Positions 1 through 56,298 of a DNA stretch of 56,298 nt are shown here, piece after piece (within the stretch, counting starts at the first letter, position 1; each line of letters opens with the position of its first letter). Origin of the DNA: a virus. The stretch lies in IMG/VR virus record IMGVR_UViG_3300045999_003132, positions 1 through 56,298 of that record; one strand, given 5' to 3'. Both the position numbers and the translations under genes were made by a program. The notes below the pieces were generated by a model. That model searched no databases. It had not been told where the DNA came from and saw only the letters and a program-made list of their open reading frames with translations.

Positions 1-119
1 GGGAAAGACGCATAACAGGCGTTCTGACCGATTTTGCCCACTTTACGAGGAAATGCCCCAAGTTCACTCCGATTCTTTCCAAGGTGCTTTATTTCTCGTA
101 ATTTCGCAATCTTTGTCCC

Positions 120-665
120 GTGGCACGTCAAAGAGTTAAACCCACGTCTGAAATCATCAGTATCAGCAAGTTCGCTGAGATTGTAGGCTGTACCGAAGGG
201 ACGGTTAGGAATGCTGTTCGCGCTGGTAAGATTGTCGATTCGGTCGTTAGGGATATTGAGACGGGTAAGCTGAAAGGCATCTATTGGGAACGGGGAAGGA
301 TTGAGTGGGCCAGCAACTTTGAGGCGGGCGGTGCTGCTGATACGGTGGCAAGGGGCTTGGCGAAGGTGGATGAGGGTATCAGGGACTTCAATGACAGCAG
401 GGCTGCGAAGGAACACTATCAGGCGGAGTTGGCGAGGTTGGAGTTCGAGGAGAAGGAAAGGCAGTTGTTGAAGCGGTCGGATGTTGAAAGGCAGTTGTAC
501 GCCTATGCTAAGGAGGTGGCGGTCGAACTAAGGGCCGTGGGCAGGCTGTGCGCCCCCGAAGTGGTGGGGCTTGGTGACATAGTGGAAGTTGAAAGAATGG
601 TCAACCGTTTTGTGGATGATGCGTTGAACAAGTTGACCGAGGTTGTTGCACGTGACTTTAATTAA
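120..665 (+). CDS. Terminase small subunit, lambda Nu1-like
   Basis: This 181-residue protein probably recognises the packaging site and recruits the large terminase. Residues about 12-60 form a winged-helix/MerR-like DNA-binding region (ISKFAEIVGCTEGTVRNAVR) with a wing around GIYWERGRIEW. A charged helical region rich in E, K and R follows, then a conserved-looking helical end. Length and layout match lambda Nu1, itself 181 residues. The chosen start is a GTG at 120. A Nu1-type protein fits the GpA-type large subunit at 15402, but the two genes lie almost 15 kb apart, whereas they are normally adjacent. A generic phage excisionase-like HTH protein is the alternative. Confidence 0.7.
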   Translation: MARQRVKPTSEIISISKFAEIVGCTEGTVRNAVRAGKIVDSVVRDIETGKLKGIYWERGRIEWASNFEAGGAADTVARGLAKVDEGIRDFNDSRAAKEHYQAELARLEFEEKERQLLKRSDVERQLYAYAKEVAVELRAVGRLCAPEVVGLGDIVEVERMVNRFVDDALNKLTEVVARDFN

Positions 666-666
666 C

Positions 667-674
667 TAACTTTG
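667..674 (+). promoter_or_regulatory. Bacteroidetes -7 promoter box before sheath gene
   Basis: TAACTTTG is an exact match to the Bacteroidetes TAnnTTTG box. It starts just after the stop of the small terminase gene and lies 19 bases before the sheath ATG. Confidence 0.7.
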
Positions 675-693
675 CAGCCAAACCGATAGAACC

Positions 694-2103
694 ATGTCAG
701 GATTCTTCCACGGGGCCGAAACTACGATAGCCCCATCAGCAATTCAGCCAGTCACTACCGTACCGACAGGCATAATCGGTCTTGTGGGGTGCGCTCCGCA
801 AGGGCCGCAGAACACCTTGACCTTTGTGAACAGCAGACAGGACGCGGAGCAGTTCGGTGGTTCGCTGTTCCCTGCAACAATCAACAGGTCGCTTGACTTC
901 ATCTTCAATCAGGGAGGTGCGCAGGTGATTGTGGTGAACGTGTTCGACCCTGCAACGATGAACGACCTGATAACTCAGGAGGCGGTGTCGATAAGCAACG
1001 GTCGTGCGCAGTTGGACAACGCTGTTCTCTTTGAGGCTGGCGACCCCGTTGTTGCGGGTGGTTCACCTTGGACTACCTACACCGTTGACATTGATTACAC
1101 TATTGACGAGTACGGTCTTTTCAAAATAGTCCCTAACGGTTCTATTGCGGAGGGTGATACCGTCTATGTGACCTATTACACTCCTGACTACACAGGACTT
1201 GTTGCTGCCGATTTCGTTGGTGTGACAACCCCTGCAAGGACTGGTTTCAAGTTGTTCGTGGAAAGTTTCGACACGTTCGGTGTGAATCCGAAAATCTTCA
1301 TCTGCCCTGAGTTCTCCGCTATTGCTTCGGTGATGTTGGAGATGGAGGTTCAGGCGACCGCTTTCCGTGGTGTCGCCTACGTTGACGCTATTGAAGGACA
1401 GACACGGGCGCAGCTTATCACGGCCCGTACAACTTCTGGAACATCCTTCTCAAGCGTATCGCGCAGGGTTGTCCCTTGCGGCCCTTGGCACAAGTCGTTC
1501 GACTTCAAGGGAGCGTTGGACAACTACCCGTTGTCAGCATGGGCGGCAGGTGTCACAGCCGCTACCGATGCGACTGAGGGGTACTGGGTAAGCCCATCGA
1601 ACCACGTTGTTGTCGGTGTCGTTGACGCTGAGTATTCAATGGTGGGTCAGGGCATCAACGACCCATCGAGTGACGCTAACCTGTTGAACGCTGCGGGTAT
1701 CGTGACCACCTTGAAGGTAGGCGGTGGCCGTAGGTTGTGGGGTAACAGAAGCGCGGCTTGGCCGTCAGATTCAGACCCTCGCAACTTCATCCCCGTTCAA
1801 AGGGTTGAAAGCACGTTGCATGAGAGTTTGGAGAAGGCCATGTTGCCTTATATCGACCGTCCGAACGACCAAGCTACCCGCGATGCCATCAAGGGTACTG
1901 CGAACGCTTACATTGCGTCCTTGGTTCAGAACGGTGCGCTGTTGGCGGGTTCGGAGTGTATCTACGACCCTGCGGACAATCCAGCTATCGACTTGGCGGC
2001 TGGCAAGGTGAAGTTCCGTCTTGTCATCATGCCTCCGACACCTGCTGAAAGAATCACATTCATCAGTTACCTTGACATCAACCTCCTGACTAATATCCAA
2101 TAA
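694..2103 (+). CDS. Contractile tail sheath protein (P2 FI-like)
   Basis: This is the sheath subunit that surrounds the tail tube and contracts on infection. The 469-residue length is typical. Recognisable parts are an N-terminal IAPSAIQPVTTVPTGIIGLVG segment, a SLDFIFNQGGAQVIVVNVFD strand-helix block, and a conserved C-terminal domain with GGRRLWGNRSA, FIPVQRV and an AERITFISY end. Residues about 110-190 look like an inserted variable domain exposed on the sheath. The tube gene starts one base after its stop, as in P2 (FI then FII). It has its own promoter box at 667. Confidence 0.95.
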   Translation: MSGFFHGAETTIAPSAIQPVTTVPTGIIGLVGCAPQGPQNTLTFVNSRQDAEQFGGSLFPATINRSLDFIFNQGGAQVIVVNVFDPATMNDLITQEAVSISNGRAQLDNAVLFEAGDPVVAGGSPWTTYTVDIDYTIDEYGLFKIVPNGSIAEGDTVYVTYYTPDYTGLVAADFVGVTTPARTGFKLFVESFDTFGVNPKIFICPEFSAIASVMLEMEVQATAFRGVAYVDAIEGQTRAQLITARTTSGTSFSSVSRRVVPCGPWHKSFDFKGALDNYPLSAWAAGVTAATDATEGYWVSPSNHVVVGVVDAEYSMVGQGINDPSSDANLLNAAGIVTTLKVGGGRRLWGNRSAAWPSDSDPRNFIPVQRVESTLHESLEKAMLPYIDRPNDQATRDAIKGTANAYIASLVQNGALLAGSECIYDPADNPAIDLAAGKVKFRLVIMPPTPAERITFISYLDINLLTNIQ

Positions 2104-2104
2104 G

Positions 2105-2623
2105 ATGGCAGTAGAAGTAAGAAAGCTAACCAACGCCAACGTCTATTTTGACGGGCAGAGTTACTTGGGCAAAGTAATGGAGGTCAATCTCCCCGAAGTT
2201 GCCTTTAAGCAGGTCGAGCATTCGGCCTTGGGTATGCACGGTTCACTTGACATTCCTACGGGGATGGACAAGATGGAGTTGACGATGAATTGGAGTACCG
2301 TTGACCCTGTTGCGTTCAAGAAGATTTCCAACGCTTACACGGCATGGAGTTTTCAGGTGCGTTCAAGCCTTGAGCGGTTTGAATCAACGGGCAGGACGGC
2401 ACAGGACAGCTACGTTGCCTACTTCCGTGGTATGCCTACGAACATCCCTAATCAGGCGTTCAAACAGCACAACAACGTAGAGGCCGAATCTAAGTTCAGC
2501 ATCAGCTACTACAAGTTGGAAATCAACGGGGCGAAAATCTACGAGGTTGACGTTCTGAACAACATCTACATTGTTGACGGGGTTGACCTGTTGGCAACGT
2601 ACCGCGCAAACTTGGGAATCTGA
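2105..2623 (+). CDS. Major tail tube protein (P2 FII-like)
   Basis: This 172-residue protein is the inner tail tube subunit. The start MAVEVRKLTNANVYFDGQSY, the LPEVAFKQVEHSALGMHG block and the late FSISYYKLEINGAKIYEVDV strand pattern match the P2 FII tube family in order and length. It directly follows the sheath gene and is closed by a strong intrinsic terminator at 2647, so sheath and tube form a two-gene unit, as expected for the two most abundant tail proteins. Confidence 0.95.
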   Translation: MAVEVRKLTNANVYFDGQSYLGKVMEVNLPEVAFKQVEHSALGMHGSLDIPTGMDKMELTMNWSTVDPVAFKKISNAYTAWSFQVRSSLERFESTGRTAQDSYVAYFRGMPTNIPNQAFKQHNNVEAESKFSISYYKLEINGAKIYEVDVLNNIYIVDGVDLLATYRANLGI

Positions 2624-2646
2624 GGTATCAGACGACACCGAGCAGT

Positions 2647-2680
2647 AAAGGGGGTGCGGCATTGCTGCGCCCCTTTTTGT
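2647..2680 (+). terminator. Intrinsic terminator after tail tube gene
   Basis: The run AAAGGGGGTGCGGC pairs with GCTGCGCCCCTTTTT around an ATT loop, giving about 14 pairs counting G-T wobbles, and ends in five T residues. It is immediately followed by a new promoter box. Confidence 0.85.
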
Positions 2681-2688
2681 TACCTTTG
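2681..2688 (+). promoter_or_regulatory. -7 promoter box before tail chaperone gene
   Basis: TACCTTTG matches TAnnTTTG exactly. It abuts the terminator at 2647 and lies 22 bases before the ATG at 2711, so the tail chaperone and downstream tail genes start as a new transcript. Confidence 0.7.
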
Positions 2689-2710
2689 ACCGCTAACTAA
2701 AAACACAACA

Positions 2711-3049
2711 ATGGCAGAAAGTACAGGAGTGACAGCCAAAAAAGAAACGGTACTTGAGTACCTTACACGTAAGGCGAAGGAACAGCGTGAGGCGTTCGAC
2801 CTGCCAAGCGGACTGAAATGCAGGATGGCGTTCTTCAATGGTAAGACGGCCATGCGATGCACACAGATAGCCGCTGGGGATGAGGGTCTTGCCTATGCTG
2901 CGATAATCGCTGAGACGTGTGAGTTCAGTACGGACGGCAATGAATGGACGAAACTGATTGCGGAGGACGTGAAGGAGTTCTTGGACGGTCTTGATTGGCT
3001 TTCTCTGTTGGGAAAGTTGAGCGGGGCATCATCGGAAGGGGGCAAGTGA
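2711..3049 (+). CDS. Tail assembly chaperone (P2 E-like), pre-frameshift product
   Basis: This 112-residue protein lies between tail tube and tape measure, the standard place for the chaperone that coats the tape measure during tail assembly. Most ribosomes should end at the TGA at 3047. The lambda G/GT heptamer G-GGA-AAG occurs in the correct frame at 3010-3016, and the -1 frame after it is open to 3172. A -1 shift would give a product of about 154 residues. The sequence resembles phage E / gp41-type chaperones (TVLEYLTRKAKEQREAFDL, FFNGKTAMRCTQIAAGDEG). It is acidic and helical at the C-terminus. Confidence 0.8.
   Translation: MAESTGVTAKKETVLEYLTRKAKEQREAFDLPSGLKCRMAFFNGKTAMRCTQIAAGDEGLAYAAIIAETCEFSTDGNEWTKLIAEDVKEFLDGLDWLSLLGKLSGASSEGGK
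3010..3016 (+). promoter_or_regulatory. Programmed -1 ribosomal frameshift site
   Basis: The heptamer GGGAAAG is read as TTG-GGA-AAG in the chaperone frame, the same slippery sequence and phase as lambda G/GT. Slipping by -1 gives GGG-AAA-GTT-GAG and enters the E' frame without any stop. Confidence 0.85.
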
Positions 3050-3174
3050 TGTTCCTTGCGCATTTCAGCAGCACGGGAATTGATGTGTTGTTGGATATGC
3101 CCGCGAATGAGTTGAAGGATTGGTATGACGAGGCTATAAAGCTGCACAATTCAATGAACCGAACGGATGGCTAA
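3016..3174 (+). CDS. Tail chaperone E' extension (-1 frame of the E gene)
   Basis: This is the -1 frame joined to the chaperone by the slip at 3010, adding 52 codons. Its core, MPANELKDWYDEAIKLHN, resembles the small phage P2 GpE (E') family, in which the short extension binds the tape measure protein. It overlaps the tape measure start by eight bases. An ATG at 3049 overlaps the TGA of the upstream frame, so independent reinitiation (41 residues) is an alternative to the fusion. Confidence 0.75.
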   Translation, partial: VERGIIGRGQVMFLAHFSSTGIDVLLDMPANELKDWYDEAIKLHNSMNRTDG

Positions 3175-4930
3175 TCCAATGCGTCTTACGCTTCATCTGA
3201 CTGCCGTGGACAACATGAGCAGGGTGGTATCGAGTGCCATGCGTAACAGCATGAACGCGGTGCATTCCGCTGAGGCTCAGTCGCGCAAGACGGCAGGCGA
3301 GGCCCGTGAAGGGATGTTCGATGCGGGGATGATGGCCGCTGGCGGGGCTGCTGCCTTGGCGTACCCGTTGAAGATGGCTGCTAACTATGAGCGGCTGCGT
3401 ATCCAGATGAACATTCTTACCCGTAGCACGGTAGAAGGTGGCAAGGCGTATAATTCGGTGCTGAAACTTGCCCGTGAAACGCCTCTTACGCTTTCAGAGG
3501 TCGCAACCGCTCAAACCCGTCTTATGGGTTACGGCCAATCGGCCCGTGACGCTGCTTCTGCCGTTAAGATGCTTGGTGACATCACATCGGTAACGCAAGG
3601 TGATTTACAGGGGGCTATTGTGGCCTATGGTCAGGCGGCACAGGAGGGGAAGATGCTGACCCGTGACGTTCGGCAGTTCATCAATTCGGGTGTTCCTGCC
3701 GTGTCCATATTGCAGGACATGTTGGGTAAGGACGCGGACATTTTTAAGATGGCCGAGGAAGGGAAGATAACATTTGACCTTCTGCAAAAAGCAATGACTG
3801 AGGCAACGGCCAAAGGCGGCATGTTCGCTAACGGTCTTAAAGTGCAGGCCGACACGCTGCAAGGTACATGGGTAAAGTTCACTGACAGCATTGAACAGAC
3901 GGCAGCGGTTTTCGGAACGTCCATGATACCAGCGGCAAAGGCCTTGCTAACTCCGCTCATGCAAGGGTTGGATGCCATTGGAAAGTTCATGAGTGAACAC
4001 AAGATATTGGCTCAGGCCATAATGATTGCGGTGGGGGCATTCACCTTGATAGCGTCTGGCGTGTTCGTCTATTCATCGGCCTTATGGATAGCAAACACTA
4101 CGGTTGGAATGTTGATTCTAACATCATTGCGATTCCCGTTCACATTGCTGATAGGTGGTTTCAAGGCGTTAAATTGGTCGCTTTTCGGAACCGTTGAACG
4201 GTTGGTAATGGTGATTGGGTGGATGAGAACATTTGCGCTTACTACCATACCCGCTTTTGTAGCTGGAACCATTGCGGCTATTGCTAAGACAAACATTTGG
4301 ATAGCATCACTGACTGGACTTAGCGCAACAATCTATGGCATACCGTTATTGGGATGGATTCTTGCGGTAACAGCCGCCATAATCGCCATCGGGGTAGCCA
4401 TCTACAAGAATTGGGATGCTGTGTCTGGATTCTTCAAAATGATGTGGAATGAGTTCAATGACTTTCTCCCAAAGGCAAAACAATGGGGTGGCGACCTTAT
4501 TCGGTCAATTAAGGATGGCATAGTTGGTGAGGCTCCTATGCTGTTCGCTGCTGTGGGCAAGGTTGTTGAGTTTACGAGGGGATTCTTCCCTGCGTCACCC
4601 GCCAAACATGGGGCGTTCAAGGACATTCACCGTATCAAAATCATCGAACAGGTCGCTAAGACGGTAAAAGCAAGCCCATTGCGCGATGCGATAGGCCGTG
4701 CTACCGATACGGCCATGAGCGGATTCGGTGGCGGTGCTACTGCTACACCCGCATTCGCTACGGTAGGAGGCGGGTCTGTGGCTGTGAATTACAGCCCTAC
4801 AATCAACTTCGGAGGCGGTGCAAGTGAGGTTGAACGGGCCTCTTTGATGGAGCAGTTGAACGCACACAAGGACGCGGTCGCCCGTATGGTGCAGGACGCT
4901 ATGAGGTCTAACGATAGAAAGCGGTTCTGA
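3167..4930 (+). CDS. Tail tape measure protein (contractile module)
   Basis: This protein sets tail length and lies inside the tube. The 587 residues include the typical N-terminal tape-measure domain (KMAANYERLRIQMNILTRST, LARETPLTLSEVATAQTRLM, GVPAVSILQDMLG, DTLQGTWVKFTDSIEQ). A hydrophobic central region at about 285-420 has several possible membrane helices, and a glycine-rich end follows (GGGATATPAFATVGGGS). The usual rule of thumb of 0.15 nm per residue suggests a tail of roughly 90 nm. It overlaps the E' frame upstream and touches the spike gene downstream. Confidence 0.92.
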   Translation: MANPMRLTLHLTAVDNMSRVVSSAMRNSMNAVHSAEAQSRKTAGEAREGMFDAGMMAAGGAAALAYPLKMAANYERLRIQMNILTRSTVEGGKAYNSVLKLARETPLTLSEVATAQTRLMGYGQSARDAASAVKMLGDITSVTQGDLQGAIVAYGQAAQEGKMLTRDVRQFINSGVPAVSILQDMLGKDADIFKMAEEGKITFDLLQKAMTEATAKGGMFANGLKVQADTLQGTWVKFTDSIEQTAAVFGTSMIPAAKALLTPLMQGLDAIGKFMSEHKILAQAIMIAVGAFTLIASGVFVYSSALWIANTTVGMLILTSLRFPFTLLIGGFKALNWSLFGTVERLVMVIGWMRTFALTTIPAFVAGTIAAIAKTNIWIASLTGLSATIYGIPLLGWILAVTAAIIAIGVAIYKNWDAVSGFFKMMWNEFNDFLPKAKQWGGDLIRSIKDGIVGEAPMLFAAVGKVVEFTRGFFPASPAKHGAFKDIHRIKIIEQVAKTVKASPLRDAIGRATDTAMSGFGGGATATPAFATVGGGSVAVNYSPTINFGGGASEVERASLMEQLNAHKDAVARMVQDAMRSNDRKRF

Positions 4931-5424
4931 TGCTAAGGTTCGGTCGCGTTTCTGATATTGACGCAAGCAGGGGCATGGCCCGTGTGTCGTTCGTTGAGGA
5001 TGGCACGGCCTCCGATTGGATGTCGGTCATCGTAGCCAAGACAGGGGATGAAAAGTTCTTCTACCTTCCTGACGTGAATGAACAGGTGGCTTGCTTGATG
5101 GGTAAGGGGTCGCTCCGTGGCGTTATCCTTGGTGCGGTATATTCCGATGCGAGGACACCCGACAGCGGCAATAGCGGAGAAGGTGTTCTGAGCGTTGTGT
5201 TCAGCAATGGTGACAAGATCAAGTATGACGGTTCAACGGGCGCAATGGACATCACGGCAAGCGGTGGTGTGACCATCAACGGCAATCTTACGGTGAACGG
5301 TTCGGTGGATGCAAGTCAGGACGTTACAGCGGGGCCGCTCAACGTATCTTTGACAGGACACACCCATGTAGTCGCAGGGGTTCAGGTCGGTTCAGGTTCA
5401 GTAACTACTAATCCTCCATTGTGA
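4930..5424 (+). CDS. Baseplate spike protein V (Gp45-like)
   Basis: This membrane-piercing spike has 164 residues. An N-terminal OB-fold (GRVSDIDASRGMARVSF) carries the typical WMSVIVAKTGDEKFFYLPDVNEQVACL pattern. A beta-helical stretch follows (GVTINGNLTVNGSVDAS), then an apex HTH motif in LTGHTHVV. In P2 V and relatives such a His-x-His motif from three chains holds an iron ion at the needle tip. The ATG overlaps the tape-measure stop, and the next gene (W) overlaps its stop. Confidence 0.9.
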   Translation: MLRFGRVSDIDASRGMARVSFVEDGTASDWMSVIVAKTGDEKFFYLPDVNEQVACLMGKGSLRGVILGAVYSDARTPDSGNSGEGVLSVVFSNGDKIKYDGSTGAMDITASGGVTINGNLTVNGSVDASQDVTAGPLNVSLTGHTHVVAGVQVGSGSVTTNPPL

Positions 5425-5849
5425 TGCAGGTGACACTCACATCCGACATCAATTCAACGATGTGGTCGATGTCCACAACGGACTATGGGGCGGTCGTTAC
5501 TGACCTTGACGACATCATTCAATGCGTTCTCATCATCCTCTCAACCAACAAGGGTAGTGAGCCGTTCCGTCCTGAGTTCGGGTTCAACCTGAATGAGTTG
5601 GTCGATAAGCCTGTGAACTTTGTGATACCGAACGGAAAACTTGGCATATTGGACGCGCTTGCCCAATGGGAGCCGCGTGTAACGGTCAGGAGGATAGAAC
5701 ACACGCTGAACATCTCACACGTTACATTCAAAGTTTTCTGTGCGACCAATTTGGGTAACTTTGCGGTTGCAGTACCAATCTCACCAAACTACACGCCTCA
5801 ATCGCTGGGGGCTTTCAGCAGCGGATTCAGTAGCGGGTTCTCGATATGA
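5424..5849 (+). CDS. Baseplate wedge protein W (gp25-like)
   Basis: This 141-residue baseplate protein has the gp25 fold: DLDDIIQCVLIILSTNKGSEPFRPEFGFNL is the family core, with the conserved EPFRPEFG turn. In contractile tails it nucleates sheath assembly. The ATG at 5424 overlaps the V stop; a GTG at 5421 would add one residue. The C-terminal tail (SLGAFSSGFSSGFSI) is a low-complexity extension beyond the core family. The next gene starts four bases before its end. Confidence 0.88.
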   Translation: MQVTLTSDINSTMWSMSTTDYGAVVTDLDDIIQCVLIILSTNKGSEPFRPEFGFNLNELVDKPVNFVIPNGKLGILDALAQWEPRVTVRRIEHTLNISHVTFKVFCATNLGNFAVAVPISPNYTPQSLGAFSSGFSSGFSI

Positions 5850-7060
5850 AACGGATAACAACCATACTACTTCTACTTTGCACCATCAGCGCGTTCGGTC
5901 AGTCCGACACGGCAGCAGTCAAGGCTTTGATAAACAGCAATTTCCCTGACAATACGAGCAACTACATCACCCCTGCACGTTTGCGCACGGTATCGTTGGA
6001 ACTTATGCGTTCTTCTGCAAACTTGGCTGAGGAGAACACTTTCCTTGAGAGCGTTTCGGTTGAGGACAGCATAAAGTCCGATGTCGGGTTCTACGTGTGG
6101 AACGGTGTTGCTTACGAGGAGATTTCAGGAGGCGGTGACACGGCTAATTGGGCAATATCAGGCGGTTTCATATCACCCGTGAACTTTACGAACAAGCTGA
6201 ACGTGGACACGGCCCGATTCGCTGGCAACATTTACCCTGATGGAAGTGGAGTGAACATTGGCAGGTCGGGGGCTAAGTTTGATACGGTGTTCGCCAATGT
6301 GTTTGACGGTGTAGGTGCTTCTTTGTGGCAATTTTCGGGTGACACGCTAAAGCCTGACTTGTCGCATGACTTCTTTTCGGTAAGTGTGTCGGATGCTGAC
6401 ACGGTATCTACCGTATTGGTCGGTAAGGTATTTGGAGAACAATCAGTCGCCCTAATAACAAGTTCCCCACTTGGAACAGCGTCAGTATCAACCCGAAAAG
6501 GTAGGATTTCTGCAACAGCCCCAATAATAACATTCAACGGGACTGACTACATCAGGTTCAATTCAGACAGCATAGTTCTTGATGGTAACGTACATGCCGA
6601 GGATACCGTTTTTGCCGATGTAATAGATAAGTCCTATGGAGAAATGGGGTTTAGGGACAGCAGCTATACGGTTCCTCTTACGATAGACGTTCCTGCATGG
6701 GCGACTAATGTAGGAAATGACCTTTGGCAGCAGTCGGCCATTGCTATGAAAGATGTAGTTTATGACGGTGATAGCATAGTGGTGAACAGGTCGGGTACTT
6801 ATTACATTTCAGGACATTTGTCGGTAGCAGGCAGTAACGGTGACGTACTTCGGTCTTACACGTATCGCAATGGAACAGCACTTTGCCTATGCTCGCCCGT
6901 GGTGTCACTTGTGAACAGCCGAATAATAACACTTCAACTCAATACTGATATTGCTCAGTTGTCATCGGGTGACGTTTTGAAAGTGTTCATTGAGAACATA
7001 GGAACAAGCAATGACGTTGCGGCAATCAGCGGCAAATTAACCCTTCACAGAATAGACTGA
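5846..7060 (+). CDS. Secreted or fibre-like protein with signal peptide, unknown role
   Basis: This 404-residue protein begins with a textbook Bacteroidetes signal peptide, MKRITTILLLLCTISAFGQ, with likely cleavage near FGQ-S. The rest is beta-rich with no membrane segment. The last 125 residues (VNRSGTYYISGHLSV and LSSGDVLKVFIENIG) look like a C1q/TNF-type jelly roll, a fold common in phage receptor-binding tips. It lies inside the baseplate operon between W and J, with ATGA-type overlaps on both sides. Bases from about 6400 to 6960 are more AT-rich than the neighbouring genes, suggesting a swapped C-terminal module. It is either a fibre that keeps a host-like leader or a protein exported during infection. 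Confidence 0.6.
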   Translation: MKRITTILLLLCTISAFGQSDTAAVKALINSNFPDNTSNYITPARLRTVSLELMRSSANLAEENTFLESVSVEDSIKSDVGFYVWNGVAYEEISGGGDTANWAISGGFISPVNFTNKLNVDTARFAGNIYPDGSGVNIGRSGAKFDTVFANVFDGVGASLWQFSGDTLKPDLSHDFFSVSVSDADTVSTVLVGKVFGEQSVALITSSPLGTASVSTRKGRISATAPIITFNGTDYIRFNSDSIVLDGNVHAEDTVFADVIDKSYGEMGFRDSSYTVPLTIDVPAWATNVGNDLWQQSAIAMKDVVYDGDSIVVNRSGTYYISGHLSVAGSNGDVLRSYTYRNGTALCLCSPVVSLVNSRIITLQLNTDIAQLSSGDVLKVFIENIGTSNDVAAISGKLTLHRID

Positions 7061-7302
7061 TGAAAGATTTTCTGAACAAGAGTACAAATGTGCGTCTATT
7101 GCTTGCCCTGTGCATCATCACCCCTGCGATGGTATATGTGTTCATAGCCTCGTTCGGTGACGTTCCCGCTGACAACCAAAGGACGGTTGACACGGTTATC
7201 GGTTTCCTATTGGGAACCCTACTTGCATCAATCGTGTCATACTTCTTCGGGTCAAGCCAAGGAAGTGCGGACAAGGACAAGCTGACAAAGAACCCTGAAT
7301 AA
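7060..7302 (+). CDS. Small two-TM membrane protein, holin candidate
   Basis: The 80 residues hold two membrane helices (about 12-32 and 46-66), a short polar link and a charged C-terminus (GSSQGSADKDKLTKNPE). Size and topology suit a class II holin, and the FLLGTLL...YFFGSSQGS pattern recurs in small phage membrane proteins. Its place between baseplate genes and far from the endolysin at 26398 weakens the holin call. It overlaps its neighbours by one base each, so it is co-translated with the baseplate genes. Confidence 0.5.
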   Translation: MKDFLNKSTNVRLLLALCIITPAMVYVFIASFGDVPADNQRTVDTVIGFLLGTLLASIVSYFFGSSQGSADKDKLTKNPE

Positions 7303-8405
7303 TGCCTGCACCGATTTACATAGAGGTAGCCCCTGAAACGATTGTCAACGAACTTGTGCAATGGTACGAGACGGAGACGGGTAACACGTTACAGCCTGCA
7401 CAGGTTGAACGTCTGATTATTGGTGCGTGGGCTTACCGTGAATCGCTTCTAAGGTCACAGGTTCAAGCAGCGGCAATTCAGAACCTCGTATCGTTCTCTA
7501 CGGAGCCTGTGTTGGACTATCTCGGTGAGTTGGTCGGTGTAGTCCGCAACCCTGCCGCGAACGCGCTTGTGACCATTCAATTCAGCCTTGTAGCGGGACA
7601 TGGTGGCGTTACAATCCCATCAGGTACGCGGGTGGCCTCAACGGATGGACTTGCGGTGTTCGCAACGCAGCAGGACATTATAGTACCCTCGATTAACTTG
7701 ACCGCTACTACCGTATGCGTATCGGTCACGTCAGGTGCGAACTTCAACGGGTACGCGATAGGAACCATCACCAACATCATTGACCCGCAAGCCTACCTTA
7801 CTGGTGCGACCAACACCGACATCAGTGGAGGCGGGTCGAACCGTGAGACGGACGAACAGCTTCGGAACAGGATACGTCTTGCGCCTGATGCGTTCGGAAC
7901 AGCAGGAAGCCAACGCGCCTACATGTATTGGGCATTTACGGCAAATCCAGCCATAATTGACGTATCCGTTCCACTTGTACCCGTTAACGCTGGGGAGGTT
8001 TATGTTTACCCCCTGATGGCAGATGGTATGCCAACGCCTCCTGCTGTTCTTAACCAAGTAGCAGGCGTATTGAGCGGGGAGTACGTCAGGCCGTTGTGTG
8101 ACACGGTTATCGTACAAGCACCTACACAAATCACGTACACGCTATTTGCGAGTATTGTTATATTCAGCAATGCTAACCCGCAAACGGTTCAGCAGGATTG
8201 TCAAGATGCCTTAACGGAGTATTGTTTGCAACAAAGGCAGCGATTAGGCCGTGATGTCACAATAGACCAATTAACGTCCGTAGGCATGGTTGAAGGAGTT
8301 TATTCAATAGATTTTGGAGCGTTCTCAGACATAATAGTAGCCTATAATGAGTACGCTTTTGCTACTGGAGTAGGCGTGGTCGTAACTGGAACCAACGAGG
8401 GATAA
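7302..8405 (+). CDS. Baseplate protein J
   Basis: This 367-residue J-like wedge protein connects the baseplate hub to its periphery. The N-terminus (IVNELVQWYETETGNTLQPAQVERLII), the EPVLDYLGELVGVVR segment and the GGSNRETDEQLRNRIRLAPDAFGTAGSQRAYMYW block (in two parts) are classical for the family. It follows the two-TM gene directly and precedes gene I, the P2 J-I order. Confidence 0.93.
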   Translation: MPAPIYIEVAPETIVNELVQWYETETGNTLQPAQVERLIIGAWAYRESLLRSQVQAAAIQNLVSFSTEPVLDYLGELVGVVRNPAANALVTIQFSLVAGHGGVTIPSGTRVASTDGLAVFATQQDIIVPSINLTATTVCVSVTSGANFNGYAIGTITNIIDPQAYLTGATNTDISGGGSNRETDEQLRNRIRLAPDAFGTAGSQRAYMYWAFTANPAIIDVSVPLVPVNAGEVYVYPLMADGMPTPPAVLNQVAGVLSGEYVRPLCDTVIVQAPTQITYTLFASIVIFSNANPQTVQQDCQDALTEYCLQQRQRLGRDVTIDQLTSVGMVEGVYSIDFGAFSDIIVAYNEYAFATGVGVVVTGTNEG

Positions 8406-8408
8406 GCG

Positions 8409-9041
8409 ATGCCAACGGTACTCAGCAGCAGCGTTGCGAACATAGAACACATCCGAATCTTTGACGAGATGGTGGAGCAGCGTTGCGTTGACTTCCCCGT
8501 GGATGTGGTCATGACGTACATGATGCAGATTCTACCCGTCACCGCGTTGCCTACTATGGCGACAGACCTTGGCGTTAACGGCCTCGGAGGATTCGCGCTG
8601 ACCACGACCGAAGCTGAGAAACGCACTATGCTTGCCAATGCGATACAGCGAAGAAAGCGAATAGGAACGATAGGGGCATTGCGCGATGCGATTATGGAAC
8701 TTGGTTATTCACAGCCCATCATCATCGAGGGTGCGGCAAACCTTCCTTGGGTCTATGACGGAAGCTACTTCTTCAATGGTGGCATCAACTTTCAAGGCGG
8801 CAACAACGGATGGGCTACCTTCATGGTGATACTCCCAGAGGCCGAACTTGTCTCACTAACACAAGTGCAGGTCGATCAACTTGTCGCCTATATCAACCAC
8901 TACAAGAACGCACGGTCGAAGCTGATAGGGCTTGGCTACTTCACCACAATACCAGTTACTTATGACGGAATGTTCGTTTATGACGGCTCCGCTTCATTTG
9001 ATGGGATACCCGCTGAAACCGTTAACTTTGTCTTCCCGTAA
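8409..9041 (+). CDS. Tail protein I (baseplate)
   Basis: This 210-residue protein corresponds to P2 gpI, a baseplate wedge component that anchors fibres. The RRKRIGTIGALRDAIMELGY motif and the preceding AEKRTMLANAIQ are diagnostic, as is its place right after J. The C-terminal half has repeated YDGS.FFNGG / YDGSASFDG elements, probably the part that meets the fibre. Confidence 0.9.
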   Translation: MPTVLSSSVANIEHIRIFDEMVEQRCVDFPVDVVMTYMMQILPVTALPTMATDLGVNGLGGFALTTTEAEKRTMLANAIQRRKRIGTIGALRDAIMELGYSQPIIIEGAANLPWVYDGSYFFNGGINFQGGNNGWATFMVILPEAELVSLTQVQVDQLVAYINHYKNARSKLIGLGYFTTIPVTYDGMFVYDGSASFDGIPAETVNFVFP

Positions 9042-9053
9042 CAGAACTACCCG

Positions 9054-9695
9054 ATGGCTACTTTTTTAGAGAACGAGAACCTTTACCCTGTTGGCATTTA
9101 TCAGGTGGCAACATCTGACCCCGTGAAAGGCGGAACCATCTCAGGGTCGCTTGACGCGCCTACGGACGGTCAGGCCAACGCGCAAGGTCAGGCATTGGCA
9201 CACAGAACGGCCTACTTGAACAAGCGGATGAATCCCATCGGAGAGGTAATTATGTGGGCTGGAAGTACCGCACCTTACGGGTATCTTATCTGTAACGGTT
9301 CGCAAGTGTCAAGGACGACATACGCGGCCTTGTTCGCCATAGTCGGCACTTCATTCGGTCAGGGTAACGGAACAACTACGTTCCATATTCCAGATTTGCG
9401 AGGCCGATTTGTACGCGGTGTTTCTGACATATCAGGCGTTGACCCTGATGCGGCTTCACGTACAGCGATGAACACGGGCGGTGCAACTGGCAACAGTGTC
9501 GGTTCGGTACAGGCCGATGCGTTTGAGGCGCATACGCACACATTTGAGTCAACAGTTGGCGTTGGAATCATTGACAACCCTCTTGAAAACGACAACGGTG
9601 ATGGCGGTAATGTTGTGACCACATCATCAACAGGCGGCAACGAAACACGCCCCGTGAACGCATACCTGAACTTCATCATCAAAGCCTACAACTGA
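9054..9695 (+). CDS. Tail fibre with phage collar domain
   Basis: This 213-residue fibre carries a tail-collar domain: PIGEVIMWAGSTAPYGYLIC, then TTFHIPDLRGRFVRGV. A histidine-rich EAHTHTFES region follows, and the end RPVNAYLNFIIKAYN is usual for short tail-tip proteins. A receptor-binding role is likely. It follows gene I as fibre genes do in P2-like phages, and its stop overlaps the ATG of the next small gene. Confidence 0.9.
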   Translation: MATFLENENLYPVGIYQVATSDPVKGGTISGSLDAPTDGQANAQGQALAHRTAYLNKRMNPIGEVIMWAGSTAPYGYLICNGSQVSRTTYAALFAIVGTSFGQGNGTTTFHIPDLRGRFVRGVSDISGVDPDAASRTAMNTGGATGNSVGSVQADAFEAHTHTFESTVGVGIIDNPLENDNGDGGNVVTTSSTGGNETRPVNAYLNFIIKAYN

Positions 9696-9910
9696 TGATA
9701 ACGAAATACGACAGCAGACAGCCCAAAAAGGTCTATTACTACTCGGTAAGTGACGGAAGCTACATCGGTGAAGGCGAGGCAATGCCCGACCCGATTGACG
9801 GCACGAATTGGCTTATTCCGAGTAACGCTACCGAAGTGGAGCCACCTGTTCAGAAGAAGGGTTGGGTATCCACTTTTGACGGGGCAAAGTGGACGGCAAG
9901 CAAGGCTTAA
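9695..9910 (+). CDS. Small tail-fibre assembly-like protein
   Basis: The 71 residues end in PPVQKKGWVSTFDGAKWTASKA, similar to the tryptophan-containing repeats of phage tail-fibre chaperones (Tfa-like). Position directly after the collar fibre supports this. The stop overlaps by four bases with the stop of gene D on the other strand, so two transcripts converge here with no room for a separate terminator. Confidence 0.55.
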   Translation: MITKYDSRQPKKVYYYSVSDGSYIGEGEAMPDPIDGTNWLIPSNATEVEPPVQKKGWVSTFDGAKWTASKA

Positions 9911-11151
9911 TCCGAAAGGAGGCCGACCATCTTCACGTCAACGCGGGTAGTGTATCCTGCGTTCCTTGTGATGTCGTGGTAGCTTTTGGAGATGTGATAC
10001 TTGCCATCGAGCCAACGCAGCCCGCGAATTTGAATGTTAGTTCCAGCCTGAGCGACAGGGGTTCCCTCAAAGTCAACGGAACCCTCCACGGCAGACGTAG
10101 TGGCCTCAAATAGATGGGCCATTGCTATGACTTCGGCCTGAGTCATATTGTCAACCTCCTCATACATCCGTATCCTGCGCTTCAACCGTTCCGTCTCGTT
10201 GGCGTTGCGCTTGTCCTCCAAGTAGGACAAGTCTGCACCGATTGAACGGGCGAATGACGGAAAGTTCTCCCCCAGCTTTGCGCGAAGGTCGGCCCCCGCG
10301 TTGAGACGGTAGATGAAACCCTCCTGACCGAACGGATTGTAATTTATCACGTCAATCCCTGCCGCGTCCTTGTCCTGACAATCACGGAGGTCGTAGCTTC
10401 TCAGTTCAGGGAACACGCTATTTAGGATGTCATTCTGCGTTTCATCATACTGCAACCATTCGGGAGAACGGTCTGTCCTTGCGTACAACTGCGGTTCAAG
10501 AGCGTAATGAACAACGTCCGTGACGGGTTCAATGGAGTGCAGTTGATAGATGGTGATGTAAGTAAGCGCGTCACCCTTCACGTTGAACTTTATCCCGTAT
10601 CGGTTAGCAAGGCGGTTGAGGAAGTGCAGCGGTGTCTCCCTGTCCTGATACAGCCGTCCGTGACGCAGGTTCATTACCCGTGACGCACGGAGGGTTGACG
10701 TTGCAACGTCCTCCACCTGCTCATTCGCGTAGTCATAAACAAAGTCAAGGCCGTTCTCGGTGGCTATCTGCTGCGCAAGTTCTTTGAGCGTGATATTCTC
10801 GTACCCTTTGCTATCAATAGTCCAAAGGTTGCTATCAATCGGAACGGACAGGGCGCGGAACTCAACAACGTCAGGCTGACCACGGTAATGCACCTCGTCA
10901 ATGTGGAACGTACCCATGTCGAGCAGCCCTTCGCCAGCGTAACCGATGGACAAACTGATTTTATCCCCACGGTTCGGCCTCCAAGTATCCTTCCATTTGG
11001 CGAACATGTCGTCAACGGTGATGCGAATCTCATCCGCTTCACCACCGTCAGCGTCAGAGTAGGTGATGCGAACAACATCATCACTGATGTCCTCGGTGAT
11101 GTCCAATCCTTCGTAAAGGACTTTGAATGCAGGAACCCTAACGTCAGCCAT
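9907..11151 (-). CDS. Tail hub protein D (late control D-like)
   Basis: This is the baseplate hub (gp27-like). The 414-residue reading starts at MADVRVPAFKVLYEGLDITE. Family features are SDDVVRITYSDADGGEADEIRITVDD (in two parts), DTFHIDEV-type strands, and TPLHFLNRLANRYGIKFNVK in the middle. An in-frame upstream ATG at 11277 would add 42 residues but would run through gene X, so 11151 is preferred; it overlaps the end of X by eight bases. With X and U it forms the P2-like U-X-D set, here inverted. Confidence 0.9.
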   Translation of the reverse strand: MADVRVPAFKVLYEGLDITEDISDDVVRITYSDADGGEADEIRITVDDMFAKWKDTWRPNRGDKISLSIGYAGEGLLDMGTFHIDEVHYRGQPDVVEFRALSVPIDSNLWTIDSKGYENITLKELAQQIATENGLDFVYDYANEQVEDVATSTLRASRVMNLRHGRLYQDRETPLHFLNRLANRYGIKFNVKGDALTYITIYQLHSIEPVTDVVHYALEPQLYARTDRSPEWLQYDETQNDILNSVFPELRSYDLRDCQDKDAAGIDVINYNPFGQEGFIYRLNAGADLRAKLGENFPSFARSIGADLSYLEDKRNANETERLKRRIRMYEEVDNMTQAEVIAMAHLFEATTSAVEGSVDFEGTPVAQAGTNIQIRGLRWLDGKYHISKSYHDITRNAGYTTRVDVKMVGLLSD

Positions 11152-11380
11152 TGTTCTGTGGCCTTCTCCAAGGCGGTAGGTTGTTGAACTCGATGAGCGG
11201 CTGCGGGTCGAACACAGGAATGAAGAGAACGATGCCAGCAGGCAGAAGAGGGTAAATAGGAACAGACGGGTTCGCATCTATGATCGGGCTTATGTTGAAC
11301 GGGTCGCCAAGGTAGCGATAAGCTATCTCATCCCACCTGTCCGCGTCCTGCGTTATGTAGCTGACGTATGTTACTGCCAT
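11144..11380 (-). CDS. Tail protein X (LysM-like)
   Basis: The 78 residues match phage tail protein X: DADRWDEIAYRYLGDPFNIS, then NPSVPIYPLLPAGIVLFIPV, a LysM-like fold that in P2-type phages lies near the hub and may bind peptidoglycan. It overlaps U upstream by ten bases and D downstream by eight. Confidence 0.9.
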   Translation of the reverse strand: MAVTYVSYITQDADRWDEIAYRYLGDPFNISPIIDANPSVPIYPLLPAGIVLFIPVFDPQPLIEFNNLPPWRRPQNNG

Positions 11381-12249
11381 CTCCGTGAGCCTGTGAATGC
11401 CGCAAGCGGCTGTGAAGTGTTGGTCATAACGGAAACCGAGGCCATGAACTGACTATTGACGTTGACCACGTTGTTGATGCTTCCAACGGGGTCTAACGGG
11501 TCGAATGCGTCAATCATGTCGATGAGCGTCTGAGCGTTCTGCGCTGCCGTGTACATGTTGGCAACGTAAGCCTGCGCCTGCTGCGCTGTCTCAGATGCGG
11601 CCTGCACCTTTGAAGCGGCACGGGCCATGTGGTCACGGGCCGTTGCTACCCGTTCACGGGCCTGTTCAAACTTGCTCTGAGTGTCGGCAGGTGGTGTCGG
11701 ATTCGATGCGGTAGTTAAAATGGTGGTAGCGGAAGCAACGGCCTCCCCACGTGCAATAGATACGTCAAGTGCTGCGCTAACGGGTATTGAAGGAACAATC
11801 GGGGTAAGTGGTACAAGTGCGGGGTTGTTCGCGCTGTTCGCAATCGCGTTGTTCACAGCGGCCACCTTCGGTTGCGATGCGTTCGTTTCAAGCAATGTCA
11901 ACTCCAACTTGGCCGATACGATGTCGCCTTGCGGTGTCTCCTGCGCGTGTGTCTGCTTGGTATCAGTGATTATGAACGTACCGATGACGTTGCCCGACCC
12001 CGTGATGTAGCGGAGATGTTTGACCGTGTTTCGGTACTCCCTGAACTTTAGGATGGCACGTTCAACGTCAATGAACGAACGGTGAATGTGAATGCCTATC
12101 TGAACGGTGGCAAGGTCAATCCCCGTGAACTGAATCTTTGGCCGTCTTCCGATGCGACCATGAAGCGGCACGGAAATGCTATCCTTCCGTTCAAAGGATT
12201 CAGGGCCATAAAGCCCTTCAAAGATTATATCGCCAAGCTGACCGTACAT
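11371..12249 (-). CDS. Tail protein U-like with extended C-terminus
   Basis: The first 130 residues resemble P2 gpU (MYGQLGDIIFEGLYGPESF, RPKIQFTGIDLATVQIGIHI, HLRYITGSGNVIGTFIITD). P2 gpU is about 160 residues. Here another 160 follow: an Ala/Pro/Thr-rich linker, a coiled coil (ARDHMARAASKVQAASETAQ) and a last domain. In P2-like phages U caps the tail at the head end. It begins two bases after the upstream glycosyltransferase on the minus strand. Confidence 0.8.
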   Translation of the reverse strand: MYGQLGDIIFEGLYGPESFERKDSISVPLHGRIGRRPKIQFTGIDLATVQIGIHIHRSFIDVERAILKFREYRNTVKHLRYITGSGNVIGTFIITDTKQTHAQETPQGDIVSAKLELTLLETNASQPKVAAVNNAIANSANNPALVPLTPIVPSIPVSAALDVSIARGEAVASATTILTTASNPTPPADTQSKFEQARERVATARDHMARAASKVQAASETAQQAQAYVANMYTAAQNAQTLIDMIDAFDPLDPVGSINNVVNVNSQFMASVSVMTNTSQPLAAFTGSRRWQ

Positions 12250-12250
12250 T

Positions 12251-12811
12251 CTACAAAAGTACGGGATAGCGGTCGAAGTCCTTGCGGTAATCTACGACCT
12301 TGCAATGATGCTCCGACCATCCAGCGCGTTGAAGTGCCATCATGGGCCATGCAACGGCCACCTTGTACGTCCTTCCTATCCAGTTGTCGATGTGTTCATT
12401 CATCGGGCATTGCATGAAGTCAACGCGGTCGGAAAGCACGGAGTAGAGGTGCATACCGCTAACTTGTGCTACCCCACGGATGAACGGACTGTCCTCATCG
12501 GCAATGATGTTGCAATGGTGACACCCGCCAAGGATGATGTCATAACCTCTACTTATCGCGTCTGCCCTTGCGTCCATGAAGTGAGAAAGCGCGTTCGGGG
12601 CGGTCAGTAGAACATCGTCCTCGCAGATGATGTCGCCCTTCTTCATTCTGCAAAGTGCAAGAGCCTCCGCGTGGGCAAGTTTTATACCGTGTCTGGCAGG
12701 CTTGGAATAGTTGGCCGCTACCTGACGGAACTCGAACGGTATGCTTTGTGCGGTGAACGTGTCAATAGCGTCACCCGCGCCTCTCATGCCCGTGATGCAG
12801 AAAATCTTCAT
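12251..12811 (-). CDS. GT25-like glycosyltransferase
   Basis: The 186 residues have the layout of family 25 (LPS-type) transferases: MKIFCITGM start, IKLAHAEALALCR helix, then IICEDDVLL, where the EDD would hold the metal and nucleotide sugar. HEH-type residues appear later (NEHIDNWIG). It is the first gene of a leftward unit running into tail genes U, X and D, so sugar transfer and tail production are co-expressed. The target could be virion protein or host glycan. Confidence 0.65.
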   Translation of the reverse strand: MKIFCITGMRGAGDAIDTFTAQSIPFEFRQVAANYSKPARHGIKLAHAEALALCRMKKGDIICEDDVLLTAPNALSHFMDARADAISRGYDIILGGCHHCNIIADEDSPFIRGVAQVSGMHLYSVLSDRVDFMQCPMNEHIDNWIGRTYKVAVAWPMMALQRAGWSEHHCKVVDYRKDFDRYPVLL

Positions 12812-12839
12812 TCCAATGTTCGGTTTCGGTTTTGTTGCC

Positions 12840-12847
12840 TATGTTTG
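12840..12847 (+). promoter_or_regulatory. -7 promoter box before glycan cassette
   Basis: TATGTTTG matches TAnnTTTG and lies 30 bases before the GT2 start, in the gap between divergent transcripts. I see no equally good box for the leftward gene. Confidence 0.65.
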
Positions 12848-12877
12848 CAGCAGTCAAAAGTGCGAAAACTTTTCTTT

Positions 12878-13537
12878 ATGAGCGATGTAACAGCCGTCTG
12901 CACAAGTTTCAACAGGCCCGACCTGTTGGAAAGGACGCTTAGTTCGTTCTTTGCATTCAACACCTACCCCCTTGCAGGGTTCATAGTTCAGGACGATAGC
13001 GGTGTCATCGGATGCAACGACCATCTCAAAGCCTTGTTCCCGTCCGTCACGTTCAGATATAACCCCGAACGCATAGGTCAGATACGGTCTATTGACGCGG
13101 CCTATGCCGAAGTCACCACGCCTTACATCTTCCATTTGGAGGAGGATTGGGAGTTCTACCGTGGCGGGTTCATTGAATCGTCCGTGTCCGTAATGCGTCT
13201 CGCGGGTAACAACATCTGCTGCGTATGGATACGGGCCGAGAACGACACGAACGGACACCCGATTGAAACGCAAGTGTTCGGGGGTACGTGGTCGCTTGTA
13301 AAGGCCCGACACGCTGGGATTTGGCACGGGTTCACATTCAACCCGTCATTGCGTAAGAAGCGCGAATGGGTATTGCATGGCGGGTACTCATCACTTGCGA
13401 CATTCATCCCTACACGGCCTTGGGAAAGTGAGGCGAAGATCGGGGAATGGTACATGAAGAACAACTACCGTGCGGCCATACTCCGAGGCGAAGGGTACGT
13501 GAAACACATCGGGGATAACAGAGGGATAAGAAGCTAA
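12878..13537 (+). CDS. Family 2 glycosyltransferase
   Basis: The 219 residues fit a short GT-A enzyme: VTAVCTSFNRPDLLERTL opens the Rossmann part, FIVQDDSG is the first acidic motif, and HLEEDWEFY is the DxD-equivalent and catalytic region. The ATG at 12878 is chosen because the promoter box lies just upstream; longer in-frame starts run back through the divergent gene. It heads an operon of four glycan genes and the terminase, joined by 1-8 base overlaps. Its first 95 aligned residues are about 79% identical to the truncated gene at 55999. Confidence 0.8.
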   Translation: MSDVTAVCTSFNRPDLLERTLSSFFAFNTYPLAGFIVQDDSGVIGCNDHLKALFPSVTFRYNPERIGQIRSIDAAYAEVTTPYIFHLEEDWEFYRGGFIESSVSVMRLAGNNICCVWIRAENDTNGHPIETQVFGGTWSLVKARHAGIWHGFTFNPSLRKKREWVLHGGYSSLATFIPTRPWESEAKIGEWYMKNNYRAAILRGEGYVKHIGDNRGIRS

Positions 13538-14127
13538 TGCCAAGACCACGTAAGAATGCAACAACGATTCCCGAAGCAACAACGGGAATCTTCACCTACG
13601 AACAGGCGCAGGTGGAACACAAGACATCACGGCTGCTTGCCGCTGAATTGGTGAAAGTCCTACCTGCCAACCGTCACGTCATCGACTACGGGTGTGGCAA
13701 AGGTGAGTACCTGACTTGGCTTTCGGGCAAAGGATTCCGATGCACGGGCTACGAGGGTACGCCCTTGAAAGACCTTGCCGCGTTCGATAACATCATTCAG
13801 GCCGACTTATCCAAGCCGTTAGGTGACAGGCCAAAGGGAACGGTTCTTTGCCTTGAAGTGGCCGAACACATCCCTGCTGAGTTTGAGGACGTGTTCATCA
13901 AGAACATTACGGAGAACTGCACTGGCAAGTTGATTCTGTCATGGGCCTTGAAGGGGCAGGGCGGTTGCGGTCACGTCAACGAACAGGATTCTGACTACGT
14001 TATCCCACGTATTGAAAAGGAGGGCTTCACGTTGAACACCCATCTTAGTAGCCAACTTCGCGCAATCGCTGGGGCTGAACTATGGTGGTTCAAGAAGTCC
14101 ATCTACGTTTTTGAGCGCAAGGGATGA
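13537..14127 (+). CDS. SAM-dependent methyltransferase
   Basis: The 196 residues hold the class I methyltransferase signature: VIDYGCGKGEYLTWL is motif I for SAM binding, TGYEGTP the acidic motif II region, and VLCLEVAEHIP motif IV, as in small-molecule or sugar methylases. No DNA methylase motif (DPPY, PCQ) is present. Embedded among glycosyltransferases, it likely methylates a glycan. Confidence 0.75.
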   Translation: MPRPRKNATTIPEATTGIFTYEQAQVEHKTSRLLAAELVKVLPANRHVIDYGCGKGEYLTWLSGKGFRCTGYEGTPLKDLAAFDNIIQADLSKPLGDRPKGTVLCLEVAEHIPAEFEDVFIKNITENCTGKLILSWALKGQGGCGHVNEQDSDYVIPRIEKEGFTLNTHLSSQLRAIAGAELWWFKKSIYVFERKG

Positions 14128-14783
14128 AGGTTTACACACGGCACAACAACGAGGAGTTGTTCGACATGATGCAGGGGTTCATTCCCTTGCCCGTTACCAA
14201 ATGCGACACGTTCAACTATTGGGAACAGGCAGCCGACTACATTGCTCACGTCCTTGAACAGAATGACGATGTGGCTGTCAACGTGGACTTGGACTGCTTC
14301 ATCTTCGATTGGGCCGTTGTGGAGGAACTTGCGGCCTACATGGTTGAACACGGTTACACGCATTGTGGATTCCCTGACAGCGGAGTGATGCGTGGTCGGC
14401 ACAATGCCTCATGGGTCGTGTGCAATCCGTTCTTCAACGTGTTCCGTTCTTCCGAACTATTGGCCGATGGCATTCCGAATTGGGGTCTTGTTCGGCACAT
14501 GGGGTACAACGTGGAGTGGCATAATGACATGCCCCCGTTCGTAAAGAATCCCCTGCCTTGGATGCAGGAGCCGTTCAACGGTATCTTTAATTGGATGCAC
14601 GGAAACGGCAAGACGCTGTTCATCGAGCCGAAGCCCCACGCTGACGGAATATCCACCATCCTCACATTCAACGGCAAGGAGTTCGGGTATCACGCTTGGT
14701 ACTCCCGTCTGTTCGACACCGATTCAGGTCACAGGTCAAGAACGCTTGCATTGTATCACGAAGCTAACATGAGAAAGGCATGA
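14124..14783 (+). CDS. Glycosyltransferase-like protein with DLD motif
   Basis: The 219 residues contain VAVNVDLDCFIFD, a DxD-type metal and sugar-nucleotide motif after a hydrophobic strand, as in GT-A transferases. I do not recognise the exact family. Tryptophan-rich segments (NYWEQAADY, FNGIFNWMHGNGK) may form the acceptor site. ATGA-type overlaps join it to the methyltransferase and the GT7 gene. Confidence 0.55.
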   Translation: MKVYTRHNNEELFDMMQGFIPLPVTKCDTFNYWEQAADYIAHVLEQNDDVAVNVDLDCFIFDWAVVEELAAYMVEHGYTHCGFPDSGVMRGRHNASWVVCNPFFNVFRSSELLADGIPNWGLVRHMGYNVEWHNDMPPFVKNPLPWMQEPFNGIFNWMHGNGKTLFIEPKPHADGISTILTFNGKEFGYHAWYSRLFDTDSGHRSRTLALYHEANMRKA

Positions 14784-15409
14784 ACACCCCTATCATCATT
14801 CCGTTCCGAAACCGCGCTGCCCATTTGAAGGAGTTCATTCCGCAAGCGAAACACCCGCTGATTGTAGTTGAACAGGTGGCTGGCAAACCGTTCAACCGTG
14901 GGAAGCTACTGAACATCGGTGCGCACATAGCGTTCGGTGACGGGGCAAGGCACATCATCACGCATGACGTGGACATGATACCTGAGAACGTGGACTACAC
15001 GGAGGGCGATATTGTTCACCTTGCGGGAGCGGCAAGTCAATTTAACTATGCGATGCCATACAACCGCTATTTTGGTGGAGTGAACATCTACTCATCCAAG
15101 GCGTTCTACATGGCGAACGGGTACAGCAACAACTATTGGGGATGGGGCGCGGAGGACGATGACATGCTGTTGCGCTGCGAGGGTACGGGGTTGAAGATTG
15201 AACACCGAAAAGGGCGTTTCACCTCACTCACACATGAACACGCGCTTGTTGACCCGAACGCAAGGAACACGCACAAGGCGAACTGCGAATACCTGCGCAG
15301 CGGATACGATTACAAAAAGGACGGGCTGAACACATTGGACTACTCCATTGTGTCCGAAACGCTGTTGCCGCACATTCACACGGTCAGGGTAATCACCGTA
15401 GATGTCTGA
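14780..15409 (+). CDS. GT7-family beta-1,4-galactosyltransferase-like enzyme
   Basis: The 209 residues carry, in order, the landmarks of animal-type beta-1,4-galactosyltransferases: IIIPFRNRAAHL (5-16), FNRGKLLNIG (38-47), the metal-binding DVD (63-65) in HDVDMIP, YFGGV (97-101), the signature NNYWGWGAEDDD (117-128), and a closing DGLNTLDY then ITVDV. There is no membrane anchor, so it should be cytosolic. The family transfers Gal or GalNAc from a UDP-sugar to a GlcNAc or xylose end; the acceptor here is unknown. It sits directly before the terminase. Confidence 0.85.
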   Translation: MNTPIIIPFRNRAAHLKEFIPQAKHPLIVVEQVAGKPFNRGKLLNIGAHIAFGDGARHIITHDVDMIPENVDYTEGDIVHLAGAASQFNYAMPYNRYFGGVNIYSSKAFYMANGYSNNYWGWGAEDDDMLLRCEGTGLKIEHRKGRFTSLTHEHALVDPNARNTHKANCEYLRSGYDYKKDGLNTLDYSIVSETLLPHIHTVRVITVDV

Positions 15410-17276
15410 GGTTTCCCTTATACGTTCCTTTCTTGAAGGGCTAAGGCCGACACCGCAACTAAAGGTGTGGGAATGGGCCGACCGTTACCGTATGCTGTCG
15501 TCCGTATCTTCCGCAGAGGCGGGGCGTTGGCGTACTTCCCGCGTTCCGTACATGTACGAGATATTCGATAAGCTGTCACCGACCGACCCATGCAGGGAGG
15601 TTGTGCTGATGAAAGGTGTTCAGATCGCGGGAACGGAGGCCGCGCTTAACTGCGTGGGGGCTTACATTGACATCGAACCTTGCCCCATCATGTACGTGAT
15701 GCCTACCGTTGACATGGCGAAGGGTCTGTCAAAGAAACGGGTGCAGCACATGATACAGGAATGCGAGACGCTGAACCGAAAGGTGGCGCAGATGAACAGG
15801 CGCGAAGGTTCTTCATCCTTATTGGAGAAGTTCTACGCTGGCGGTGCGTTGACGTTGACGGGGGCCAACTCCGCAGCGGGGCTTCGGTCGCAGCCTATCC
15901 GCGTACTTATCCTTGACGAGGTTGACGCATACCCTTTGAATATCGAGGGCGAAGGTTCACCGATTAAACTTGCCGAGGCCCGTACAACCACGTTCAGCCG
16001 AAACAAGAAGGTGTTCAAGCTGTCAACTCCGACCGTTGCGGGAAGGTCTGCGATACAACACGCATTGGAGGGGACGGACAAGCGGTATCTACATGTGCCA
16101 TGCCCCCATTGCGGCACGTTCCAGACGTTGAAGTTCGACAACCTGAAATGGCCCAAGGGCGAACCGCACAAAGCGGCCTACCTATGCGAACATTGCGATG
16201 AACTGATAGAGGAGCGCAGCAAGACCGTGATGCTGAACGAGGGCAAATGGGTTCCGTCCGAGCCTGACAACGTAAGCCCATACAAGGCGGGGTATCTAAT
16301 CAACTCACTATATTCCCCGTTAGGGTGGATGTCGTGGACCGAGATAGCGACCAAGTTCCTGTCCGAGAAGGACGACCCTATTCTGTTCCGAACCTTTGTC
16401 AACACCGTGCTTGGCGAACCGTGGGAGGAACGGGGTGACGCGCCTGAGTGGGAGAACATCTTCAATAGGCGGGAGAAGTACCCGATGAACCAACCGAACA
16501 ATGACGTTCACCTGATAACGGTAGGGGCTGACGTTCAGAAGGACAGGATTGAATACGAGGTCGTTGGATGGTGCAGGGACAGGTCAACGTATTCCATCGA
16601 CTACCGCGTTATTCACGGTGACACCTCCGAGCGTCAGGTATGGGACGAACTTTCCAAGGTGGTCTATGAGACATGGTTGCGCCCTGACGGGGTTGAACTA
16701 CCGATGATGCTGATGGCGGTGGATAGCGGTTTTAATACCCAGCACGTTTACGACTTCTGCCGCAGACACGATTCAACCCGCGTCATTCCGATCAAGGGTT
16801 CTGATGCACAGAGGACGGTGGTATCCGCGCCAAGAAGCGTTGACATTGCTATGCACGGTAAGGCAACGGGGTCAATCAAATTGTGGACGGTCGGTTCGTC
16901 CATTGTCAAGTCAGAGGTTTACGCCAACTTACGGCACAACCCGAACGAGGACGGCGCGTTCCCTCCGAACTACTGCCACTTTCCTGAGTACGCACCCGAA
17001 TACTTCAAAGGCATCACAGCGGAACAGCTTGAGTTCAGAATCGTCAAAGGCTATCGCAAGTACGAATGGGTCAAACGGTACGCAAGGAATGAACCCCTTG
17101 ACTGCCGTGTTTACGCCCGTGCAGCCGCTACCGTTGCGGGGATGGACAGGTTCAATGAGCAGCATTGGGATAAGTTGGTCGGCAATTACCGAAAGATAGT
17201 GAAGGGCAAGGATGAGCCGCAAGCCGCAAAGCCGAAACAAGTGAAGCGCAAAAGCGACTTTTGGGGCGACCGATAA
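15402..17276 (+). CDS. Terminase large subunit, GpA family
   Basis: This is the packaging motor and nuclease of lambda A type, 624 residues. The ATPase part has a P-loop-like KGVQIAGTE (71-79) and Walker B VLILDEVDAY (about 168-177). A CPHC...CEHC zinc-ribbon pair (near 234-237 and 262-265) is usual for the family. The nuclease half has ITVGADVQKDRIEYE and MAVDSGFNTQHVYDFC. A basic tail (KPKQVKRKSDFWGDR) closes the protein. It overlaps the GT7 gene by eight bases. GpA enzymes generally cut at specific cos-type sites; no cos site was identified. Confidence 0.95.
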   Translation: MSEVSLIRSFLEGLRPTPQLKVWEWADRYRMLSSVSSAEAGRWRTSRVPYMYEIFDKLSPTDPCREVVLMKGVQIAGTEAALNCVGAYIDIEPCPIMYVMPTVDMAKGLSKKRVQHMIQECETLNRKVAQMNRREGSSSLLEKFYAGGALTLTGANSAAGLRSQPIRVLILDEVDAYPLNIEGEGSPIKLAEARTTTFSRNKKVFKLSTPTVAGRSAIQHALEGTDKRYLHVPCPHCGTFQTLKFDNLKWPKGEPHKAAYLCEHCDELIEERSKTVMLNEGKWVPSEPDNVSPYKAGYLINSLYSPLGWMSWTEIATKFLSEKDDPILFRTFVNTVLGEPWEERGDAPEWENIFNRREKYPMNQPNNDVHLITVGADVQKDRIEYEVVGWCRDRSTYSIDYRVIHGDTSERQVWDELSKVVYETWLRPDGVELPMMLMAVDSGFNTQHVYDFCRRHDSTRVIPIKGSDAQRTVVSAPRSVDIAMHGKATGSIKLWTVGSSIVKSEVYANLRHNPNEDGAFPPNYCHFPEYAPEYFKGITAEQLEFRIVKGYRKYEWVKRYARNEPLDCRVYARAAATVAGMDRFNEQHWDKLVGNYRKIVKGKDEPQAAKPKQVKRKSDFWGDR

Positions 17277-17281
17277 TTACC

Positions 17282-17289
17282 TAACTTTG
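17282..17289 (+). promoter_or_regulatory. -7 promoter box before gpW
   Basis: TAACTTTG lies only five bases before the ATG of gpW, which predicts a nearly leaderless mRNA. Confidence 0.7.
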
Positions 17290-17294
17290 CACCC

Positions 17295-17498
17295 ATGCCG
17301 ACAACTTGGACACAGACAGACCTTGCGACACTTGAAGCGGCAATCGCTTCGGGAACCCGTCACGTTCAGTACGGGGACAAGTCAGTTACTTATCAGACCA
17401 TTGAACAGATGCTTAGGGCGCGGTCAGAAATCATGTCCGCTGTCGGTGGGTCGGGTAGCCCGCGCAAGTTCTTTGCTTACCATTCCAAAGGTCTATGA
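17295..17498 (+). CDS. Head-tail connector protein gpW-like
   Basis: The 67 residues match the length of lambda gpW (68) and its pattern: LATLEAAIASGTRHVQYGDK, VTYQTIEQMLRARSEIM, then a basic end (SPRKFFAYHSKGL). In lambda, gpW binds the portal after packaging. Its place between large terminase and portal is identical to lambda A-W-B. It overlaps the portal ATG. Confidence 0.88.
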   Translation: MPTTWTQTDLATLEAAIASGTRHVQYGDKSVTYQTIEQMLRARSEIMSAVGGSGSPRKFFAYHSKGL

Positions 17499-18976
17499 AC
17501 GGATTTGAACGACTGATAGAGTTCCTGTCACCGCAGCTTGCCCTTGAACGGGAACGGGCGCGTAAGCATGTGCAACTCATTCGTGGCTATGACGCTGCAA
17601 AGAAGGGGCGTAGAACAAGCGGATGGACGGCAACAGGCACAAGTCAGAACGCTGAGATATACCGTGCAGCATCAACCCTACGTGACCGCAGCCGTGAACT
17701 TTGCCGCAACAACCCATACGTTAAGAGGGCTGTTCAGTCCATATCGAACAACGTGGTAGGGACTGGCATACGGGCGAAGATAACGGGGCAGGCCAAGACA
17801 CGCCTATACGCTGAATGGATAGAGTGGGCCGACAAGACGACCTGCGACTATCAGGACAGGATGAACCTTTACGGGATTCAGAAACTTGTCATGAGGGCCA
17901 TGATAGAGAGCGGTGACGCGCTCATCATACGCAGGCGCAACAGGTCAAAGCGTATCCCGATTGAATTGCAGGTCGTTGAGATAGACTACCTTGACAGCAC
18001 AAAGCACAGCAACATAATCACGGAGGGCGGTGAATACGACTTCATGGGCATACGGTACAACCAACGCGGCAAGCGTGTCGGGTATTGGATGTTCGACCAT
18101 CACCCGAACGATGTCATCACTTTGGGCCGCGCAGTTTCGCGCCTTGTCCCTGCTGACGATGTGATTCACGTTTACGAGGTTCTTCGCCCAAGTCAACAGC
18201 TTGGAGTTCCGTTCGGTGTGTCCGCGTTCCTACGTGTACGTGACATGGATGAGTACAACGATGCGCAGGTGGTGAGGCAGAAGATAGCGGCCTGTTATAC
18301 CGTGAACATCACATCGAATGCAGCCGACAACATTGCCGACACAGAGGCGAAACGTGCTGATTTTGAGCGCATTGAGCCAGGAATGATCAACGTCCTGAAC
18401 GCTGGCGAAAGCATAGAGTTCGGTACGCCTCCGACCGTTGAGAACTTCGGTGAGTTCAGCCGTACCATCATGCAGGGAGTGGCGGCAGGGTTCGGCACTA
18501 CCTACGAGAACCTTACAGGCGACCTTTCAAACGTCAACTTCTCATCGGGAAGGATGGGGTGGATTGAACATCACCGCAACATCGAGGATTGGCAATGGAA
18601 CGTCCTTGTTCCGCAATTCTGCGACCGTATAGCGGACTGGTTCAAAGAGGCCGCTGACCTTGCGTTGGGCATAAGCGGAAAGTCAACATTCCAATGGACA
18701 CCACCGCGCAGGGAAATGATAGACCCATCCAAGGAGGTGAAGGGTATAATGATGGCCGTGCGAAACGGACTAATCACATTGCCCGAAGCTATCCGTGAAC
18801 AGGGTTACGACCCTGAGCAGGTGTTCGATGAGATTCAATCGACCAACGCCATACTTGACGCTAAGGGTATCATCCTTGACAGCGACCCAAGACAGGGCAA
18901 GCAGGAAGAGGAGGATGGGCGCGGACGGCCTACCGATACGGGCGAAGGTGCGGATGATGATGTTGATAGGAAATAA
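17495..18976 (+). CDS. Portal protein, lambda B family
   Basis: The 493-residue portal makes the dodecameric ring through which DNA passes. Landmarks are RELCRNNPYVKRAVQSISNN, VGTGIRAKI, MIESGDALIIRRR, and the late FGTTYENLTGDLSNVNFSSG segment with RMGWIEHHRNI. The C-terminus is very acidic (QEEEDGRGRPTDTGEGADDD), common in lambda-type portals. The following gene has its own promoter box. Confidence 0.95.
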   Translation: MNGFERLIEFLSPQLALERERARKHVQLIRGYDAAKKGRRTSGWTATGTSQNAEIYRAASTLRDRSRELCRNNPYVKRAVQSISNNVVGTGIRAKITGQAKTRLYAEWIEWADKTTCDYQDRMNLYGIQKLVMRAMIESGDALIIRRRNRSKRIPIELQVVEIDYLDSTKHSNIITEGGEYDFMGIRYNQRGKRVGYWMFDHHPNDVITLGRAVSRLVPADDVIHVYEVLRPSQQLGVPFGVSAFLRVRDMDEYNDAQVVRQKIAACYTVNITSNAADNIADTEAKRADFERIEPGMINVLNAGESIEFGTPPTVENFGEFSRTIMQGVAAGFGTTYENLTGDLSNVNFSSGRMGWIEHHRNIEDWQWNVLVPQFCDRIADWFKEAADLALGISGKSTFQWTPPRREMIDPSKEVKGIMMAVRNGLITLPEAIREQGYDPEQVFDEIQSTNAILDAKGIILDSDPRQGKQEEEDGRGRPTDTGEGADDDVDRK

Positions 18977-18980
18977 TCGC

Positions 18981-18988
18981 TAACTTTG
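18981..18988 (+). promoter_or_regulatory. -7 promoter box before protease-capsid gene
   Basis: TAACTTTG, then CAGCC, then the ATG at 18994. The five-base spacing repeats that of gpW and suggests leaderless translation. Confidence 0.7.
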
Positions 18989-18993
18989 CAGCC

Positions 18994-20913
18994 ATGAGCG
19001 AACAGAGGACACTACCGATGCTATCCACCCGTGCGGCCATGATGCCGTCAACGGTGAATGAGGAGAACATGACGGTTGACGTTGTGTTCGGAACTGATGC
19101 CCCCGTCCGTATGTGGAATTGGGACATCGGTGACTTCATGGAGTCAATGTCGTTCGATGAAGGTCACATCCGTTGGTCGCGTTTGCAGAATGGCGCACCA
19201 CTGCTTGACAATCATTCATCTCACAAAGGAACTTCCGATGTCATAGGCGTTGTTGAGCGCGCTTGGTCAGAAGGAGGCAAAGGTTACGCTACCATCCGCT
19301 TTGACAAGGGCGAGGACGGTGCTGAGGCTTTCCGCAAGGTGAAAGACGGCATTCTCACAGGCGTTTCCTTCGGATACCGCGTTTACAAGTACGAGAAGCA
19401 AACGTCCGCAGAGGGCGAACTTCCTAAGCTACGTGCTATTGATTGGGAGCCTTACGAGATAAGCCTTGCCCCGATTCAGGCCGACCCCGATGCAAGAGTT
19501 CGGAATAATTCGGGAGAAGTGAACAACGTAACGGTAATTGAATTAACTTTGCAACCGCATCAAGCAGAAAACAACCGACAAATGGAGAATCCTGTAACCG
19601 AGCCTGTGACCAACGAGCCTGTTGTTCCGCAGATTGACCCTAAAGCCGTGGCCGCAGAAGAGCGTTCACGCATCAAGGCTATTACGGACATGTGCCGCAA
19701 GTTCAAGATGGACGATGCGACCGTGACCGAACTCATTGACAATGGCAAGACCGTTGACGCGGCCCGTGCTATCGTCATGGAGCGTTTTGAGGCGCAAGAC
19801 CCAGCGAAACACGTTACTGGCAATCAGCCTGCCGTCCGTGCAGATGAGCGCGACAAGTTCCGTGCTGCTGCCGAGGAGTCCGTGGTTCTCCGCGTGAATC
19901 CGAAAGCAGAGGTGAAGAACGGAGGCGATCAGCTTCGCGGAATGAACTTTGTTGACCTTGCCAAAGAATGCCTTGAGCGTTCAGGTGCTTCAACGAAGGG
20001 AATGAGCAAGCGTGAGGTTCTGTCAGCAGCTACGTTCAACACACGTATGCAGCACACAATCAGCGACTTCCCTATCATCCTCGGAAACACTATCAATCGT
20101 CAGTTGCAGGCTGCTTACAGCTTGCAGGCTCCGACCTTTGAGCCGTTCTGCCGCAGGACTACCATCAGCGACATGCGCCCTAAGACGGTTGCAAAGCTGT
20201 CGGGTCTGCTGACCAACATGAACGCAATCCCCGAAGGTGGTGAGTACGCTGCTACAACCGTTACCGAGGACAAGGAGACTTACAGCCTCGCCAAGTACGG
20301 TCACAAAATCGGCCTGACATTGGAGGCGATGTTGAATGACGACCTGAGCGCGTTCGACCGTCTTCCGCAGGCAATCGCAAACAAGGCGCGCAACGTGCAG
20401 TCCAATATCGTTTACGGTATCCTGACTGGTGCGCCTTTGATGAACGATGGTTTTGCCCTGTTCTCTTCGCAGCATGCCAACCTTGGAACTGCTGGCGCAA
20501 TCAGCGACACCACTCTTGAAGAACTCTACAAGCTGATGGGTCAGCAGGTGGGTCTTGACGGTGACTACATCAATGTTGAGCCACGTTTCCTCATCGTAGG
20601 GCCGCAGAACCGCGCTACTGCGTTGAAGTTCATGAACAACCTCGCATTGGCTGACACCGTATCGAATCAGAACATCTACCAAGGTTCGATGCAGGTTATT
20701 GTTGAGCCTCGCATCACGACCAAGAACTGGTTCGCTGCCGCTGACCCCGCTGCAATCGACACCATCGAGTACGCATTCCTTGAGGGCGAAAATGGCCTTT
20801 ACACGGAGCAGCGCGAAGGGTTCGATGTTGACGGTATCGAAATCAAGGCGCGTCTGTTCTTCGCTGCCAAGGCAATCGACCACCGTGGCCTGTTCAAAAA
20901 CGCTCACACCTAA
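18994..20913 (+). CDS. Prohead protease / major capsid protein fusion
   Basis: This 639-residue fusion starts with a prohead protease of the S78 type at about 1-170: LLDNHSS (His74), VIGVVERA, ILTGVSFGYRV (Ser125) and WEPYEISLAP (Glu155). Residues about 197-330 are charged, helical and scaffold-like (AEERSRIKAITDMCRKFKMD). The capsid domain follows (about 330-639: FPIILGNTINRQLQAAY, YGHKIGLTLEAMLNDDLSAF, FALFSSQHANLG), resembling Mu-type gpT capsid proteins. Protease-capsid fusions accompany GpA terminases in other phages. An internal promoter box (19544) and ATG (19582) could supply scaffold-capsid without protease. The chain is expected to be cut during maturation. Confidence 0.92.
   Translation: MSEQRTLPMLSTRAAMMPSTVNEENMTVDVVFGTDAPVRMWNWDIGDFMESMSFDEGHIRWSRLQNGAPLLDNHSSHKGTSDVIGVVERAWSEGGKGYATIRFDKGEDGAEAFRKVKDGILTGVSFGYRVYKYEKQTSAEGELPKLRAIDWEPYEISLAPIQADPDARVRNNSGEVNNVTVIELTLQPHQAENNRQMENPVTEPVTNEPVVPQIDPKAVAAEERSRIKAITDMCRKFKMDDATVTELIDNGKTVDAARAIVMERFEAQDPAKHVTGNQPAVRADERDKFRAAAEESVVLRVNPKAEVKNGGDQLRGMNFVDLAKECLERSGASTKGMSKREVLSAATFNTRMQHTISDFPIILGNTINRQLQAAYSLQAPTFEPFCRRTTISDMRPKTVAKLSGLLTNMNAIPEGGEYAATTVTEDKETYSLAKYGHKIGLTLEAMLNDDLSAFDRLPQAIANKARNVQSNIVYGILTGAPLMNDGFALFSSQHANLGTAGAISDTTLEELYKLMGQQVGLDGDYINVEPRFLIVGPQNRATALKFMNNLALADTVSNQNIYQGSMQVIVEPRITTKNWFAAADPAAIDTIEYAFLEGENGLYTEQREGFDVDGIEIKARLFFAAKAIDHRGLFKNAHT
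19544..19551 (+). promoter_or_regulatory. Internal -7 box inside the protease-capsid gene
   Basis: TAACTTTG followed by CAACC, almost identical to the box at 18981. It lies 30 bases before an in-frame ATG at 19582 (start MENPVTEPVTNEPV), exactly where the protease domain ends and the scaffold-like region begins. Confidence 0.55.
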
Positions 20914-20925
20914 TACTGACGAACA

Positions 20926-21261
20926 ATGACAAATTACGTTCAAGAAGGCAAAGTCCTTAACTACATCGTCCCAAGTGGCGGTGTTACAAGTGGCGACCTC
21001 GTACTGGTTGAATCCATCGTAGGCGTTTGCGCGTCAACGGGAGTTGAGGACGATGTTATCGCCCTTGCCGTTGAAGGTGTCTATTCGGTTCCGAAGGTTG
21101 TAGGTGCAATCGCTCAAGGTGCTGCTGTTTACTTCCTCGATGGGGATGTGACCACCGCAACATCAGGCGGTTCGCCTTGGGGGACGCTTGTGAAAGCAGG
21201 TGTTGCCGCTGCCGCTGCCGAATCTGCTGACACCGTTGTTCCTGTCATCCTTAACAAGTGA
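20926..21261 (+). CDS. Capsid decoration protein, DUF2190-like
   Basis: The 111 residues match DUF2190: NYVQEGKVLNYIVPSGGVTS, then GDLVLVESIVGV and AVEGVYSVPKV, with an alanine-rich end. Members are small beta-proteins found directly after capsid genes and thought to stabilise the shell. It starts 12 bases after the capsid stop, so high expression from the capsid promoter is likely. Confidence 0.88.
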   Translation: MTNYVQEGKVLNYIVPSGGVTSGDLVLVESIVGVCASTGVEDDVIALAVEGVYSVPKVVGAIAQGAAVYFLDGDVTTATSGGSPWGTLVKAGVAAAAAESADTVVPVILNK

Positions 21262-21267
21262 TGAGCC

Positions 21268-21618
21268 ATGCCGAACCCGTTCGATGGTTTGGCGGACAGG
21301 GTGTTCAACACCGTGGAGCGTACAATGGGCTACGATGCCACTTGGACTCCTGACGGTAGTGTAACGCAGCAATCAGCGCGGGTTCTGTTCGCAGAGCCTA
21401 CGATGGCCGAGAAATTAGGAGAGTACGGGGATAGCTATAATCCCCGTACTTTTTTTATGGAGTATTGGGACGGCTTCTTTGTTGGGCTGTTTGAGGCCGT
21501 AAGGGAGAACTCCGAAGAGTATGTGACCATCAATGACAGGACGTTCTATGTTCGGCACGTTGACCGTAAATTTGACGGACGCAACTACCGCGCAAGACTT
21601 GAAGAGGTTACATCGTGA
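21268..21618 (+). CDS. Head-tail joining protein (FII-like)
   Basis: The 116 residues start MPNPFDGLADRVFNTVERTMG and continue into small beta-strands ending in FYVRHVDRKFDGRNYRARLEE, like lambda FII-type head completion proteins. It follows the decoration gene and precedes a Gp37-like gene, the usual slot. An intrinsic-terminator-like hairpin with a T tract lies inside the reading frame (21422-21457) without breaking it. Confidence 0.65.
   Translation: MPNPFDGLADRVFNTVERTMGYDATWTPDGSVTQQSARVLFAEPTMAEKLGEYGDSYNPRTFFMEYWDGFFVGLFEAVRENSEEYVTINDRTFYVRHVDRKFDGRNYRARLEEVTS
21422..21457 (+). terminator. Terminator-like hairpin inside a coding region
   Basis: AGTACGGGGA and TCCCCGTACT pair perfectly over ten bases around a short loop and run into seven T residues. 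The element encodes part of the head-tail joining protein (around EYGDSYNPRTFF). Confidence 0.65.
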
Positions 21619-22883
21619 ACTACACGTCAATAGAGAATGATATTGTTGCCCGCCTTGCCCCGCTTGTAACTGCTGGGTATCAGGTGGAGGCGATGCCTGA
21701 CCGTGAATCTGACAACATAGGGGTCGGTCACAAGGGCAGGGTGACGGTGCAGGTCACGATGGCGAAGTATGGGGAGCATAGGTCGACCCCGCCTGCCGTT
21801 GTTCAGGAAGAGGACGTTTATGTTGACATCATACTGAGGGCAAGGACGCTTCGGGCGTTAGGTGGTATTTACGACCTGTGTGAGTTGTGTCGTGGCCTGT
21901 TGATAGGGTTCGCACCTGACAACTGCCGTCTTCCGTTATCTGGCGTTGACTTCGGTTCGATAGCCCCTGCGGAGTATGAGGGCAGCGTTCACATGTATTC
22001 GCTCAGGCTAAAGACGCAGACCATATCGGTCGGTGGCCCTGACGTGGATGTGACACCGCTGATAACCGAAATCACTTTTGACGACCAAACGACAAGCGGC
22101 CCTGCACCCTCTGTTGAGTTGTACTCATCGGCCTATAACGTGCTTACATCTGGGACGCAAGTGATACTTGCATGGGTCACATCGGGCGTAGGTGAATTGT
22201 TCCTGTCTGGCGTTGGAATTGTTGAGCCGATAGGTACTGCCACGGTGACGATAACGGCAGACATCACTTACACGCTATCGCTGACCAACGGGCTTACGGT
22301 CACGTCCGACACCGTTGACATCGAGATAGGTTTTGGTGATGCTGACTACGAACTTTACAATACGGAAGGGACTTTACTTGAGAGTGGTTCTATTCCGTCA
22401 AATGAGGAGTCTGGCATCACGGCCCCCGATGCGACCATTCTAATCAACGGCACTCAGTTTGCCGATGCCCCAAGCGGTGAGCCTACTGATCTGCCCGTGG
22501 TCAACGGTGGCAGCAACCCCGTTGGCTCAGAACAATCGGGCGAATGGGTGATAGGCAATAGCACGGTAACTATCAACGGCACTCAGGTCGGGGACATTGT
22601 GGCGGAGGACAGCCTACCCATCGCGGTTGAGTTGGACGGGAATCCTTCGGGGACTTGGAACGCTGGCACGCAGACTTGGGAGGTTACAGGGCCAGTCATT
22701 GCCGTACGAAGCGCATACGACTCGAGCACGTTCACGGTGTGGGTTGGATGGGGTTCAGTCGGAACAACCGACCAAACGCCTATCACAATCAAGCGCGGCA
22801 TCACAGACCCCGTGACGGGCCTTGTGACCGAGACTGAAGCATTTGGCCCGTGGGATGATTACCTAACTTTGCCTTACTCATAA
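21615..22883 (+). CDS. Gp37-like tail completion protein with Ig-like tail
   Basis: Residues 1-140 resemble the Gp37 / tail-terminator type (ENDIVARLAPLVTAGYQVEAM, YVDIILRARTLRALGGIYDL). The remaining 280 residues are beta-rich decoration: one Ig-like unit, then two similar units starting ATILINGTQFADAPSG and STVTINGTQVGDIVAED. A 15-base DNA repeat (ATCAACGGCACTCAG at 22443 and 22572) marks the duplication. Such tails may bind carbohydrate on the host surface. The promoter of the next gene lies in its last codons. Confidence 0.6.
   Translation: MNYTSIENDIVARLAPLVTAGYQVEAMPDRESDNIGVGHKGRVTVQVTMAKYGEHRSTPPAVVQEEDVYVDIILRARTLRALGGIYDLCELCRGLLIGFAPDNCRLPLSGVDFGSIAPAEYEGSVHMYSLRLKTQTISVGGPDVDVTPLITEITFDDQTTSGPAPSVELYSSAYNVLTSGTQVILAWVTSGVGELFLSGVGIVEPIGTATVTITADITYTLSLTNGLTVTSDTVDIEIGFGDADYELYNTEGTLLESGSIPSNEESGITAPDATILINGTQFADAPSGEPTDLPVVNGGSNPVGSEQSGEWVIGNSTVTINGTQVGDIVAEDSLPIAVELDGNPSGTWNAGTQTWEVTGPVIAVRSAYDSSTFTVWVGWGSVGTTDQTPITIKRGITDPVTGLVTETEAFGPWDDYLTLPYS
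22864..22871 (+). promoter_or_regulatory. -7 promoter box before fibre operon
   Basis: TAACTTTG at the very end of the Gp37-like gene, 22 bases before the ATG at 22894. Confidence 0.65.
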
Positions 22884-22893
22884 AATAGAAATC

Positions 22894-23079
22894 ATGGAAA
22901 AGAAATTCAGCATAGTGATAAACTCACAGGCTAATGGCTACGTGGCGGTTTTCAGATGTTTCGGCATAGATGAGGAAGGGCAGCAGGTCACTATTGACAG
23001 CAAGACGTTGACGGGCCTTGCATCTGTTGAGGCTGCAATGGTGGCCGCTCAGGAGTTCATCACTAAGAATCAGGACTGA
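22894..23079 (+). CDS. Small protein of unknown function
   Basis: The 61 residues (MEKKFSIVINSQANGYVAVF, then a helical end TLTGLASVEAAMVAAQEFI) suggest a small alpha/beta protein. No family is recognised. It has its own promoter box and overlaps the start of the beta-helix fibre gene by one base, so it may help that protein fold or attach. Confidence 0.6.
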   Translation: MEKKFSIVINSQANGYVAVFRCFGIDEEGQQVTIDSKTLTGLASVEAAMVAAQEFITKNQD

Positions 23080-24158
23080 TGGCTAACCGATACGCAGTAG
23101 CAACAGGTAACTGGTCAAACACGGCAACGTGGGATGGCGGCACATTGCCGCAGGCAGGGGATACGGTGAGGCCCAATGGGTTTATTGTGACCATAGATCA
23201 GAACATTAACGTTACTATACTGACCAACAACGCAAGCGCACCTGCCGCAGCTGGTGGGTCTTATGTAATATCTACCAGTGTTAATGTTACCGCAGATTTA
23301 TTGTGTCGTAACAACAGTGCGTTATGTACGCTTAATGGAGTCGGGATAAATGTAGTTATTACAGGGGATGTTGTGGGAAATCCAGCCGAAACATTTAACG
23401 GCACGGCTATGGTAATATCTACGCAATCTACTCTGACTGTGATAGGGGATGTTATTGGAGGCGCACTGACAGGAACTACATCGGGTGCAAGTATAAATCA
23501 TGGTATCTCAATAAACGCACCCAATGTTGTTGTGGATGTTACGGGAAGCATAATAGGAGGCGGTCAGAACACAGGAACAGGTTTCAATCACGGTATATTT
23601 TCCAGCCAGAATCAAGTGACTGTAAATGTTACGGGGTTAGTTCAAGGCAGTGCTTTTAGTGCTTTTGTCATTAAAGCCGCAATATCGCTCGGAGGACTGA
23701 ACAATGTTCTTAATATAATCGGAATCGTATATGGTAACGTAAGTACAGCAGTTGTAGTAGGAAGCACAACAAGTAACGTTTATCTTGATGGTATTTGCAA
23801 TACTATTGGGAGTGCCGTTCCATTCAATGTTGCTCGATTAGTAATAACTAATGGTGTGATATTTTGTGATGTAGTCAATTCGCTTGGCGGTATAACAAAG
23901 TGGATGATACCGCCTTTCAGCGATGTTGAAATTGTCACAGAAACAGAGGTTGTTGGCATTGATAATTACTTATACACCGCTGGACTGCTGACAGGCTACC
24001 CCCTCGAATCCAAAGTAGAGGACGGTACGGTTTACGGCCCATCGAGTGAGTTTGAAGGAACAATGGAGCCGTGGGATGCTGCATTTGCACAGGCACTTGC
24101 AACAGCCCAACGTGACCTGCAACTTCCAAGTATTCTCAGCGCAATAACAGCACCTTAG
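23079..24158 (+). CDS. Beta-helix structural or fibre protein
   Basis: The 359 residues begin with RYAVATGNWSNTATWDGGTL and AGDTVRPNGFIVTID, a start shared by beta-helical phage surface proteins and G8-like domains. Repeated hydrophobic turns follow (VVITGDVVGN, LTVIGDVIGG, VVVDVTGSIIGG, VTVNVTGLVQGS), typical of a right-handed beta-helix. The middle (about 23200-23950) is clearly more AT-rich than both ends, which suggests exchange of a receptor-binding module between conserved ends. A tailspike role is possible, but no catalytic residues can be assigned. Confidence 0.6.
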   Translation: MANRYAVATGNWSNTATWDGGTLPQAGDTVRPNGFIVTIDQNINVTILTNNASAPAAAGGSYVISTSVNVTADLLCRNNSALCTLNGVGINVVITGDVVGNPAETFNGTAMVISTQSTLTVIGDVIGGALTGTTSGASINHGISINAPNVVVDVTGSIIGGGQNTGTGFNHGIFSSQNQVTVNVTGLVQGSAFSAFVIKAAISLGGLNNVLNIIGIVYGNVSTAVVVGSTTSNVYLDGICNTIGSAVPFNVARLVITNGVIFCDVVNSLGGITKWMIPPFSDVEIVTETEVVGIDNYLYTAGLLTGYPLESKVEDGTVYGPSSEFEGTMEPWDAAFAQALATAQRDLQLPSILSAITAP

Positions 24159-24160
24159 CA

Positions 24161-24388
24161 ATGGAATCAATCCTTGAAGCATTAGCGCAGTATGGGATAG
24201 CAGGGATATTCCTTGCCGTCCTTGTTTACTATTTGAACAAGCTGACTGACATCCATCGGCAAGAACGGGCCGAGTGGGCGCAGACGAACGACCGCCACGT
24301 TGAGAAGTTCTCGCAGGTTATCGAGAAGAACACGGACGCGCTGACGGCCATGCGCATCGAGTTGAACAATGCTAAATGCAAGGCATAG
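24161..24388 (+). CDS. Holin-like protein (BhlA/UviB type)
   Basis: The 75 residues have one N-terminal membrane helix (about 10-26, GIAGIFLAVLVYYLNKL) and a charged amphipathic helix behind it (RQERAEWAQTNDRHVEKFSQ), the architecture of BhlA/UviB holins. It closes the head and fibre operon. The endolysin lies 2 kb downstream, so it is one of several membrane-lesion candidates in the window. Confidence 0.6.
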   Translation: MESILEALAQYGIAGIFLAVLVYYLNKLTDIHRQERAEWAQTNDRHVEKFSQVIEKNTDALTAMRIELNNAKCKA

Positions 24389-24502
24389 ATGGCAAGCAAA
24401 CAGACCGTGGTCAAGTTTAAACCTAAGCCCAAACGCAAGAACGGGAGGCATCGCAAGTATCGCGGCAAAGGGTTCAAAGCGTACCGTGGGCAGGGGCGGT
24501 GA
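24389..24502 (+). CDS. Tiny strongly basic protein
   Basis: This 37-residue ORF starts right after the holin-like stop. The product is almost only K, R, G and aromatic residues (KFKPKPKRKNGRHRKYRGKG). It should bind nucleic acid or another polyanion; a role with packaged DNA or RNA is conceivable. Its stop codon overlaps the palindrome at 24502. The contiguous position and strong composition make it credible, but no family is recognised. Confidence 0.6.
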   Translation: MASKQTVVKFKPKPKRKNGRHRKYRGKGFKAYRGQGR

Positions 24503-24520
24503 TTTAGAATCATTCTAAAT
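24502..24520. promoter_or_regulatory. 19-base palindrome, operator candidate
   Basis: ATTTAGAAT-C-ATTCTAAAT is a perfect inverted repeat with nine-base arms. Its AATnATT core and 7-1-7 layout resemble Fur/PerR-family boxes. It lies 33 bases upstream of the -7 box at 24554. Confidence 0.55.
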
Positions 24521-24553
24521 TACCGTTATCGGTTGTTGAATTGATTTGTACCC

Positions 24554-24561
24554 TATATTTG
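24554..24561 (+). promoter_or_regulatory. -7 promoter box of a short transcript
   Basis: TATATTTG matches TAnnTTTG, with TTG triplets (24533-24538) at about the -33 position. No gene of normal size follows before the terminator at 24660. Confidence 0.65.
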
Positions 24562-24564
24562 CAG

Positions 24565-24696
24565 TCCTATGTAACGGGTAAAATAAACAGACACATCCGC
24601 TAACATTAAAAATCCAACGCCATGAAAAGGATTTAATAGCCCTAATCGGCACAGATTGTAAACCCTCTGCCTTAATTGGTGGAGGGTTTCTTTTTG
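24565..24696 (+). ncRNA. Putative small RNA or leader transcript
   Basis: A promoter box at 24554 and an intrinsic terminator at 24660-24696 would delimit an RNA of about 130 bases. The only reading frame with an ATG is a four-codon one (MKRI, 24622-24636). It is either a phage small RNA or an attenuated leader of the metallophosphatase operon. Confidence 0.45.
24660..24696 (+). terminator. Intrinsic terminator
   Basis: AAACCCTC pairs with GAGGGTTT, with an inner CC/GG pair and a TTAATT loop, followed by CTTTTTG. Confidence 0.8.
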
Positions 24697-24712
24697 TGTC
24701 TAATTTCGCAGC

Positions 24713-24732
24713 GTGAATGGTAATTCATTCAC
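24713..24732. promoter_or_regulatory. Inverted repeat, operator candidate
   Basis: GTGAATG and CATTCAC form perfect seven-base arms around GTAATT. The repeat sits just after a degenerate -7 box (TAATTTCG at 24701) and 40 bases before the metallophosphatase ATG. Confidence 0.45.
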
Positions 24733-24758
24733 AATGTCGCTAATCCGTTGTTAATGTA

Positions 24759-24766
24759 TAATTTAG
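24759..24766 (+). promoter_or_regulatory. Variant -7 box before metallophosphatase
   Basis: TAATTTAG followed by CCGAC and ATG. The five-base spacing copies that of gpW and the capsid gene, and a like box (TATTTTAG) precedes the endolysin. Confidence 0.45.
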
Positions 24767-24771
24767 CCGAC

Positions 24772-25797
24772 ATGAAAGGACTTCCCCAACAGGTTACTGG
24801 TAAGGCGGTAGAGGAAATGATGGCTAAGTTCCCATCACTCCCCTCAATGACCATCGCCAAGAAATTACTTGCAGAGTTCCCCGAACTATTTACAACCTTA
24901 GACAACGCCCGTTCTTCCGTTCGCTATTATCGCGGGACAATAGGCAATGCTGCGCGGGGTAGGCGTGGCATAGCTGAACGCCCCGAACCCGCTCAACACG
25001 CTAACGCGATGGGTATCCCGAACCCGTTTCACCTGCCCGACTCCGATGAGCCTGAGTGGGAGCCTTACGTAATCCCCCCATCGGTAACGCGGCTATTGGT
25101 GCTATCCGATGTTCACATACCATACCACAACATTGAAGCGGTCACGCTTGCGCTGCAATACGGCAAGGACAAAGGCGTTAACGGTATCATGCTGAACGGT
25201 GACATCCTTGACTTTTACGGGCTAAGTTCCTTTGAGAAAGACCCGCGCAAAAGACGTTTCTCCGAGGAGTTGGAGATGGGGCGGCAATTCCTAAGGGTTC
25301 TGCGAAAAGAGTTTGATGGCGTGCCGATTTACTACAAACTTGGCAACCATTGCGAACGGTATGAACGCTATCTGCGAATTAAGGCCCCTGAATTATTGGA
25401 CGTGTCAGAGTTTAGGTTAGACGTTCTTTTGAAGTTTGGCGAACTTGGAATTGAGTTAATCGACGACATGAGGATAGTCCATTTTGGCCGCCTCAACATC
25501 ATGCACGGTCACGAGTTCGGGCGGTCTGTCTTTTCGCCTGTGAACCCTGCCCGTGGCGCGTACATGAGAGCAAAGGAAAATTGCATCATTGGACACCACC
25601 ACCAAACAAGCAGCCACGCAGAGCCGACCATGAACGGCAAAGTGATCAACACGTGGTCTACTGGTTGCCTCTGCGAACTGCACCCGACCTATATGCCAAT
25701 CAACAAATGGAACCGTGGCTTTGCCTATGTTGAGCGCGAACCCGATGGAGACTTCACCGTACACAATCACACCATTATTAACGGCAAGGTGAGATGA
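24772..25797 (+). CDS. Calcineurin-like metallophosphoesterase
   Basis: The 341 residues contain all metal-binding blocks of the family: SDVHIPYH (near 110), NGDILDFYG (near 143), LGNHCERYE (near 190), MHGHEFG (near 244) and GHHHQTS (near 274). The substrate could be nucleic acid ends, nucleotides or phosphoproteins. Residues 1-70 form a helical, HTH-like extension (TIAKKLLAEFPELFTTLDN) that may bind DNA. The ATG at 24772 is preferred because of the promoter spacing; 24754 is an in-frame alternative. It heads a three-gene overlapping unit. Confidence 0.88.
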   Translation: MKGLPQQVTGKAVEEMMAKFPSLPSMTIAKKLLAEFPELFTTLDNARSSVRYYRGTIGNAARGRRGIAERPEPAQHANAMGIPNPFHLPDSDEPEWEPYVIPPSVTRLLVLSDVHIPYHNIEAVTLALQYGKDKGVNGIMLNGDILDFYGLSSFEKDPRKRRFSEELEMGRQFLRVLRKEFDGVPIYYKLGNHCERYERYLRIKAPELLDVSEFRLDVLLKFGELGIELIDDMRIVHFGRLNIMHGHEFGRSVFSPVNPARGAYMRAKENCIIGHHHQTSSHAEPTMNGKVINTWSTGCLCELHPTYMPINKWNRGFAYVEREPDGDFTVHNHTIINGKVR

Positions 25798-25982
25798 GCA
25801 GAACAGAGGCCGTTACATTCGCCCGTGACCTTTGGCCGCTATTCAAGACCATGCCCCGTGATGAGTGGCGGCAACACTTCGCGCAGGTCGCACGGAGTCG
25901 GGGTGAATCGGAACAATGGATAAGTCACGCCCTTGCATGGATTGAACCCGCTTTTAACTTCGGAATGACCCACGGAATATGA
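25794..25982 (+). CDS. Small helical protein of unknown function
   Basis: The 62 residues (FARDLWPLFKTMPRDEWRQH, then QWISHALAWIEPAFNFGMTH) look like a compact helical domain rich in Trp and Arg. No family is recognised. Four-base overlaps on both sides place it in the metallophosphatase operon. Confidence 0.6.
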   Translation: MSRTEAVTFARDLWPLFKTMPRDEWRQHFAQVARSRGESEQWISHALAWIEPAFNFGMTHGI

Positions 25983-26170
25983 GCCTACGCCACGAACAGC
26001 ATCAGTCACTCATCTATACGCGGGAATTGCTGTTTGATTTGCTGCACCCGTCAACGCGGCCGAAGACCGTTGCCGAAACTAAGGCAAGGGTGAAGCGTTG
26101 TCTCCGTCACTTTCCACCTTTGCGCGAAAGTGGCGAGCCGATGTTTTCACAGGATGGGGTTGAGCCGTAA
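25979..26170 (+). CDS. Small protein of unknown function
   Basis: The 63 residues contain MSLRHEQHQSLIYTRELLFD and CLRHFPPLRESGEPMFSQD. It is basic and His/Cys-containing, without a clear CxxC metal site. It is the last gene of the metallophosphatase operon and is followed by the terminator at 26232. Confidence 0.6.
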   Translation: MSLRHEQHQSLIYTRELLFDLLHPSTRPKTVAETKARVKRCLRHFPPLRESGEPMFSQDGVEP

Positions 26171-26185
26171 TTCCAAAGCAATACC

Positions 26186-26263
26186 TATCTTCGCCCATCC
26201 GTTCCGAACGCCTAAAACGCTTCGGGCATTTACCCGCTCACTTTCACAGGTGGGCGGGTTTCT
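26186..26263 (+). ncRNA. Short promoter-terminator unit A
   Basis: A near-match -7 box TATCTTCG (26186-26193) is followed by a CCGAA/TTCGG hairpin and the terminator below, giving a possible RNA of about 65 bases. It could also be just the 3' end of the operon upstream. Confidence 0.3.
26232..26263 (+). terminator. Intrinsic terminator
   Basis: ACCCGCTCA pairs with TGGGCGGGT over nine positions (one G-T) around a ten-base loop, followed by TTTCTTT. Confidence 0.75.
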
Positions 26264-26264
26264 T

Positions 26265-26272
26265 TATCTTTG
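26265..26272 (+). promoter_or_regulatory. -7 promoter box of short transcript B
   Basis: TATCTTTG matches TAnnTTTG and begins within the T-rich tail of the preceding terminator. Confidence 0.6.
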
Positions 26273-26275
26273 CCC

Positions 26276-26385
26276 CGTTCCTTTTCCTTTGGATTGGGAC
26301 TTACAGAAGCCTTGCACGTTGTGCCGTATCAACGTGACCCGCAAGGATGGGGTAGGGATGTCCCTGCCGCCTTGCGGGTTTTTCT
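26276..26385 (+). ncRNA. Putative small RNA B
   Basis: About 110 bases lie between the box at 26265 and the terminator at 26337-26385. A CACGTT/AACGTG hairpin precedes the terminator stem, which itself encloses an AGGG/CCCT hairpin. A frame running through this region (to 26393) crosses two terminators and is not credible as a gene. Confidence 0.45.
26337..26385 (+). terminator. Intrinsic terminator
   Basis: ACCCGCAAGG and CCTTGCGGGT pair perfectly over ten bases and are followed by TTTTTC. Confidence 0.8.
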
Positions 26386-26393
26386 TATTTTAG
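26386..26393 (+). promoter_or_regulatory. Variant -7 box before endolysin
   Basis: TATTTTAG, CCGC, then ATG at 26398. It has the same form as the box before the metallophosphatase. Confidence 0.4.
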
Positions 26394-26397
26394 CCGC

Positions 26398-26823
26398 ATG
26401 AAACGCCCTGCGCACTTCACCATCCACGAACTGGCCGACCCGTCCATCATTGCAGAACGTGGAGAAGATGCAACGTGGGGACTACTTGACCCCCGTTTGT
26501 TTCCCGCTTTGGACTGGTTGCGTGGCATCTTCGGGCCTATCCATATCAACGGGGGACGGTTCAAAGAGTCGGGGTTGAGGCGCAAGGACACGCCAACGGG
26601 TTCACCCAAGTCAGCCCACAAGAACGGACAGGCTTACGATTTGAAACCAAAGGCGCAAGGTGTCACCGTTCAGAAGATGTACGCTTACGTATTGGCTAAT
26701 GAAGCCGAGGCCATGCGCCACGGTATCACAGAAGTTGAGGACATACGCGACACCCCGACATGGCTGCACATTAGTTGCCGTCCTCACACGTTGGGCAACA
26801 AGATTAGAATAGTCAGACCATGA
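26398..26823 (+). CDS. Endolysin, M15-type D,D-peptidase
   Basis: The 141 residues match the short M15 zinc peptidases used as phage endolysins: FTIHELADPS start, PIHINGGRF, the zinc-binding SAHKNGQAYDL (His and Asp) and TWLHISCRP (second His). It should cut the D-Ala-linked peptide cross-bridge of peptidoglycan. No signal peptide is visible, so a holin is needed. It has a private promoter and terminators just upstream, and its stop overlaps the ATG of a small TM protein. Confidence 0.9.
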   Translation: MKRPAHFTIHELADPSIIAERGEDATWGLLDPRLFPALDWLRGIFGPIHINGGRFKESGLRRKDTPTGSPKSAHKNGQAYDLKPKAQGVTVQKMYAYVLANEAEAMRHGITEVEDIRDTPTWLHISCRPHTLGNKIRIVRP

Positions 26824-26927
26824 GCATCAACGACCGCCCACCTTCACCCCATCTGATAGCAGCCGCCTGTCTGCTCATCGGTCTGCTTTGGCTTTGCGTG
26901 GTCGCGGCAAGTAATATGCCGTGGTAA
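26820..26927 (+). CDS. 35-residue single-TM protein next to endolysin
   Basis: This small ORF overlaps the endolysin stop by four bases (ATGA). It encodes one hydrophobic helix (LIAAACLLIGLLWLCVVAAS) with a short polar head. Position and topology suggest a lysis accessory protein, such as a pinholin or antiholin. Confidence 0.55.
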   Translation: MSINDRPPSPHLIAAACLLIGLLWLCVVAASNMPW

Positions 26928-26967
26928 ATAATTTTCGTTGCCGTGTCGGGCGCGTTGTTCTTTGGTG

Positions 26968-26975
26968 TATGTTTG
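26968..26975 (+). promoter_or_regulatory. -7 promoter box before 26998 gene
   Basis: TATGTTTG, an exact TAnnTTTG match, 22 bases before the ATG at 26998. Confidence 0.65.
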
Positions 26976-26997
26976 CGCTACACTAACGCGATACGCT

Positions 26998-27201
26998 ATG
27001 AAATACACGGGTAAGCTGTACGGACGTGCAGGCGGTATGCACTTTGATACGGGCCACACAACGGATGATTGGGATGCAATGGAGGCGCGTATTCAGAACA
27101 TTGAAAAGGCAATAGACCTGATTCAGAAAGCGCGTACATTAAATGGAGCGTATGGCAGCGATGCCCATTTGCAGGACGCTATAATTGCACTAAGCAAATG
27201 A
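26998..27201 (+). CDS. Small protein of unknown function
   Basis: The 67 residues start MKYTGKLYGRAGGMHFDTGH and end in a helix (IQNIEKAIDLIQKARTLNG). The pattern resembles short phage proteins that carry a beta-hairpin before a helix; no function is known to me. The ATG at 26998 is chosen from the promoter just upstream. It overlaps the spanin-like gene by four bases. Confidence 0.6.
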   Translation: MKYTGKLYGRAGGMHFDTGHTTDDWDAMEARIQNIEKAIDLIQKARTLNGAYGSDAHLQDAIIALSK

Positions 27202-27530
27202 CCCCCACGCAAACAACCATCCTCACCCACGCCCTGACCGCTGTCATTAGCGCGGCCATCACTTACGCCATCCTGACCGCTAACGACCCGATACCCGAAC
27301 CTGTTTCGGTTGAGGCCATCCAAGCGGAGGAACGCATTAGGTTGAGGCAAGAAGGCGCGGGGTTCGTCCGTGACTCATTACGTGCCACAGAATCGCGTAT
27401 CTCGGAACGACCTACACAACGGGCCGCGGTGAAACAGAAGTGGGCGCAAATCGCACGGGAACGGGCAAACGTGGGGGATAGCGTGGCGGGGGTGGAGTTG
27501 ATTGAACGGATTAACGGATGGGGGAAGTAA
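27198..27530 (+). CDS. Inner-membrane spanin-like protein
   Basis: The 110 residues have an N-terminal membrane helix (about 9-28, LTHALTAVISAAITYAILTA) and a charged periplasmic helical region (IQAEERIRLRQEGAGFVRDS), the Rz/i-spanin layout. Together with the endolysin and small TM protein it would complete lysis of a Gram-negative host. No outer-membrane lipoprotein partner was found overlapping it. Its stop codon touches the attC-like palindrome. Confidence 0.5.
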   Translation: MTPTQTTILTHALTAVISAAITYAILTANDPIPEPVSVEAIQAEERIRLRQEGAGFVRDSLRATESRISERPTQRAAVKQKWAQIARERANVGDSVAGVELIERINGWGK

Positions 27531-27623
27531 CGTTTGGTGGCTTGGCGAAGTACCGCCTTGCAGAATGTTGAAATTTAGTACAAAGGCTTGTGGCGGTATT
27601 TTGCCAAACCACTGTTATAAGCC
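27528..27623. repeat. Imperfect palindrome A, attC-like
   Basis: TAAC-GTTTGG ... GGCGAAGTACCGCC pairs imperfectly with GGCGGTATTTTGCCAAAC ... GTTATAAGCC. The TAAC...GTTA ends, the interrupted stems and the long loop resemble integron attC sites. The core heptamers do not fit the classical RYYYAAC/GTTRRRY consensus. Confidence 0.45.
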
Positions 27624-27664
27624 GTTTTTATTCGTGTTTGGCTTAACAATTAAATTTAAAAACA

Positions 27665-27922
27665 ATGTACAATTATCAAACTGAAAAATCGAAAATCTTT
27701 ACGGAAGATGGACAAGAAACATTCTTAAAAATCCGTGACAAAGTACAACAACTACTTAAACAAAGTGGTGCAGTAATGATGCAAAACGCAATTAGTGGAG
27801 TAACTGGCGATAGTTGGTTGCACTTAGCTTGTGTAGATAGGCTTGTTGAACTTAAAGAAATTCGGGAAATCACAAAAGAGAATGTTGCAGGTCAGCATCG
27901 TGTTTTCGTGTCGGTGTCCTAA
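27665..27922 (+). CDS. Low-GC cassette gene, unknown function
   Basis: The 85 residues (FLKIRDKVQQLLKQSGAVMM, NAISGVTGDSWLHLACVDRL, VELKEIREITKENVAGQHRV) look like a small winged-helix-type alpha/beta protein. Base composition is far more AT-rich than in the flanking phage genes. The gene sits between two palindromes whose inner ends are exact 10-base inverted copies (GTTATAAGCC / GGCTTATAAC). It is most likely a captured mobile cassette rather than a phage core gene. Confidence 0.65.
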   Translation: MYNYQTEKSKIFTEDGQETFLKIRDKVQQLLKQSGAVMMQNAISGVTGDSWLHLACVDRLVELKEIREITKENVAGQHRVFVSVS

Positions 27923-27925
27923 AAT

Positions 27926-28023
27926 GGCTTATAACTCGTTTATTTCCGCAACAAGACCCAACGATGAGACGCACAATATCAACTACTTATGATTTGAAAT
28001 GGGAGTTATCGGCAATGGCACTT
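27926..28023. repeat. Palindrome B, attC-like partner
   Basis: It opens with GGCTTATAAC, the exact reverse complement of the inner end of palindrome A. ATAACTC (27931) pairs with GAGTTAT (28013). It marks the right end of the cassette around 27665. Confidence 0.4.
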
Positions 28024-28055
28024 AGGCCGAATCTGCAACGCATCACAGACATGCC

Positions 28056-28439
28056 ATGCCCGTTCTAATAGCCATACTCACCTTCTGCACCCTGACCGCC
28101 TCCGCTCAGGTCACACTTACGCCCGTCCAAGTCCGCACGGTTCATGCTATCATGGACAGCGAGGCAAGGTTGCGCGAACAGGCGGCCATCGACTCCGCAC
28201 AGCTTGCGGACTATGCGACCGCTTTACATCTGTCCGAGGCGTTGCGAACTAAGGCCGAAGCTGACGCGGTTGACCTTCGTATAATCATTAACGCGGAAAA
28301 GAATCGGGCCGATAAGCTATTTCAATCGGTCACCAGTCAGGCGCGTAAGACCAGCGCACGTTCGGTCTGGGCGTGGGTCGCTACGTCCGTGGCCGTGGTG
28401 GAGGGTGTGATTATCGGGGTGGCGGTCGGAGTGAAGTAG
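28056..28439 (+). CDS. Exported coiled-coil membrane protein
   Basis: The 127 residues have a signal peptide (MPVLIAILTFCTLTASAQ), a helical charged region (about 35-100, DSEARLREQAAIDSAQLADY) and a C-terminal membrane helix (VWAWVATSVAVVEGVIIGVA). The layout places a coiled coil in the periplasm anchored from its C-terminus, which would suit a lysis or superinfection role. It follows the lysis genes; no family is recognised. Confidence 0.6.
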   Translation: MPVLIAILTFCTLTASAQVTLTPVQVRTVHAIMDSEARLREQAAIDSAQLADYATALHLSEALRTKAEADAVDLRIIINAEKNRADKLFQSVTSQARKTSARSVWAWVATSVAVVEGVIIGVAVGVK

Positions 28440-28575
28440 CAAATAAACTGGACAAGGTTAACCGCGTATGCCTTGCCGTTGGTGGGGCGTGACGATCGCA
28501 CCTATACCCGAACGTGGCCGCAAAATTTATTTTTTGTTGGACTGCGATTTGTGTTGCGCGTGTGGAATAGTGGTG

Positions 28576-28583
28576 TATATTTG
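28576..28583 (+). promoter_or_regulatory. -7 promoter box opening the replication region
   Basis: TATATTTG, exact match, 39 bases before the ATG at 28623. The region 28440-28575 upstream shows no gene. Confidence 0.65.
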
Positions 28584-28622
28584 CCCCGTCTTCCAACGGT
28601 GGATGGCGATAAAACAAACATC

Positions 28623-28889
28623 ATGACAAGCACATTTGAACTTCTGAAAAACGGAAAGGTAGCAACATCAGTATGGGCAAACACTACCACAAAAGAGATT
28701 TACCCCGCTAACCGCAACAGCTTCGGCTACAACGCTGAGAAATTCTACAATGCTTTTTGGGACAAGTACGGAAAGGACATGAAGACAAACCAAGGCAAGG
28801 CTAATTACAAGCGTTGGTTCTACTCAGCTGCATCAATGCAATCGGTGGGATTCAAATTGGTTCTTCGCGGTGAAAATCCCCTTTGGTAA
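28623..28889 (+). CDS. Small basic protein of unknown function
   Basis: The 88 residues include a beta-hairpin start (MTSTFELLKNGKVATSVWAN) and a Lys/Tyr/Trp-rich body (FYNAFWDKYGKDMKTNQGKA). The ATG at 28623 is chosen over the far upstream in-frame start because the promoter box lies in between. It is the first gene of the early-type region. Confidence 0.6.
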   Translation: MTSTFELLKNGKVATSVWANTTTKEIYPANRNSFGYNAEKFYNAFWDKYGKDMKTNQGKANYKRWFYSAASMQSVGFKLVLRGENPLW

Positions 28890-28934
28890 AAAAACACGGG
28901 GGCGATAACATCAAACCCGCTTAAAACACACACC

Positions 28935-29138
28935 ATGACCTTCACAGAACACATCGAACTTAGCGGCATCGGTCTAATCGTTTCGGGCGATTACGAATAT
29001 TGCTCAGGCGACCGAGACACGAATGGCAGCACCATCATCACCATTTGCAGCGTTGTGGTTGCTGAGTGGGACTTGGAGATTTACATGTCAATCACTCCCG
29101 ACATGGAAAGGCAGATCAAAGAACTCGTTAACCCTTAA
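28935..29138 (+). CDS. Small acidic protein of unknown function
   Basis: The 67 residues (HIELSGIGLIVSGDYEYCSG, VVVAEWDLEIYMSITPDMER) look like a short beta-rich protein with a C-terminal helix. Many phages carry such an acidic protein near recombination genes, but I cannot name it. It lies 11 bases before the ERF gene. Confidence 0.55.
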   Translation: MTFTEHIELSGIGLIVSGDYEYCSGDRDTNGSTIITICSVVVAEWDLEIYMSITPDMERQIKELVNP

Positions 29139-29149
29139 TCAATAACACC

Positions 29150-29845
29150 ATGAAACAATTAGCTAAGGCCGTCCTTGCCGTAATGGACGAAGTGAAAGGA
29201 GTAGAGAAGAACATGACTGTTGGCGCTGGTCAGAACACCTATAAAGGCGTTAGTGACAAAGATGTTAAATTGGCAATAGGTAGGGCGATGCAAAAGCATG
29301 GCCTTTGCCTTATGCCTATTGGCGTTGAGGAATCGGCACAGGTTGACCGTTGGGAGGCCGTAGACCCTTGGAGCAAATCAACTCCAAAAGAAACGAAGTG
29401 GTATCAATCTGTGTTCACCAAAGTCACTACGAAGTACCTTTTACTCCACGAAAGCGGTGAAAGCATTGAGTTGGCAAGTTATGGGCATGGAGTAGATCCG
29501 CAAGACAAGGGGGCTGGCAAAGCCACAACCTACGCGCTCAAGAACCTGTTACTTTATATGTTCCTTGTTCCAACGGGTACTATTGACGACACGGACACAA
29601 CGCACAGCGATAACATTCCAACGCCTCCACCTGCGACCGTTGCACCTGTCAGACCAGCGCAATCACTTAGCGAGATTGCGGCCAAACCCGCATCAGACGT
29701 TGCGCCCCTTGCCGCCATCAAATCGGCCAAGACACTACCCGAACTTGCGGCCGTGTGGAAATCGCTCACACAGGCGGAACAGAAGCTGCCAACGGTTACG
29801 GCTGCGAAGGATGCACGTAAGAACGAACTGACACCACAGCCATGA
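29150..29845 (+). CDS. ERF-family single-strand annealing recombinase
   Basis: The 231 residues match ERF recombinases in the first 145: LAKAVLAVMDEVKGVEKN, the KGVSDKDVKLAIGRAMQKHG segment, and GAGKATTYALKNLLLYMFLV, close to the G-x-G-x-A-x-TYA pattern conserved in ERF. A Pro/Thr-rich linker and a small helical end follow (TLPELAAVWKSLTQAEQKLP), a tail also seen on RecT/ERF proteins. Annealing with the SSB-like protein at 30933 is expected. Confidence 0.9.
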   Translation: MKQLAKAVLAVMDEVKGVEKNMTVGAGQNTYKGVSDKDVKLAIGRAMQKHGLCLMPIGVEESAQVDRWEAVDPWSKSTPKETKWYQSVFTKVTTKYLLLHESGESIELASYGHGVDPQDKGAGKATTYALKNLLLYMFLVPTGTIDDTDTTHSDNIPTPPPATVAPVRPAQSLSEIAAKPASDVAPLAAIKSAKTLPELAAVWKSLTQAEQKLPTVTAAKDARKNELTPQP

Positions 29846-30333
29846 GAAAGCCACTCTACCAAATCGAATCCGACTACCTTGCCATTGCAGACGCTTTGGA
29901 GACGGGGGAACTTACGCCCGAACTTGAGACGGCACTTGCCATTACCGAACAGGAATTGCAGGTTAAGGCGGTCGGGTACGGTTACATAATCAAAGACGCG
30001 GAGGCGAACATAGACGCTATTGATGCGGAGATTAAGCGCCTGCAAGCGTTGAAGAAATCGGAGCATACAAAGGCCGACAGGATGAAACAGGCCATTAGCC
30101 AAGCCATGCAGCTATTCGGAATCCACGAGGTCAAAACGCCCACGCTGAAACTATCCTTTCGCAAGTCAACGCGGGTGGTGGGAATGTCGTTCGATGAGTT
30201 GCCCGATGCCTACTTGACCATCGTGCCAGAGCAGCGAAAGCCGAACCTAACGGCTATTGGTGCAGCTATTAAGGAGGGGCAGACGGTGGGCGATTATCGC
30301 ATTGAAGAACATTTGAACCTTCAGATAAAATGA
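29842..30333 (+). CDS. Gp157-like protein
   Basis: The 163 residues match the siphovirus Gp157 family: YQIESDYLAIADALETGELT, then IKDAEANIDAIDAEIKRLQA and KADRMKQAISQAMQLFGIHE, then the beta end KTPTLKLSFRKS. The family is associated with ERF/RecT genes and reported phage-resistance phenotypes, without a settled mechanism. The four-base overlap with the ERF gene supports co-function. Confidence 0.85.
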   Translation: MRKPLYQIESDYLAIADALETGELTPELETALAITEQELQVKAVGYGYIIKDAEANIDAIDAEIKRLQALKKSEHTKADRMKQAISQAMQLFGIHEVKTPTLKLSFRKSTRVVGMSFDELPDAYLTIVPEQRKPNLTAIGAAIKEGQTVGDYRIEEHLNLQIK

Positions 30334-30485
30334 GCAACGACATCACATTCTGCACCAACGTCAACTGCCCGATGAAAGCCAACTGCAAGCGCGCAGACAG
30401 GCCGAAGGTTATTTACTGGATTTCACAGGCGTTGTTCGTTCCTAATGAGGACGGGAGTTGTTCCTACCTAATCCCGAAGCCATGA
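30330..30485 (+). CDS. Cys-rich small protein, zinc-binding candidate
   Basis: This 51-residue ORF has four spaced cysteines (FCTNVNCPMKANCKRA and later GSCSY), fitting one zinc site. It overlaps its neighbours by ATGA and four-base junctions and follows Gp157, so it is probably part of the recombination operon. Confidence 0.6.
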   Translation: MSNDITFCTNVNCPMKANCKRADRPKVIYWISQALFVPNEDGSCSYLIPKP

Positions 30486-30688
30486 AATACCTCTACATTT
30501 ACGTCTTCACCACCTGCGTACTCCCGTGGTCGCCTTGGTTCGGTGACAAGCCGCAAGCCGTGACCATTGAACCGACACCGCCAATCGTTCGCGAATACCT
30601 TTGCGATTGCGGGTGGCGTAAATACTACCTATGGCATGATGTGGTAGTCAGTCCTTTCAGTAAGCAACTTCAAAAACAACCTTTCTAA
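30482..30688 (+). CDS. Small protein of unknown function
   Basis: The 68 residues start MKYLYIYVFTTCVLPWSPWF, a hydrophobic segment that could be a membrane anchor or weak signal peptide, followed by a Pro-rich part and CDCGWRKYYLWHD with two cysteines. The ATG at 30482 overlaps the upstream stop and is preferred over 30458. Confidence 0.5.
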   Translation: MKYLYIYVFTTCVLPWSPWFGDKPQAVTIEPTPPIVREYLCDCGWRKYYLWHDVVVSPFSKQLQKQPF

Positions 30689-30690
30689 AA

Positions 30691-30936
30691 ATGATATTCG
30701 CAAGCGACCCAATCAAAGTGCCAAAGGACAAGCCCGAACTTGAACAACTAACGGCCATCTACTCACAGGAAGATGACTGCTGTAAATCGTCAGACTTCGG
30801 GAGACAGGACATTGAAATATCAACGCATGATGGAGGTGGAGGCAAATTCTACACCATCAGAACAGACCGCTGGGCGTTTGACAGCATCGAAGAACTTACA
30901 ACCCTAATCAATAACTTCATCAAGAAAACCAAATGA
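30691..30936 (+). CDS. Small protein of unknown function
   Basis: The 81 residues (LTAIYSQEDDCCKSSDFGRQ, then GKFYTIRTDRWAFDSIEELT) suggest an alpha/beta fold. No family is recognised. It overlaps the SSB-like gene by four bases. Confidence 0.55.
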   Translation: MIFASDPIKVPKDKPELEQLTAIYSQEDDCCKSSDFGRQDIEISTHDGGGGKFYTIRTDRWAFDSIEELTTLINNFIKKTK

Positions 30937-31253
30937 CAATCACAGGAACAATTCACCACATCGGCCCCGTTGAGACGGTGGGCAGTAACGGATTCACTAA
31001 GCAACTCTTAGTGGTCAACAACGGGCAGCAGTACGATAACCTAACGCCTATTGAGTTCGCGAAGGATAAGACCGCGCTACTCAACGGGCTAAGGGTAGGG
31101 CAGTCCGTGACCGTTCACACGAATGTTGGCGGGAGGGAATACAACGGCAAGTATTACCCAAGCGTAAGGGGTTGGAAAGTGGAGGCACAGTCCGCACCCG
31201 TGGCCGCGCAACGCCCATTGGTTGAGGACGTAAATGCGGATATTCCTTTTTGA
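30933..31253 (+). CDS. DUF3127-like OB-fold, SSB-like protein
   Basis: The 106 residues start MTITGTIHHIGPVETVGSNG and hold GQSVTVHTNVGGREYNGKYY, the pattern of the Bacteroidetes DUF3127 OB-fold proteins. They end in ...VNADIPF, an acidic-hydrophobic tail like that of single-strand binding proteins, which recruits partners. It likely coats single-stranded DNA for the ERF annealase and the primase-helicase. Confidence 0.75.
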   Translation: MTITGTIHHIGPVETVGSNGFTKQLLVVNNGQQYDNLTPIEFAKDKTALLNGLRVGQSVTVHTNVGGREYNGKYYPSVRGWKVEAQSAPVAAQRPLVEDVNADIPF

Positions 31254-31423
31254 TGGCAACCGTCCACGTACTCCGCAAAACGCCCGATTACCGCAAGGGT
31301 GACATCCTCAAACCGATGACCATCGGCAAACACAACAACCTGTACGGGGTGGATAGGGTCAACAAGTTCCACACGGTCGAGTTCATAGAGGCCCGACCCG
31401 ATACCTTCGAGATAAGACCTTAG
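31253..31423 (+). CDS. Small protein of unknown function
   Basis: This 56-residue ORF begins with an ATG overlapping the SSB-like stop. The product (TVHVLRKTPDYRKGDILKPM, then GVDRVNKFHTVEFIEARPD) is basic and beta-rich. A longer minus-strand frame over the same bases is judged a shadow because this frame continues the operon. Confidence 0.6.
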   Translation: MATVHVLRKTPDYRKGDILKPMTIGKHNNLYGVDRVNKFHTVEFIEARPDTFEIRP

Positions 31424-31426
31424 CCC

Positions 31427-31561
31427 GTGCGTGTATGGACTACCGTCCGCCTGTACGGGAGTGAATGGGCCATCCAGCTTGATAGTCAACGCGGTCTGCA
31501 TCGGGCGTGTGTAATCATGGGCCGCAATGGATGGCAAACAGGATTGAACCCTGCCCGTTAA
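31427..31561 (+). CDS. Possible 44-residue protein (GTG start)
   Basis: A GTG-started frame (RVWTTVRLYGSEWAIQLDSQ) follows the preceding stop closely and ends inside the terminator stem, a common arrangement for a last gene. Evidence is weak: a rare start and no family. Confidence 0.3.
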   Translation: MRVWTTVRLYGSEWAIQLDSQRGLHRACVIMGRNGWQTGLNPAR

Positions 31562-31585
31562 TTCGGGTGGGGTTCTCTTATTTAT
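31546..31585 (+). terminator. Intrinsic terminator ending recombination operon
   Basis: GAACCCTGCCCG and CGGGTGGGGTTC pair over 12 positions (two G-T) around TTAATT, followed by TCTTATTTATTTT. Confidence 0.8.
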
Positions 31586-31620
31586 TTTATGGCCTTTGTG
31601 ATTCGCGTTTATTCTTGGTG

Positions 31621-31628
31621 TATGTTTG
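31621..31628 (+). promoter_or_regulatory. -7 promoter box before 31652 gene
   Basis: TATGTTTG, exact TAnnTTTG match, 23 bases before the ATG. Confidence 0.65.
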
Positions 31629-31651
31629 CCCCGAACTTAAAACATCACGCC

Positions 31652-31807
31652 ATGAAAAAAGAATCAACAATTAACAGGAGGATTTCGAAATTGGAGGAAT
31701 CATTGTCCAAAATCAAAGCGGCAGAGAGCCTTAATCCTGTTTATAGGAAGAGGGCTATTTACACAATTAGGATATTACTTCGGGAGTTAAAGTGGGTTGT
31801 GAAATAA
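31652..31807 (+). CDS. Small basic coiled-coil protein
   Basis: The 51 residues (MKKESTINRRISKLEESLSK, then YRKRAIYTIRILLRELKWVV) are two amphipathic, Lys/Arg-rich helices. A DNA- or RNA-binding or small regulatory role is possible. It stands alone between two promoter boxes in an AT-rich stretch. Confidence 0.6.
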   Translation: MKKESTINRRISKLEESLSKIKAAESLNPVYRKRAIYTIRILLRELKWVVK

Positions 31808-31842
31808 TTTTTCGTGGGGTGTTGTGGGAATCAAATAAGGTG

Positions 31843-31850
31843 TATATTTG
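31843..31850 (+). promoter_or_regulatory. -7 promoter box before 31875 gene
   Basis: TATATTTG, exact match, 24 bases before the ATG at 31875. Confidence 0.65.
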
Positions 31851-31874
31851 TGGGGTCAAAAAAACACACACAAC

Positions 31875-32099
31875 ATGAACGCTACTTCAAAATTCACAGA
31901 GGGAATCACTTACGAGGGTTGCGGTGCTTACGGTTATTCATACCTTACCGTTCTGAGCAGAACTGAAAAGACAATCCTTGCAGAAACGCGTTTGGGTAAA
32001 AAGCGTTTAAAGATTCAGAATTTCAAAAACGGTCAGGAGTCAGTTTCATGGGGTGCGTGGACATCATCATCTAACGATGTATTCAATGGAGGCAATTAA
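31875..32099 (+). CDS. Small protein of unknown function
   Basis: The 74 residues (FTEGITYEGCGAYGYSYLTV, TILAETRLGKKRLKIQNFKN, then SWGAWTSSSNDVF) suggest a small beta-barrel. It has its own promoter and starts an AT-rich run of overlapping small genes to 32799. No family is recognised. Confidence 0.6.
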   Translation: MNATSKFTEGITYEGCGAYGYSYLTVLSRTEKTILAETRLGKKRLKIQNFKNGQESVSWGAWTSSSNDVFNGGN

Positions 32100-32319
32100 C
32101 AGAAAAGAGTTACAGCTTTTGATGGAGGTCAAAGGCTTTCAATTGCGTTGTGGATATATTCTGCTGAAAAACAAAGAGGGAATTTCTAACGAGATTCCAA
32201 GGCTGGAAGATGATATGTGTTGGGAACTTGGAATAGAACACGACTCGCAATTATCGCAGATTCTCGGAGCATTCAAAGCATACTTAGATGAAAAGGTACG
32301 AACACATGACAAAGCATGA
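32086..32319 (+). CDS. Small acidic protein of unknown function
   Basis: The 77 residues (MEAINRKELQLLMEVKGFQL, LEDDMCWELGIEHDSQLSQI) are helical and acidic. The ATG at 32086 overlaps the upstream stop; ATGs at 32077 and 32053 are in frame. It overlaps the next gene by 32 bases, unusual in this otherwise tidy operon. Confidence 0.5.
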   Translation: MEAINRKELQLLMEVKGFQLRCGYILLKNKEGISNEIPRLEDDMCWELGIEHDSQLSQILGAFKAYLDEKVRTHDKA

Positions 32320-32617
32320 ACGGGTGCAAATTGCAGCCGATGCGCTTGTTGAATTAAAGACGGAAGCAACAACGGGATACCCTAAGCCTATGCTTATAGA
32401 GGCACTTGTTAGGCAGATGCAAATAGCTATGGCAGAGGCTCAACTACTCTCTGAGATTGGAGACTCGGGATGGTGGTCAAACAGAAGAAAGGACGTTTTG
32501 ATTGGGCATAATTACAAGAGGACAAAGACAAAAACAAAACGCAAGAAGAAAAAGATTGACACCGATAACGACCCAAGATATTACGAGAGAAACTTTAATA
32601 GAAATAGCAGATGGTAA
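32288..32617 (+). CDS. Small protein with strongly basic tail
   Basis: The 109 residues have a helical start (HERVQIAADALVELKTEATT) and a run of Lys/Arg/Thr (YKRTKTKTKRKKKKIDTDND) that should bind nucleic acid. An alternative start at 32306 would reduce the overlap with the upstream gene. Function unknown. Confidence 0.5.
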   Translation: MKRYEHMTKHERVQIAADALVELKTEATTGYPKPMLIEALVRQMQIAMAEAQLLSEIGDSGWWSNRRKDVLIGHNYKRTKTKTKRKKKKIDTDNDPRYYERNFNRNSRW

Positions 32618-32799
32618 AGAAAAGATTTCGCAAGGCTAAAAGCGTAGAAAGCGCAATAATTGACGAAATACTAAATTCGGCAGACCCGTTATTTTTGCAG
32701 AGCATTGAAGATGAAATGGTACTTGCAACGATACCCGATGAACAGCGTCCCAGTGCAAGTCTTTTGCGCCCGAGTGATGACGCTCGTCACTCGGGATAA
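32611..32799 (+). CDS. Small protein of unknown function
   Basis: The 62 residues (MVKKRFRKAKSVESAIIDEI, SIEDEMVLATIPDEQRPSAS) end in an arginine-rich piece encoded by a perfect hairpin. No family is recognised. It is the last gene of the AT-rich operon. Confidence 0.5.
   Translation: MVKKRFRKAKSVESAIIDEILNSADPLFLQSIEDEMVLATIPDEQRPSASLLRPSDDARHSG
32769..32795 (+). repeat. Perfect hairpin at operon end
   Basis: CCCGAGTGA and TCACTCGGG pair over nine bases around a nine-base loop. No T tract follows, so it is an RNA-protecting or pausing structure rather than a clear intrinsic terminator. Confidence 0.5.
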
Positions 32800-32824
32800 T
32801 TAACCAAAACAAACATTACACCCC

Positions 32825-33085
32825 ATGACCCACACAGAACTTCAATCCCTAACCGACAGCGGCCACGACCTGACCGCTAAGGTAGCCCTTGCGATTATCG
32901 CAGCGGCAAACGTAGGCCCTTCAACGCTTGAAATGCAGGTGGATAACGTGACGCTTGGAATGATAGCGAGGACGTTGGGAATGGAAACGGAAAAGTATCG
33001 CCCGTTCGCCTACGGTACGCGCTACGATTTACGCCTCACATTCATGGAGGTTTACGTTTTGATTTACGCCCGTGTTCCACGATGA
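32825..33085 (+). CDS. Small protein of unknown function
   Basis: The 86 residues (LTAKVALAIIAAANVGPSTL, MIARTLGMETEKYRPFAYGT) look like a helical protein. No family is recognised. Its stop overlaps the ATG of the next small gene. Confidence 0.55.
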   Translation: MTHTELQSLTDSGHDLTAKVALAIIAAANVGPSTLEMQVDNVTLGMIARTLGMETEKYRPFAYGTRYDLRLTFMEVYVLIYARVPR

Positions 33086-33255
33086 AAAAGCCAACACTTT
33101 ACAGGTACGTTGTAACTGGTACGTTTCACGGTTCAATCGTTGAAGCGAAAAGCGAGGGTGACGCAAGAAGGGCGTTTCACAAGCGCTACAATGGTGAAAG
33201 TATTTTGAGCATAAGAAAGCAAGGCAATCTACCATCTTTTGCCTATGAACTTTGA
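33082..33255 (+). CDS. Small basic protein of unknown function
   Basis: The 57 residues begin MKKPTLYRYVVTGTFHGSIV and hold EAKSEGDARRAFHKRYNGES, a beta-hairpin then helix. A short family of similar phage proteins seems to exist, without known function. ATGA overlap with the upstream gene; the next frame also overlaps. Confidence 0.55.
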   Translation: MKKPTLYRYVVTGTFHGSIVEAKSEGDARRAFHKRYNGESILSIRKQGNLPSFAYEL

Positions 33256-33373
33256 AACCATTGGCCGACCATATCCAAAAGCGTGGATAATCGGCAAGCA
33301 ACTGACCCATGACAAAAGCAGATTCAGCACCCGAACACATAACACTAACCAAGTAAAACCAAACACTAAATGA
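33245..33373 (+). CDS. Possible 42-residue protein before methylase
   Basis: The frame starts inside the end of the upstream gene and finishes with a TGA overlapping the methylase ATG (33370), which suggests translational coupling. The product (PYPKAWIIGKQLTHDKSRFS) is basic; function unknown. Confidence 0.35.
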   Translation: MNFETIGRPYPKAWIIGKQLTHDKSRFSTRTHNTNQVKPNTK

Positions 33374-34242
33374 ATATCCTATCCTTGTTTGATGGAATGT
33401 CTTGCGGTCAAATTGCCATAAATAAGTTGGGTATTCCTTACGATAGATACGTTTCATCTGAAATTGACGCTCACTCAATTAAGATTACGCAAAAGAACTA
33501 CCCGAAAACAGAGCAAATTGGAGGTGTGGAGCATATAATTACAGACCAGTTATTAGGAATTGATGTTCTTTTAGGTGGAAGCCCATGCCAAGATTTGTCC
33601 AATGTCAATGTTTACACTAATCAAAAGGGAATAAACGGAGAAAAGTCAAAGCTATTTTGGGAGTTTGTCAGAATATTGAATGACACAAATCCGCAATGGT
33701 TCTTGTTTGAAAATGTTGGTAGCGCATCAAAAGAAGATGTTAAGGTTATTGATAGTGAACTTGGAGTTTCGGGAATACCTTTTAACTCTAAGAATGTGTC
33801 AATGCAGTATAGGAATAGAACTTACTGGACAAACATTCCTTTTGATTGGATGTGTCAATCCAAGCAGCCAAGCATAAAAACAATTCTTGAAAAAGATGTA
33901 GATTCAAAATACTACGTAACCGAAAAGATGCGCGACTACATTATGAGCATGGGGACTGGTGGGTGGCAAAGCGGAAAACTTGAAATTGATTTGGACACAG
34001 CCCGTCCATTGACAGCAACAATGCACAAAATGCACAGGGCCGACACTGACAACTATGTTACTGGAATTGCACCAATAGGAAAGACAAACATTCGCAGGTT
34101 GACACCTATTGAATGCGAAAGACTCATGGGTGTTCCTGACAATTATACTTATGGAGTTAGTGACACGCAGAGATATAGAATGCTTGGCAACGGTTGGCAG
34201 GTTGACACAATTTGCCACATCTTAAAAGGAATTACTAATTAG
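33370..34242 (+). CDS. C5-cytosine DNA methyltransferase
   Basis: The 290 residues carry the C5-methylase motifs: LSLFDGMSCGQIAI (motif I), LLGGSPCQDLS (motif IV, catalytic Cys73), FENVGS (motif VI), YRNRTYWTNIP (motif VIII), RRLTPIECERLMG (IX) and YRMLGNGWQVDTI (X). The recognition region is short. No restriction enzyme gene is adjacent, so it probably protects phage DNA. The gene is much more AT-rich than its surroundings, suggesting recent transfer. Confidence 0.93.
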   Translation: MNILSLFDGMSCGQIAINKLGIPYDRYVSSEIDAHSIKITQKNYPKTEQIGGVEHIITDQLLGIDVLLGGSPCQDLSNVNVYTNQKGINGEKSKLFWEFVRILNDTNPQWFLFENVGSASKEDVKVIDSELGVSGIPFNSKNVSMQYRNRTYWTNIPFDWMCQSKQPSIKTILEKDVDSKYYVTEKMRDYIMSMGTGGWQSGKLEIDLDTARPLTATMHKMHRADTDNYVTGIAPIGKTNIRRLTPIECERLMGVPDNYTYGVSDTQRYRMLGNGWQVDTICHILKGITN

Positions 34243-34413
34243 ATGGAACAAGGTTTAAGACTAACAGCCCACGGATGGCTACACGGGGTATTCAAGGACT
34301 CACAGGGCCGTTGGATGATGTCAGTCAGGACGGAAGCGGGGGAGTGGTTGGAAGTGCCGCATGATGGTAAGGAAGGGCCGAGGACAGCTAATACTAAACA
34401 GAAAAGGAAATGA
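34243..34413 (+). CDS. Small basic protein of unknown function
   Basis: This 56-residue ORF starts directly after the methylase stop. The product (LTAHGWLHGVFKDSQGRWMM, then EGPRTANTKQKRK) is a beta-rich unit with a basic tail. Its TGA overlaps the ATG at 34410. GC content returns to the phage norm here. Confidence 0.5.
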   Translation: MEQGLRLTAHGWLHGVFKDSQGRWMMSVRTEAGEWLEVPHDGKEGPRTANTKQKRK

Positions 34414-34700
34414 GACACTGGACACGCACCACCACCGCCTGCACTTACACGCCCACCGTTCCCGCGATTGACCGCGTGGGGCAACTACTCCGCGAAGGAC
34501 ACACGCTGACCACCTCCACAGCTTTCACTGTTCACGGCATCACCGCGCTGCCCTCCGTAATCGCACGGCTAAAGGCGAAGGGGTGGAGGATAACGATACG
34601 GAGGGTGGGAACGGTCAACAGCGTGGGGGATAACGTGACTGTGTGCGAGTATTTTCTAACGCCTGAGATGGCAAAAACACAGAGGGAATGGAATGGATAA
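34410..34700 (+). CDS. Winged-helix HTH protein
   Basis: The 96 residues fit a winged helix: AIDRVGQLLREGHTLTTSTA, recognition helix in LPSVIARLKAKGWRI, wing TIRRVGTVNSVGDNVTVCEY. Similar small proteins regulate phage genes or act in replication. It is joined by overlaps to a DUF551 gene. Confidence 0.6.
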   Translation: MRHWTRTTTACTYTPTVPAIDRVGQLLREGHTLTTSTAFTVHGITALPSVIARLKAKGWRITIRRVGTVNSVGDNVTVCEYFLTPEMAKTQREWNG

Positions 34701-34939
34701 GCGTAAATGATAGTTTGCCTGAAAGGGACGTTGAGGTTCTAATTTTTTACGCGACCGATATTGCTCAAGCATACTTACATGGTGAGACTTGGAAAGGTTC
34801 ATTAATGGTGACGGACAATATGAACGATGGGTATGTTGCCGATAGAACCATTTGCAAACTTGGCGGACATTTTGACTTTGTAACCCACTGGATGCCGTTA
34901 CCACCACCTCCACAAACAACTAACCAAACAGACAAATGA
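34688..34939 (+). CDS. DUF551-like protein
   Basis: The 83 residues start MEWISVNDSLPERDVEVLIF and end VTHWMPLPPPP, the two conserved ends of DUF551, a phage family of unknown role. It overlaps the YopX-like gene by four bases. Confidence 0.85.
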   Translation: MEWISVNDSLPERDVEVLIFYATDIAQAYLHGETWKGSLMVTDNMNDGYVADRTICKLGGHFDFVTHWMPLPPPPQTTNQTDK

Positions 34940-35286
34940 GACAGATTGAATTTCGAGGGTTACGCACGGACGGCAAAGGGTGGGCGTATGGTGATTTACT
35001 TCAACCGCATCAGGGCAACCCCGACACGTTTATCGCAGTAGATAACGGCCACATTCAACCCGTCAACCCCTCCACGGTCGGCCAGTTCACGGGGCTTTAC
35101 GACCGCAACGGGGTGAAGATTTTTGAGGGTGACAAGCATTCAGACGGAGGCGTAGTTATTTGGAACGCTGATGACGCTTCATTCTGTTGGTATTGGGAAC
35201 ACGTTGAAACCGTTGGAATGGAAGGTGAATCTTCTTGGGCCGAAATCACAGGCAACATTCACGAACCCGCCACGGGTCGGAAGTAA
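34936..35286 (+). CDS. YopX-family protein
   Basis: The 116 residues match phage YopX proteins: MRQIEFRGLRTDGKGWAYGD, FTGLYDRNGVKIFEGDK and VVIWNADDASFCWYW. The biochemical role is unknown. It is the last gene before the promoter and structured leader of the primase-helicase. Confidence 0.9.
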   Translation: MRQIEFRGLRTDGKGWAYGDLLQPHQGNPDTFIAVDNGHIQPVNPSTVGQFTGLYDRNGVKIFEGDKHSDGGVVIWNADDASFCWYWEHVETVGMEGESSWAEITGNIHEPATGRK

Positions 35287-35290
35287 ATCG

Positions 35291-35298
35291 TATATTTG
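35291..35298 (+). promoter_or_regulatory. -7 promoter box of primase-helicase leader
   Basis: TATATTTG, exact match, 145 bases before the ATG at 35444, the longest predicted leader in the window. Confidence 0.7.
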
Positions 35299-35301
35299 CA
35301 G

Positions 35302-35443
35302 AACGCCCGATGACAAGGACGCATTAAACAAAGGGGAGCATTCAATGGACATTCATCACGGAGGTAAAGCAACGGTCTGAGGCGGCTCCCCGCTCCCGTT
35401 GGCATTGGCCGTCACCCAATGCACCTCCATCCATTGCTTTACA
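35302..35443 (+). ncRNA. Structured 5' leader, putative cis-regulatory RNA
   Basis: Conformation 1: GTAAAGCAACGG (35364-35375) pairs with CCATTGCTTTAC (35431-35442) as a 12-pair helix enclosing two hairpins, GCGG/CCGC (35382-35393) and GCATTGG/CCAATGC (35402-35422), and ending one base before the ATG. Conformation 2: CAATGGA (35343) pairs with TCCATTG (35430), and GGAGGT (35360) with ACCTCC (35423). The two share strands and exclude each other. Two short upstream frames (MTRTH at 35310, MDIHHGGKATV at 35346) overlap the 5' half. This is the layout of a riboswitch or leader-peptide switch. Confidence 0.6.
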
Positions 35444-37645
35444 ATGAGCAAAATCAGTTTATTCAATCGCCTACCCTCAAAGGGTCGGGTTCACACCTGC
35501 GATGAGATAGTCACCATTTCGGACTTTCTGAACTCCGTAAAGTACGGGAAGTGGAGCGACCAGATAAAGGCCATCCGCGCAATAGCCGATAAGACCGCAA
35601 GGGATAACGCCAAAAAGAACATACCATCCGTTACCATTGCGGGGGTGTTCAAAGAGCGAAAGGCCGAACTACTGATTGAACACAGCGGGTACATTGCCGT
35701 TGACATAGACGGCTACAATGACAAATCGCAGCTACTAGCAGACCCGTACACATACGCCCTGTTCTACTCCGCAAGCGGTAAGGGCGTTGTGGTGGTGGTG
35801 AAGGTCAATCCCGACAAGCACAAAGAGAGTTACCGTTGGCTTTCAAATTACTACTTCACCACATACGGGATTGCAGTAGATGAAGCCCCGAAGTCGGTAG
35901 CCTCCCTGCGTTTCGTATCGTTTGACCCTGACCTATTCATTAACGAACGGTCTAAAAAGTCGGGGGTAAAAGCGGAGCAGAAAGCCCGTCCTCAATCCAT
36001 ACCCGTTGTTCTGCCACAATCGGTAGCCGCTGAAATGTGCGCGGAGTGCGCTTCGCAAGGCCACGACATTGCACCCGATTACGATAGCTATTTCAGGCTA
36101 GGGCTATCACTTGCCAAAGGATTTGGGGAAGAGGGCCGTGCGATGTTTCACATGCTTTGTGGCCCGTCTCCGAAATACGACAGCGTTCAGGCTGACCGCA
36201 AGTACAATGAGTGCCTAAAGACCGCGCCTCATTCAAAGATAAATGTAGGCACGTTCTACTGGATGCTTAAACAGGTAGGCATTCATGCACCGAACACCAA
36301 TCACAGGGCCGTTCAGGTGGCCGCGCTAGGCAAGAAAGCAGGGCGCAACGTGGAGGGCGTGGTTCAGCAGCTTGTTGAGATGGAGGGCATCGGTCGGGAA
36401 CAGGCGCAAGCGTTGGCGAACGAAGTATATCAAAGGGATGACATCGACATTCGAAAGGTGTCAGCTGACCCAGAGAACATCATTGAAGGGGTTATGGAGT
36501 TCATCAAACAGAATCACCCCATAAGACGAAACAGCATAACCCAAAAGCTAGAAGAGAACGGGCAGGAGGTCAGTAAGGAACGGTTGAATACCATTTACCT
36601 ACGGGCGCGTTCCATGTTCAACACTAAGGACATCACATTCGACCTTATCGACCGCGTTATATTTTCGGACTTTACGCATGAGTTCAACCCGATCAACGAA
36701 TACATAGACCGAAACCGTTACCGAAACGGAAGCGGACACATAGACGCGTTGACGCGAACTATAAAGACGGACAGCCCGAACAGCGACACGTTCATTCGCA
36801 AGTGGTGCTTGGGGTGGATAGCGGCAATTAACGGCCACCCCGTGCGCTCCGTTCTTACGCTTGTCGGAGGACAGAACACGGGCAAGACCGAATGGTTCCG
36901 AAGGTTGCCACCGTCACCACTTCGCAAGTATTACGCTGAAAGCAAACTTGACGCGGGAAAGGACGATGACATTCTCATGTGCCAAAAGTTATGGGTAATG
37001 GATGATGAGATGGGAGGCAAGTCAAAACAGGACGAAAAGCGTTTCAAGGAACTGACAAGCAAAAGCACGTTCTCACTTCGCGCACCTTACGGACGGCACA
37101 ATGAGGACTACAAGCGTTTGGCCGTGCTTTGCGGAACTTCAAACGAAGAGGACATCATTAACGACCCGACAGGGAACACGCGTATTCTGCCCGTCCGTGT
37201 CATCAGTATAGACCATGAGGCTTACAATGCCATTGATAAGGATGAGTTGTTCATGGAGTGCGTACGTGCCTATGAAAGCGGTGAAGAGTGGCAGCTTAAC
37301 AAGTCGGAACTTGCCGCTTTGGATGAGATGGGAGTGGAGTTTGAAACCACACCGTTTGAAAGGGAACTGATACTAGCGCACTTCGCACCGCCACACGCGG
37401 GGGCTTACTCTACATTCTTGTCATGTACGGACATGAAGGACGTAATAGAAACGCGAACGAAGCAAAAGCTGATGAGTACAAAACGCTTCGGAATGGAGTT
37501 GAAGCGAATCTTTGGAAAGCCAGTGAGCAAGCGAATCAATGGGTTTCCTGTGAAGGTTTACGAGGTGGTGAAAATGGACTACAACAATCCTACTACATAC
37601 GAAAGCCGCGCCAACACTAGGGAAGAGGACGATGTTCCCTTCTAG
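35444..37645 (+). CDS. Primase-helicase, BT4734-like plus VirE/VapE ATPase
   Basis: The 733 residues contain a BT4734-like primase-type domain at about 1-170 (HSGYIAVDIDGYND, ALFYSASGKGVVVVVKV), a primase C-terminal helical part (PDYDSYFRLGLSLAKGFGEE), and a VirE/VapE superfamily 3 ATPase: LTLVGGQNTGKTEWF (P-loop near 475-482), KLWVMDDEMGG and LAVLCGTSNEEDII. It likely primes and unwinds the phage origin. The ATG at 35444 is preferred to the TTG at 35399, which lies inside the leader structure. Iteron-like repeats follow its stop. Confidence 0.9.
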   Translation: MSKISLFNRLPSKGRVHTCDEIVTISDFLNSVKYGKWSDQIKAIRAIADKTARDNAKKNIPSVTIAGVFKERKAELLIEHSGYIAVDIDGYNDKSQLLADPYTYALFYSASGKGVVVVVKVNPDKHKESYRWLSNYYFTTYGIAVDEAPKSVASLRFVSFDPDLFINERSKKSGVKAEQKARPQSIPVVLPQSVAAEMCAECASQGHDIAPDYDSYFRLGLSLAKGFGEEGRAMFHMLCGPSPKYDSVQADRKYNECLKTAPHSKINVGTFYWMLKQVGIHAPNTNHRAVQVAALGKKAGRNVEGVVQQLVEMEGIGREQAQALANEVYQRDDIDIRKVSADPENIIEGVMEFIKQNHPIRRNSITQKLEENGQEVSKERLNTIYLRARSMFNTKDITFDLIDRVIFSDFTHEFNPINEYIDRNRYRNGSGHIDALTRTIKTDSPNSDTFIRKWCLGWIAAINGHPVRSVLTLVGGQNTGKTEWFRRLPPSPLRKYYAESKLDAGKDDDILMCQKLWVMDDEMGGKSKQDEKRFKELTSKSTFSLRAPYGRHNEDYKRLAVLCGTSNEEDIINDPTGNTRILPVRVISIDHEAYNAIDKDELFMECVRAYESGEEWQLNKSELAALDEMGVEFETTPFERELILAHFAPPHAGAYSTFLSCTDMKDVIETRTKQKLMSTKRFGMELKRIFGKPVSKRINGFPVKVYEVVKMDYNNPTTYESRANTREEDDVPF

Positions 37646-37723
37646 TGTAGCACGGTAGTAGGATACTTTCGTTAGCATTCTGCAAACCCATCACGACATC
37701 ATTGCACGATGCACATTCATTCC

Positions 37724-37764
37724 TATTACATTATTACCAATAAATTCTACTACATCTTACTACA
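37724..37764 (+). repeat. Iteron-like TAYTACA repeats, origin candidate
   Basis: TATTACA (37724), TATTACC (37732), TACTACA (37748) and TACTACA (37758) stand in an AT-rich gap of 212 bases (37646-37857). Another TACTACA lies at 37591 and a reversed copy (GTAGTAGG) at 37655. Location right after the primase-helicase gene suggests an origin. Confidence 0.45.
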
Positions 37765-37819
37765 CCACATTTTTTTAGTGTTTTCGGGCAATAGCCGTTG
37801 TGGTAAGTAAAGTAGTTAG

Positions 37820-37827
37820 TACCTTTG
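37820..37827 (+). promoter_or_regulatory. -7 promoter box before GIY-YIG gene
   Basis: TACCTTTG, exact match, 30 bases before the ATG at 37858. Confidence 0.65.
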
Positions 37828-37857
37828 GCAATCTTCTAACCACACAAAATAAAAGCG

Positions 37858-38478
37858 ATGAAAGGTTACGTGTATTTTTTTAGACAGGTAGGTAGCCCCT
37901 ACGTTAAAATCGGGTTTACAAACAGCGAAAGCGTGGCTAGCAGATTTGCCATGTTCAAGATGTACGCACCTATGGGCGCAAACATAGAAGCGGTAATAGA
38001 AACCGCACACGCTAAAGACCTTGAATCAGAATTGCACAAAAAGTATAAGGCCAAGCGCGTTGGCGGGGAGTTCTTTCAGATGACAGCCGAAGAGGTTGAG
38101 TCCGTTCGTCTAGCGAACGTGGGAACTGATGAAAGGGATTTGAGGAATGAGTTTGAGATGTTCATATCAAAAGCGTCATGTGCTGATATGGCAAAGCTGA
38201 AAAAAATGATAGGCAAACATTTTGAAGTTGAGGTCAGCGACAGGATGCATAAGGCAACCGCGTTCGTAATTGATGCGGTTAATCAAAGGTTCGTGGGGCA
38301 AAGGTTCACGGCCACAGATGTGCAGAATCATTTGATGGACACTATTGATGAGATGGAAGACCTGCCATCGTTGAAGGAAATAGGACAAGTGTTGAGGGTT
38401 AACTGCACTTTGAAGTCTTTTAGAAGCGGGGACGAGGTTCGCAAAATGTACTACACTGAAACCAACATTGAACCATGA
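37858..38478 (+). CDS. T5orf172-type GIY-YIG protein
   Basis: Residues 1-85 match the T5orf172/MUG113 branch of GIY-YIG nucleases: GYVYFFRQVGSPYVKIGFTN, then LESELHKKYKAKRVGGEFFQ. The rest is helical (RMHKATAFVIDAVNQRFVGQ) and may bind DNA. It sits next to the iteron-like repeats and could nick or resolve DNA there, or be a homing-type nuclease. It overlaps the helicase gene by four bases. Confidence 0.8.
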   Translation: MKGYVYFFRQVGSPYVKIGFTNSESVASRFAMFKMYAPMGANIEAVIETAHAKDLESELHKKYKAKRVGGEFFQMTAEEVESVRLANVGTDERDLRNEFEMFISKASCADMAKLKKMIGKHFEVEVSDRMHKATAFVIDAVNQRFVGQRFTATDVQNHLMDTIDEMEDLPSLKEIGQVLRVNCTLKSFRSGDEVRKMYYTETNIEP

Positions 38479-39917
38479 TTGAACTACGCCCATACCAGAC
38501 CGAGGCCATCGCGCAACTGCGGCAATCGTTCACCAACAAGAACAAACGTATAGTCCTATGCCTACCCACTGGAGCGGGTAAGACGGTCGTGTTCTCTGAG
38601 ATGGTCAGAAGGTCAGCGGAAAAGGGAACGCGTACCCTAGTGCTGACTGACAGGCTGGAACTTTTTGACCAGACATTCAAAGCAATGGGCCGTGTCGGGG
38701 TAACGCCACAGATGATACACGCCAAAGGGAACTACACAATAGACCCGTATGCGTTGGTCAGCGTTGGGATGGTGGAGACGGTGAAGCGTAGGGTGGCAAA
38801 GGGCGCGATGATGTTCCCAGAGTTCATCGTAATTGATGAAGCGCACAAGGGCAACTTCACGGCCATTCTTGACCTGTTCCCAGATGCGAGGGTAATAGGC
38901 GCAACTGCAACACCCGTTGGCAAACACTTCTACAAGTATTACACGGACATCATTCAGAACATCGACATTCCCGACCTAGTGAACGCGGGATACCTTTCAG
39001 AGTGCAGGGCGTTCCAGATGCAGGACGATTTGAGCGACCTGCAAACAAGAGGAGGCGAATACACGGAAGAAAGCCTATTCGGTCACTACAATAGTCAGAA
39101 GCTATTTGACGGGGTGATTGAGCAATACCGCGCCAAAGCGGACGGAACAAAGGCAATCGTTTTCAACGTGAACATCGCCCACACCATGAACATGACAGCC
39201 GCGTTCAACGCTGCGGGTATCCGTTCGGAGTGCGTGACAAGCAACACGCCAAAGGATGAACGGACGCGCATACTACGCGCATTCTCTCAAGGTCTGTTTC
39301 CAGTATTGAATAACTGCGGGATACTTACAACTGGATACGATGAGCCCACCATTGAAACGGTAATAATGAACCGCGCAACTAAGAGCCTACCACTTTGGCT
39401 TCAATGCTGCGGACGTGGTTCGCGTGTCATTCCGAACGTGAAAACACAATTCACGGTGCTAGACTTCGGAATGAACCACGATCAACACGGTATGTGGTCA
39501 GAGCCTAGAACGTGGAAGATACGCAAGCCACGGGAAAAGGGCGAACAACCCGCGCCAGTCAAAGAATGCCCATCCTGTAACGCGTTGGTGTTCGCGTCTG
39601 CGCGTACTTGCCGCTACTGCAATTATGAATTTCCGTTTGAAAGTAAGCCACTAGCAAACGGTCAGATGGTGCAGGTCACTCCAAAGGTTCCTTTCGGGCT
39701 ACAAGGCAGGAGGATAGGCGACCTATCTTTGATTGAACTGATTGAATTGGAAGCGTCAAAAACTTACGGGGCCAAGTTCATTTGGAGGGTGGTAAGGTCG
39801 CACGGCAAGGAATCAATACGCGAATACGCGCGAATGAAGGGCCATAGTTCGGGATGGTGTTACAGACAGGAAAAGGAAATGAACGACTGCGAATACAAAA
39901 ACTACGTACTGAAATGA
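38475..39917 (+). CDS. Superfamily 2 DEAD/DEAH-type helicase
   Basis: The 480 residues hold RPYQTEAIAQL (Q-like motif), LPTGAGKT (motif I, residues 30-37), VIDEAHKGN (motif II), GATATP (III), NCGILTTGYDEP (V) and QCCGRGSR (VI). A CPSCN...CRYCNYEF zinc ribbon follows near 370-390. Phage homologues act in replication or recombination, remodelling forks or D-loops. The VRR-NUC gene overlaps its stop, a frequent phage pairing. Confidence 0.93.
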   Translation: MIELRPYQTEAIAQLRQSFTNKNKRIVLCLPTGAGKTVVFSEMVRRSAEKGTRTLVLTDRLELFDQTFKAMGRVGVTPQMIHAKGNYTIDPYALVSVGMVETVKRRVAKGAMMFPEFIVIDEAHKGNFTAILDLFPDARVIGATATPVGKHFYKYYTDIIQNIDIPDLVNAGYLSECRAFQMQDDLSDLQTRGGEYTEESLFGHYNSQKLFDGVIEQYRAKADGTKAIVFNVNIAHTMNMTAAFNAAGIRSECVTSNTPKDERTRILRAFSQGLFPVLNNCGILTTGYDEPTIETVIMNRATKSLPLWLQCCGRGSRVIPNVKTQFTVLDFGMNHDQHGMWSEPRTWKIRKPREKGEQPAPVKECPSCNALVFASARTCRYCNYEFPFESKPLANGQMVQVTPKVPFGLQGRRIGDLSLIELIELEASKTYGAKFIWRVVRSHGKESIREYARMKGHSSGWCYRQEKEMNDCEYKNYVLK

Positions 39918-40255
39918 AACAATCAGAGAACCGTTTGCAGTCGGACTGCTTTACTTGGCACTGGAACACCCGACCCGATGAGCGTGGCCGTTTGTTCATG
40001 GTTCACAACGCACCGAAGAACGCAATAGACGGCAACCGATTAAAGGCGATGGGAATGGTGGCGGGAGTGAGTGACATGATACTACTTCGGTCCGACCGTC
40101 CTCCGCTTTGCATCGAATTGAAAACGGAGATAGGTCGGCAAGGCGAACGGCAGAAGTGGTGGCAATCCGTGGCCGAAGCAACGGGGGCGGAGTACGTTCT
40201 CATCCGTTCGCTTGAGGAGTTCCAGAATTTATTTTCACACGACCGCACCACGTAG
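39914..40255 (+). CDS. VRR-NUC family nuclease
   Basis: The 113 residues start MKQSENRLQSDCFTWHWNTR and carry the PD-(D/E)xK-type core: MVAGVSDMILLR, PLCIELKTEIG with the catalytic E-x-K, and QKWWQSVAEATGAEYVLIRS. Such stand-alone nucleases favour structured DNA such as four-way junctions. The ATG at 39914 overlaps the helicase stop and is preferred to 39854. Helicase and nuclease probably work as a pair. Confidence 0.88.
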   Translation: MKQSENRLQSDCFTWHWNTRPDERGRLFMVHNAPKNAIDGNRLKAMGMVAGVSDMILLRSDRPPLCIELKTEIGRQGERQKWWQSVAEATGAEYVLIRSLEEFQNLFSHDRTT

Positions 40256-40268
40256 CGGAAAAGCGGTG

Positions 40269-40276
40269 TATGTTTG
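40269..40276 (+). promoter_or_regulatory. -7 promoter box before HTH gene
   Basis: TATGTTTG, exact match, only four bases before the ATG at 40281, again predicting a leaderless mRNA. Confidence 0.65.
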
Positions 40277-40280
40277 CGCA

Positions 40281-40514
40281 ATGACACGCTTGCAACGCCT
40301 TTACAAATTACTGCTATTGATACGCACTCACGACATGGAGGCCGAACACCTTGCCAAAGCGTTGGAGTGCAGCCTTAGCCAAGTGGAAAAGGACATAGCG
40401 TATCTGCGCGGGATAGGCGTTCACATTGAATACAGCAGAGTTGAGCGTACTTACTACTCCACCACGCGGCCAAGTGAACTGATGAACACGTTTGTAATGA
40501 TGATTGAGCAATGA
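40281..40514 (+). CDS. Small DeoR-like HTH regulator
   Basis: The 77 residues fit a winged helix: RLQRLYKLLLLIRTHDMEAE, then recognition helix LAKALECSLSQVEKDIAYLR, and a wing GVHIEYSRVERTYY. Only the DNA-binding half of DeoR/HTH-11 proteins is present. The start at 40281 is set by the promoter; the in-frame start at 40212 lies in the nuclease gene. It overlaps the methylase. Confidence 0.75.
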   Translation: MTRLQRLYKLLLLIRTHDMEAEHLAKALECSLSQVEKDIAYLRGIGVHIEYSRVERTYYSTTRPSELMNTFVMMIEQ

Positions 40515-41170
40515 TTGAACTGACAGGATACCGCGACAAGCACGAGTACGTAAACAAACACGGGGTGAAGTCCGTGGTGTATCTCATGGACTGCATGGAC
40601 GCGATGGCGCAGATGGGGGAGAAGGAGTTCAGCCTTGCGTGTGTTGACCCGCCCTTTGGAATAGACGCGGCTAAGATGCAACGTGGCAACAGCAGGATTA
40701 AACCCGATAAGACAAAGAATTGGGATAACCAACCTCCAACACGGGACTATTTTGATGCCGTTTTCAAAGTGTCTGAAAATCAAATCATATGGGGGGGCAA
40801 TTACTTTGAACTTCCACCATCACAATACTTCGCGATTTGGGACAAGGGCGAGACGATGTACGGGCGAGATTTCGCGGAGGCCGAGTTTGCATGGGTGCGA
40901 AGTGGCGGCACAAGGATTTTCAAATGTGGGCCTAATCAAAACGACCGAATCCATGTTTGCCAAAAACCCATCGCCCTATACGACTGGATATTCCACAACT
41001 ACGCCAAGCCTAACGATACGATATTCGACAGCCACCTTGGGAGCGGTTCAAGTCGCATTGCAGCCGACAAGCACAATCTGCCGTTTCTCGGAACGGAAAC
41101 CGATGATGACTACTTCCGCGACCACTGCAAACGATTCGACCGCTACACGGCACAACTCACCCTGTTCTAA
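40511..41170 (+). CDS. N6-adenine/N4-cytosine DNA methyltransferase
   Basis: The 219 residues have the permuted amino-methylase motifs: LACVDPPFGI (motif IV, DPPF at 46-49) early, and IFDSHLGSGSSRIAADKHN (motif I, 173-179) late, ending FLGTETDDDYF. No restriction partner is adjacent. The short length leaves little room for a recognition domain. With the C5 enzyme at 33370 this gives the window two methylases of different chemistry. Confidence 0.9.
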   Translation: MIELTGYRDKHEYVNKHGVKSVVYLMDCMDAMAQMGEKEFSLACVDPPFGIDAAKMQRGNSRIKPDKTKNWDNQPPTRDYFDAVFKVSENQIIWGGNYFELPPSQYFAIWDKGETMYGRDFAEAEFAWVRSGGTRIFKCGPNQNDRIHVCQKPIALYDWIFHNYAKPNDTIFDSHLGSGSSRIAADKHNLPFLGTETDDDYFRDHCKRFDRYTAQLTLF

Positions 41171-41304
41171 TGATTGACCCCCACGACATCCCCACCATCA
41201 AAACCGCGCTTCGGATAGCCGCGTCAATGATCGGGCATGATAGACAGCCTTACATTGAACTACTACTTAAACTGATGACAGATGAAAAAAGAACTGACCG
41301 ATGA
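41170..41304 (+). CDS. Small helical protein of unknown function
   Basis: This 44-residue ORF begins on the last base of the methylase stop (TAATG). The product (TIKTALRIAASMIGHDRQPY, IELLLKLMTDEKRTDR) is two helices. It overlaps the next ORF by 23 bases, so one of the two may start later. Confidence 0.45.
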   Translation: MIDPHDIPTIKTALRIAASMIGHDRQPYIELLLKLMTDEKRTDR

Positions 41305-41689
41305 AATTGTTTGCGCGTATCTGCCACATAAACCTTTAATCGGGTGGCATGATGAAGGACATAAGTGCGTTATTGACGTGCAAATGTTAGCCAAACACGG
41401 GGCAACACTCGCGAATTACAGGATGTGCCTCCGCCCCCTCTCCGACCTTACCCGCGAGATTACGCACAACGGGGAGACGTTTGAACCAATGCAGAGGTTG
41501 GTTGACGAAATGGAGTGCGATGCCGAATGGTCTTTTATTAAAGCTATTGAAGATGATTGGGCATCTGCACAGGGTAAAATGAGGTTTGCCCCAATGTCAA
41601 TAGCAAGTAAGTTGCTATCATGGCACTTCGACACGTTTGGACTCATCGACTCAGGCTTGGCAATCGACATTAACACGCTGACCAAATGA
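41282..41689 (+). CDS. Protein of unknown function
   Basis: The 135 residues (YLPHKPLIGWHDEGHKCVID, MCLRPLSDLTREITHNGETF, SIASKLLSWHFDTFGLIDSG) resemble phage proteins that sit near regulators, but no function is known to me. Four-base overlap with the DnaA-like gene. Confidence 0.65.
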   Translation: MKKELTDEIVCAYLPHKPLIGWHDEGHKCVIDVQMLAKHGATLANYRMCLRPLSDLTREITHNGETFEPMQRLVDEMECDAEWSFIKAIEDDWASAQGKMRFAPMSIASKLLSWHFDTFGLIDSGLAIDINTLTK

Positions 41690-42051
41690 AATTCGAGAAG
41701 AACCCAGAAGTGATAGTAGCCGCGATTGCCAAGGCGAACAACGTGACCGTTGAAGAAATCAAAGGCAATAGGCGGGTCAGGCACATCGCAGACGCACGTA
41801 AACAGGCAATGGCGATGCTATGGCTTGAAACGTCCATGCGACTGCACGAGATTGAACGGGTGGTGAACTGCCATCATGCGACCGTTCTACACGCGGCAAA
41901 GACCCACGTTGGTATAATGCAGGCCGACCGTGCGTATCGGTTGAAGTACGAGGCGGCTATTCAGTACCTCAACCCCGAACACAGCCCCGAACGCAGACTG
42001 CCCCGCCAACTCTACGCGGGAAAAATAATTTTGCAGCCTTGTCGGGCGTAA
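41686..42051 (+). CDS. Orphan DnaA domain IV-like protein
   Basis: The 121 residues resemble only the DNA-binding end of DnaA: NVTVEEIKGNRRVRHIADAR, then KQAMAMLWLETSMRLHEIER, then NCHHATVLHAAKTH (63-70 in part), the counterpart of the DnaA signature DHTTVLHA that reads the DnaA box. No AAA+ domain is present. It may bind a phage origin, regulate transcription, or compete with host DnaA. Confidence 0.8.
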   Translation: MKFEKNPEVIVAAIAKANNVTVEEIKGNRRVRHIADARKQAMAMLWLETSMRLHEIERVVNCHHATVLHAAKTHVGIMQADRAYRLKYEAAIQYLNPEHSPERRLPRQLYAGKIILQPCRA

Positions 42052-42063
42052 GGGATAACGGTG

Positions 42064-42071
42064 TATAATTG
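42064..42071 (+). promoter_or_regulatory. Near-match -7 box
   Basis: TATAATTG differs from TAnnTTTG at one position and is followed by CAGC; 26 bases before the ATG at 42098. Confidence 0.45.
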
Positions 42072-42097
42072 CAGCACGTAACCAAACAATCAAAGCA

Positions 42098-42316
42098 ATG
42101 GCAGTAGAAGTGAAAGAAAGTGGGACGAGTGAAAAAACCTACCCATATTTGGGAAAGTCAGCGCAGGGGCAAGTGGTTTTGTTTTTTAAGGCTGGGGAGG
42201 GTACAAACCTAAATGGTATAGGATGCATAATAGCATCTTACGGCAAGGGGTTTAATGAATCGGCATTCACCCCCCTCTCCCCGTCCGAGTCAATCACAAT
42301 TAGCAACAAGGCATAA
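42098..42316 (+). CDS. Small protein of unknown function
   Basis: The 72 residues (KTYPYLGKSAQGQVVLFFKA, GIGCIIASYGKGFNESAFTP) look like a compact beta-protein seen in phage early regions; function unknown. It overlaps the HTH gene by one base and is led by a near-match promoter box. Confidence 0.6.
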   Translation: MAVEVKESGTSEKTYPYLGKSAQGQVVLFFKAGEGTNLNGIGCIIASYGKGFNESAFTPLSPSESITISNKA

Positions 42317-42567
42317 TGGCTAAGGAAATCACAACCGAGGGCCAACAACTAATCGCTCAAGCCATGAGCATACTGAAAGCGAACGCATGGAAGCGCGGGA
42401 CAAGCGGGATGCGATTAGCGCAGCAGATGGGCAAGAGTCCGCAACTGCTGTGCAACTACCGAAGCGGGTACAAGCCGATGACCACGAACATGGCAGCGAG
42501 GATAGTTGCCGCGTTCGAGGAGTTGACGGCAAAGCAACAGGGTACTAACAATGAAGACGGGAACTAA
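42316..42567 (+). CDS. Cro/Xre-like HTH protein
   Basis: The 83 residues contain a helix-turn-helix of the Xre type: SGMRLAQQMGKSPQLLCNYR, then MTTNMAARIVAAFEELTAKQ. It may regulate the early region, but no partner repressor or integrase was found to argue for a lysogeny switch. Confidence 0.65.
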   Translation: MAKEITTEGQQLIAQAMSILKANAWKRGTSGMRLAQQMGKSPQLLCNYRSGYKPMTTNMAARIVAAFEELTAKQQGTNNEDGN

Positions 42568-42994
42568 GATGGAAGCGATTGAACGTGTAAAGGGGTTTTG
42601 CACTAAGGTTGATAGTGAAAGTTGGGGCGTGTTGGTTGATACCGTTTCATTAATGGGAATAGAAGTCGGGGAAAAGGCCATGAACCACGGCCCGACAACG
42701 GGATTCCCGTACGCTGGATTTGTTGTCGGTACTGATAAATTGTCATTGTCTTCATGGGCAGGTAGGGACATGGTTATCCCATTCCCCGACTTCCTTGCCA
42801 AACTCCGAGGCGAAGAATGGCAGCCGAAAGCGGGTGAGATGGTGGAGGTGTCTCATGATGGTATAAATTGGCTTAAAAGAGAGTTTATAGCATTAAAAGG
42901 TGCATGGTATTGGTGCTTTGCAGATGACGATGTAAGAAGGTACGCACACATCCGCCCCATCCGCCCCACCATCACCCGCGCAGAGGCCGAATAG
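42551..42994 (+). CDS. Protein of unknown function
   Basis: The 147 residues include FCTKVDSESWGVLVDTVSLM and a C-terminal SH3-like strand pattern (GEMVEVSHDGINWLKREFIA, AWYWCFADDDVRRYAHIRPI) found in several phage proteins of unknown role. It overlaps the HTH gene by 17 bases. Confidence 0.6.
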   Translation: MKTGTKMEAIERVKGFCTKVDSESWGVLVDTVSLMGIEVGEKAMNHGPTTGFPYAGFVVGTDKLSLSSWAGRDMVIPFPDFLAKLRGEEWQPKAGEMVEVSHDGINWLKREFIALKGAWYWCFADDDVRRYAHIRPIRPTITRAEAE

Positions 42995-43062
42995 CAACTC
43001 GGCAAAAGGATAATCGACTAACCGCCTACACCCCCCTTCGGCAAGGGATAAACACAAACACC

Positions 43063-43593
43063 ATGACACCTACAATCGCACTAATAGCAGTCTGCATCAT
43101 TGCCGCTGGCCTATGCGTGGCCGTTGGCGTTCAGCAATGGAGAATCAACCAACTCAACGCGGAGAACGACCGAGAACGCGCAAGGCATAAGGTCACAAGC
43201 GAACTGCTGACCGAGGCGCGGAACGAGGCGAAGAACGAATACGAACTGAGACGGCAAGCGGAGAGGAATCTGGCGGATGCGAATGATGAGGTGGACACTT
43301 GGCACGCCCGTGCAATGAGGGCAGAGAATGCGCTCGGTTCAGTCAAAGTAACCCGTGACCCTAAGACTGGCCGAATGGTAAGCACTAAGTCCAAGCCAAG
43401 GCCGACCGCGCAAGAGATGGAGCGTGGGCTTGCCGAGTTTGACACAAGTAAAGCATTTCAAGTGTCAATAGACATGAGAGGAGGGCATACGACATTTGAC
43501 GCGGCATTTGCGAGCGCGATTGAGCAGCTGCAAGGGCTGACCGTGCGGAAGCTGTGTGATGAGGTGAGGGATAACACGGGTAGCGGTATCTAA
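43063..43593 (+). CDS. Membrane-anchored coiled-coil protein
   Basis: The 176 residues have one N-terminal membrane helix (IALIAVCIIAAGLCVAVGVQ), a long charged coiled coil (about 30-90, with RHKVTSELLTEARNEAKNEY) and a globular end (FQVSIDMRGGHTTFDAAFAS). The first half looks like a spanin, but the size and extra domain argue for another envelope role. It is the last gene before the second structural module. Confidence 0.6.
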   Translation: MTPTIALIAVCIIAAGLCVAVGVQQWRINQLNAENDRERARHKVTSELLTEARNEAKNEYELRRQAERNLADANDEVDTWHARAMRAENALGSVKVTRDPKTGRMVSTKSKPRPTAQEMERGLAEFDTSKAFQVSIDMRGGHTTFDAAFASAIEQLQGLTVRKLCDEVRDNTGSGI

Positions 43594-43603
43594 AAAGTTT
43601 CGC

Positions 43604-43611
43604 TAACTTTG
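43604..43611 (+). promoter_or_regulatory. -7 promoter box opening the second structural module
   Basis: TAACTTTG, exact match, 31 bases before the ATG at 43643. Confidence 0.7.
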
Positions 43612-43642
43612 GCCCTGTCTAACGCTTCAAAACTAAAAAGCG

Positions 43643-44218
43643 ATGCCTTGCGTAACCTACTCTTGCCCACCAATCACCGACCATGAAGTCAATATCTGCG
43701 GAGACGTAGTTAAAGGCGGTCAGGACGGATTTCTACTTTTCACCTGTGATGCCGACCTCGCAGACCCTACACTCGACATTCAGGACACAGCAGCCGTTGA
43801 CGTTGCCGTTGCCGCTGACATTGCAGCAGGGAAAGCGGTCTATGCGCAGGAAATCAACTTCACTCAGGACGCGGGTTCACCCGTTCAGTTCGGAACGCAG
43901 ACCGTGGCCGCACGTCCCAACGCGCAGATCACCACGGACTACACAGCGACCGTGATTGATGCCAACGTGAACGTGCAGAATGATGACTTCTATGAGGCGA
44001 CCAGTTCAACAAGTGGCCGCGTATGGGGAGGCTTCATCGTTAAACACGCACAGACACCTGCTAAGGCTCACTTTGTACTGCCCGACAACGGATTGTATAT
44101 CCAAGTCACTAAGGCACTTCCTGCGGACACAGACCCAGTTCACTACTCCGCTACTTTCACTTACAAGAAAGTAGGGCTGCCAAGGGTTATCCCTGCGCCT
44201 ACCTTGTTCACTACCTGA
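43643..44218 (+). CDS. Structural protein, major tail protein candidate
   Basis: The 191 residues are beta-rich with a cysteine-bearing start (CVTYSCPPITDHEVNICGDV) and an end in strands (HYSATFTYKKVGLPRVIPAP). It has a strong private promoter and opens the second structural module, which suits an abundant virion protein such as a tail tube subunit. I cannot tie it to a family by sequence, so a capsid-linked role remains possible. Confidence 0.45.
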   Translation: MPCVTYSCPPITDHEVNICGDVVKGGQDGFLLFTCDADLADPTLDIQDTAAVDVAVAADIAAGKAVYAQEINFTQDAGSPVQFGTQTVAARPNAQITTDYTATVIDANVNVQNDDFYEATSSTSGRVWGGFIVKHAQTPAKAHFVLPDNGLYIQVTKALPADTDPVHYSATFTYKKVGLPRVIPAPTLFTT

Positions 44219-44220
44219 GT

Positions 44221-45084
44221 TTGACGGGTATTCTGCTGATTGCATTCGGGAAACGGGGTTACGGGTCTATGACTCGCAACCTCGTTTCTTCGCTTTTGCA
44301 CCACGCCCCCGACCTACGCATTACCGTTTACGCTACGCCCGAACTATTGCCCGTTATCGGCACGGAGGGCATCGCAGACCTTCGCACGTTACGCCCCGAC
44401 CAATGGCAGCAGAAAGGCGGCAAGATGGCCCCGACCATTGCCAAAGCGCAGATTTACAGGATGGGCGTTGAGGCTGGTCTGACGCGGTTCCTTTACTTGG
44501 ACGTGGACGCGATAGCACTCACGGACATTAGGCCGTGGCTTAAGGCATTGGAGGGTTCACAGGTGGCGACCGAGGTAGTGGGAAAGGGCAAACGGGGCGA
44601 CCGTATCGAGTACCTTATTTGGAGCAGTCAGGAAAGCCTGTTCGACCAGTTCAACATTCCAGACGATAGAACCGTTTGCAGCGTTCAAACATCATGGCTT
44701 TACTTTGAGCGGGGAGAGGTTGCCGATGCTGTACAGGCGCACGTTGACTATCACATGGAAAAGAGATTCCCGCCTCACCTGTTAACGCATTCGTGGGGCA
44801 GTCACGGAACGATACCCGATGAACTCATTTACACGGGGGTGTTCGGTAAGTTGGGTATCATTCCCACAGGCCCGAAGCTATCCCGTGAGCCTATCTTCTT
44901 CGGGAACAAGCGCAACCGCAACACGGAGCAGGGCGTAATGGATGGATACTTTCTCCTATCTTTGTACGGCAATAGCAGCCTTACCGTGGCGCGATGGCAG
45001 AAGCTGTACGACCTTCAATGCGACAGGTTAGGGCTACGGGTCAAAGCGCGGGAGATAATGCAAGATAAGTTTGCAAACGGCTAA
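44221..45084 (+). CDS. Glycosyltransferase with DVD motif (GT8-like)
   Basis: The 287 residues start ILLIAFGKRGYGSMTRNLVS and hold APTIAKAQIYRMGVEAGLTR then FLYLDVDAIALTDI, the DxD region of GT8-type enzymes. A later SWGSHGTIPDELIY may form the acceptor site. The start is a TTG at 44221; no ATG is available. A second glycosyltransferase next to virion genes matches the pattern in the first module. Confidence 0.65.
   Translation: MTGILLIAFGKRGYGSMTRNLVSSLLHHAPDLRITVYATPELLPVIGTEGIADLRTLRPDQWQQKGGKMAPTIAKAQIYRMGVEAGLTRFLYLDVDAIALTDIRPWLKALEGSQVATEVVGKGKRGDRIEYLIWSSQESLFDQFNIPDDRTVCSVQTSWLYFERGEVADAVQAHVDYHMEKRFPPHLLTHSWGSHGTIPDELIYTGVFGKLGIIPTGPKLSREPIFFGNKRNRNTEQGVMDGYFLLSLYGNSSLTVARWQKLYDLQCDRLGLRVKAREIMQDKFANG
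45066..45073 (+). promoter_or_regulatory. -7 promoter box before second terminase
   Basis: TAAGTTTG, exact match, inside the end of the glycosyltransferase gene, 29 bases before the TTG at 45103. Confidence 0.5.
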
Positions 45085-45102
45085 AATCAATAATGATATT
45101 AT

Positions 45103-45375
45103 TTGATTGTGGACGGTAGAAAGAACAACAAAGGCATAAAGGGAAAAGCGGGCCGCAAACCAAAAGCGGACGAATTGCAGCTACTTGAAACTATGGATGC
45201 CATCCTTGCGCCTCAAAATTTGTGGGCGGCAATAGCTAACAAGGTTCAAAACGGTGACAGCGCGGCCATGAAGATTTGGGCAAGCTACCGTTACGGGATG
45301 CCAAAGCAACAAGTGGATATGAATACCACAATAGTTGAGTTCCCCGCTCCCATCATTGAGTTACCTAATGAATGA
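45103..45375 (+). CDS. Putative terminase small subunit (second module)
   Basis: The 90 residues start with a basic linker (GRKNNKGIKGKAGRKPKADE) and continue in helices (AIANKVQNGDSAAMKIWASY) before an acidic Pro-rich end. This AGRKPKADE-type start followed by helices is common in small terminases and phage DNA-binding proteins. It overlaps the large terminase by four bases. The start is TTG 45103 or GTG 45109. Confidence 0.6.
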   Translation: MIVDGRKNNKGIKGKAGRKPKADELQLLETMDAILAPQNLWAAIANKVQNGDSAAMKIWASYRYGMPKQQVDMNTTIVEFPAPIIELPNE

Positions 45376-46715
45376 GTGGCACACGGATACGACTAAGCGC
45401 GAAACAGGCACAGGCGTGGCGTGAACTTGACCGCCCCGAAATAGCGGAGGTGTTCGCTGGAGGAAGTGCTGGCGGTGGAAAATCGTGGCTAGGTTGCCTC
45501 CGACAGATTTACAGGCGCACCACATACGCAGACACGCGGGGGTTCATTGGCAGACGTGACTACACGGCACTCCGAGATAGCACGATGAAGACCTACTTCA
45601 CGTTGCTCAAAACGATGGGGTACGAAAGTGAGGTGCATTACAGGTACAACGCACAGGAACACACGGTCTACTTTACGAACGGGAGTGAGCAGCATTTCCG
45701 ACACATGAGTTACCAACCGAGCGACCCCGACTATAATCGGTTCGGGTCAACGGAATACACGGACGCGTTCATTGATGAGGCTCCAGAGATAGACAAACGG
45801 GCCGCTGAGATAGTCCTTTCACGTCTGCGTTACAATCATTCCAAACACGGCATAACAAAGGAACTACTGCTAACGGGCAACCCCACGGACAACTGGATAA
45901 AGTACCGCTATGTGATGGATGCGGAAAACAGGTTCTTGGATTTGCCGCCCCATCGCGCCCGTGTGCTGTTCACGTTGGCAGATAACCCCGACACGGCACT
46001 ACGGGAAAGCTATACGCAGACGCTGGAGTTGTTGGATGACTACGACCGCGCCCGATTGCTTTACGGTGACTGGACGGCAAAGGCGAACATAGAGCGTCCG
46101 TTCGCCTCGCAGTTGGACATAGATAGGCATTTCAACCCCTGCGACTTCGACCCGAACAAACCGCTTTACATTAGCTTCGACTTCAACATCGACCCGTTCG
46201 CGATCATTTACGCCCACATTTGGCGGGATGCGGAGGGTTGGCACTTTCACGTATTCGATGAGGAATCAATCAGTGGCGGCACAATAGATGAGGGCTGTGA
46301 GCGGGTGAAACAGAAGGTAGGGCGGTCGGTACTAACGGCCACGGTGACGGGTGACAGGAACGGCACGGCACGGACGATGACACACCGCGACCACCTGACC
46401 GCCTATCAACTCATTCGGCAACGGCTACTCCTATCCGAATCGCAGTTCGACCTACCGGCCAACCCGACCCACGCGAACAGCCGCGAAGATTGCAATTACC
46501 TGCTGAGGCACTTTGATGACTTCCGTGTTGATGCCCGATGCACGAACCTGAGACGTGACCTAAGGACGGTTGAGGTTGACCATGAAGGGAAGATAATGAA
46601 GAGTGACCGAAGCAAAGATGCCCAGCGCGCCGACCATCTTGACGCGTGGCGGTACTTAGTTAACAGCAAAGCCGTACATTCGTGGCGTAAATTCCACATT
46701 GCCAAGCCCAGATGA
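45372..46715 (+). CDS. Terminase large subunit (second, PBSX/Terminase-6 type)
   Basis: This complete 447-residue motor has Walker A FAGGSAGGGKS (28-38), Walker B DAFIDEAPE (near 131-139) and LLTGNPTDNW as a coupling motif. The RNase H-type nuclease carries SFDFNIDP (near 268), GDRNG and RADHLDAWRY. It is unrelated in sequence to the GpA enzyme at 15402 and of the headful/PBSX-like type. All catalytic residues are present, so it is not a relic. The neighbouring small subunit completes the pair. Confidence 0.93.
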   Translation: MSGTRIRLSAKQAQAWRELDRPEIAEVFAGGSAGGGKSWLGCLRQIYRRTTYADTRGFIGRRDYTALRDSTMKTYFTLLKTMGYESEVHYRYNAQEHTVYFTNGSEQHFRHMSYQPSDPDYNRFGSTEYTDAFIDEAPEIDKRAAEIVLSRLRYNHSKHGITKELLLTGNPTDNWIKYRYVMDAENRFLDLPPHRARVLFTLADNPDTALRESYTQTLELLDDYDRARLLYGDWTAKANIERPFASQLDIDRHFNPCDFDPNKPLYISFDFNIDPFAIIYAHIWRDAEGWHFHVFDEESISGGTIDEGCERVKQKVGRSVLTATVTGDRNGTARTMTHRDHLTAYQLIRQRLLLSESQFDLPANPTHANSREDCNYLLRHFDDFRVDARCTNLRRDLRTVEVDHEGKIMKSDRSKDAQRADHLDAWRYLVNSKAVHSWRKFHIAKPR

Positions 46716-47050
46716 GTTACTGCCCAACAGACCCGTGTTCGCCCTGTGTAAAGGCGCAACCGCTGAACCTATGCTTTGCCACGTTGCAGGTAACTGGGCT
46801 GAATGCTAACGCCTCCGTTGCGTTGCGTTTCCAATCACAGGCAGACGGGCAGGTGTTTACGGTGGCCGAGATAAGCGATGCCAACGGGGTTATCACAATC
46901 GCACAGGCCGATGCGCCAACATTCATTTCGGGCGTAACGTATCGGCTGACCGCGTTGGGTTACGACATGTGCTACCTGCTAACGTTTGAACACAGGGCCG
47001 CAAATGGGGCATGGGTGACGGGTACAAACGAAGTGGTTGAGGAATGTTGA
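46712..47050 (+). CDS. Small Cys-containing structural-type protein
   Basis: The 112 residues start with a cysteine-rich head (MSYCPTDPCSPCVKAQPLNL) and a beta-sandwich-like body (SVALRFQSQADGQVFTVAEI, ITIAQADAPTFISGVTYRLT). It may be a virion decoration or tail component. Four-base overlap with the terminase. Confidence 0.55.
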   Translation: MSYCPTDPCSPCVKAQPLNLCFATLQVTGLNANASVALRFQSQADGQVFTVAEISDANGVITIAQADAPTFISGVTYRLTALGYDMCYLLTFEHRAANGAWVTGTNEVVEEC

Positions 47051-47319
47051 TAAGCCTAATCATTCTGACAAGCGCGGTTATTGTCGGTGCGCACATTGCA
47101 GCCGATGAGATTGCCTACACCTACACGCGGGGCGATAAGGGTATCGGGGAACTATTCCCGCAATGGTGGGCCAAGCCGCTTATCACTTGCCCCACCTGCA
47201 TGGCATCGGTCTGGGGTTCGACATCGTGGCTAATCTTCAGCTGCGTTCCGATTGAGTGGCCCGTTATCGTTCTTGCCTGTGCTTTCACCAACACGCTGTT
47301 TTATAGATGGGTTTCCTAA
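47044..47319 (+). CDS. Membrane protein with CPTC motif (DUF1360-like)
   Basis: The 91 residues have a membrane helix at each end and a central WWAKPLITCPTCMASVWGST, the signature of DUF1360-like small membrane proteins found in phages of Gram-negative hosts. Role unknown; a superinfection or lysis function is possible. It overlaps the tail chaperone gene. Confidence 0.65.
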   Translation: MLISLIILTSAVIVGAHIAADEIAYTYTRGDKGIGELFPQWWAKPLITCPTCMASVWGSTSWLIFSCVPIEWPVIVLACAFTNTLFYRWVS

Positions 47320-47903
47320 TTAGGCTACTAGGCGAAGAACGCCTTTCCAACATTTACCGCGCCCATGCCGCAAAGAAAGTAAGGCAGGGGATGGTGGCGG
47401 AGTTTCAGGATGACAAAGGGCGGTGGTACTACTCATTCAAAGACCCGCAAGACGTACCCATTACGCGGCTATCCGAGGCGCAAACTACCATGCAATTCTT
47501 GGCCGCTGGTTTGAGCCCTGACCTGTTCACCAAAGCGATGGACACGCTTACGGTATGCCTTGCCAAGTCCGACATGCTGAAGGCGGGGGCGGTGGTGGCC
47601 GACCTGTCAGACCTCAACAAGAAGATAGTGAACCTTGACGCGGTGGTTAACATCATTGCCGTGAATTATGTAAGGGAGGACGAGGACGTTGTAAAGGTCA
47701 ACCCGACCATTCACGGTGAGAAATGCGACTTCCTTAAATCGGAGACAGAGGAGGGTCGCTTTTTTTTTCGGCTTCCGATGTTCGCCACATTGCTGACAGC
47801 GCATCCCAATTCAGTAGAGCAGTCAACCAAACTTTGGCGGGACTATCAAACGGTACTAAGCAACCTGACGAACCGCCTCGACCATTATCGTTCCGAGAAG
47901 TAG
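47307..47903 (+). CDS. Tail assembly chaperone (second module), pre-frameshift
   Basis: The 198 residues occupy the chaperone slot before the TP901-type tape measure. The middle (FLAAGLSPDLFTKAMDTLTV, LNKKIVNLDAVVNIIAVNYV) is helical. A run of nine T residues at 47760-47768 is read as TTT-TTT-TTT, and the -1 frame after it stays open for 117 codons to 48121. A -1 slip would give about 271 residues, the typical G/GT arrangement. The zero-frame continues 44 more codons to its own stop. Confidence 0.6.
   Translation: MGFLIRLLGEERLSNIYRAHAAKKVRQGMVAEFQDDKGRWYYSFKDPQDVPITRLSEAQTTMQFLAAGLSPDLFTKAMDTLTVCLAKSDMLKAGAVVADLSDLNKKIVNLDAVVNIIAVNYVREDEDVVKVNPTIHGEKCDFLKSETEEGRFFFRLPMFATLLTAHPNSVEQSTKLWRDYQTVLSNLTNRLDHYRSEK
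47760..47768 (+). promoter_or_regulatory. Putative -1 frameshift site (T9)
   Basis: Nine consecutive T residues read as three TTT codons give T-TTT-TTT heptamers in the correct phase. The -1 frame is open beyond. A homopolymer sequencing error is the alternative explanation. Confidence 0.6.
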
Positions 47904-48121
47904 CCGACCGAATAAACCGCGACCGTCTGGCATGGGCCGACTTCATCCGCGCGGTGGATGAGTTCAACAAACCGCGCACCCCCGTGGCCGAAATGACAAG
48001 GCGCGATTTCATGGATGAATTGGCTACTTTTGTAAAGCGCAAGAAACAAGCGGCTATAGATGGCAGACGAAATAGTAGCAGTATATCGGGCCGAGGTCGA
48101 GCAGTACAAAAAGGCCGTTGA
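47768..48121 (+). CDS. Tail chaperone frameshift extension (GT-like)
   Basis: This -1 frame runs on from the T9 site with no stop. It contains LSFREVADRINRDRLAWADF and RRDFMDELATFVKRKKQAAI, a helical basic domain expected to bind the tape measure. It overlaps the tape measure start (48060) by 62 bases. An internal start at 47834 would give a separate 95-residue protein. Confidence 0.55.
   Translation, partial: SASDVRHIADSASQFSRAVNQTLAGLSNGTKQPDEPPRPLSFREVADRINRDRLAWADFIRAVDEFNKPRTPVAEMTRRDFMDELATFVKRKKQAAIDGRRNSSSISGRGRAVQKGR
48025..48032 (+). promoter_or_regulatory. -7 box before second tape measure gene
   Basis: TACTTTTG fits TAnnTTTG; 27 bases before the ATG at 48060, within the chaperone extension. 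Confidence 0.4.
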
Positions 48122-50549
48122 TGAACTTGTTGGCAAGGTAGACAAACTTGACAAGGAGCAGCGAAAGGCAACTACTGGTGCCGCTCAAATGGGCATCCAA
48201 ATATCCAACGTAGGAAAACAGATTATTTCAGCGTTCGGCATAACAACTGGCATAGCTGGATTTGTTTCCATTCTACGGAATGCGATAAAAATATCGGCTG
48301 ACTTTGAGGCCCAGATGTCAAAGGTTCGGGCGGTTAGCGGTGCAACCAATAAGGAGATGGCCGAACTTGAAAAGACCGCCAAGCAATTAGGCGCGTCAAC
48401 CATGTTCACGGCCACACAGGTAGGTCAGCTTCAAGAGGAATACGCGAAGTTGGGTTTCACCACGGAACAGATACAACAAGCCACAGCCGCAACGCTTGAC
48501 CTCGCAGCCGCAACGGGTTCAAGCCTTGCACAAGCTGCGGAGGTTGCGGGTGCAACGGTTCAGGGGTTCGGATTGGACGCAGCGGAGACGGTACGTGTAA
48601 CGGACGTAATGGCTCAATCATTCAACAGGTCTGCACTTGATATTGAACGGTTCAAAGAGTCCATTAAACTTGTCGCGCCTATTGCACGGGCCGCGAACAT
48701 AGACCTTGAAACGACCACGGCACTACTTGGCGAACTTGCTAACGCTGGTCTAAGTGGGTCAATCGCGGGTACGGCATTGAAGAACCTACTTAGTAAGCTG
48801 TCAGATGAGAACAGCGACCTTAGTAGACAGTTAGGCTTTGCGGTTAAAAACAGCGATGACCTATTCTTAGCCTTTGAGAAGTTGGCGAAGATGAACATTG
48901 ACCTTACGGCGGCAACGGAACTCACAGACGAAAGGAGCAAGGCGGCATTCATTACGTTGTTCAATGGTATCGACACGGTAAAGGAATTGGACGTGGCGTT
49001 GAGGGACGCAGCAGGTTCTACTAAGGAAATGGCCCGTATAATGCAGGACAATCTGCAAGGGTCGTTGACCATCCTTTCGTCAGCATACGAGGGCTTTATC
49101 CTTAAAGTGATGGAGGGCAACGGGCTACTGAAAGACTCCGTTGACGCTATTGCCACGGGTCTATCAAAGTACACGGAGGCGTTATCCATTACAGAACAGA
49201 CGGGGTTCAAAGCGTTGGACGTGGCGTTGCTATTGATAACGGCTAACGGCAAACTAAAAGAGGCACAGGAGGCGGCTACTATTGCAAGCGCGGAGAATGC
49301 CAAGCAATTAGCATTGGATAACGCGGAGATTCTTAAGGCGTTGGGCAGTCAGGCCGATGCGATTCGGGAGGTGGTCAGGCAAGCGAACACGTTAGCCACG
49401 TTGAACGAGGAACTAAAGCTGTTAAAGGAGAACTTGGAAAACACAGAGATAGGTTCTAAGGCGTTCTTTGAGGCGGGTGTTCAGATTGAGAAAAAGGCCA
49501 AAGAGATTGAGGCGGCTATCCGTTCACTTAGGCTTGCAGGAATTGAACCCGCGGGGCTTACATTGCTCAACCCGAAGGCCATAAAAGAGGTCACGGACGT
49601 ATCGTTGAAGTCGTTGAATGACGCACTGGCAAAGGCGAAGAAGAACAAAGATGAAGCCTTTGAGTTTGGGGGTAATTTGAAAAAGGCCGAGGCCGATATA
49701 TTGGCATTGGAGAAGCGCATAAAGTCTTTCAATGATGAAATAATTGAGGGTGGATATAACGTAAGAACCAACGTACTTGAAAATGTACAGGAGCAGGCAC
49801 AGGCCGACATAGACGCAAGGGATGAGAACCTTACAAACGCGCAAATGTTCTTTCAATCCATTCAGGACATTAACAACGCCATCACGTCCGCAATCATGGC
49901 GGGGCATGAGCAGGAACAGATAAGCCTCGACAATCAATTGGAGGCGGGTCAGATAAGCCGCGAACAATATGACCAACGTAGACGGCAACTTGAAAGGGAA
50001 AAGGCGCAAGACGCTAAAACGGCTGCAATATTTAATGCGGTAATTGGAACGGCCCTTGCCGTGGTTAACGCCCTTGCAGTAGGGCCGCCACAGGGCTACA
50101 TCTTGGCCGCGATTTCGGCCGCGTTGGGTGCGGTTGAGATAGGCGTTATTTCCGCTCAACCGTTACCACAATTCGCCACGGGTGTAATCGGGCTGCAAGG
50201 CGCGGGAACGGAGACAAGCGACAGCATACACGCTCGTCTGTCAAAAGGGGAGAGCGTAATGACAGCAGCCGAAACGCGAAAGTATCGCCCAATTTTGGAG
50301 GGCATAAGGCGCGGCACGTTGGATGAGATTATACGGGAGAACTACGTGCGCCCTGCGATAGACACGGCCCTATTAAACGGGTTCGCTGACATGGGCCAAA
50401 GTGCAGACCTAAACGGGATAACGGCCAAGCTGTCCGACCACAACATAATCGCGGCAATGGATCGCAACAGGTCGGCCACGGTGTACGGGTTGAAGATGTT
50501 GGCAGACAAGTTGGACAAACGGACACCGAAACGCGGAGGATATGCTTAG
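48060..50549 (+). CDS. Tail tape measure protein, TP901 family
   Basis: The 829 residues show the TP901 core: FEAQMSKVRAVSGATNKEMA, LGASTMFTATQVGQLQEEYA, KLGFTTEQIQQAT and a following NAGLSGSIAGTALKNLLSKL. Coiled-coil stretches lie at about 420-700, and a hydrophobic segment near 650-700 (AVIGTALAVVNALAVGPPQG) is followed by a C-terminal GAGTETSDSIHARLSKGESV motif common in these proteins. Length predicts a tail of roughly 120 nm. It is unrelated to the 587-residue tape measure at 3167. Confidence 0.93.
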   Translation: MADEIVAVYRAEVEQYKKAVDELVGKVDKLDKEQRKATTGAAQMGIQISNVGKQIISAFGITTGIAGFVSILRNAIKISADFEAQMSKVRAVSGATNKEMAELEKTAKQLGASTMFTATQVGQLQEEYAKLGFTTEQIQQATAATLDLAAATGSSLAQAAEVAGATVQGFGLDAAETVRVTDVMAQSFNRSALDIERFKESIKLVAPIARAANIDLETTTALLGELANAGLSGSIAGTALKNLLSKLSDENSDLSRQLGFAVKNSDDLFLAFEKLAKMNIDLTAATELTDERSKAAFITLFNGIDTVKELDVALRDAAGSTKEMARIMQDNLQGSLTILSSAYEGFILKVMEGNGLLKDSVDAIATGLSKYTEALSITEQTGFKALDVALLLITANGKLKEAQEAATIASAENAKQLALDNAEILKALGSQADAIREVVRQANTLATLNEELKLLKENLENTEIGSKAFFEAGVQIEKKAKEIEAAIRSLRLAGIEPAGLTLLNPKAIKEVTDVSLKSLNDALAKAKKNKDEAFEFGGNLKKAEADILALEKRIKSFNDEIIEGGYNVRTNVLENVQEQAQADIDARDENLTNAQMFFQSIQDINNAITSAIMAGHEQEQISLDNQLEAGQISREQYDQRRRQLEREKAQDAKTAAIFNAVIGTALAVVNALAVGPPQGYILAAISAALGAVEIGVISAQPLPQFATGVIGLQGAGTETSDSIHARLSKGESVMTAAETRKYRPILEGIRRGTLDEIIRENYVRPAIDTALLNGFADMGQSADLNGITAKLSDHNIIAAMDRNRSATVYGLKMLADKLDKRTPKRGGYA

Positions 50550-52503
50550 TATCTCATCGCCTGAGTTCTCCATACAACAGGAGCCTAACGGACTTCGGGA
50601 GATGTCGCATCGCGTGTATTTCTCGGATGACTTGGGCGGGTATCTCGAAGAGTTCAGCGGTGACCTGATATTCTACGGGGCAGACTACACTTATCTACGG
50701 AGGCGGTTCTTTACGGACGGTTGTGCGGTCGTACCTGTTGTGATTGAGGATGGTTGCGGGTTGCGTCTTACTGGTAATCTGTTTCTTAATGATGCTGAGT
50801 GGAGGCCCGATAAATGCGAAGTCACATTGCAGGTAGTTGATTCGGGCTTTCTTTCATTGATTGACCAGAACAAGGAAATCAAAGCATTTGTGAACGTGCC
50901 AAGGTCAAAGAATGACATTGACATTTCAGCATACACGGTAACGCAAAACAACCTGACATTCTCACTGCACGACACCAACGCAACACCCGCGCAAACTGAC
51001 GCAACAGGGCGGCAAGGGGTGCGGCTATACGATGCGTTACGGATGCTTATAGCGTTCATGTCGGACGGTATCATAACGATGGTAAGCGATTACCTGAACC
51101 CCGCATTTGCGGACGGTGACGGTATCCCTACGTTGGTTGTGGGCAGCGAGATAAGGACGGGCGCAAACGATGAGTGGCCGCGCATAAACTTTCAGGACTT
51201 GTTCGGTGATGCCCGTAGCCTTTACAACCTTGCCTTTGCGCCTGAGATTGTGAACGGCCAACCCGCTCTAAGGATTGAACCCGTTGCCTATTTCCGTCAG
51301 CAGCTTGGGTCAACGGTATTCTCGGACGTTAGCGAACTTAGCCAAAAGGCGGTGCTGAGTCAGTACTACGCGATTATGAAATTCGGGAGTAAGCGAACCG
51401 ATCCGCTGGAATATAACAACCAATACTTTCCACCTGCTACATTCTACGCATGGCAGGAGGAGGAGTTCCACCTTTTAGGTCAGTGCAACACTAAGGCTAA
51501 CTTAGACCTGACCATGAGCGAATTGGTCACGGACACGAACCGCATTCAGATAGCACTCCCGACAACAGCGGGAGGGCAGGATGATGACGGCATAGACAAG
51601 GACATTGCCTTAGTTACGTTCGACAGCAACAACGTGACGGTTATCTACACGAACCCGACCGATGTAACGCAAAGGTTCTACAATAACAGCCTTACCAACT
51701 TTGAGGTCGCTAACAGGTGGGGTAATGGAGTACCGTTCCCGATTGTGCAGTTCCTTGGAGTGGGCAGCAATCAGGCGGAGGCTGTTGCGATAACGGTTCA
51801 GAATCCGACATGGGTTCCCGTAACTGGATTGTTCGGGGCACGGGCGGCATTCCTAAAGTTCCCTTTGAGCGCATTCCCTAACGGATTTGATCCTGGGGCA
51901 AACCTTACGCAAGGGGTGGAAACATTGCAAACATTGGATGCACCACTATTCACGTTCAACGGTGACGTTACGGGATACACGGCCCCCGTGTCTGCCATCT
52001 TCACCGTTCAGGCCGACATAACCTTTGCGGATAACGTTAGCGCGTTTCTACTTGTTGGCAGATTTGACAGCCTCGGAAACTACATCGAACGAACAATAAT
52101 GCAGACCGTTTCGGAGGACGTGAACATTACCCCACAGACGGGAACAAGAACATACGGGCAAGCGTTGGTCTATGCAAACGCAACGGATAGGTTATTCATT
52201 GCAGCGGTGACTGACGCGAACACCGAGATAAACATTGAGACGTTCACGGAATCATCGTTTAACGTCCTCGACCCGTTCACGTTTGAGCAGACGTACAACC
52301 CGAACGATAACCTTCTAATTGAAACGTCCTATGAGTACCCCATGACATCGGTGGAATGGATGAATTTTCTAAGCGAGCAGTTCAAATCAATGACCGTAAC
52401 GTATAACGGTGGCATGGTGCAGGGATACATTAAAGACGTGACGCGGCAACTTGAAAACGGCAATACCGATTGGCTTATTCGTTCTAACTTTGGCAACAGC
52501 TAA
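50542..52503 (+). CDS. Tail hub / distal tail protein candidate
   Basis: The 653 residues follow the tape measure directly, where siphophages keep the distal tail and hub proteins. The N-terminal half (REMSHRVYFSDDLGGYLEEF, WRPDKCEVTLQVVDSGFLSL) is compatible with a hub domain; the C-terminus (EQFKSMTVTYNGGMVQGYIK) is also beta-rich. No sheath or baseplate wedge genes follow, so the second tail is probably non-contractile. Confidence 0.6.
   Translation: MLSISSPEFSIQQEPNGLREMSHRVYFSDDLGGYLEEFSGDLIFYGADYTYLRRRFFTDGCAVVPVVIEDGCGLRLTGNLFLNDAEWRPDKCEVTLQVVDSGFLSLIDQNKEIKAFVNVPRSKNDIDISAYTVTQNNLTFSLHDTNATPAQTDATGRQGVRLYDALRMLIAFMSDGIITMVSDYLNPAFADGDGIPTLVVGSEIRTGANDEWPRINFQDLFGDARSLYNLAFAPEIVNGQPALRIEPVAYFRQQLGSTVFSDVSELSQKAVLSQYYAIMKFGSKRTDPLEYNNQYFPPATFYAWQEEEFHLLGQCNTKANLDLTMSELVTDTNRIQIALPTTAGGQDDDGIDKDIALVTFDSNNVTVIYTNPTDVTQRFYNNSLTNFEVANRWGNGVPFPIVQFLGVGSNQAEAVAITVQNPTWVPVTGLFGARAAFLKFPLSAFPNGFDPGANLTQGVETLQTLDAPLFTFNGDVTGYTAPVSAIFTVQADITFADNVSAFLLVGRFDSLGNYIERTIMQTVSEDVNITPQTGTRTYGQALVYANATDRLFIAAVTDANTEINIETFTESSFNVLDPFTFEQTYNPNDNLLIETSYEYPMTSVEWMNFLSEQFKSMTVTYNGGMVQGYIKDVTRQLENGNTDWLIRSNFGNS
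52485..52492 (+). promoter_or_regulatory. -7 box before receptor-binding candidate
   Basis: TAACTTTG, exact match, ten bases before the ATG at 52503 and inside the end of the hub gene. Confidence 0.55.
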
Positions 52504-54137
52504 TGAGCCTCGGACTTATCCCATACCAACCCCTGCCTTTCGGATTAGAGGACAACTGTACCCTACCCTGCGGCTCTTGGATTCAGAAGATAGCCCCTAC
52601 TGATAGCACCTCATTCCAATTCACTTACGGGGCTTGCGGGAACACTAACAACGTACTGACCAACGGAGACTTCACTTCTGGCGGTACGGGGTGGACGGTG
52701 ACAGGCGCATGGATTTACTTATTTGGGTGGGCGCGTTCACCTTTGGGCGGTGGCGGCAACATTCAACAGGCGATAGCTTTGACGGGGTTTGTGGAGTTGA
52801 CGTTCGGATTGGATGTTAACGTGGGTTCAATGGTGCTAAGTTCAAACCTTGGCATAATTTATTTCTACACGTTCGGAGGGCAGAAGTCCGTTGTGTTTGA
52901 TGCCACGGGAATGACTAACATCAACTTCTTCTTCGGGTCTGCTGGAGGCGGTGCGTTGCAGAATGTGATAGTCCGTCCCATCAGTTCAGACGTTCGCACT
53001 TCGATAATCGCAGCCGATGGCACGGCTTTCCCTGTTGGTTCTTCCATTACAGAAACGATAACGGACGGGTTCATTACGATGGCAGTGGATTGGGCCGCGC
53101 TAATAACGGCGGGGACTACATACGGCTGCTATTCCTTTGCCGTTTATGACCCATGCCAATGTTCGCAGTTCGGATTCATCGGGGACGACTTTGACACGCC
53201 TAATCAGTTTGATGTAACCGTTGGAGGGTCAAACAATGCGGACGTTAGCGGTGGCGATATGACCGTGACCAATAGCGGGGTGAGTGCGGTGACGGTTGTT
53301 CGGAGAAATGTTCTTTGCGTTGGGGTGGCCTATGAAGTCACCTACACGCTTACGAACATGGCAGCGGGTGACACGTTCCGCCTTGCATCGGGTACGGCTA
53401 ACGGGGTACTGAGGAACGCGGACGGAATATATACCGAAACGATAACGGTCACGGCTACGAATGATTTGCCGCAAGACCTGCGCTTTGTGTTCGGGTTCGT
53501 GGGCGGTCTGCACGCAGTGACGCTCAACGGTTTCAGCATTGAGGCGGTTGAGCCAATCATTACATATCAGTCCGTACAGTTCCAATTGACGGACACGGTT
53601 AGCTGCAACAACTGCACTGTGTTGGTGGAGGCTTGTGGTAATGGCAATCAACTGAATTTCGGTTTTGACGGGTCAGGGTTCAAACCTTCAATCCGTATAG
53701 AGGGTACTTTGCGTGGGACGGGGTATCCGTCAACCCGTACGCAATACGAGTTCGCAACGGGTAAGCGCGTAGTCCCTTACGCACGGTTGCGCAAGGCGAG
53801 GTCTTTTCTTTTCGGTGCTCCTGAGTATGTGCATGACTTCATGCAGACGCTTATAGCATTGGATAACGTGTATATTAACGGGCGGCTCAGTTACTGCGAG
53901 GATGATGAGTACCCGACCCCATCTTTAGAAGCTGACGTGGACTTTGGTACGGTGACTATGACATTCAGTGATAAGACGGAACTGACCGAGAAACGACCAT
54001 GCGCGGTAACGGCTGACATCGGGTGCAGCGGGGCTTACTCCGTGGCATTCAGCGGCACGGGTGGCCTGTCATGGGGTGGCGGGGTGAGCAACAAAACAGA
54101 AGCGATAAACGGACTAATACTTACTTACAATGGCTAA
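52503..54137 (+). CDS. Tail protein with CBM-like modules
   Basis: The 544 residues include two regions that look like carbohydrate-binding modules: NVLTNGDFTSGGTGWTVTGA near 55, and a similar layout near 225 (FDVTVGGSNNADVSGGDMTV). Cys pairs (CTLPCGSW, CQCSQFG, CNNC) may form disulfides outside the cell. The C-terminal third (YARLRKARSFLFGAPEYVHD) is more conserved-looking. A receptor-binding tail-tip role fits its place after the hub. Confidence 0.55.
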   Translation: MSLGLIPYQPLPFGLEDNCTLPCGSWIQKIAPTDSTSFQFTYGACGNTNNVLTNGDFTSGGTGWTVTGAWIYLFGWARSPLGGGGNIQQAIALTGFVELTFGLDVNVGSMVLSSNLGIIYFYTFGGQKSVVFDATGMTNINFFFGSAGGGALQNVIVRPISSDVRTSIIAADGTAFPVGSSITETITDGFITMAVDWAALITAGTTYGCYSFAVYDPCQCSQFGFIGDDFDTPNQFDVTVGGSNNADVSGGDMTVTNSGVSAVTVVRRNVLCVGVAYEVTYTLTNMAAGDTFRLASGTANGVLRNADGIYTETITVTATNDLPQDLRFVFGFVGGLHAVTLNGFSIEAVEPIITYQSVQFQLTDTVSCNNCTVLVEACGNGNQLNFGFDGSGFKPSIRIEGTLRGTGYPSTRTQYEFATGKRVVPYARLRKARSFLFGAPEYVHDFMQTLIALDNVYINGRLSYCEDDEYPTPSLEADVDFGTVTMTFSDKTELTEKRPCAVTADIGCSGAYSVAFSGTGGLSWGGGVSNKTEAINGLILTYNG

Positions 54138-54738
54138 TTCAATCAACGTCACAGACCTTACTCCTATCGTTGCGGGTGCAATCACAACAGGTCAACAAGT
54201 GACCATTTACGACCAATCAGGCAACGCAGGACGGGCAGCGATTGAGGACGTTGTGGCGGCTGGTGCTGCTAATCCGTTGTTGCTATTGGACACTACACCC
54301 GTGGCAACTACTGCGGTAGTTACGGAGGAGACCCTGTTCAGCCAGAACGTGGGAGGACGATGGGAAATCGGAGAGATGCGCAGGATAGTTGTTGGCTTTA
54401 CCACAGCCGCCAACAACCATATAAAGACCATGCGGGTGAAAATCGGGGCGGTGGAGGTTTACAATTCAGCTACCGCAGCCCCAACCGATACGACCCCGAA
54501 CGATGCGCGGGTGGTGGTGGACTTCCTTTGTACCCGTCTGACCACTACCACCATGTACGTGATAGGTGCGGCAACAATAAGCGATTCGGGCAACTGGATT
54601 TCAGCGGCAACGGGAGAGATTACGGGGCTACCTGCAACCGTTGGCCTAACGATAGCGGTGACAGGTCAGAACGGAACGGCCAGCGCGGGTGATATTCAAT
54701 TCGAAAGCATGAGCGTTATCAAAGTCGGAAACGTTTGA
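54130..54738 (+). CDS. Tail fibre-like protein
   Basis: The 202 residues start SINVTDLTPIVAGAITTGQQ, a common start of phage fibre and tip proteins, followed by a helical linker and a jelly-roll-like C-terminus (IAVTGQNGTASAGDIQFESM). Overlaps of eight and four bases join it to its neighbours. Confidence 0.55.
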   Translation: MANSINVTDLTPIVAGAITTGQQVTIYDQSGNAGRAAIEDVVAAGAANPLLLLDTTPVATTAVVTEETLFSQNVGGRWEIGEMRRIVVGFTTAANNHIKTMRVKIGAVEVYNSATAAPTDTTPNDARVVVDFLCTRLTTTTMYVIGAATISDSGNWISAATGEITGLPATVGLTIAVTGQNGTASAGDIQFESMSVIKVGNV

Positions 54739-55640
54739 GCCTCCAATCCGCGATAAAAGCCAAAGTAGACGCGCTGCAACAAGTCCCGAACGCATGGGCG
54801 AACGGTGTGATGAGGTTGCAGCCGTCACTTTTGGCGCGGTTGCAAAGGCTAACGGGACAGCTTACAACGGATTCGGACGGCAACCTTTTACTTGACGTTG
54901 CCAACCTTGCGCGGGTCGATGAGATAATCACGGAACTTGCCCGATTCCTTACGCGGTCGGAATACTCCGAGATGGTCACAGGCTTAGCGGAAGAGTTCGC
55001 ATTGCAACAAGGCCGAACCATTGCCTACTTTGAGGCGGCAACGGGTGCAGTACCATCCGTGTCAACGTTCGCATCAACACGATACGCACAGGCAAGCGCA
55101 GCCGCAATAAGGAACATAGCCGCGAATGTCCCCGACCAGTTCCTAATGACACCGATTCGAAACGCGCTACTTGAAGGGATAAGCACGGGCAGCGGTTACA
55201 CGTCCCTATTGGAGAACCTGCAAAGCATTATGATAGGCACGGACACTACGGAGGGCAACCTACTCCGCTACTCCAGACAAATAGTTTCCGACAGCTTGGC
55301 CGTGACAGACAGGGAGTTCACCAACATTGTGGCAAATGATTTGGAGCTTGATTGGTACTTATACGCGGGTGGCGAGATAGACACGACCCGCTGTTTCTGC
55401 GATGCGAGGAACGGTCTGTACTGGCACAGGGAGGAGGTCAAAGCGTGGGGCCGTGGTGAACAGCTTGGCGCGTGTGCAACGGGTAGCGGATGGGCGGGAA
55501 TGTTCAAAGGAACTAACGAAAGCACTATATTTGTCTATTGCGGGGGTTACAACTGCCAACATTCACTACTGCCCGTCTCGGAGTTCATCGTACCTGCTGC
55601 GGATATGGAACGGGCCAAGTCAAAGGGATACGTGAAATAG
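54735..55640 (+). CDS. Phage head morphogenesis (MuF-like) protein
   Basis: The 301 residues end in the MuF-type C-terminal pattern: EIDTTRCFCDARNGLYWHRE, a Trp-rich spacer, then FVYCGGYNCQHSLLPVSEF. Conserved Cys/His residues may hold zinc. MuF-type proteins bind the portal and enter the head; some carry injected effector domains. Here the N-terminal 190 residues are helical. The start is a TTG overlapping the upstream stop. Its place after tail genes suggests the portal lies beyond the window. Confidence 0.7.
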   Translation: MSLQSAIKAKVDALQQVPNAWANGVMRLQPSLLARLQRLTGQLTTDSDGNLLLDVANLARVDEIITELARFLTRSEYSEMVTGLAEEFALQQGRTIAYFEAATGAVPSVSTFASTRYAQASAAAIRNIAANVPDQFLMTPIRNALLEGISTGSGYTSLLENLQSIMIGTDTTEGNLLRYSRQIVSDSLAVTDREFTNIVANDLELDWYLYAGGEIDTTRCFCDARNGLYWHREEVKAWGRGEQLGACATGSGWAGMFKGTNESTIFVYCGGYNCQHSLLPVSEFIVPAADMERAKSKGYVK

Positions 55641-55674
55641 TTGTACGTTTACGGCCTAATTAATCCCGAACGGA

Positions 55675-55836
55675 TTGAAACCATTAAAACGATTAGCCGC
55701 TATTCCCGTTTACATCATTGCGTTGTGCATTTCAACGCCTATCTGTTTGATAAGGTACTTGGCCTTTGGGATTGATGACTCAAACGAGTTCATGGATAGG
55801 TTCATGTATCGCGCTTTGAACAATCTGATTGACTGA
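55675..55836 (+). CDS. Small membrane protein (TTG start)
   Basis: This 53-residue frame starts with TTG at 55675, a start type also used at 44221 and 54735. It has one membrane helix (LAAIPVYIIALCISTPICLI) and a charged tail (DDSNEFMDRFMYRALNN). It ends one base before the ATG of the superinfection-immunity gene, which suggests joint function in the membrane. Confidence 0.5.
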   Translation: MKPLKRLAAIPVYIIALCISTPICLIRYLAFGIDDSNEFMDRFMYRALNNLID

Positions 55837-55837
55837 A

Positions 55838-55993
55838 ATGACATACCTACTAATCCTTGCCGTTATCTATTTCATCCCTACAATGGTAGGGTGGAATCAC
55901 AGGAACGTTACCGCTATCATTCTGCTCAACATCTTTCTTGGATGGACGTTCATCGGTTGGGTGGTGGCGTTGGTATGGGCGGCAACTAAATAA
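55838..55993 (+). CDS. Superinfection immunity protein (T4 Imm-like)
   Basis: The 51 residues fit the small superinfection-immunity family: YFIPTMVGWNHRN, then IILLNIFLGWTFIGWVVALV and a final WAATK. Two membrane helices flank a short basic loop. In T4, Imm blocks DNA entry of later phages at the inner membrane. The gene is flanked by the small membrane gene at 55675 and a glycosyltransferase. Confidence 0.8.
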   Translation: MTYLLILAVIYFIPTMVGWNHRNVTAIILLNIFLGWTFIGWVVALVWAATK

Positions 55994-55998
55994 AACAC

Positions 55999-56298
55999 AT
56001 GCAAGATAAAGCCGTAACCGTGGTCTGCACATCGTTTAACAGACCCGACCTACTTGCCGCAACCCTTCGCAGCTTTCACAGGTTCAACACGTACCCTATT
56101 GCCGCTTTCATCGTGCAAGAGGACGGCGGGGTTATCGGGTGCAATGACCATTTGCGCGATGAGTTCCCGTCCGTGCAGTTCCGTTACAACCCGAAGCGGT
56201 TAGGGCAGATCAAATCAATAGACGCGGCCTATGCGACCGTGACCACGCCCTACATTTTTCACATGGAGGAGGATTGGGAGTTCTACCGTGGCTCCTTC
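55999..56298 (+). CDS. Family 2 glycosyltransferase, cut by window end
   Basis: One hundred codons are visible: VTVVCTSFNRPDLLAATLRS, FIVQEDGGVIGCNDHL and HMEEDWEFYRG. Over 95 residues it matches the enzyme at 12878 at 75 positions by hand alignment, so the active-site acidic motifs are shared. The DNA differs at many third codon positions, pointing to an old duplication or separate acquisition. It runs off the window edge. Confidence 0.8.
   Translation, partial: MQDKAVTVVCTSFNRPDLLAATLRSFHRFNTYPIAAFIVQEDGGVIGCNDHLRDEFPSVQFRYNPKRLGQIKSIDAAYATVTTPYIFHMEEDWEFYRGSF

Follow-up and report, generated by a model that had tools for sequence, protein, structure and literature searches.

The primase-helicase gene of a phage is preceded by a Bacteroidota-type promoter and a leader whose predicted RNA fold stays constant among many relatives while its letters are rewritten. 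Comparative sequence evidence shows the predicted fold, its position after a promoter at the head of the operon and the rapid replacement of its letters. The leader is carried by IMG/VR virus record IMGVR_UViG_3300045999_003132, whose 56,298 nucleotides (56 kb) are hereafter called the window. Its elements follow in the order promoter, 5' hairpin H0, linker, three-way junction closed by P1 and holding an A-rich joint, P2 and P3, then the P1 3' strand, a spacer of 10–18 nt and the ATG. Two long-range contacts join these parts: S1 pairs the linker with the P2 loop, and K pairs the H0 loop with the P3 loop. The architecture has comparative support, has no counterpart in Rfam and extends what is known of Bacteroidota phages, in which RNA control of replication genes has, to our knowledge, hardly been described.

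Locus and conserved fold

The features of the leader and its gene, with pairing statistics from 12 aligned leaders, are as follows.

35289–35296, + strand: promoter -7 box TATATTTG of the Bacteroidota TAnnTTTG type, assigned from sequence
35304–35321, + strand: H0, 5' hairpin CGCCC-GATGACAA-GGACG with one C-A mismatch; 98.5% paired, 7/8 pairs changed on both sides
Within 35304–35321, + strand: H0 loop TGAC, the 5' half of the K contact
35310–35327, + strand: short upstream frame MTRTH*
35333–35339, + strand: S1a, GGGGAGC, pairing with S1b across P1 (pseudoknot); S1 100% paired, 7/9 pairs changed on both sides
35345–35380, + strand: short upstream frame MDIHHGGKATV*, with its ATG 5 nt after S1a, in frame with the primase and closed by TGA
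35360–35365, + strand: P1 5' strand, GGAGGT; P1 100% paired, 7/8 pairs changed on both sides
35366–35370, + strand: J12, A-rich joint, UAAAAAC in most relatives
35371–35400, + strand: P2 hairpin AACGG/CCGTT with S1b in its apical part; 87.5% paired, 9/10 pairs changed on both sides
35385–35391, + strand: S1b, GCTCCCC, partner of S1a by swap tests and covariation
35402–35422, + strand: P3 hairpin GCATTGG-CCGTCAC-CCAATGC; 100% paired, 5/7 pairs changed on both sides
Within 35402–35422, + strand: P3 loop GTCA, which forms the 3' half of K in a kissing contact with the loop of H0
35423–35428, + strand: P1 3' strand, ACCTCC, ending 15 nt before the ATG (10–18 in relatives)
35444–37645, + strand: primase-helicase gene, 733 aa, with BT4734-like N-terminal, PriCT-2 and VapE-like domains

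Transcription is inferred to start at about 35301–35304. Leaders of the window's class have a TAnnTTTG-type box at -145 to -153 from the ATG, and in most of the simpler leaders it is found at -99 to -129. In a set of 83 nonredundant primase loci, the boxes, where present, lie mostly at -99 to -160.

Elsewhere, the window contains two terminase-like large subunits (15402–17276 and 45372–46715; GpA type and phrog_979) and two tape-measure-like proteins (3167–4930 and 48060–50549; TMP_3 and PhageMin_Tail). These doubled genes would represent two tail gene sets, from either a hybrid phage or a chimeric assembly.

Comparative tests of the fold

The first scan for homologous primase loci yielded 19 relatives, and the close relatives are uncultured virus contigs. 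Helices were evaluated by a swap test, in which a strand of one phage is paired with a strand of another. This gave p≤5e-5 for S1, P1, P2 and P3 and 2.5e-4 for H0, with the values for H0, P2 and P3 being optimistic because pairing had guided the choice of their segments. For S1, entire regions were compared with no pre-cut helices: pairing the whole linker with the whole P2 loop gave -10.3 kcal/mol for a phage's own strands versus -4.8 kcal/mol for swapped ones (p<5e-5). When bulges were allowed, S1 and P1 remained at p<5e-5 and P2 at 8e-4. For K, the test on homologous leaders was not significant (p 0.12 and 0.05), because most loops are alike; this contact is 89% paired, with 2/7 pairs changed on both sides (TGACAA/TTGTCA versus TAGACG/CGTCTA).

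In a hand-made stem alignment of 12 leaders, 95.4% of 459 cells are paired and 37 of the 49 pairs have changed on both sides. The covariation score is 0.639, compared with 0.163 for shuffled alignments (0/500 shuffles as good) and at most 0.098 when slid. The partition function for the window assigns P1, P2 and P3 pairing probabilities of 0.9–1.0. Taken singly, the window leader folds no better than its dinucleotide shuffles (z -0.38), and its pseudoknot signal is borderline. Two features, the occurrence of G-U pairs within stems and the constant location behind a promoter, point to RNA rather than DNA as the probable acting form. Since the covariation pinpoints the exact pairs to break and restore, the role of the leader is directly testable.

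An initial annotation, made from the letters of the window alone, had proposed a regulatory-type structured leader directly 5' of the BT4734/VirE-type primase-helicase, and the predicted fold and the leader's own promoter support this. It had also described two mutually exclusive folds, in which a 12-bp helix (35364–35375 with 35431–35442) closing a three-way junction competes with a second helix built from two pieces. The junction is real, but the helix that closes it is P1. The 12-bp helix can be formed in the window with 11/12 pairs (C35373 faces A35433), but homologous leaders do not conserve it (p 0.15 and 0.10 in the swap test), its pairing probability is ~0 and enforcing it costs 6.7 kcal/mol (-34.7 versus -41.4 for the best fold). 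One piece of the competing helix, 35343–35349 with 35430–35436, has 7/7 pairs present, but this linker-to-tail helix is not kept in homologues (p 0.30 and 0.12). The other piece, 35360–35365 with 35423–35428 (6/6 pairs), is the conserved P1. The annotation had named compensatory change in both helices as its test, and homologous leaders keep neither the 12-bp nor the linker-to-tail helix; of the pairings it named, P1 alone is conserved, and the idea of two exclusive folds is not supported. Both helices were rejected on the swap tests, pairing probabilities and constrained folds.

A nine-pair stretch just before the ATG, GTAAAGCAA/TTGCTTTAC (35364–35372 with 35434–35442), forms an unusually strong duplex in the window (-13.3 versus a swapped mean of -4.6) and has a weaker counterpart in locus L019 (-7.7). 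Judged from these duplexes, it may be a lineage-specific switch.

Sequence turnover

The fold is maintained while the letters of the leader change. The primases of the window and L019 are 95% identical, compared with 67% for their leaders (shuffled 58%), and those of L014 and L016 are 98% alike, compared with 69% for the leaders. The reverse is seen for L004 and L020, with primases 83% and leaders 93% alike. These discordant identities indicate that leader and primase change independently, through fast change, exchange or both. They also raise the question of what drives the rewriting of letters under a constant fold, independently of a near-identical primase: the host, competing phages or an RNA partner.

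Distribution and operon position

When the letters of the junction were used as a broader search pattern, 53 stretches were picked up, of which the primase leaders alone showed the structure. The covariance model of the three-way-junction class, searched against 25 loci, recovers at E<0.01 known class members only, and two further matches have E values of 0.7 and 2.9. Its search of 201 genomes gave no match, an empty result that carries no weight without a known positive.

More distant primases have a simpler H-type pseudoknot at the same position. It was scored by the weaker of its two helices, a measure that replaced the summed pseudoknot energy because one strong hairpin can carry the sum. 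At p≤0.05, the pseudoknot is found in 28/39 promoter-led primase leaders versus 4/44 primase genes without a promoter, in 1/6 host leaders (a small set) and also in 9/21 other promoter-led phage leaders. The strongest of these other leaders are L090, L049, L234 and L279, along with L053 (by the summed-energy test) and L055. The genes behind these six (HNH, zinc-ribbon-like, lipoprotein-like and other) lead into the primase, and the leader keeps the head of the operon where the primase comes after an HNH, zinc-ribbon-like or helicase gene. The leader thus marks the operon head. By its predicted pairing, the core of the window leader, in which S1 crosses P1, corresponds to the H-type pseudoknot that heads the primase operon in many Bacteroidota phages.

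In L090, an HNH/NUMOD4 endonuclease gene (409–862) lies between leader and primase; the leaders of L090 and L087 are unlike (60% overall) and their primases are 90.5% identical in DNA. Among cultured phages, the relative Cellulophaga phage phi46:1 has a 144-nt gap before the primase, but its best pseudoknot draws on sequence that lies upstream of the promoter match; in Nonlabens P12024S/L and Flavobacterium mumin6-4, the primase follows without a gap. Two further stretches of the window are of note. The promoter-led leader at 26265–26397, before ORF 26398, has pairings resembling a pseudoknot, together with a helix, GACCCGCAA/TTGCGGGTT, that runs into U-rich sequence, and is borderline (8/200 shuffles as good). 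The stretch 32690–32824, before ORF 32825, has a strong hairpin, CCCGAGTGAT/GTCACTCGGG, which is perhaps a terminator.

Upstream frames and proposed mechanism

The two short upstream frames that the initial annotation placed across the 5' strands are present. All 8 nonredundant close leaders have an ATG at -5 to +6 relative to the end of S1a (product of shuffle frequencies 7e-6). In L039, L042, L065, L068, L048, L002, L367 and L081, the pseudoknot lies within an upstream frame of ~30 codons whose end falls at -6 to +4 nt relative to the primase ATG. An ATG beside S1a and a frame ending at the primase start fit a role for ribosomes. The window frame at 35345–35380 stops 63 nt before the primase ATG, and classes L087, L269 and L374 have no such frame; with the frame missing in several classes, ribosome control cannot be general.

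A U-tract directly follows a pseudoknot helix in 25/28 leaders with a significant pseudoknot, versus 41% expected, which fits attenuation in those relatives. In the window, no U-tract follows P1 (ATCCATTG), so termination is not supported there.

With moderate confidence, the leader is read as an expression-limiting pseudoknot for the replication operon. The transcript would start ~140 nt before the primase-helicase with a cis-acting RNA, in which the 5' hairpin and the three-way junction are locked together by S1 and K, and this folded RNA would limit expression of the operon. Where a U-tract follows the helix, the structure may hinder elongation or cause termination; otherwise, as in the window, the limiting feature would be a stable knot located 15 nt upstream of the start codon. 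Translation of the short upstream frame, entered by ribosomes next to S1a, could then open S1 and relieve the limitation.

Alternative explanations

The placement of the upstream frames also suits translational activation or coupling of the type seen in IncI/IncB plasmid rep leaders, in which leader peptide and pseudoknot act together and translation of the leader frame allows or feeds initiation at the primase. The frames that span the pseudoknot and end near the primase ATG in the eight loci listed above, and the ATG adjoining S1a in all eight close leaders, speak for it. The early end of the window frame and the lack of a frame in three classes speak against it, as does the frequency of antisense TAnnTTTG boxes, which, for this promoter type only, are not enriched (5/39 leaders versus 10/44 controls). 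Coupling is considered unlikely, although it comes ahead of the other rival readings. By analogy, the leader could instead be an autogenous operator, bound by the primase or by a different replication protein of the phage, which would thereby repress its own mRNA. T4 gp32 recognizes a pseudoknot at the 5' end of the mRNA that encodes it (PMC535899), and here too a replication gene has a 5' leader pseudoknot (S1 with P1). Against this reading, which is quite improbable, leader and primase vary independently (L004/L020 and L014/L016 being discordant in opposite directions) and the architectures differ between clades.

The rapid turnover of leader letters beside near-identical primases, and the exchange of leaders between primases, have a further possible source. 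If the exposed S1 and K segments paired in trans between phages, as an RNA specificity cassette for superinfection or incompatibility control resembling plasmid antisense systems or the CI RNA of P4, this would explain why the fold stays constant as the letters change. No second copy or antisense match of at least 12 nt is present elsewhere in the window, no integrase was found among the window proteins scanned (part of the frames) and P0001-like primases occur in only 2/396 Bacteroidota genomes; the latter two results give no indication of a lysogenic cycle. A trans-acting cassette is assigned a low probability. A broader proposal, also considered unlikely, is that the leaders form a widespread and previously undescribed class of regulatory RNAs in phages. 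Each would be a pseudoknot module, exchangeable between phages, that heads a Bacteroidota phage replication operon, with a fixed fold and repeatedly rewritten pairing letters, which would serve as a specificity cassette gating primase expression and perhaps let related phages tell RNAs apart. Least probable of all is the riboswitch with two exclusive folds of the initial annotation. A structured leader, a conserved A-rich junction and the strong nine-pair stretch of the window are compatible with it, but the 12-bp helix is neither conserved nor favoured in folding. For a riboswitch in general, no ligand pocket is evident, the sole strongly conserved unpaired stretch being the short A-rich joint, and relatives carry several quite different leader architectures at the same site, which argues against one ligand class. 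The expression-limiting pseudoknot accordingly remains the reading that we prefer.

Comparison with known systems

A search of Rfam 15 with the window and 32 relative loci gave no match at the curated gathering threshold, in agreement with the initial annotation, which had recognized no known class. The best weak match near the leader is the glutamine riboswitch (E 1.4; 14.8 bits versus 35 needed). Literature searches found no account of this leader RNA. A human-microbiome RNA candidate near D5_N and integrase domains in Bacteroidetes, known here by its description rather than by sequence comparison, is palindromic.

The H-type pseudoknot riboswitches preQ1-I and SAM-II place a compact pseudoknot shortly before the start codon. 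The window leader resembles them in this respect but differs in having no Rfam match, no conserved ligand core and a quick turnover of letters. The CI RNA of satellite phage P4 is a structured immunity leader with internal complementary segments that heads an operon with a primase-helicase, and it acts in lysogeny via termination by the processed RNA. The structured leader, the complementary segments and the primase-helicase at the operon head are shared, but no processed CI-type RNA was found in the window, nor a lysogeny gene among the window proteins scanned (part of the frames).

Nearest in logic are the IncI-type rep leaders and T4 gp32, with membership established in neither. Leaders of the IncI-alpha repZ/repY type have a leader frame and a pseudoknot before a replication gene, together with an antisense RNA. 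The present leaders share the frame and the pseudoknot, and several relatives have a frame that stops where the replication gene starts; in contrast, the window frame ends early (63 nt upstream) and antisense promoters of the TAnnTTTG type show no enrichment. Work on these and the related IncB and IncL/M plasmid leaders is cited in PMC10724649. In T4 gene 32, the operator consists of one pseudoknot, ~28 nt long, from which gp32 nucleates along UUAAA-rich RNA (PMC535899). Like it, the window leader sets a 5' pseudoknot before a phage replication gene. Unlike it, the leader forms a three-way junction of 140 nt, tied by two long-range contacts, and varies independently of the protein.
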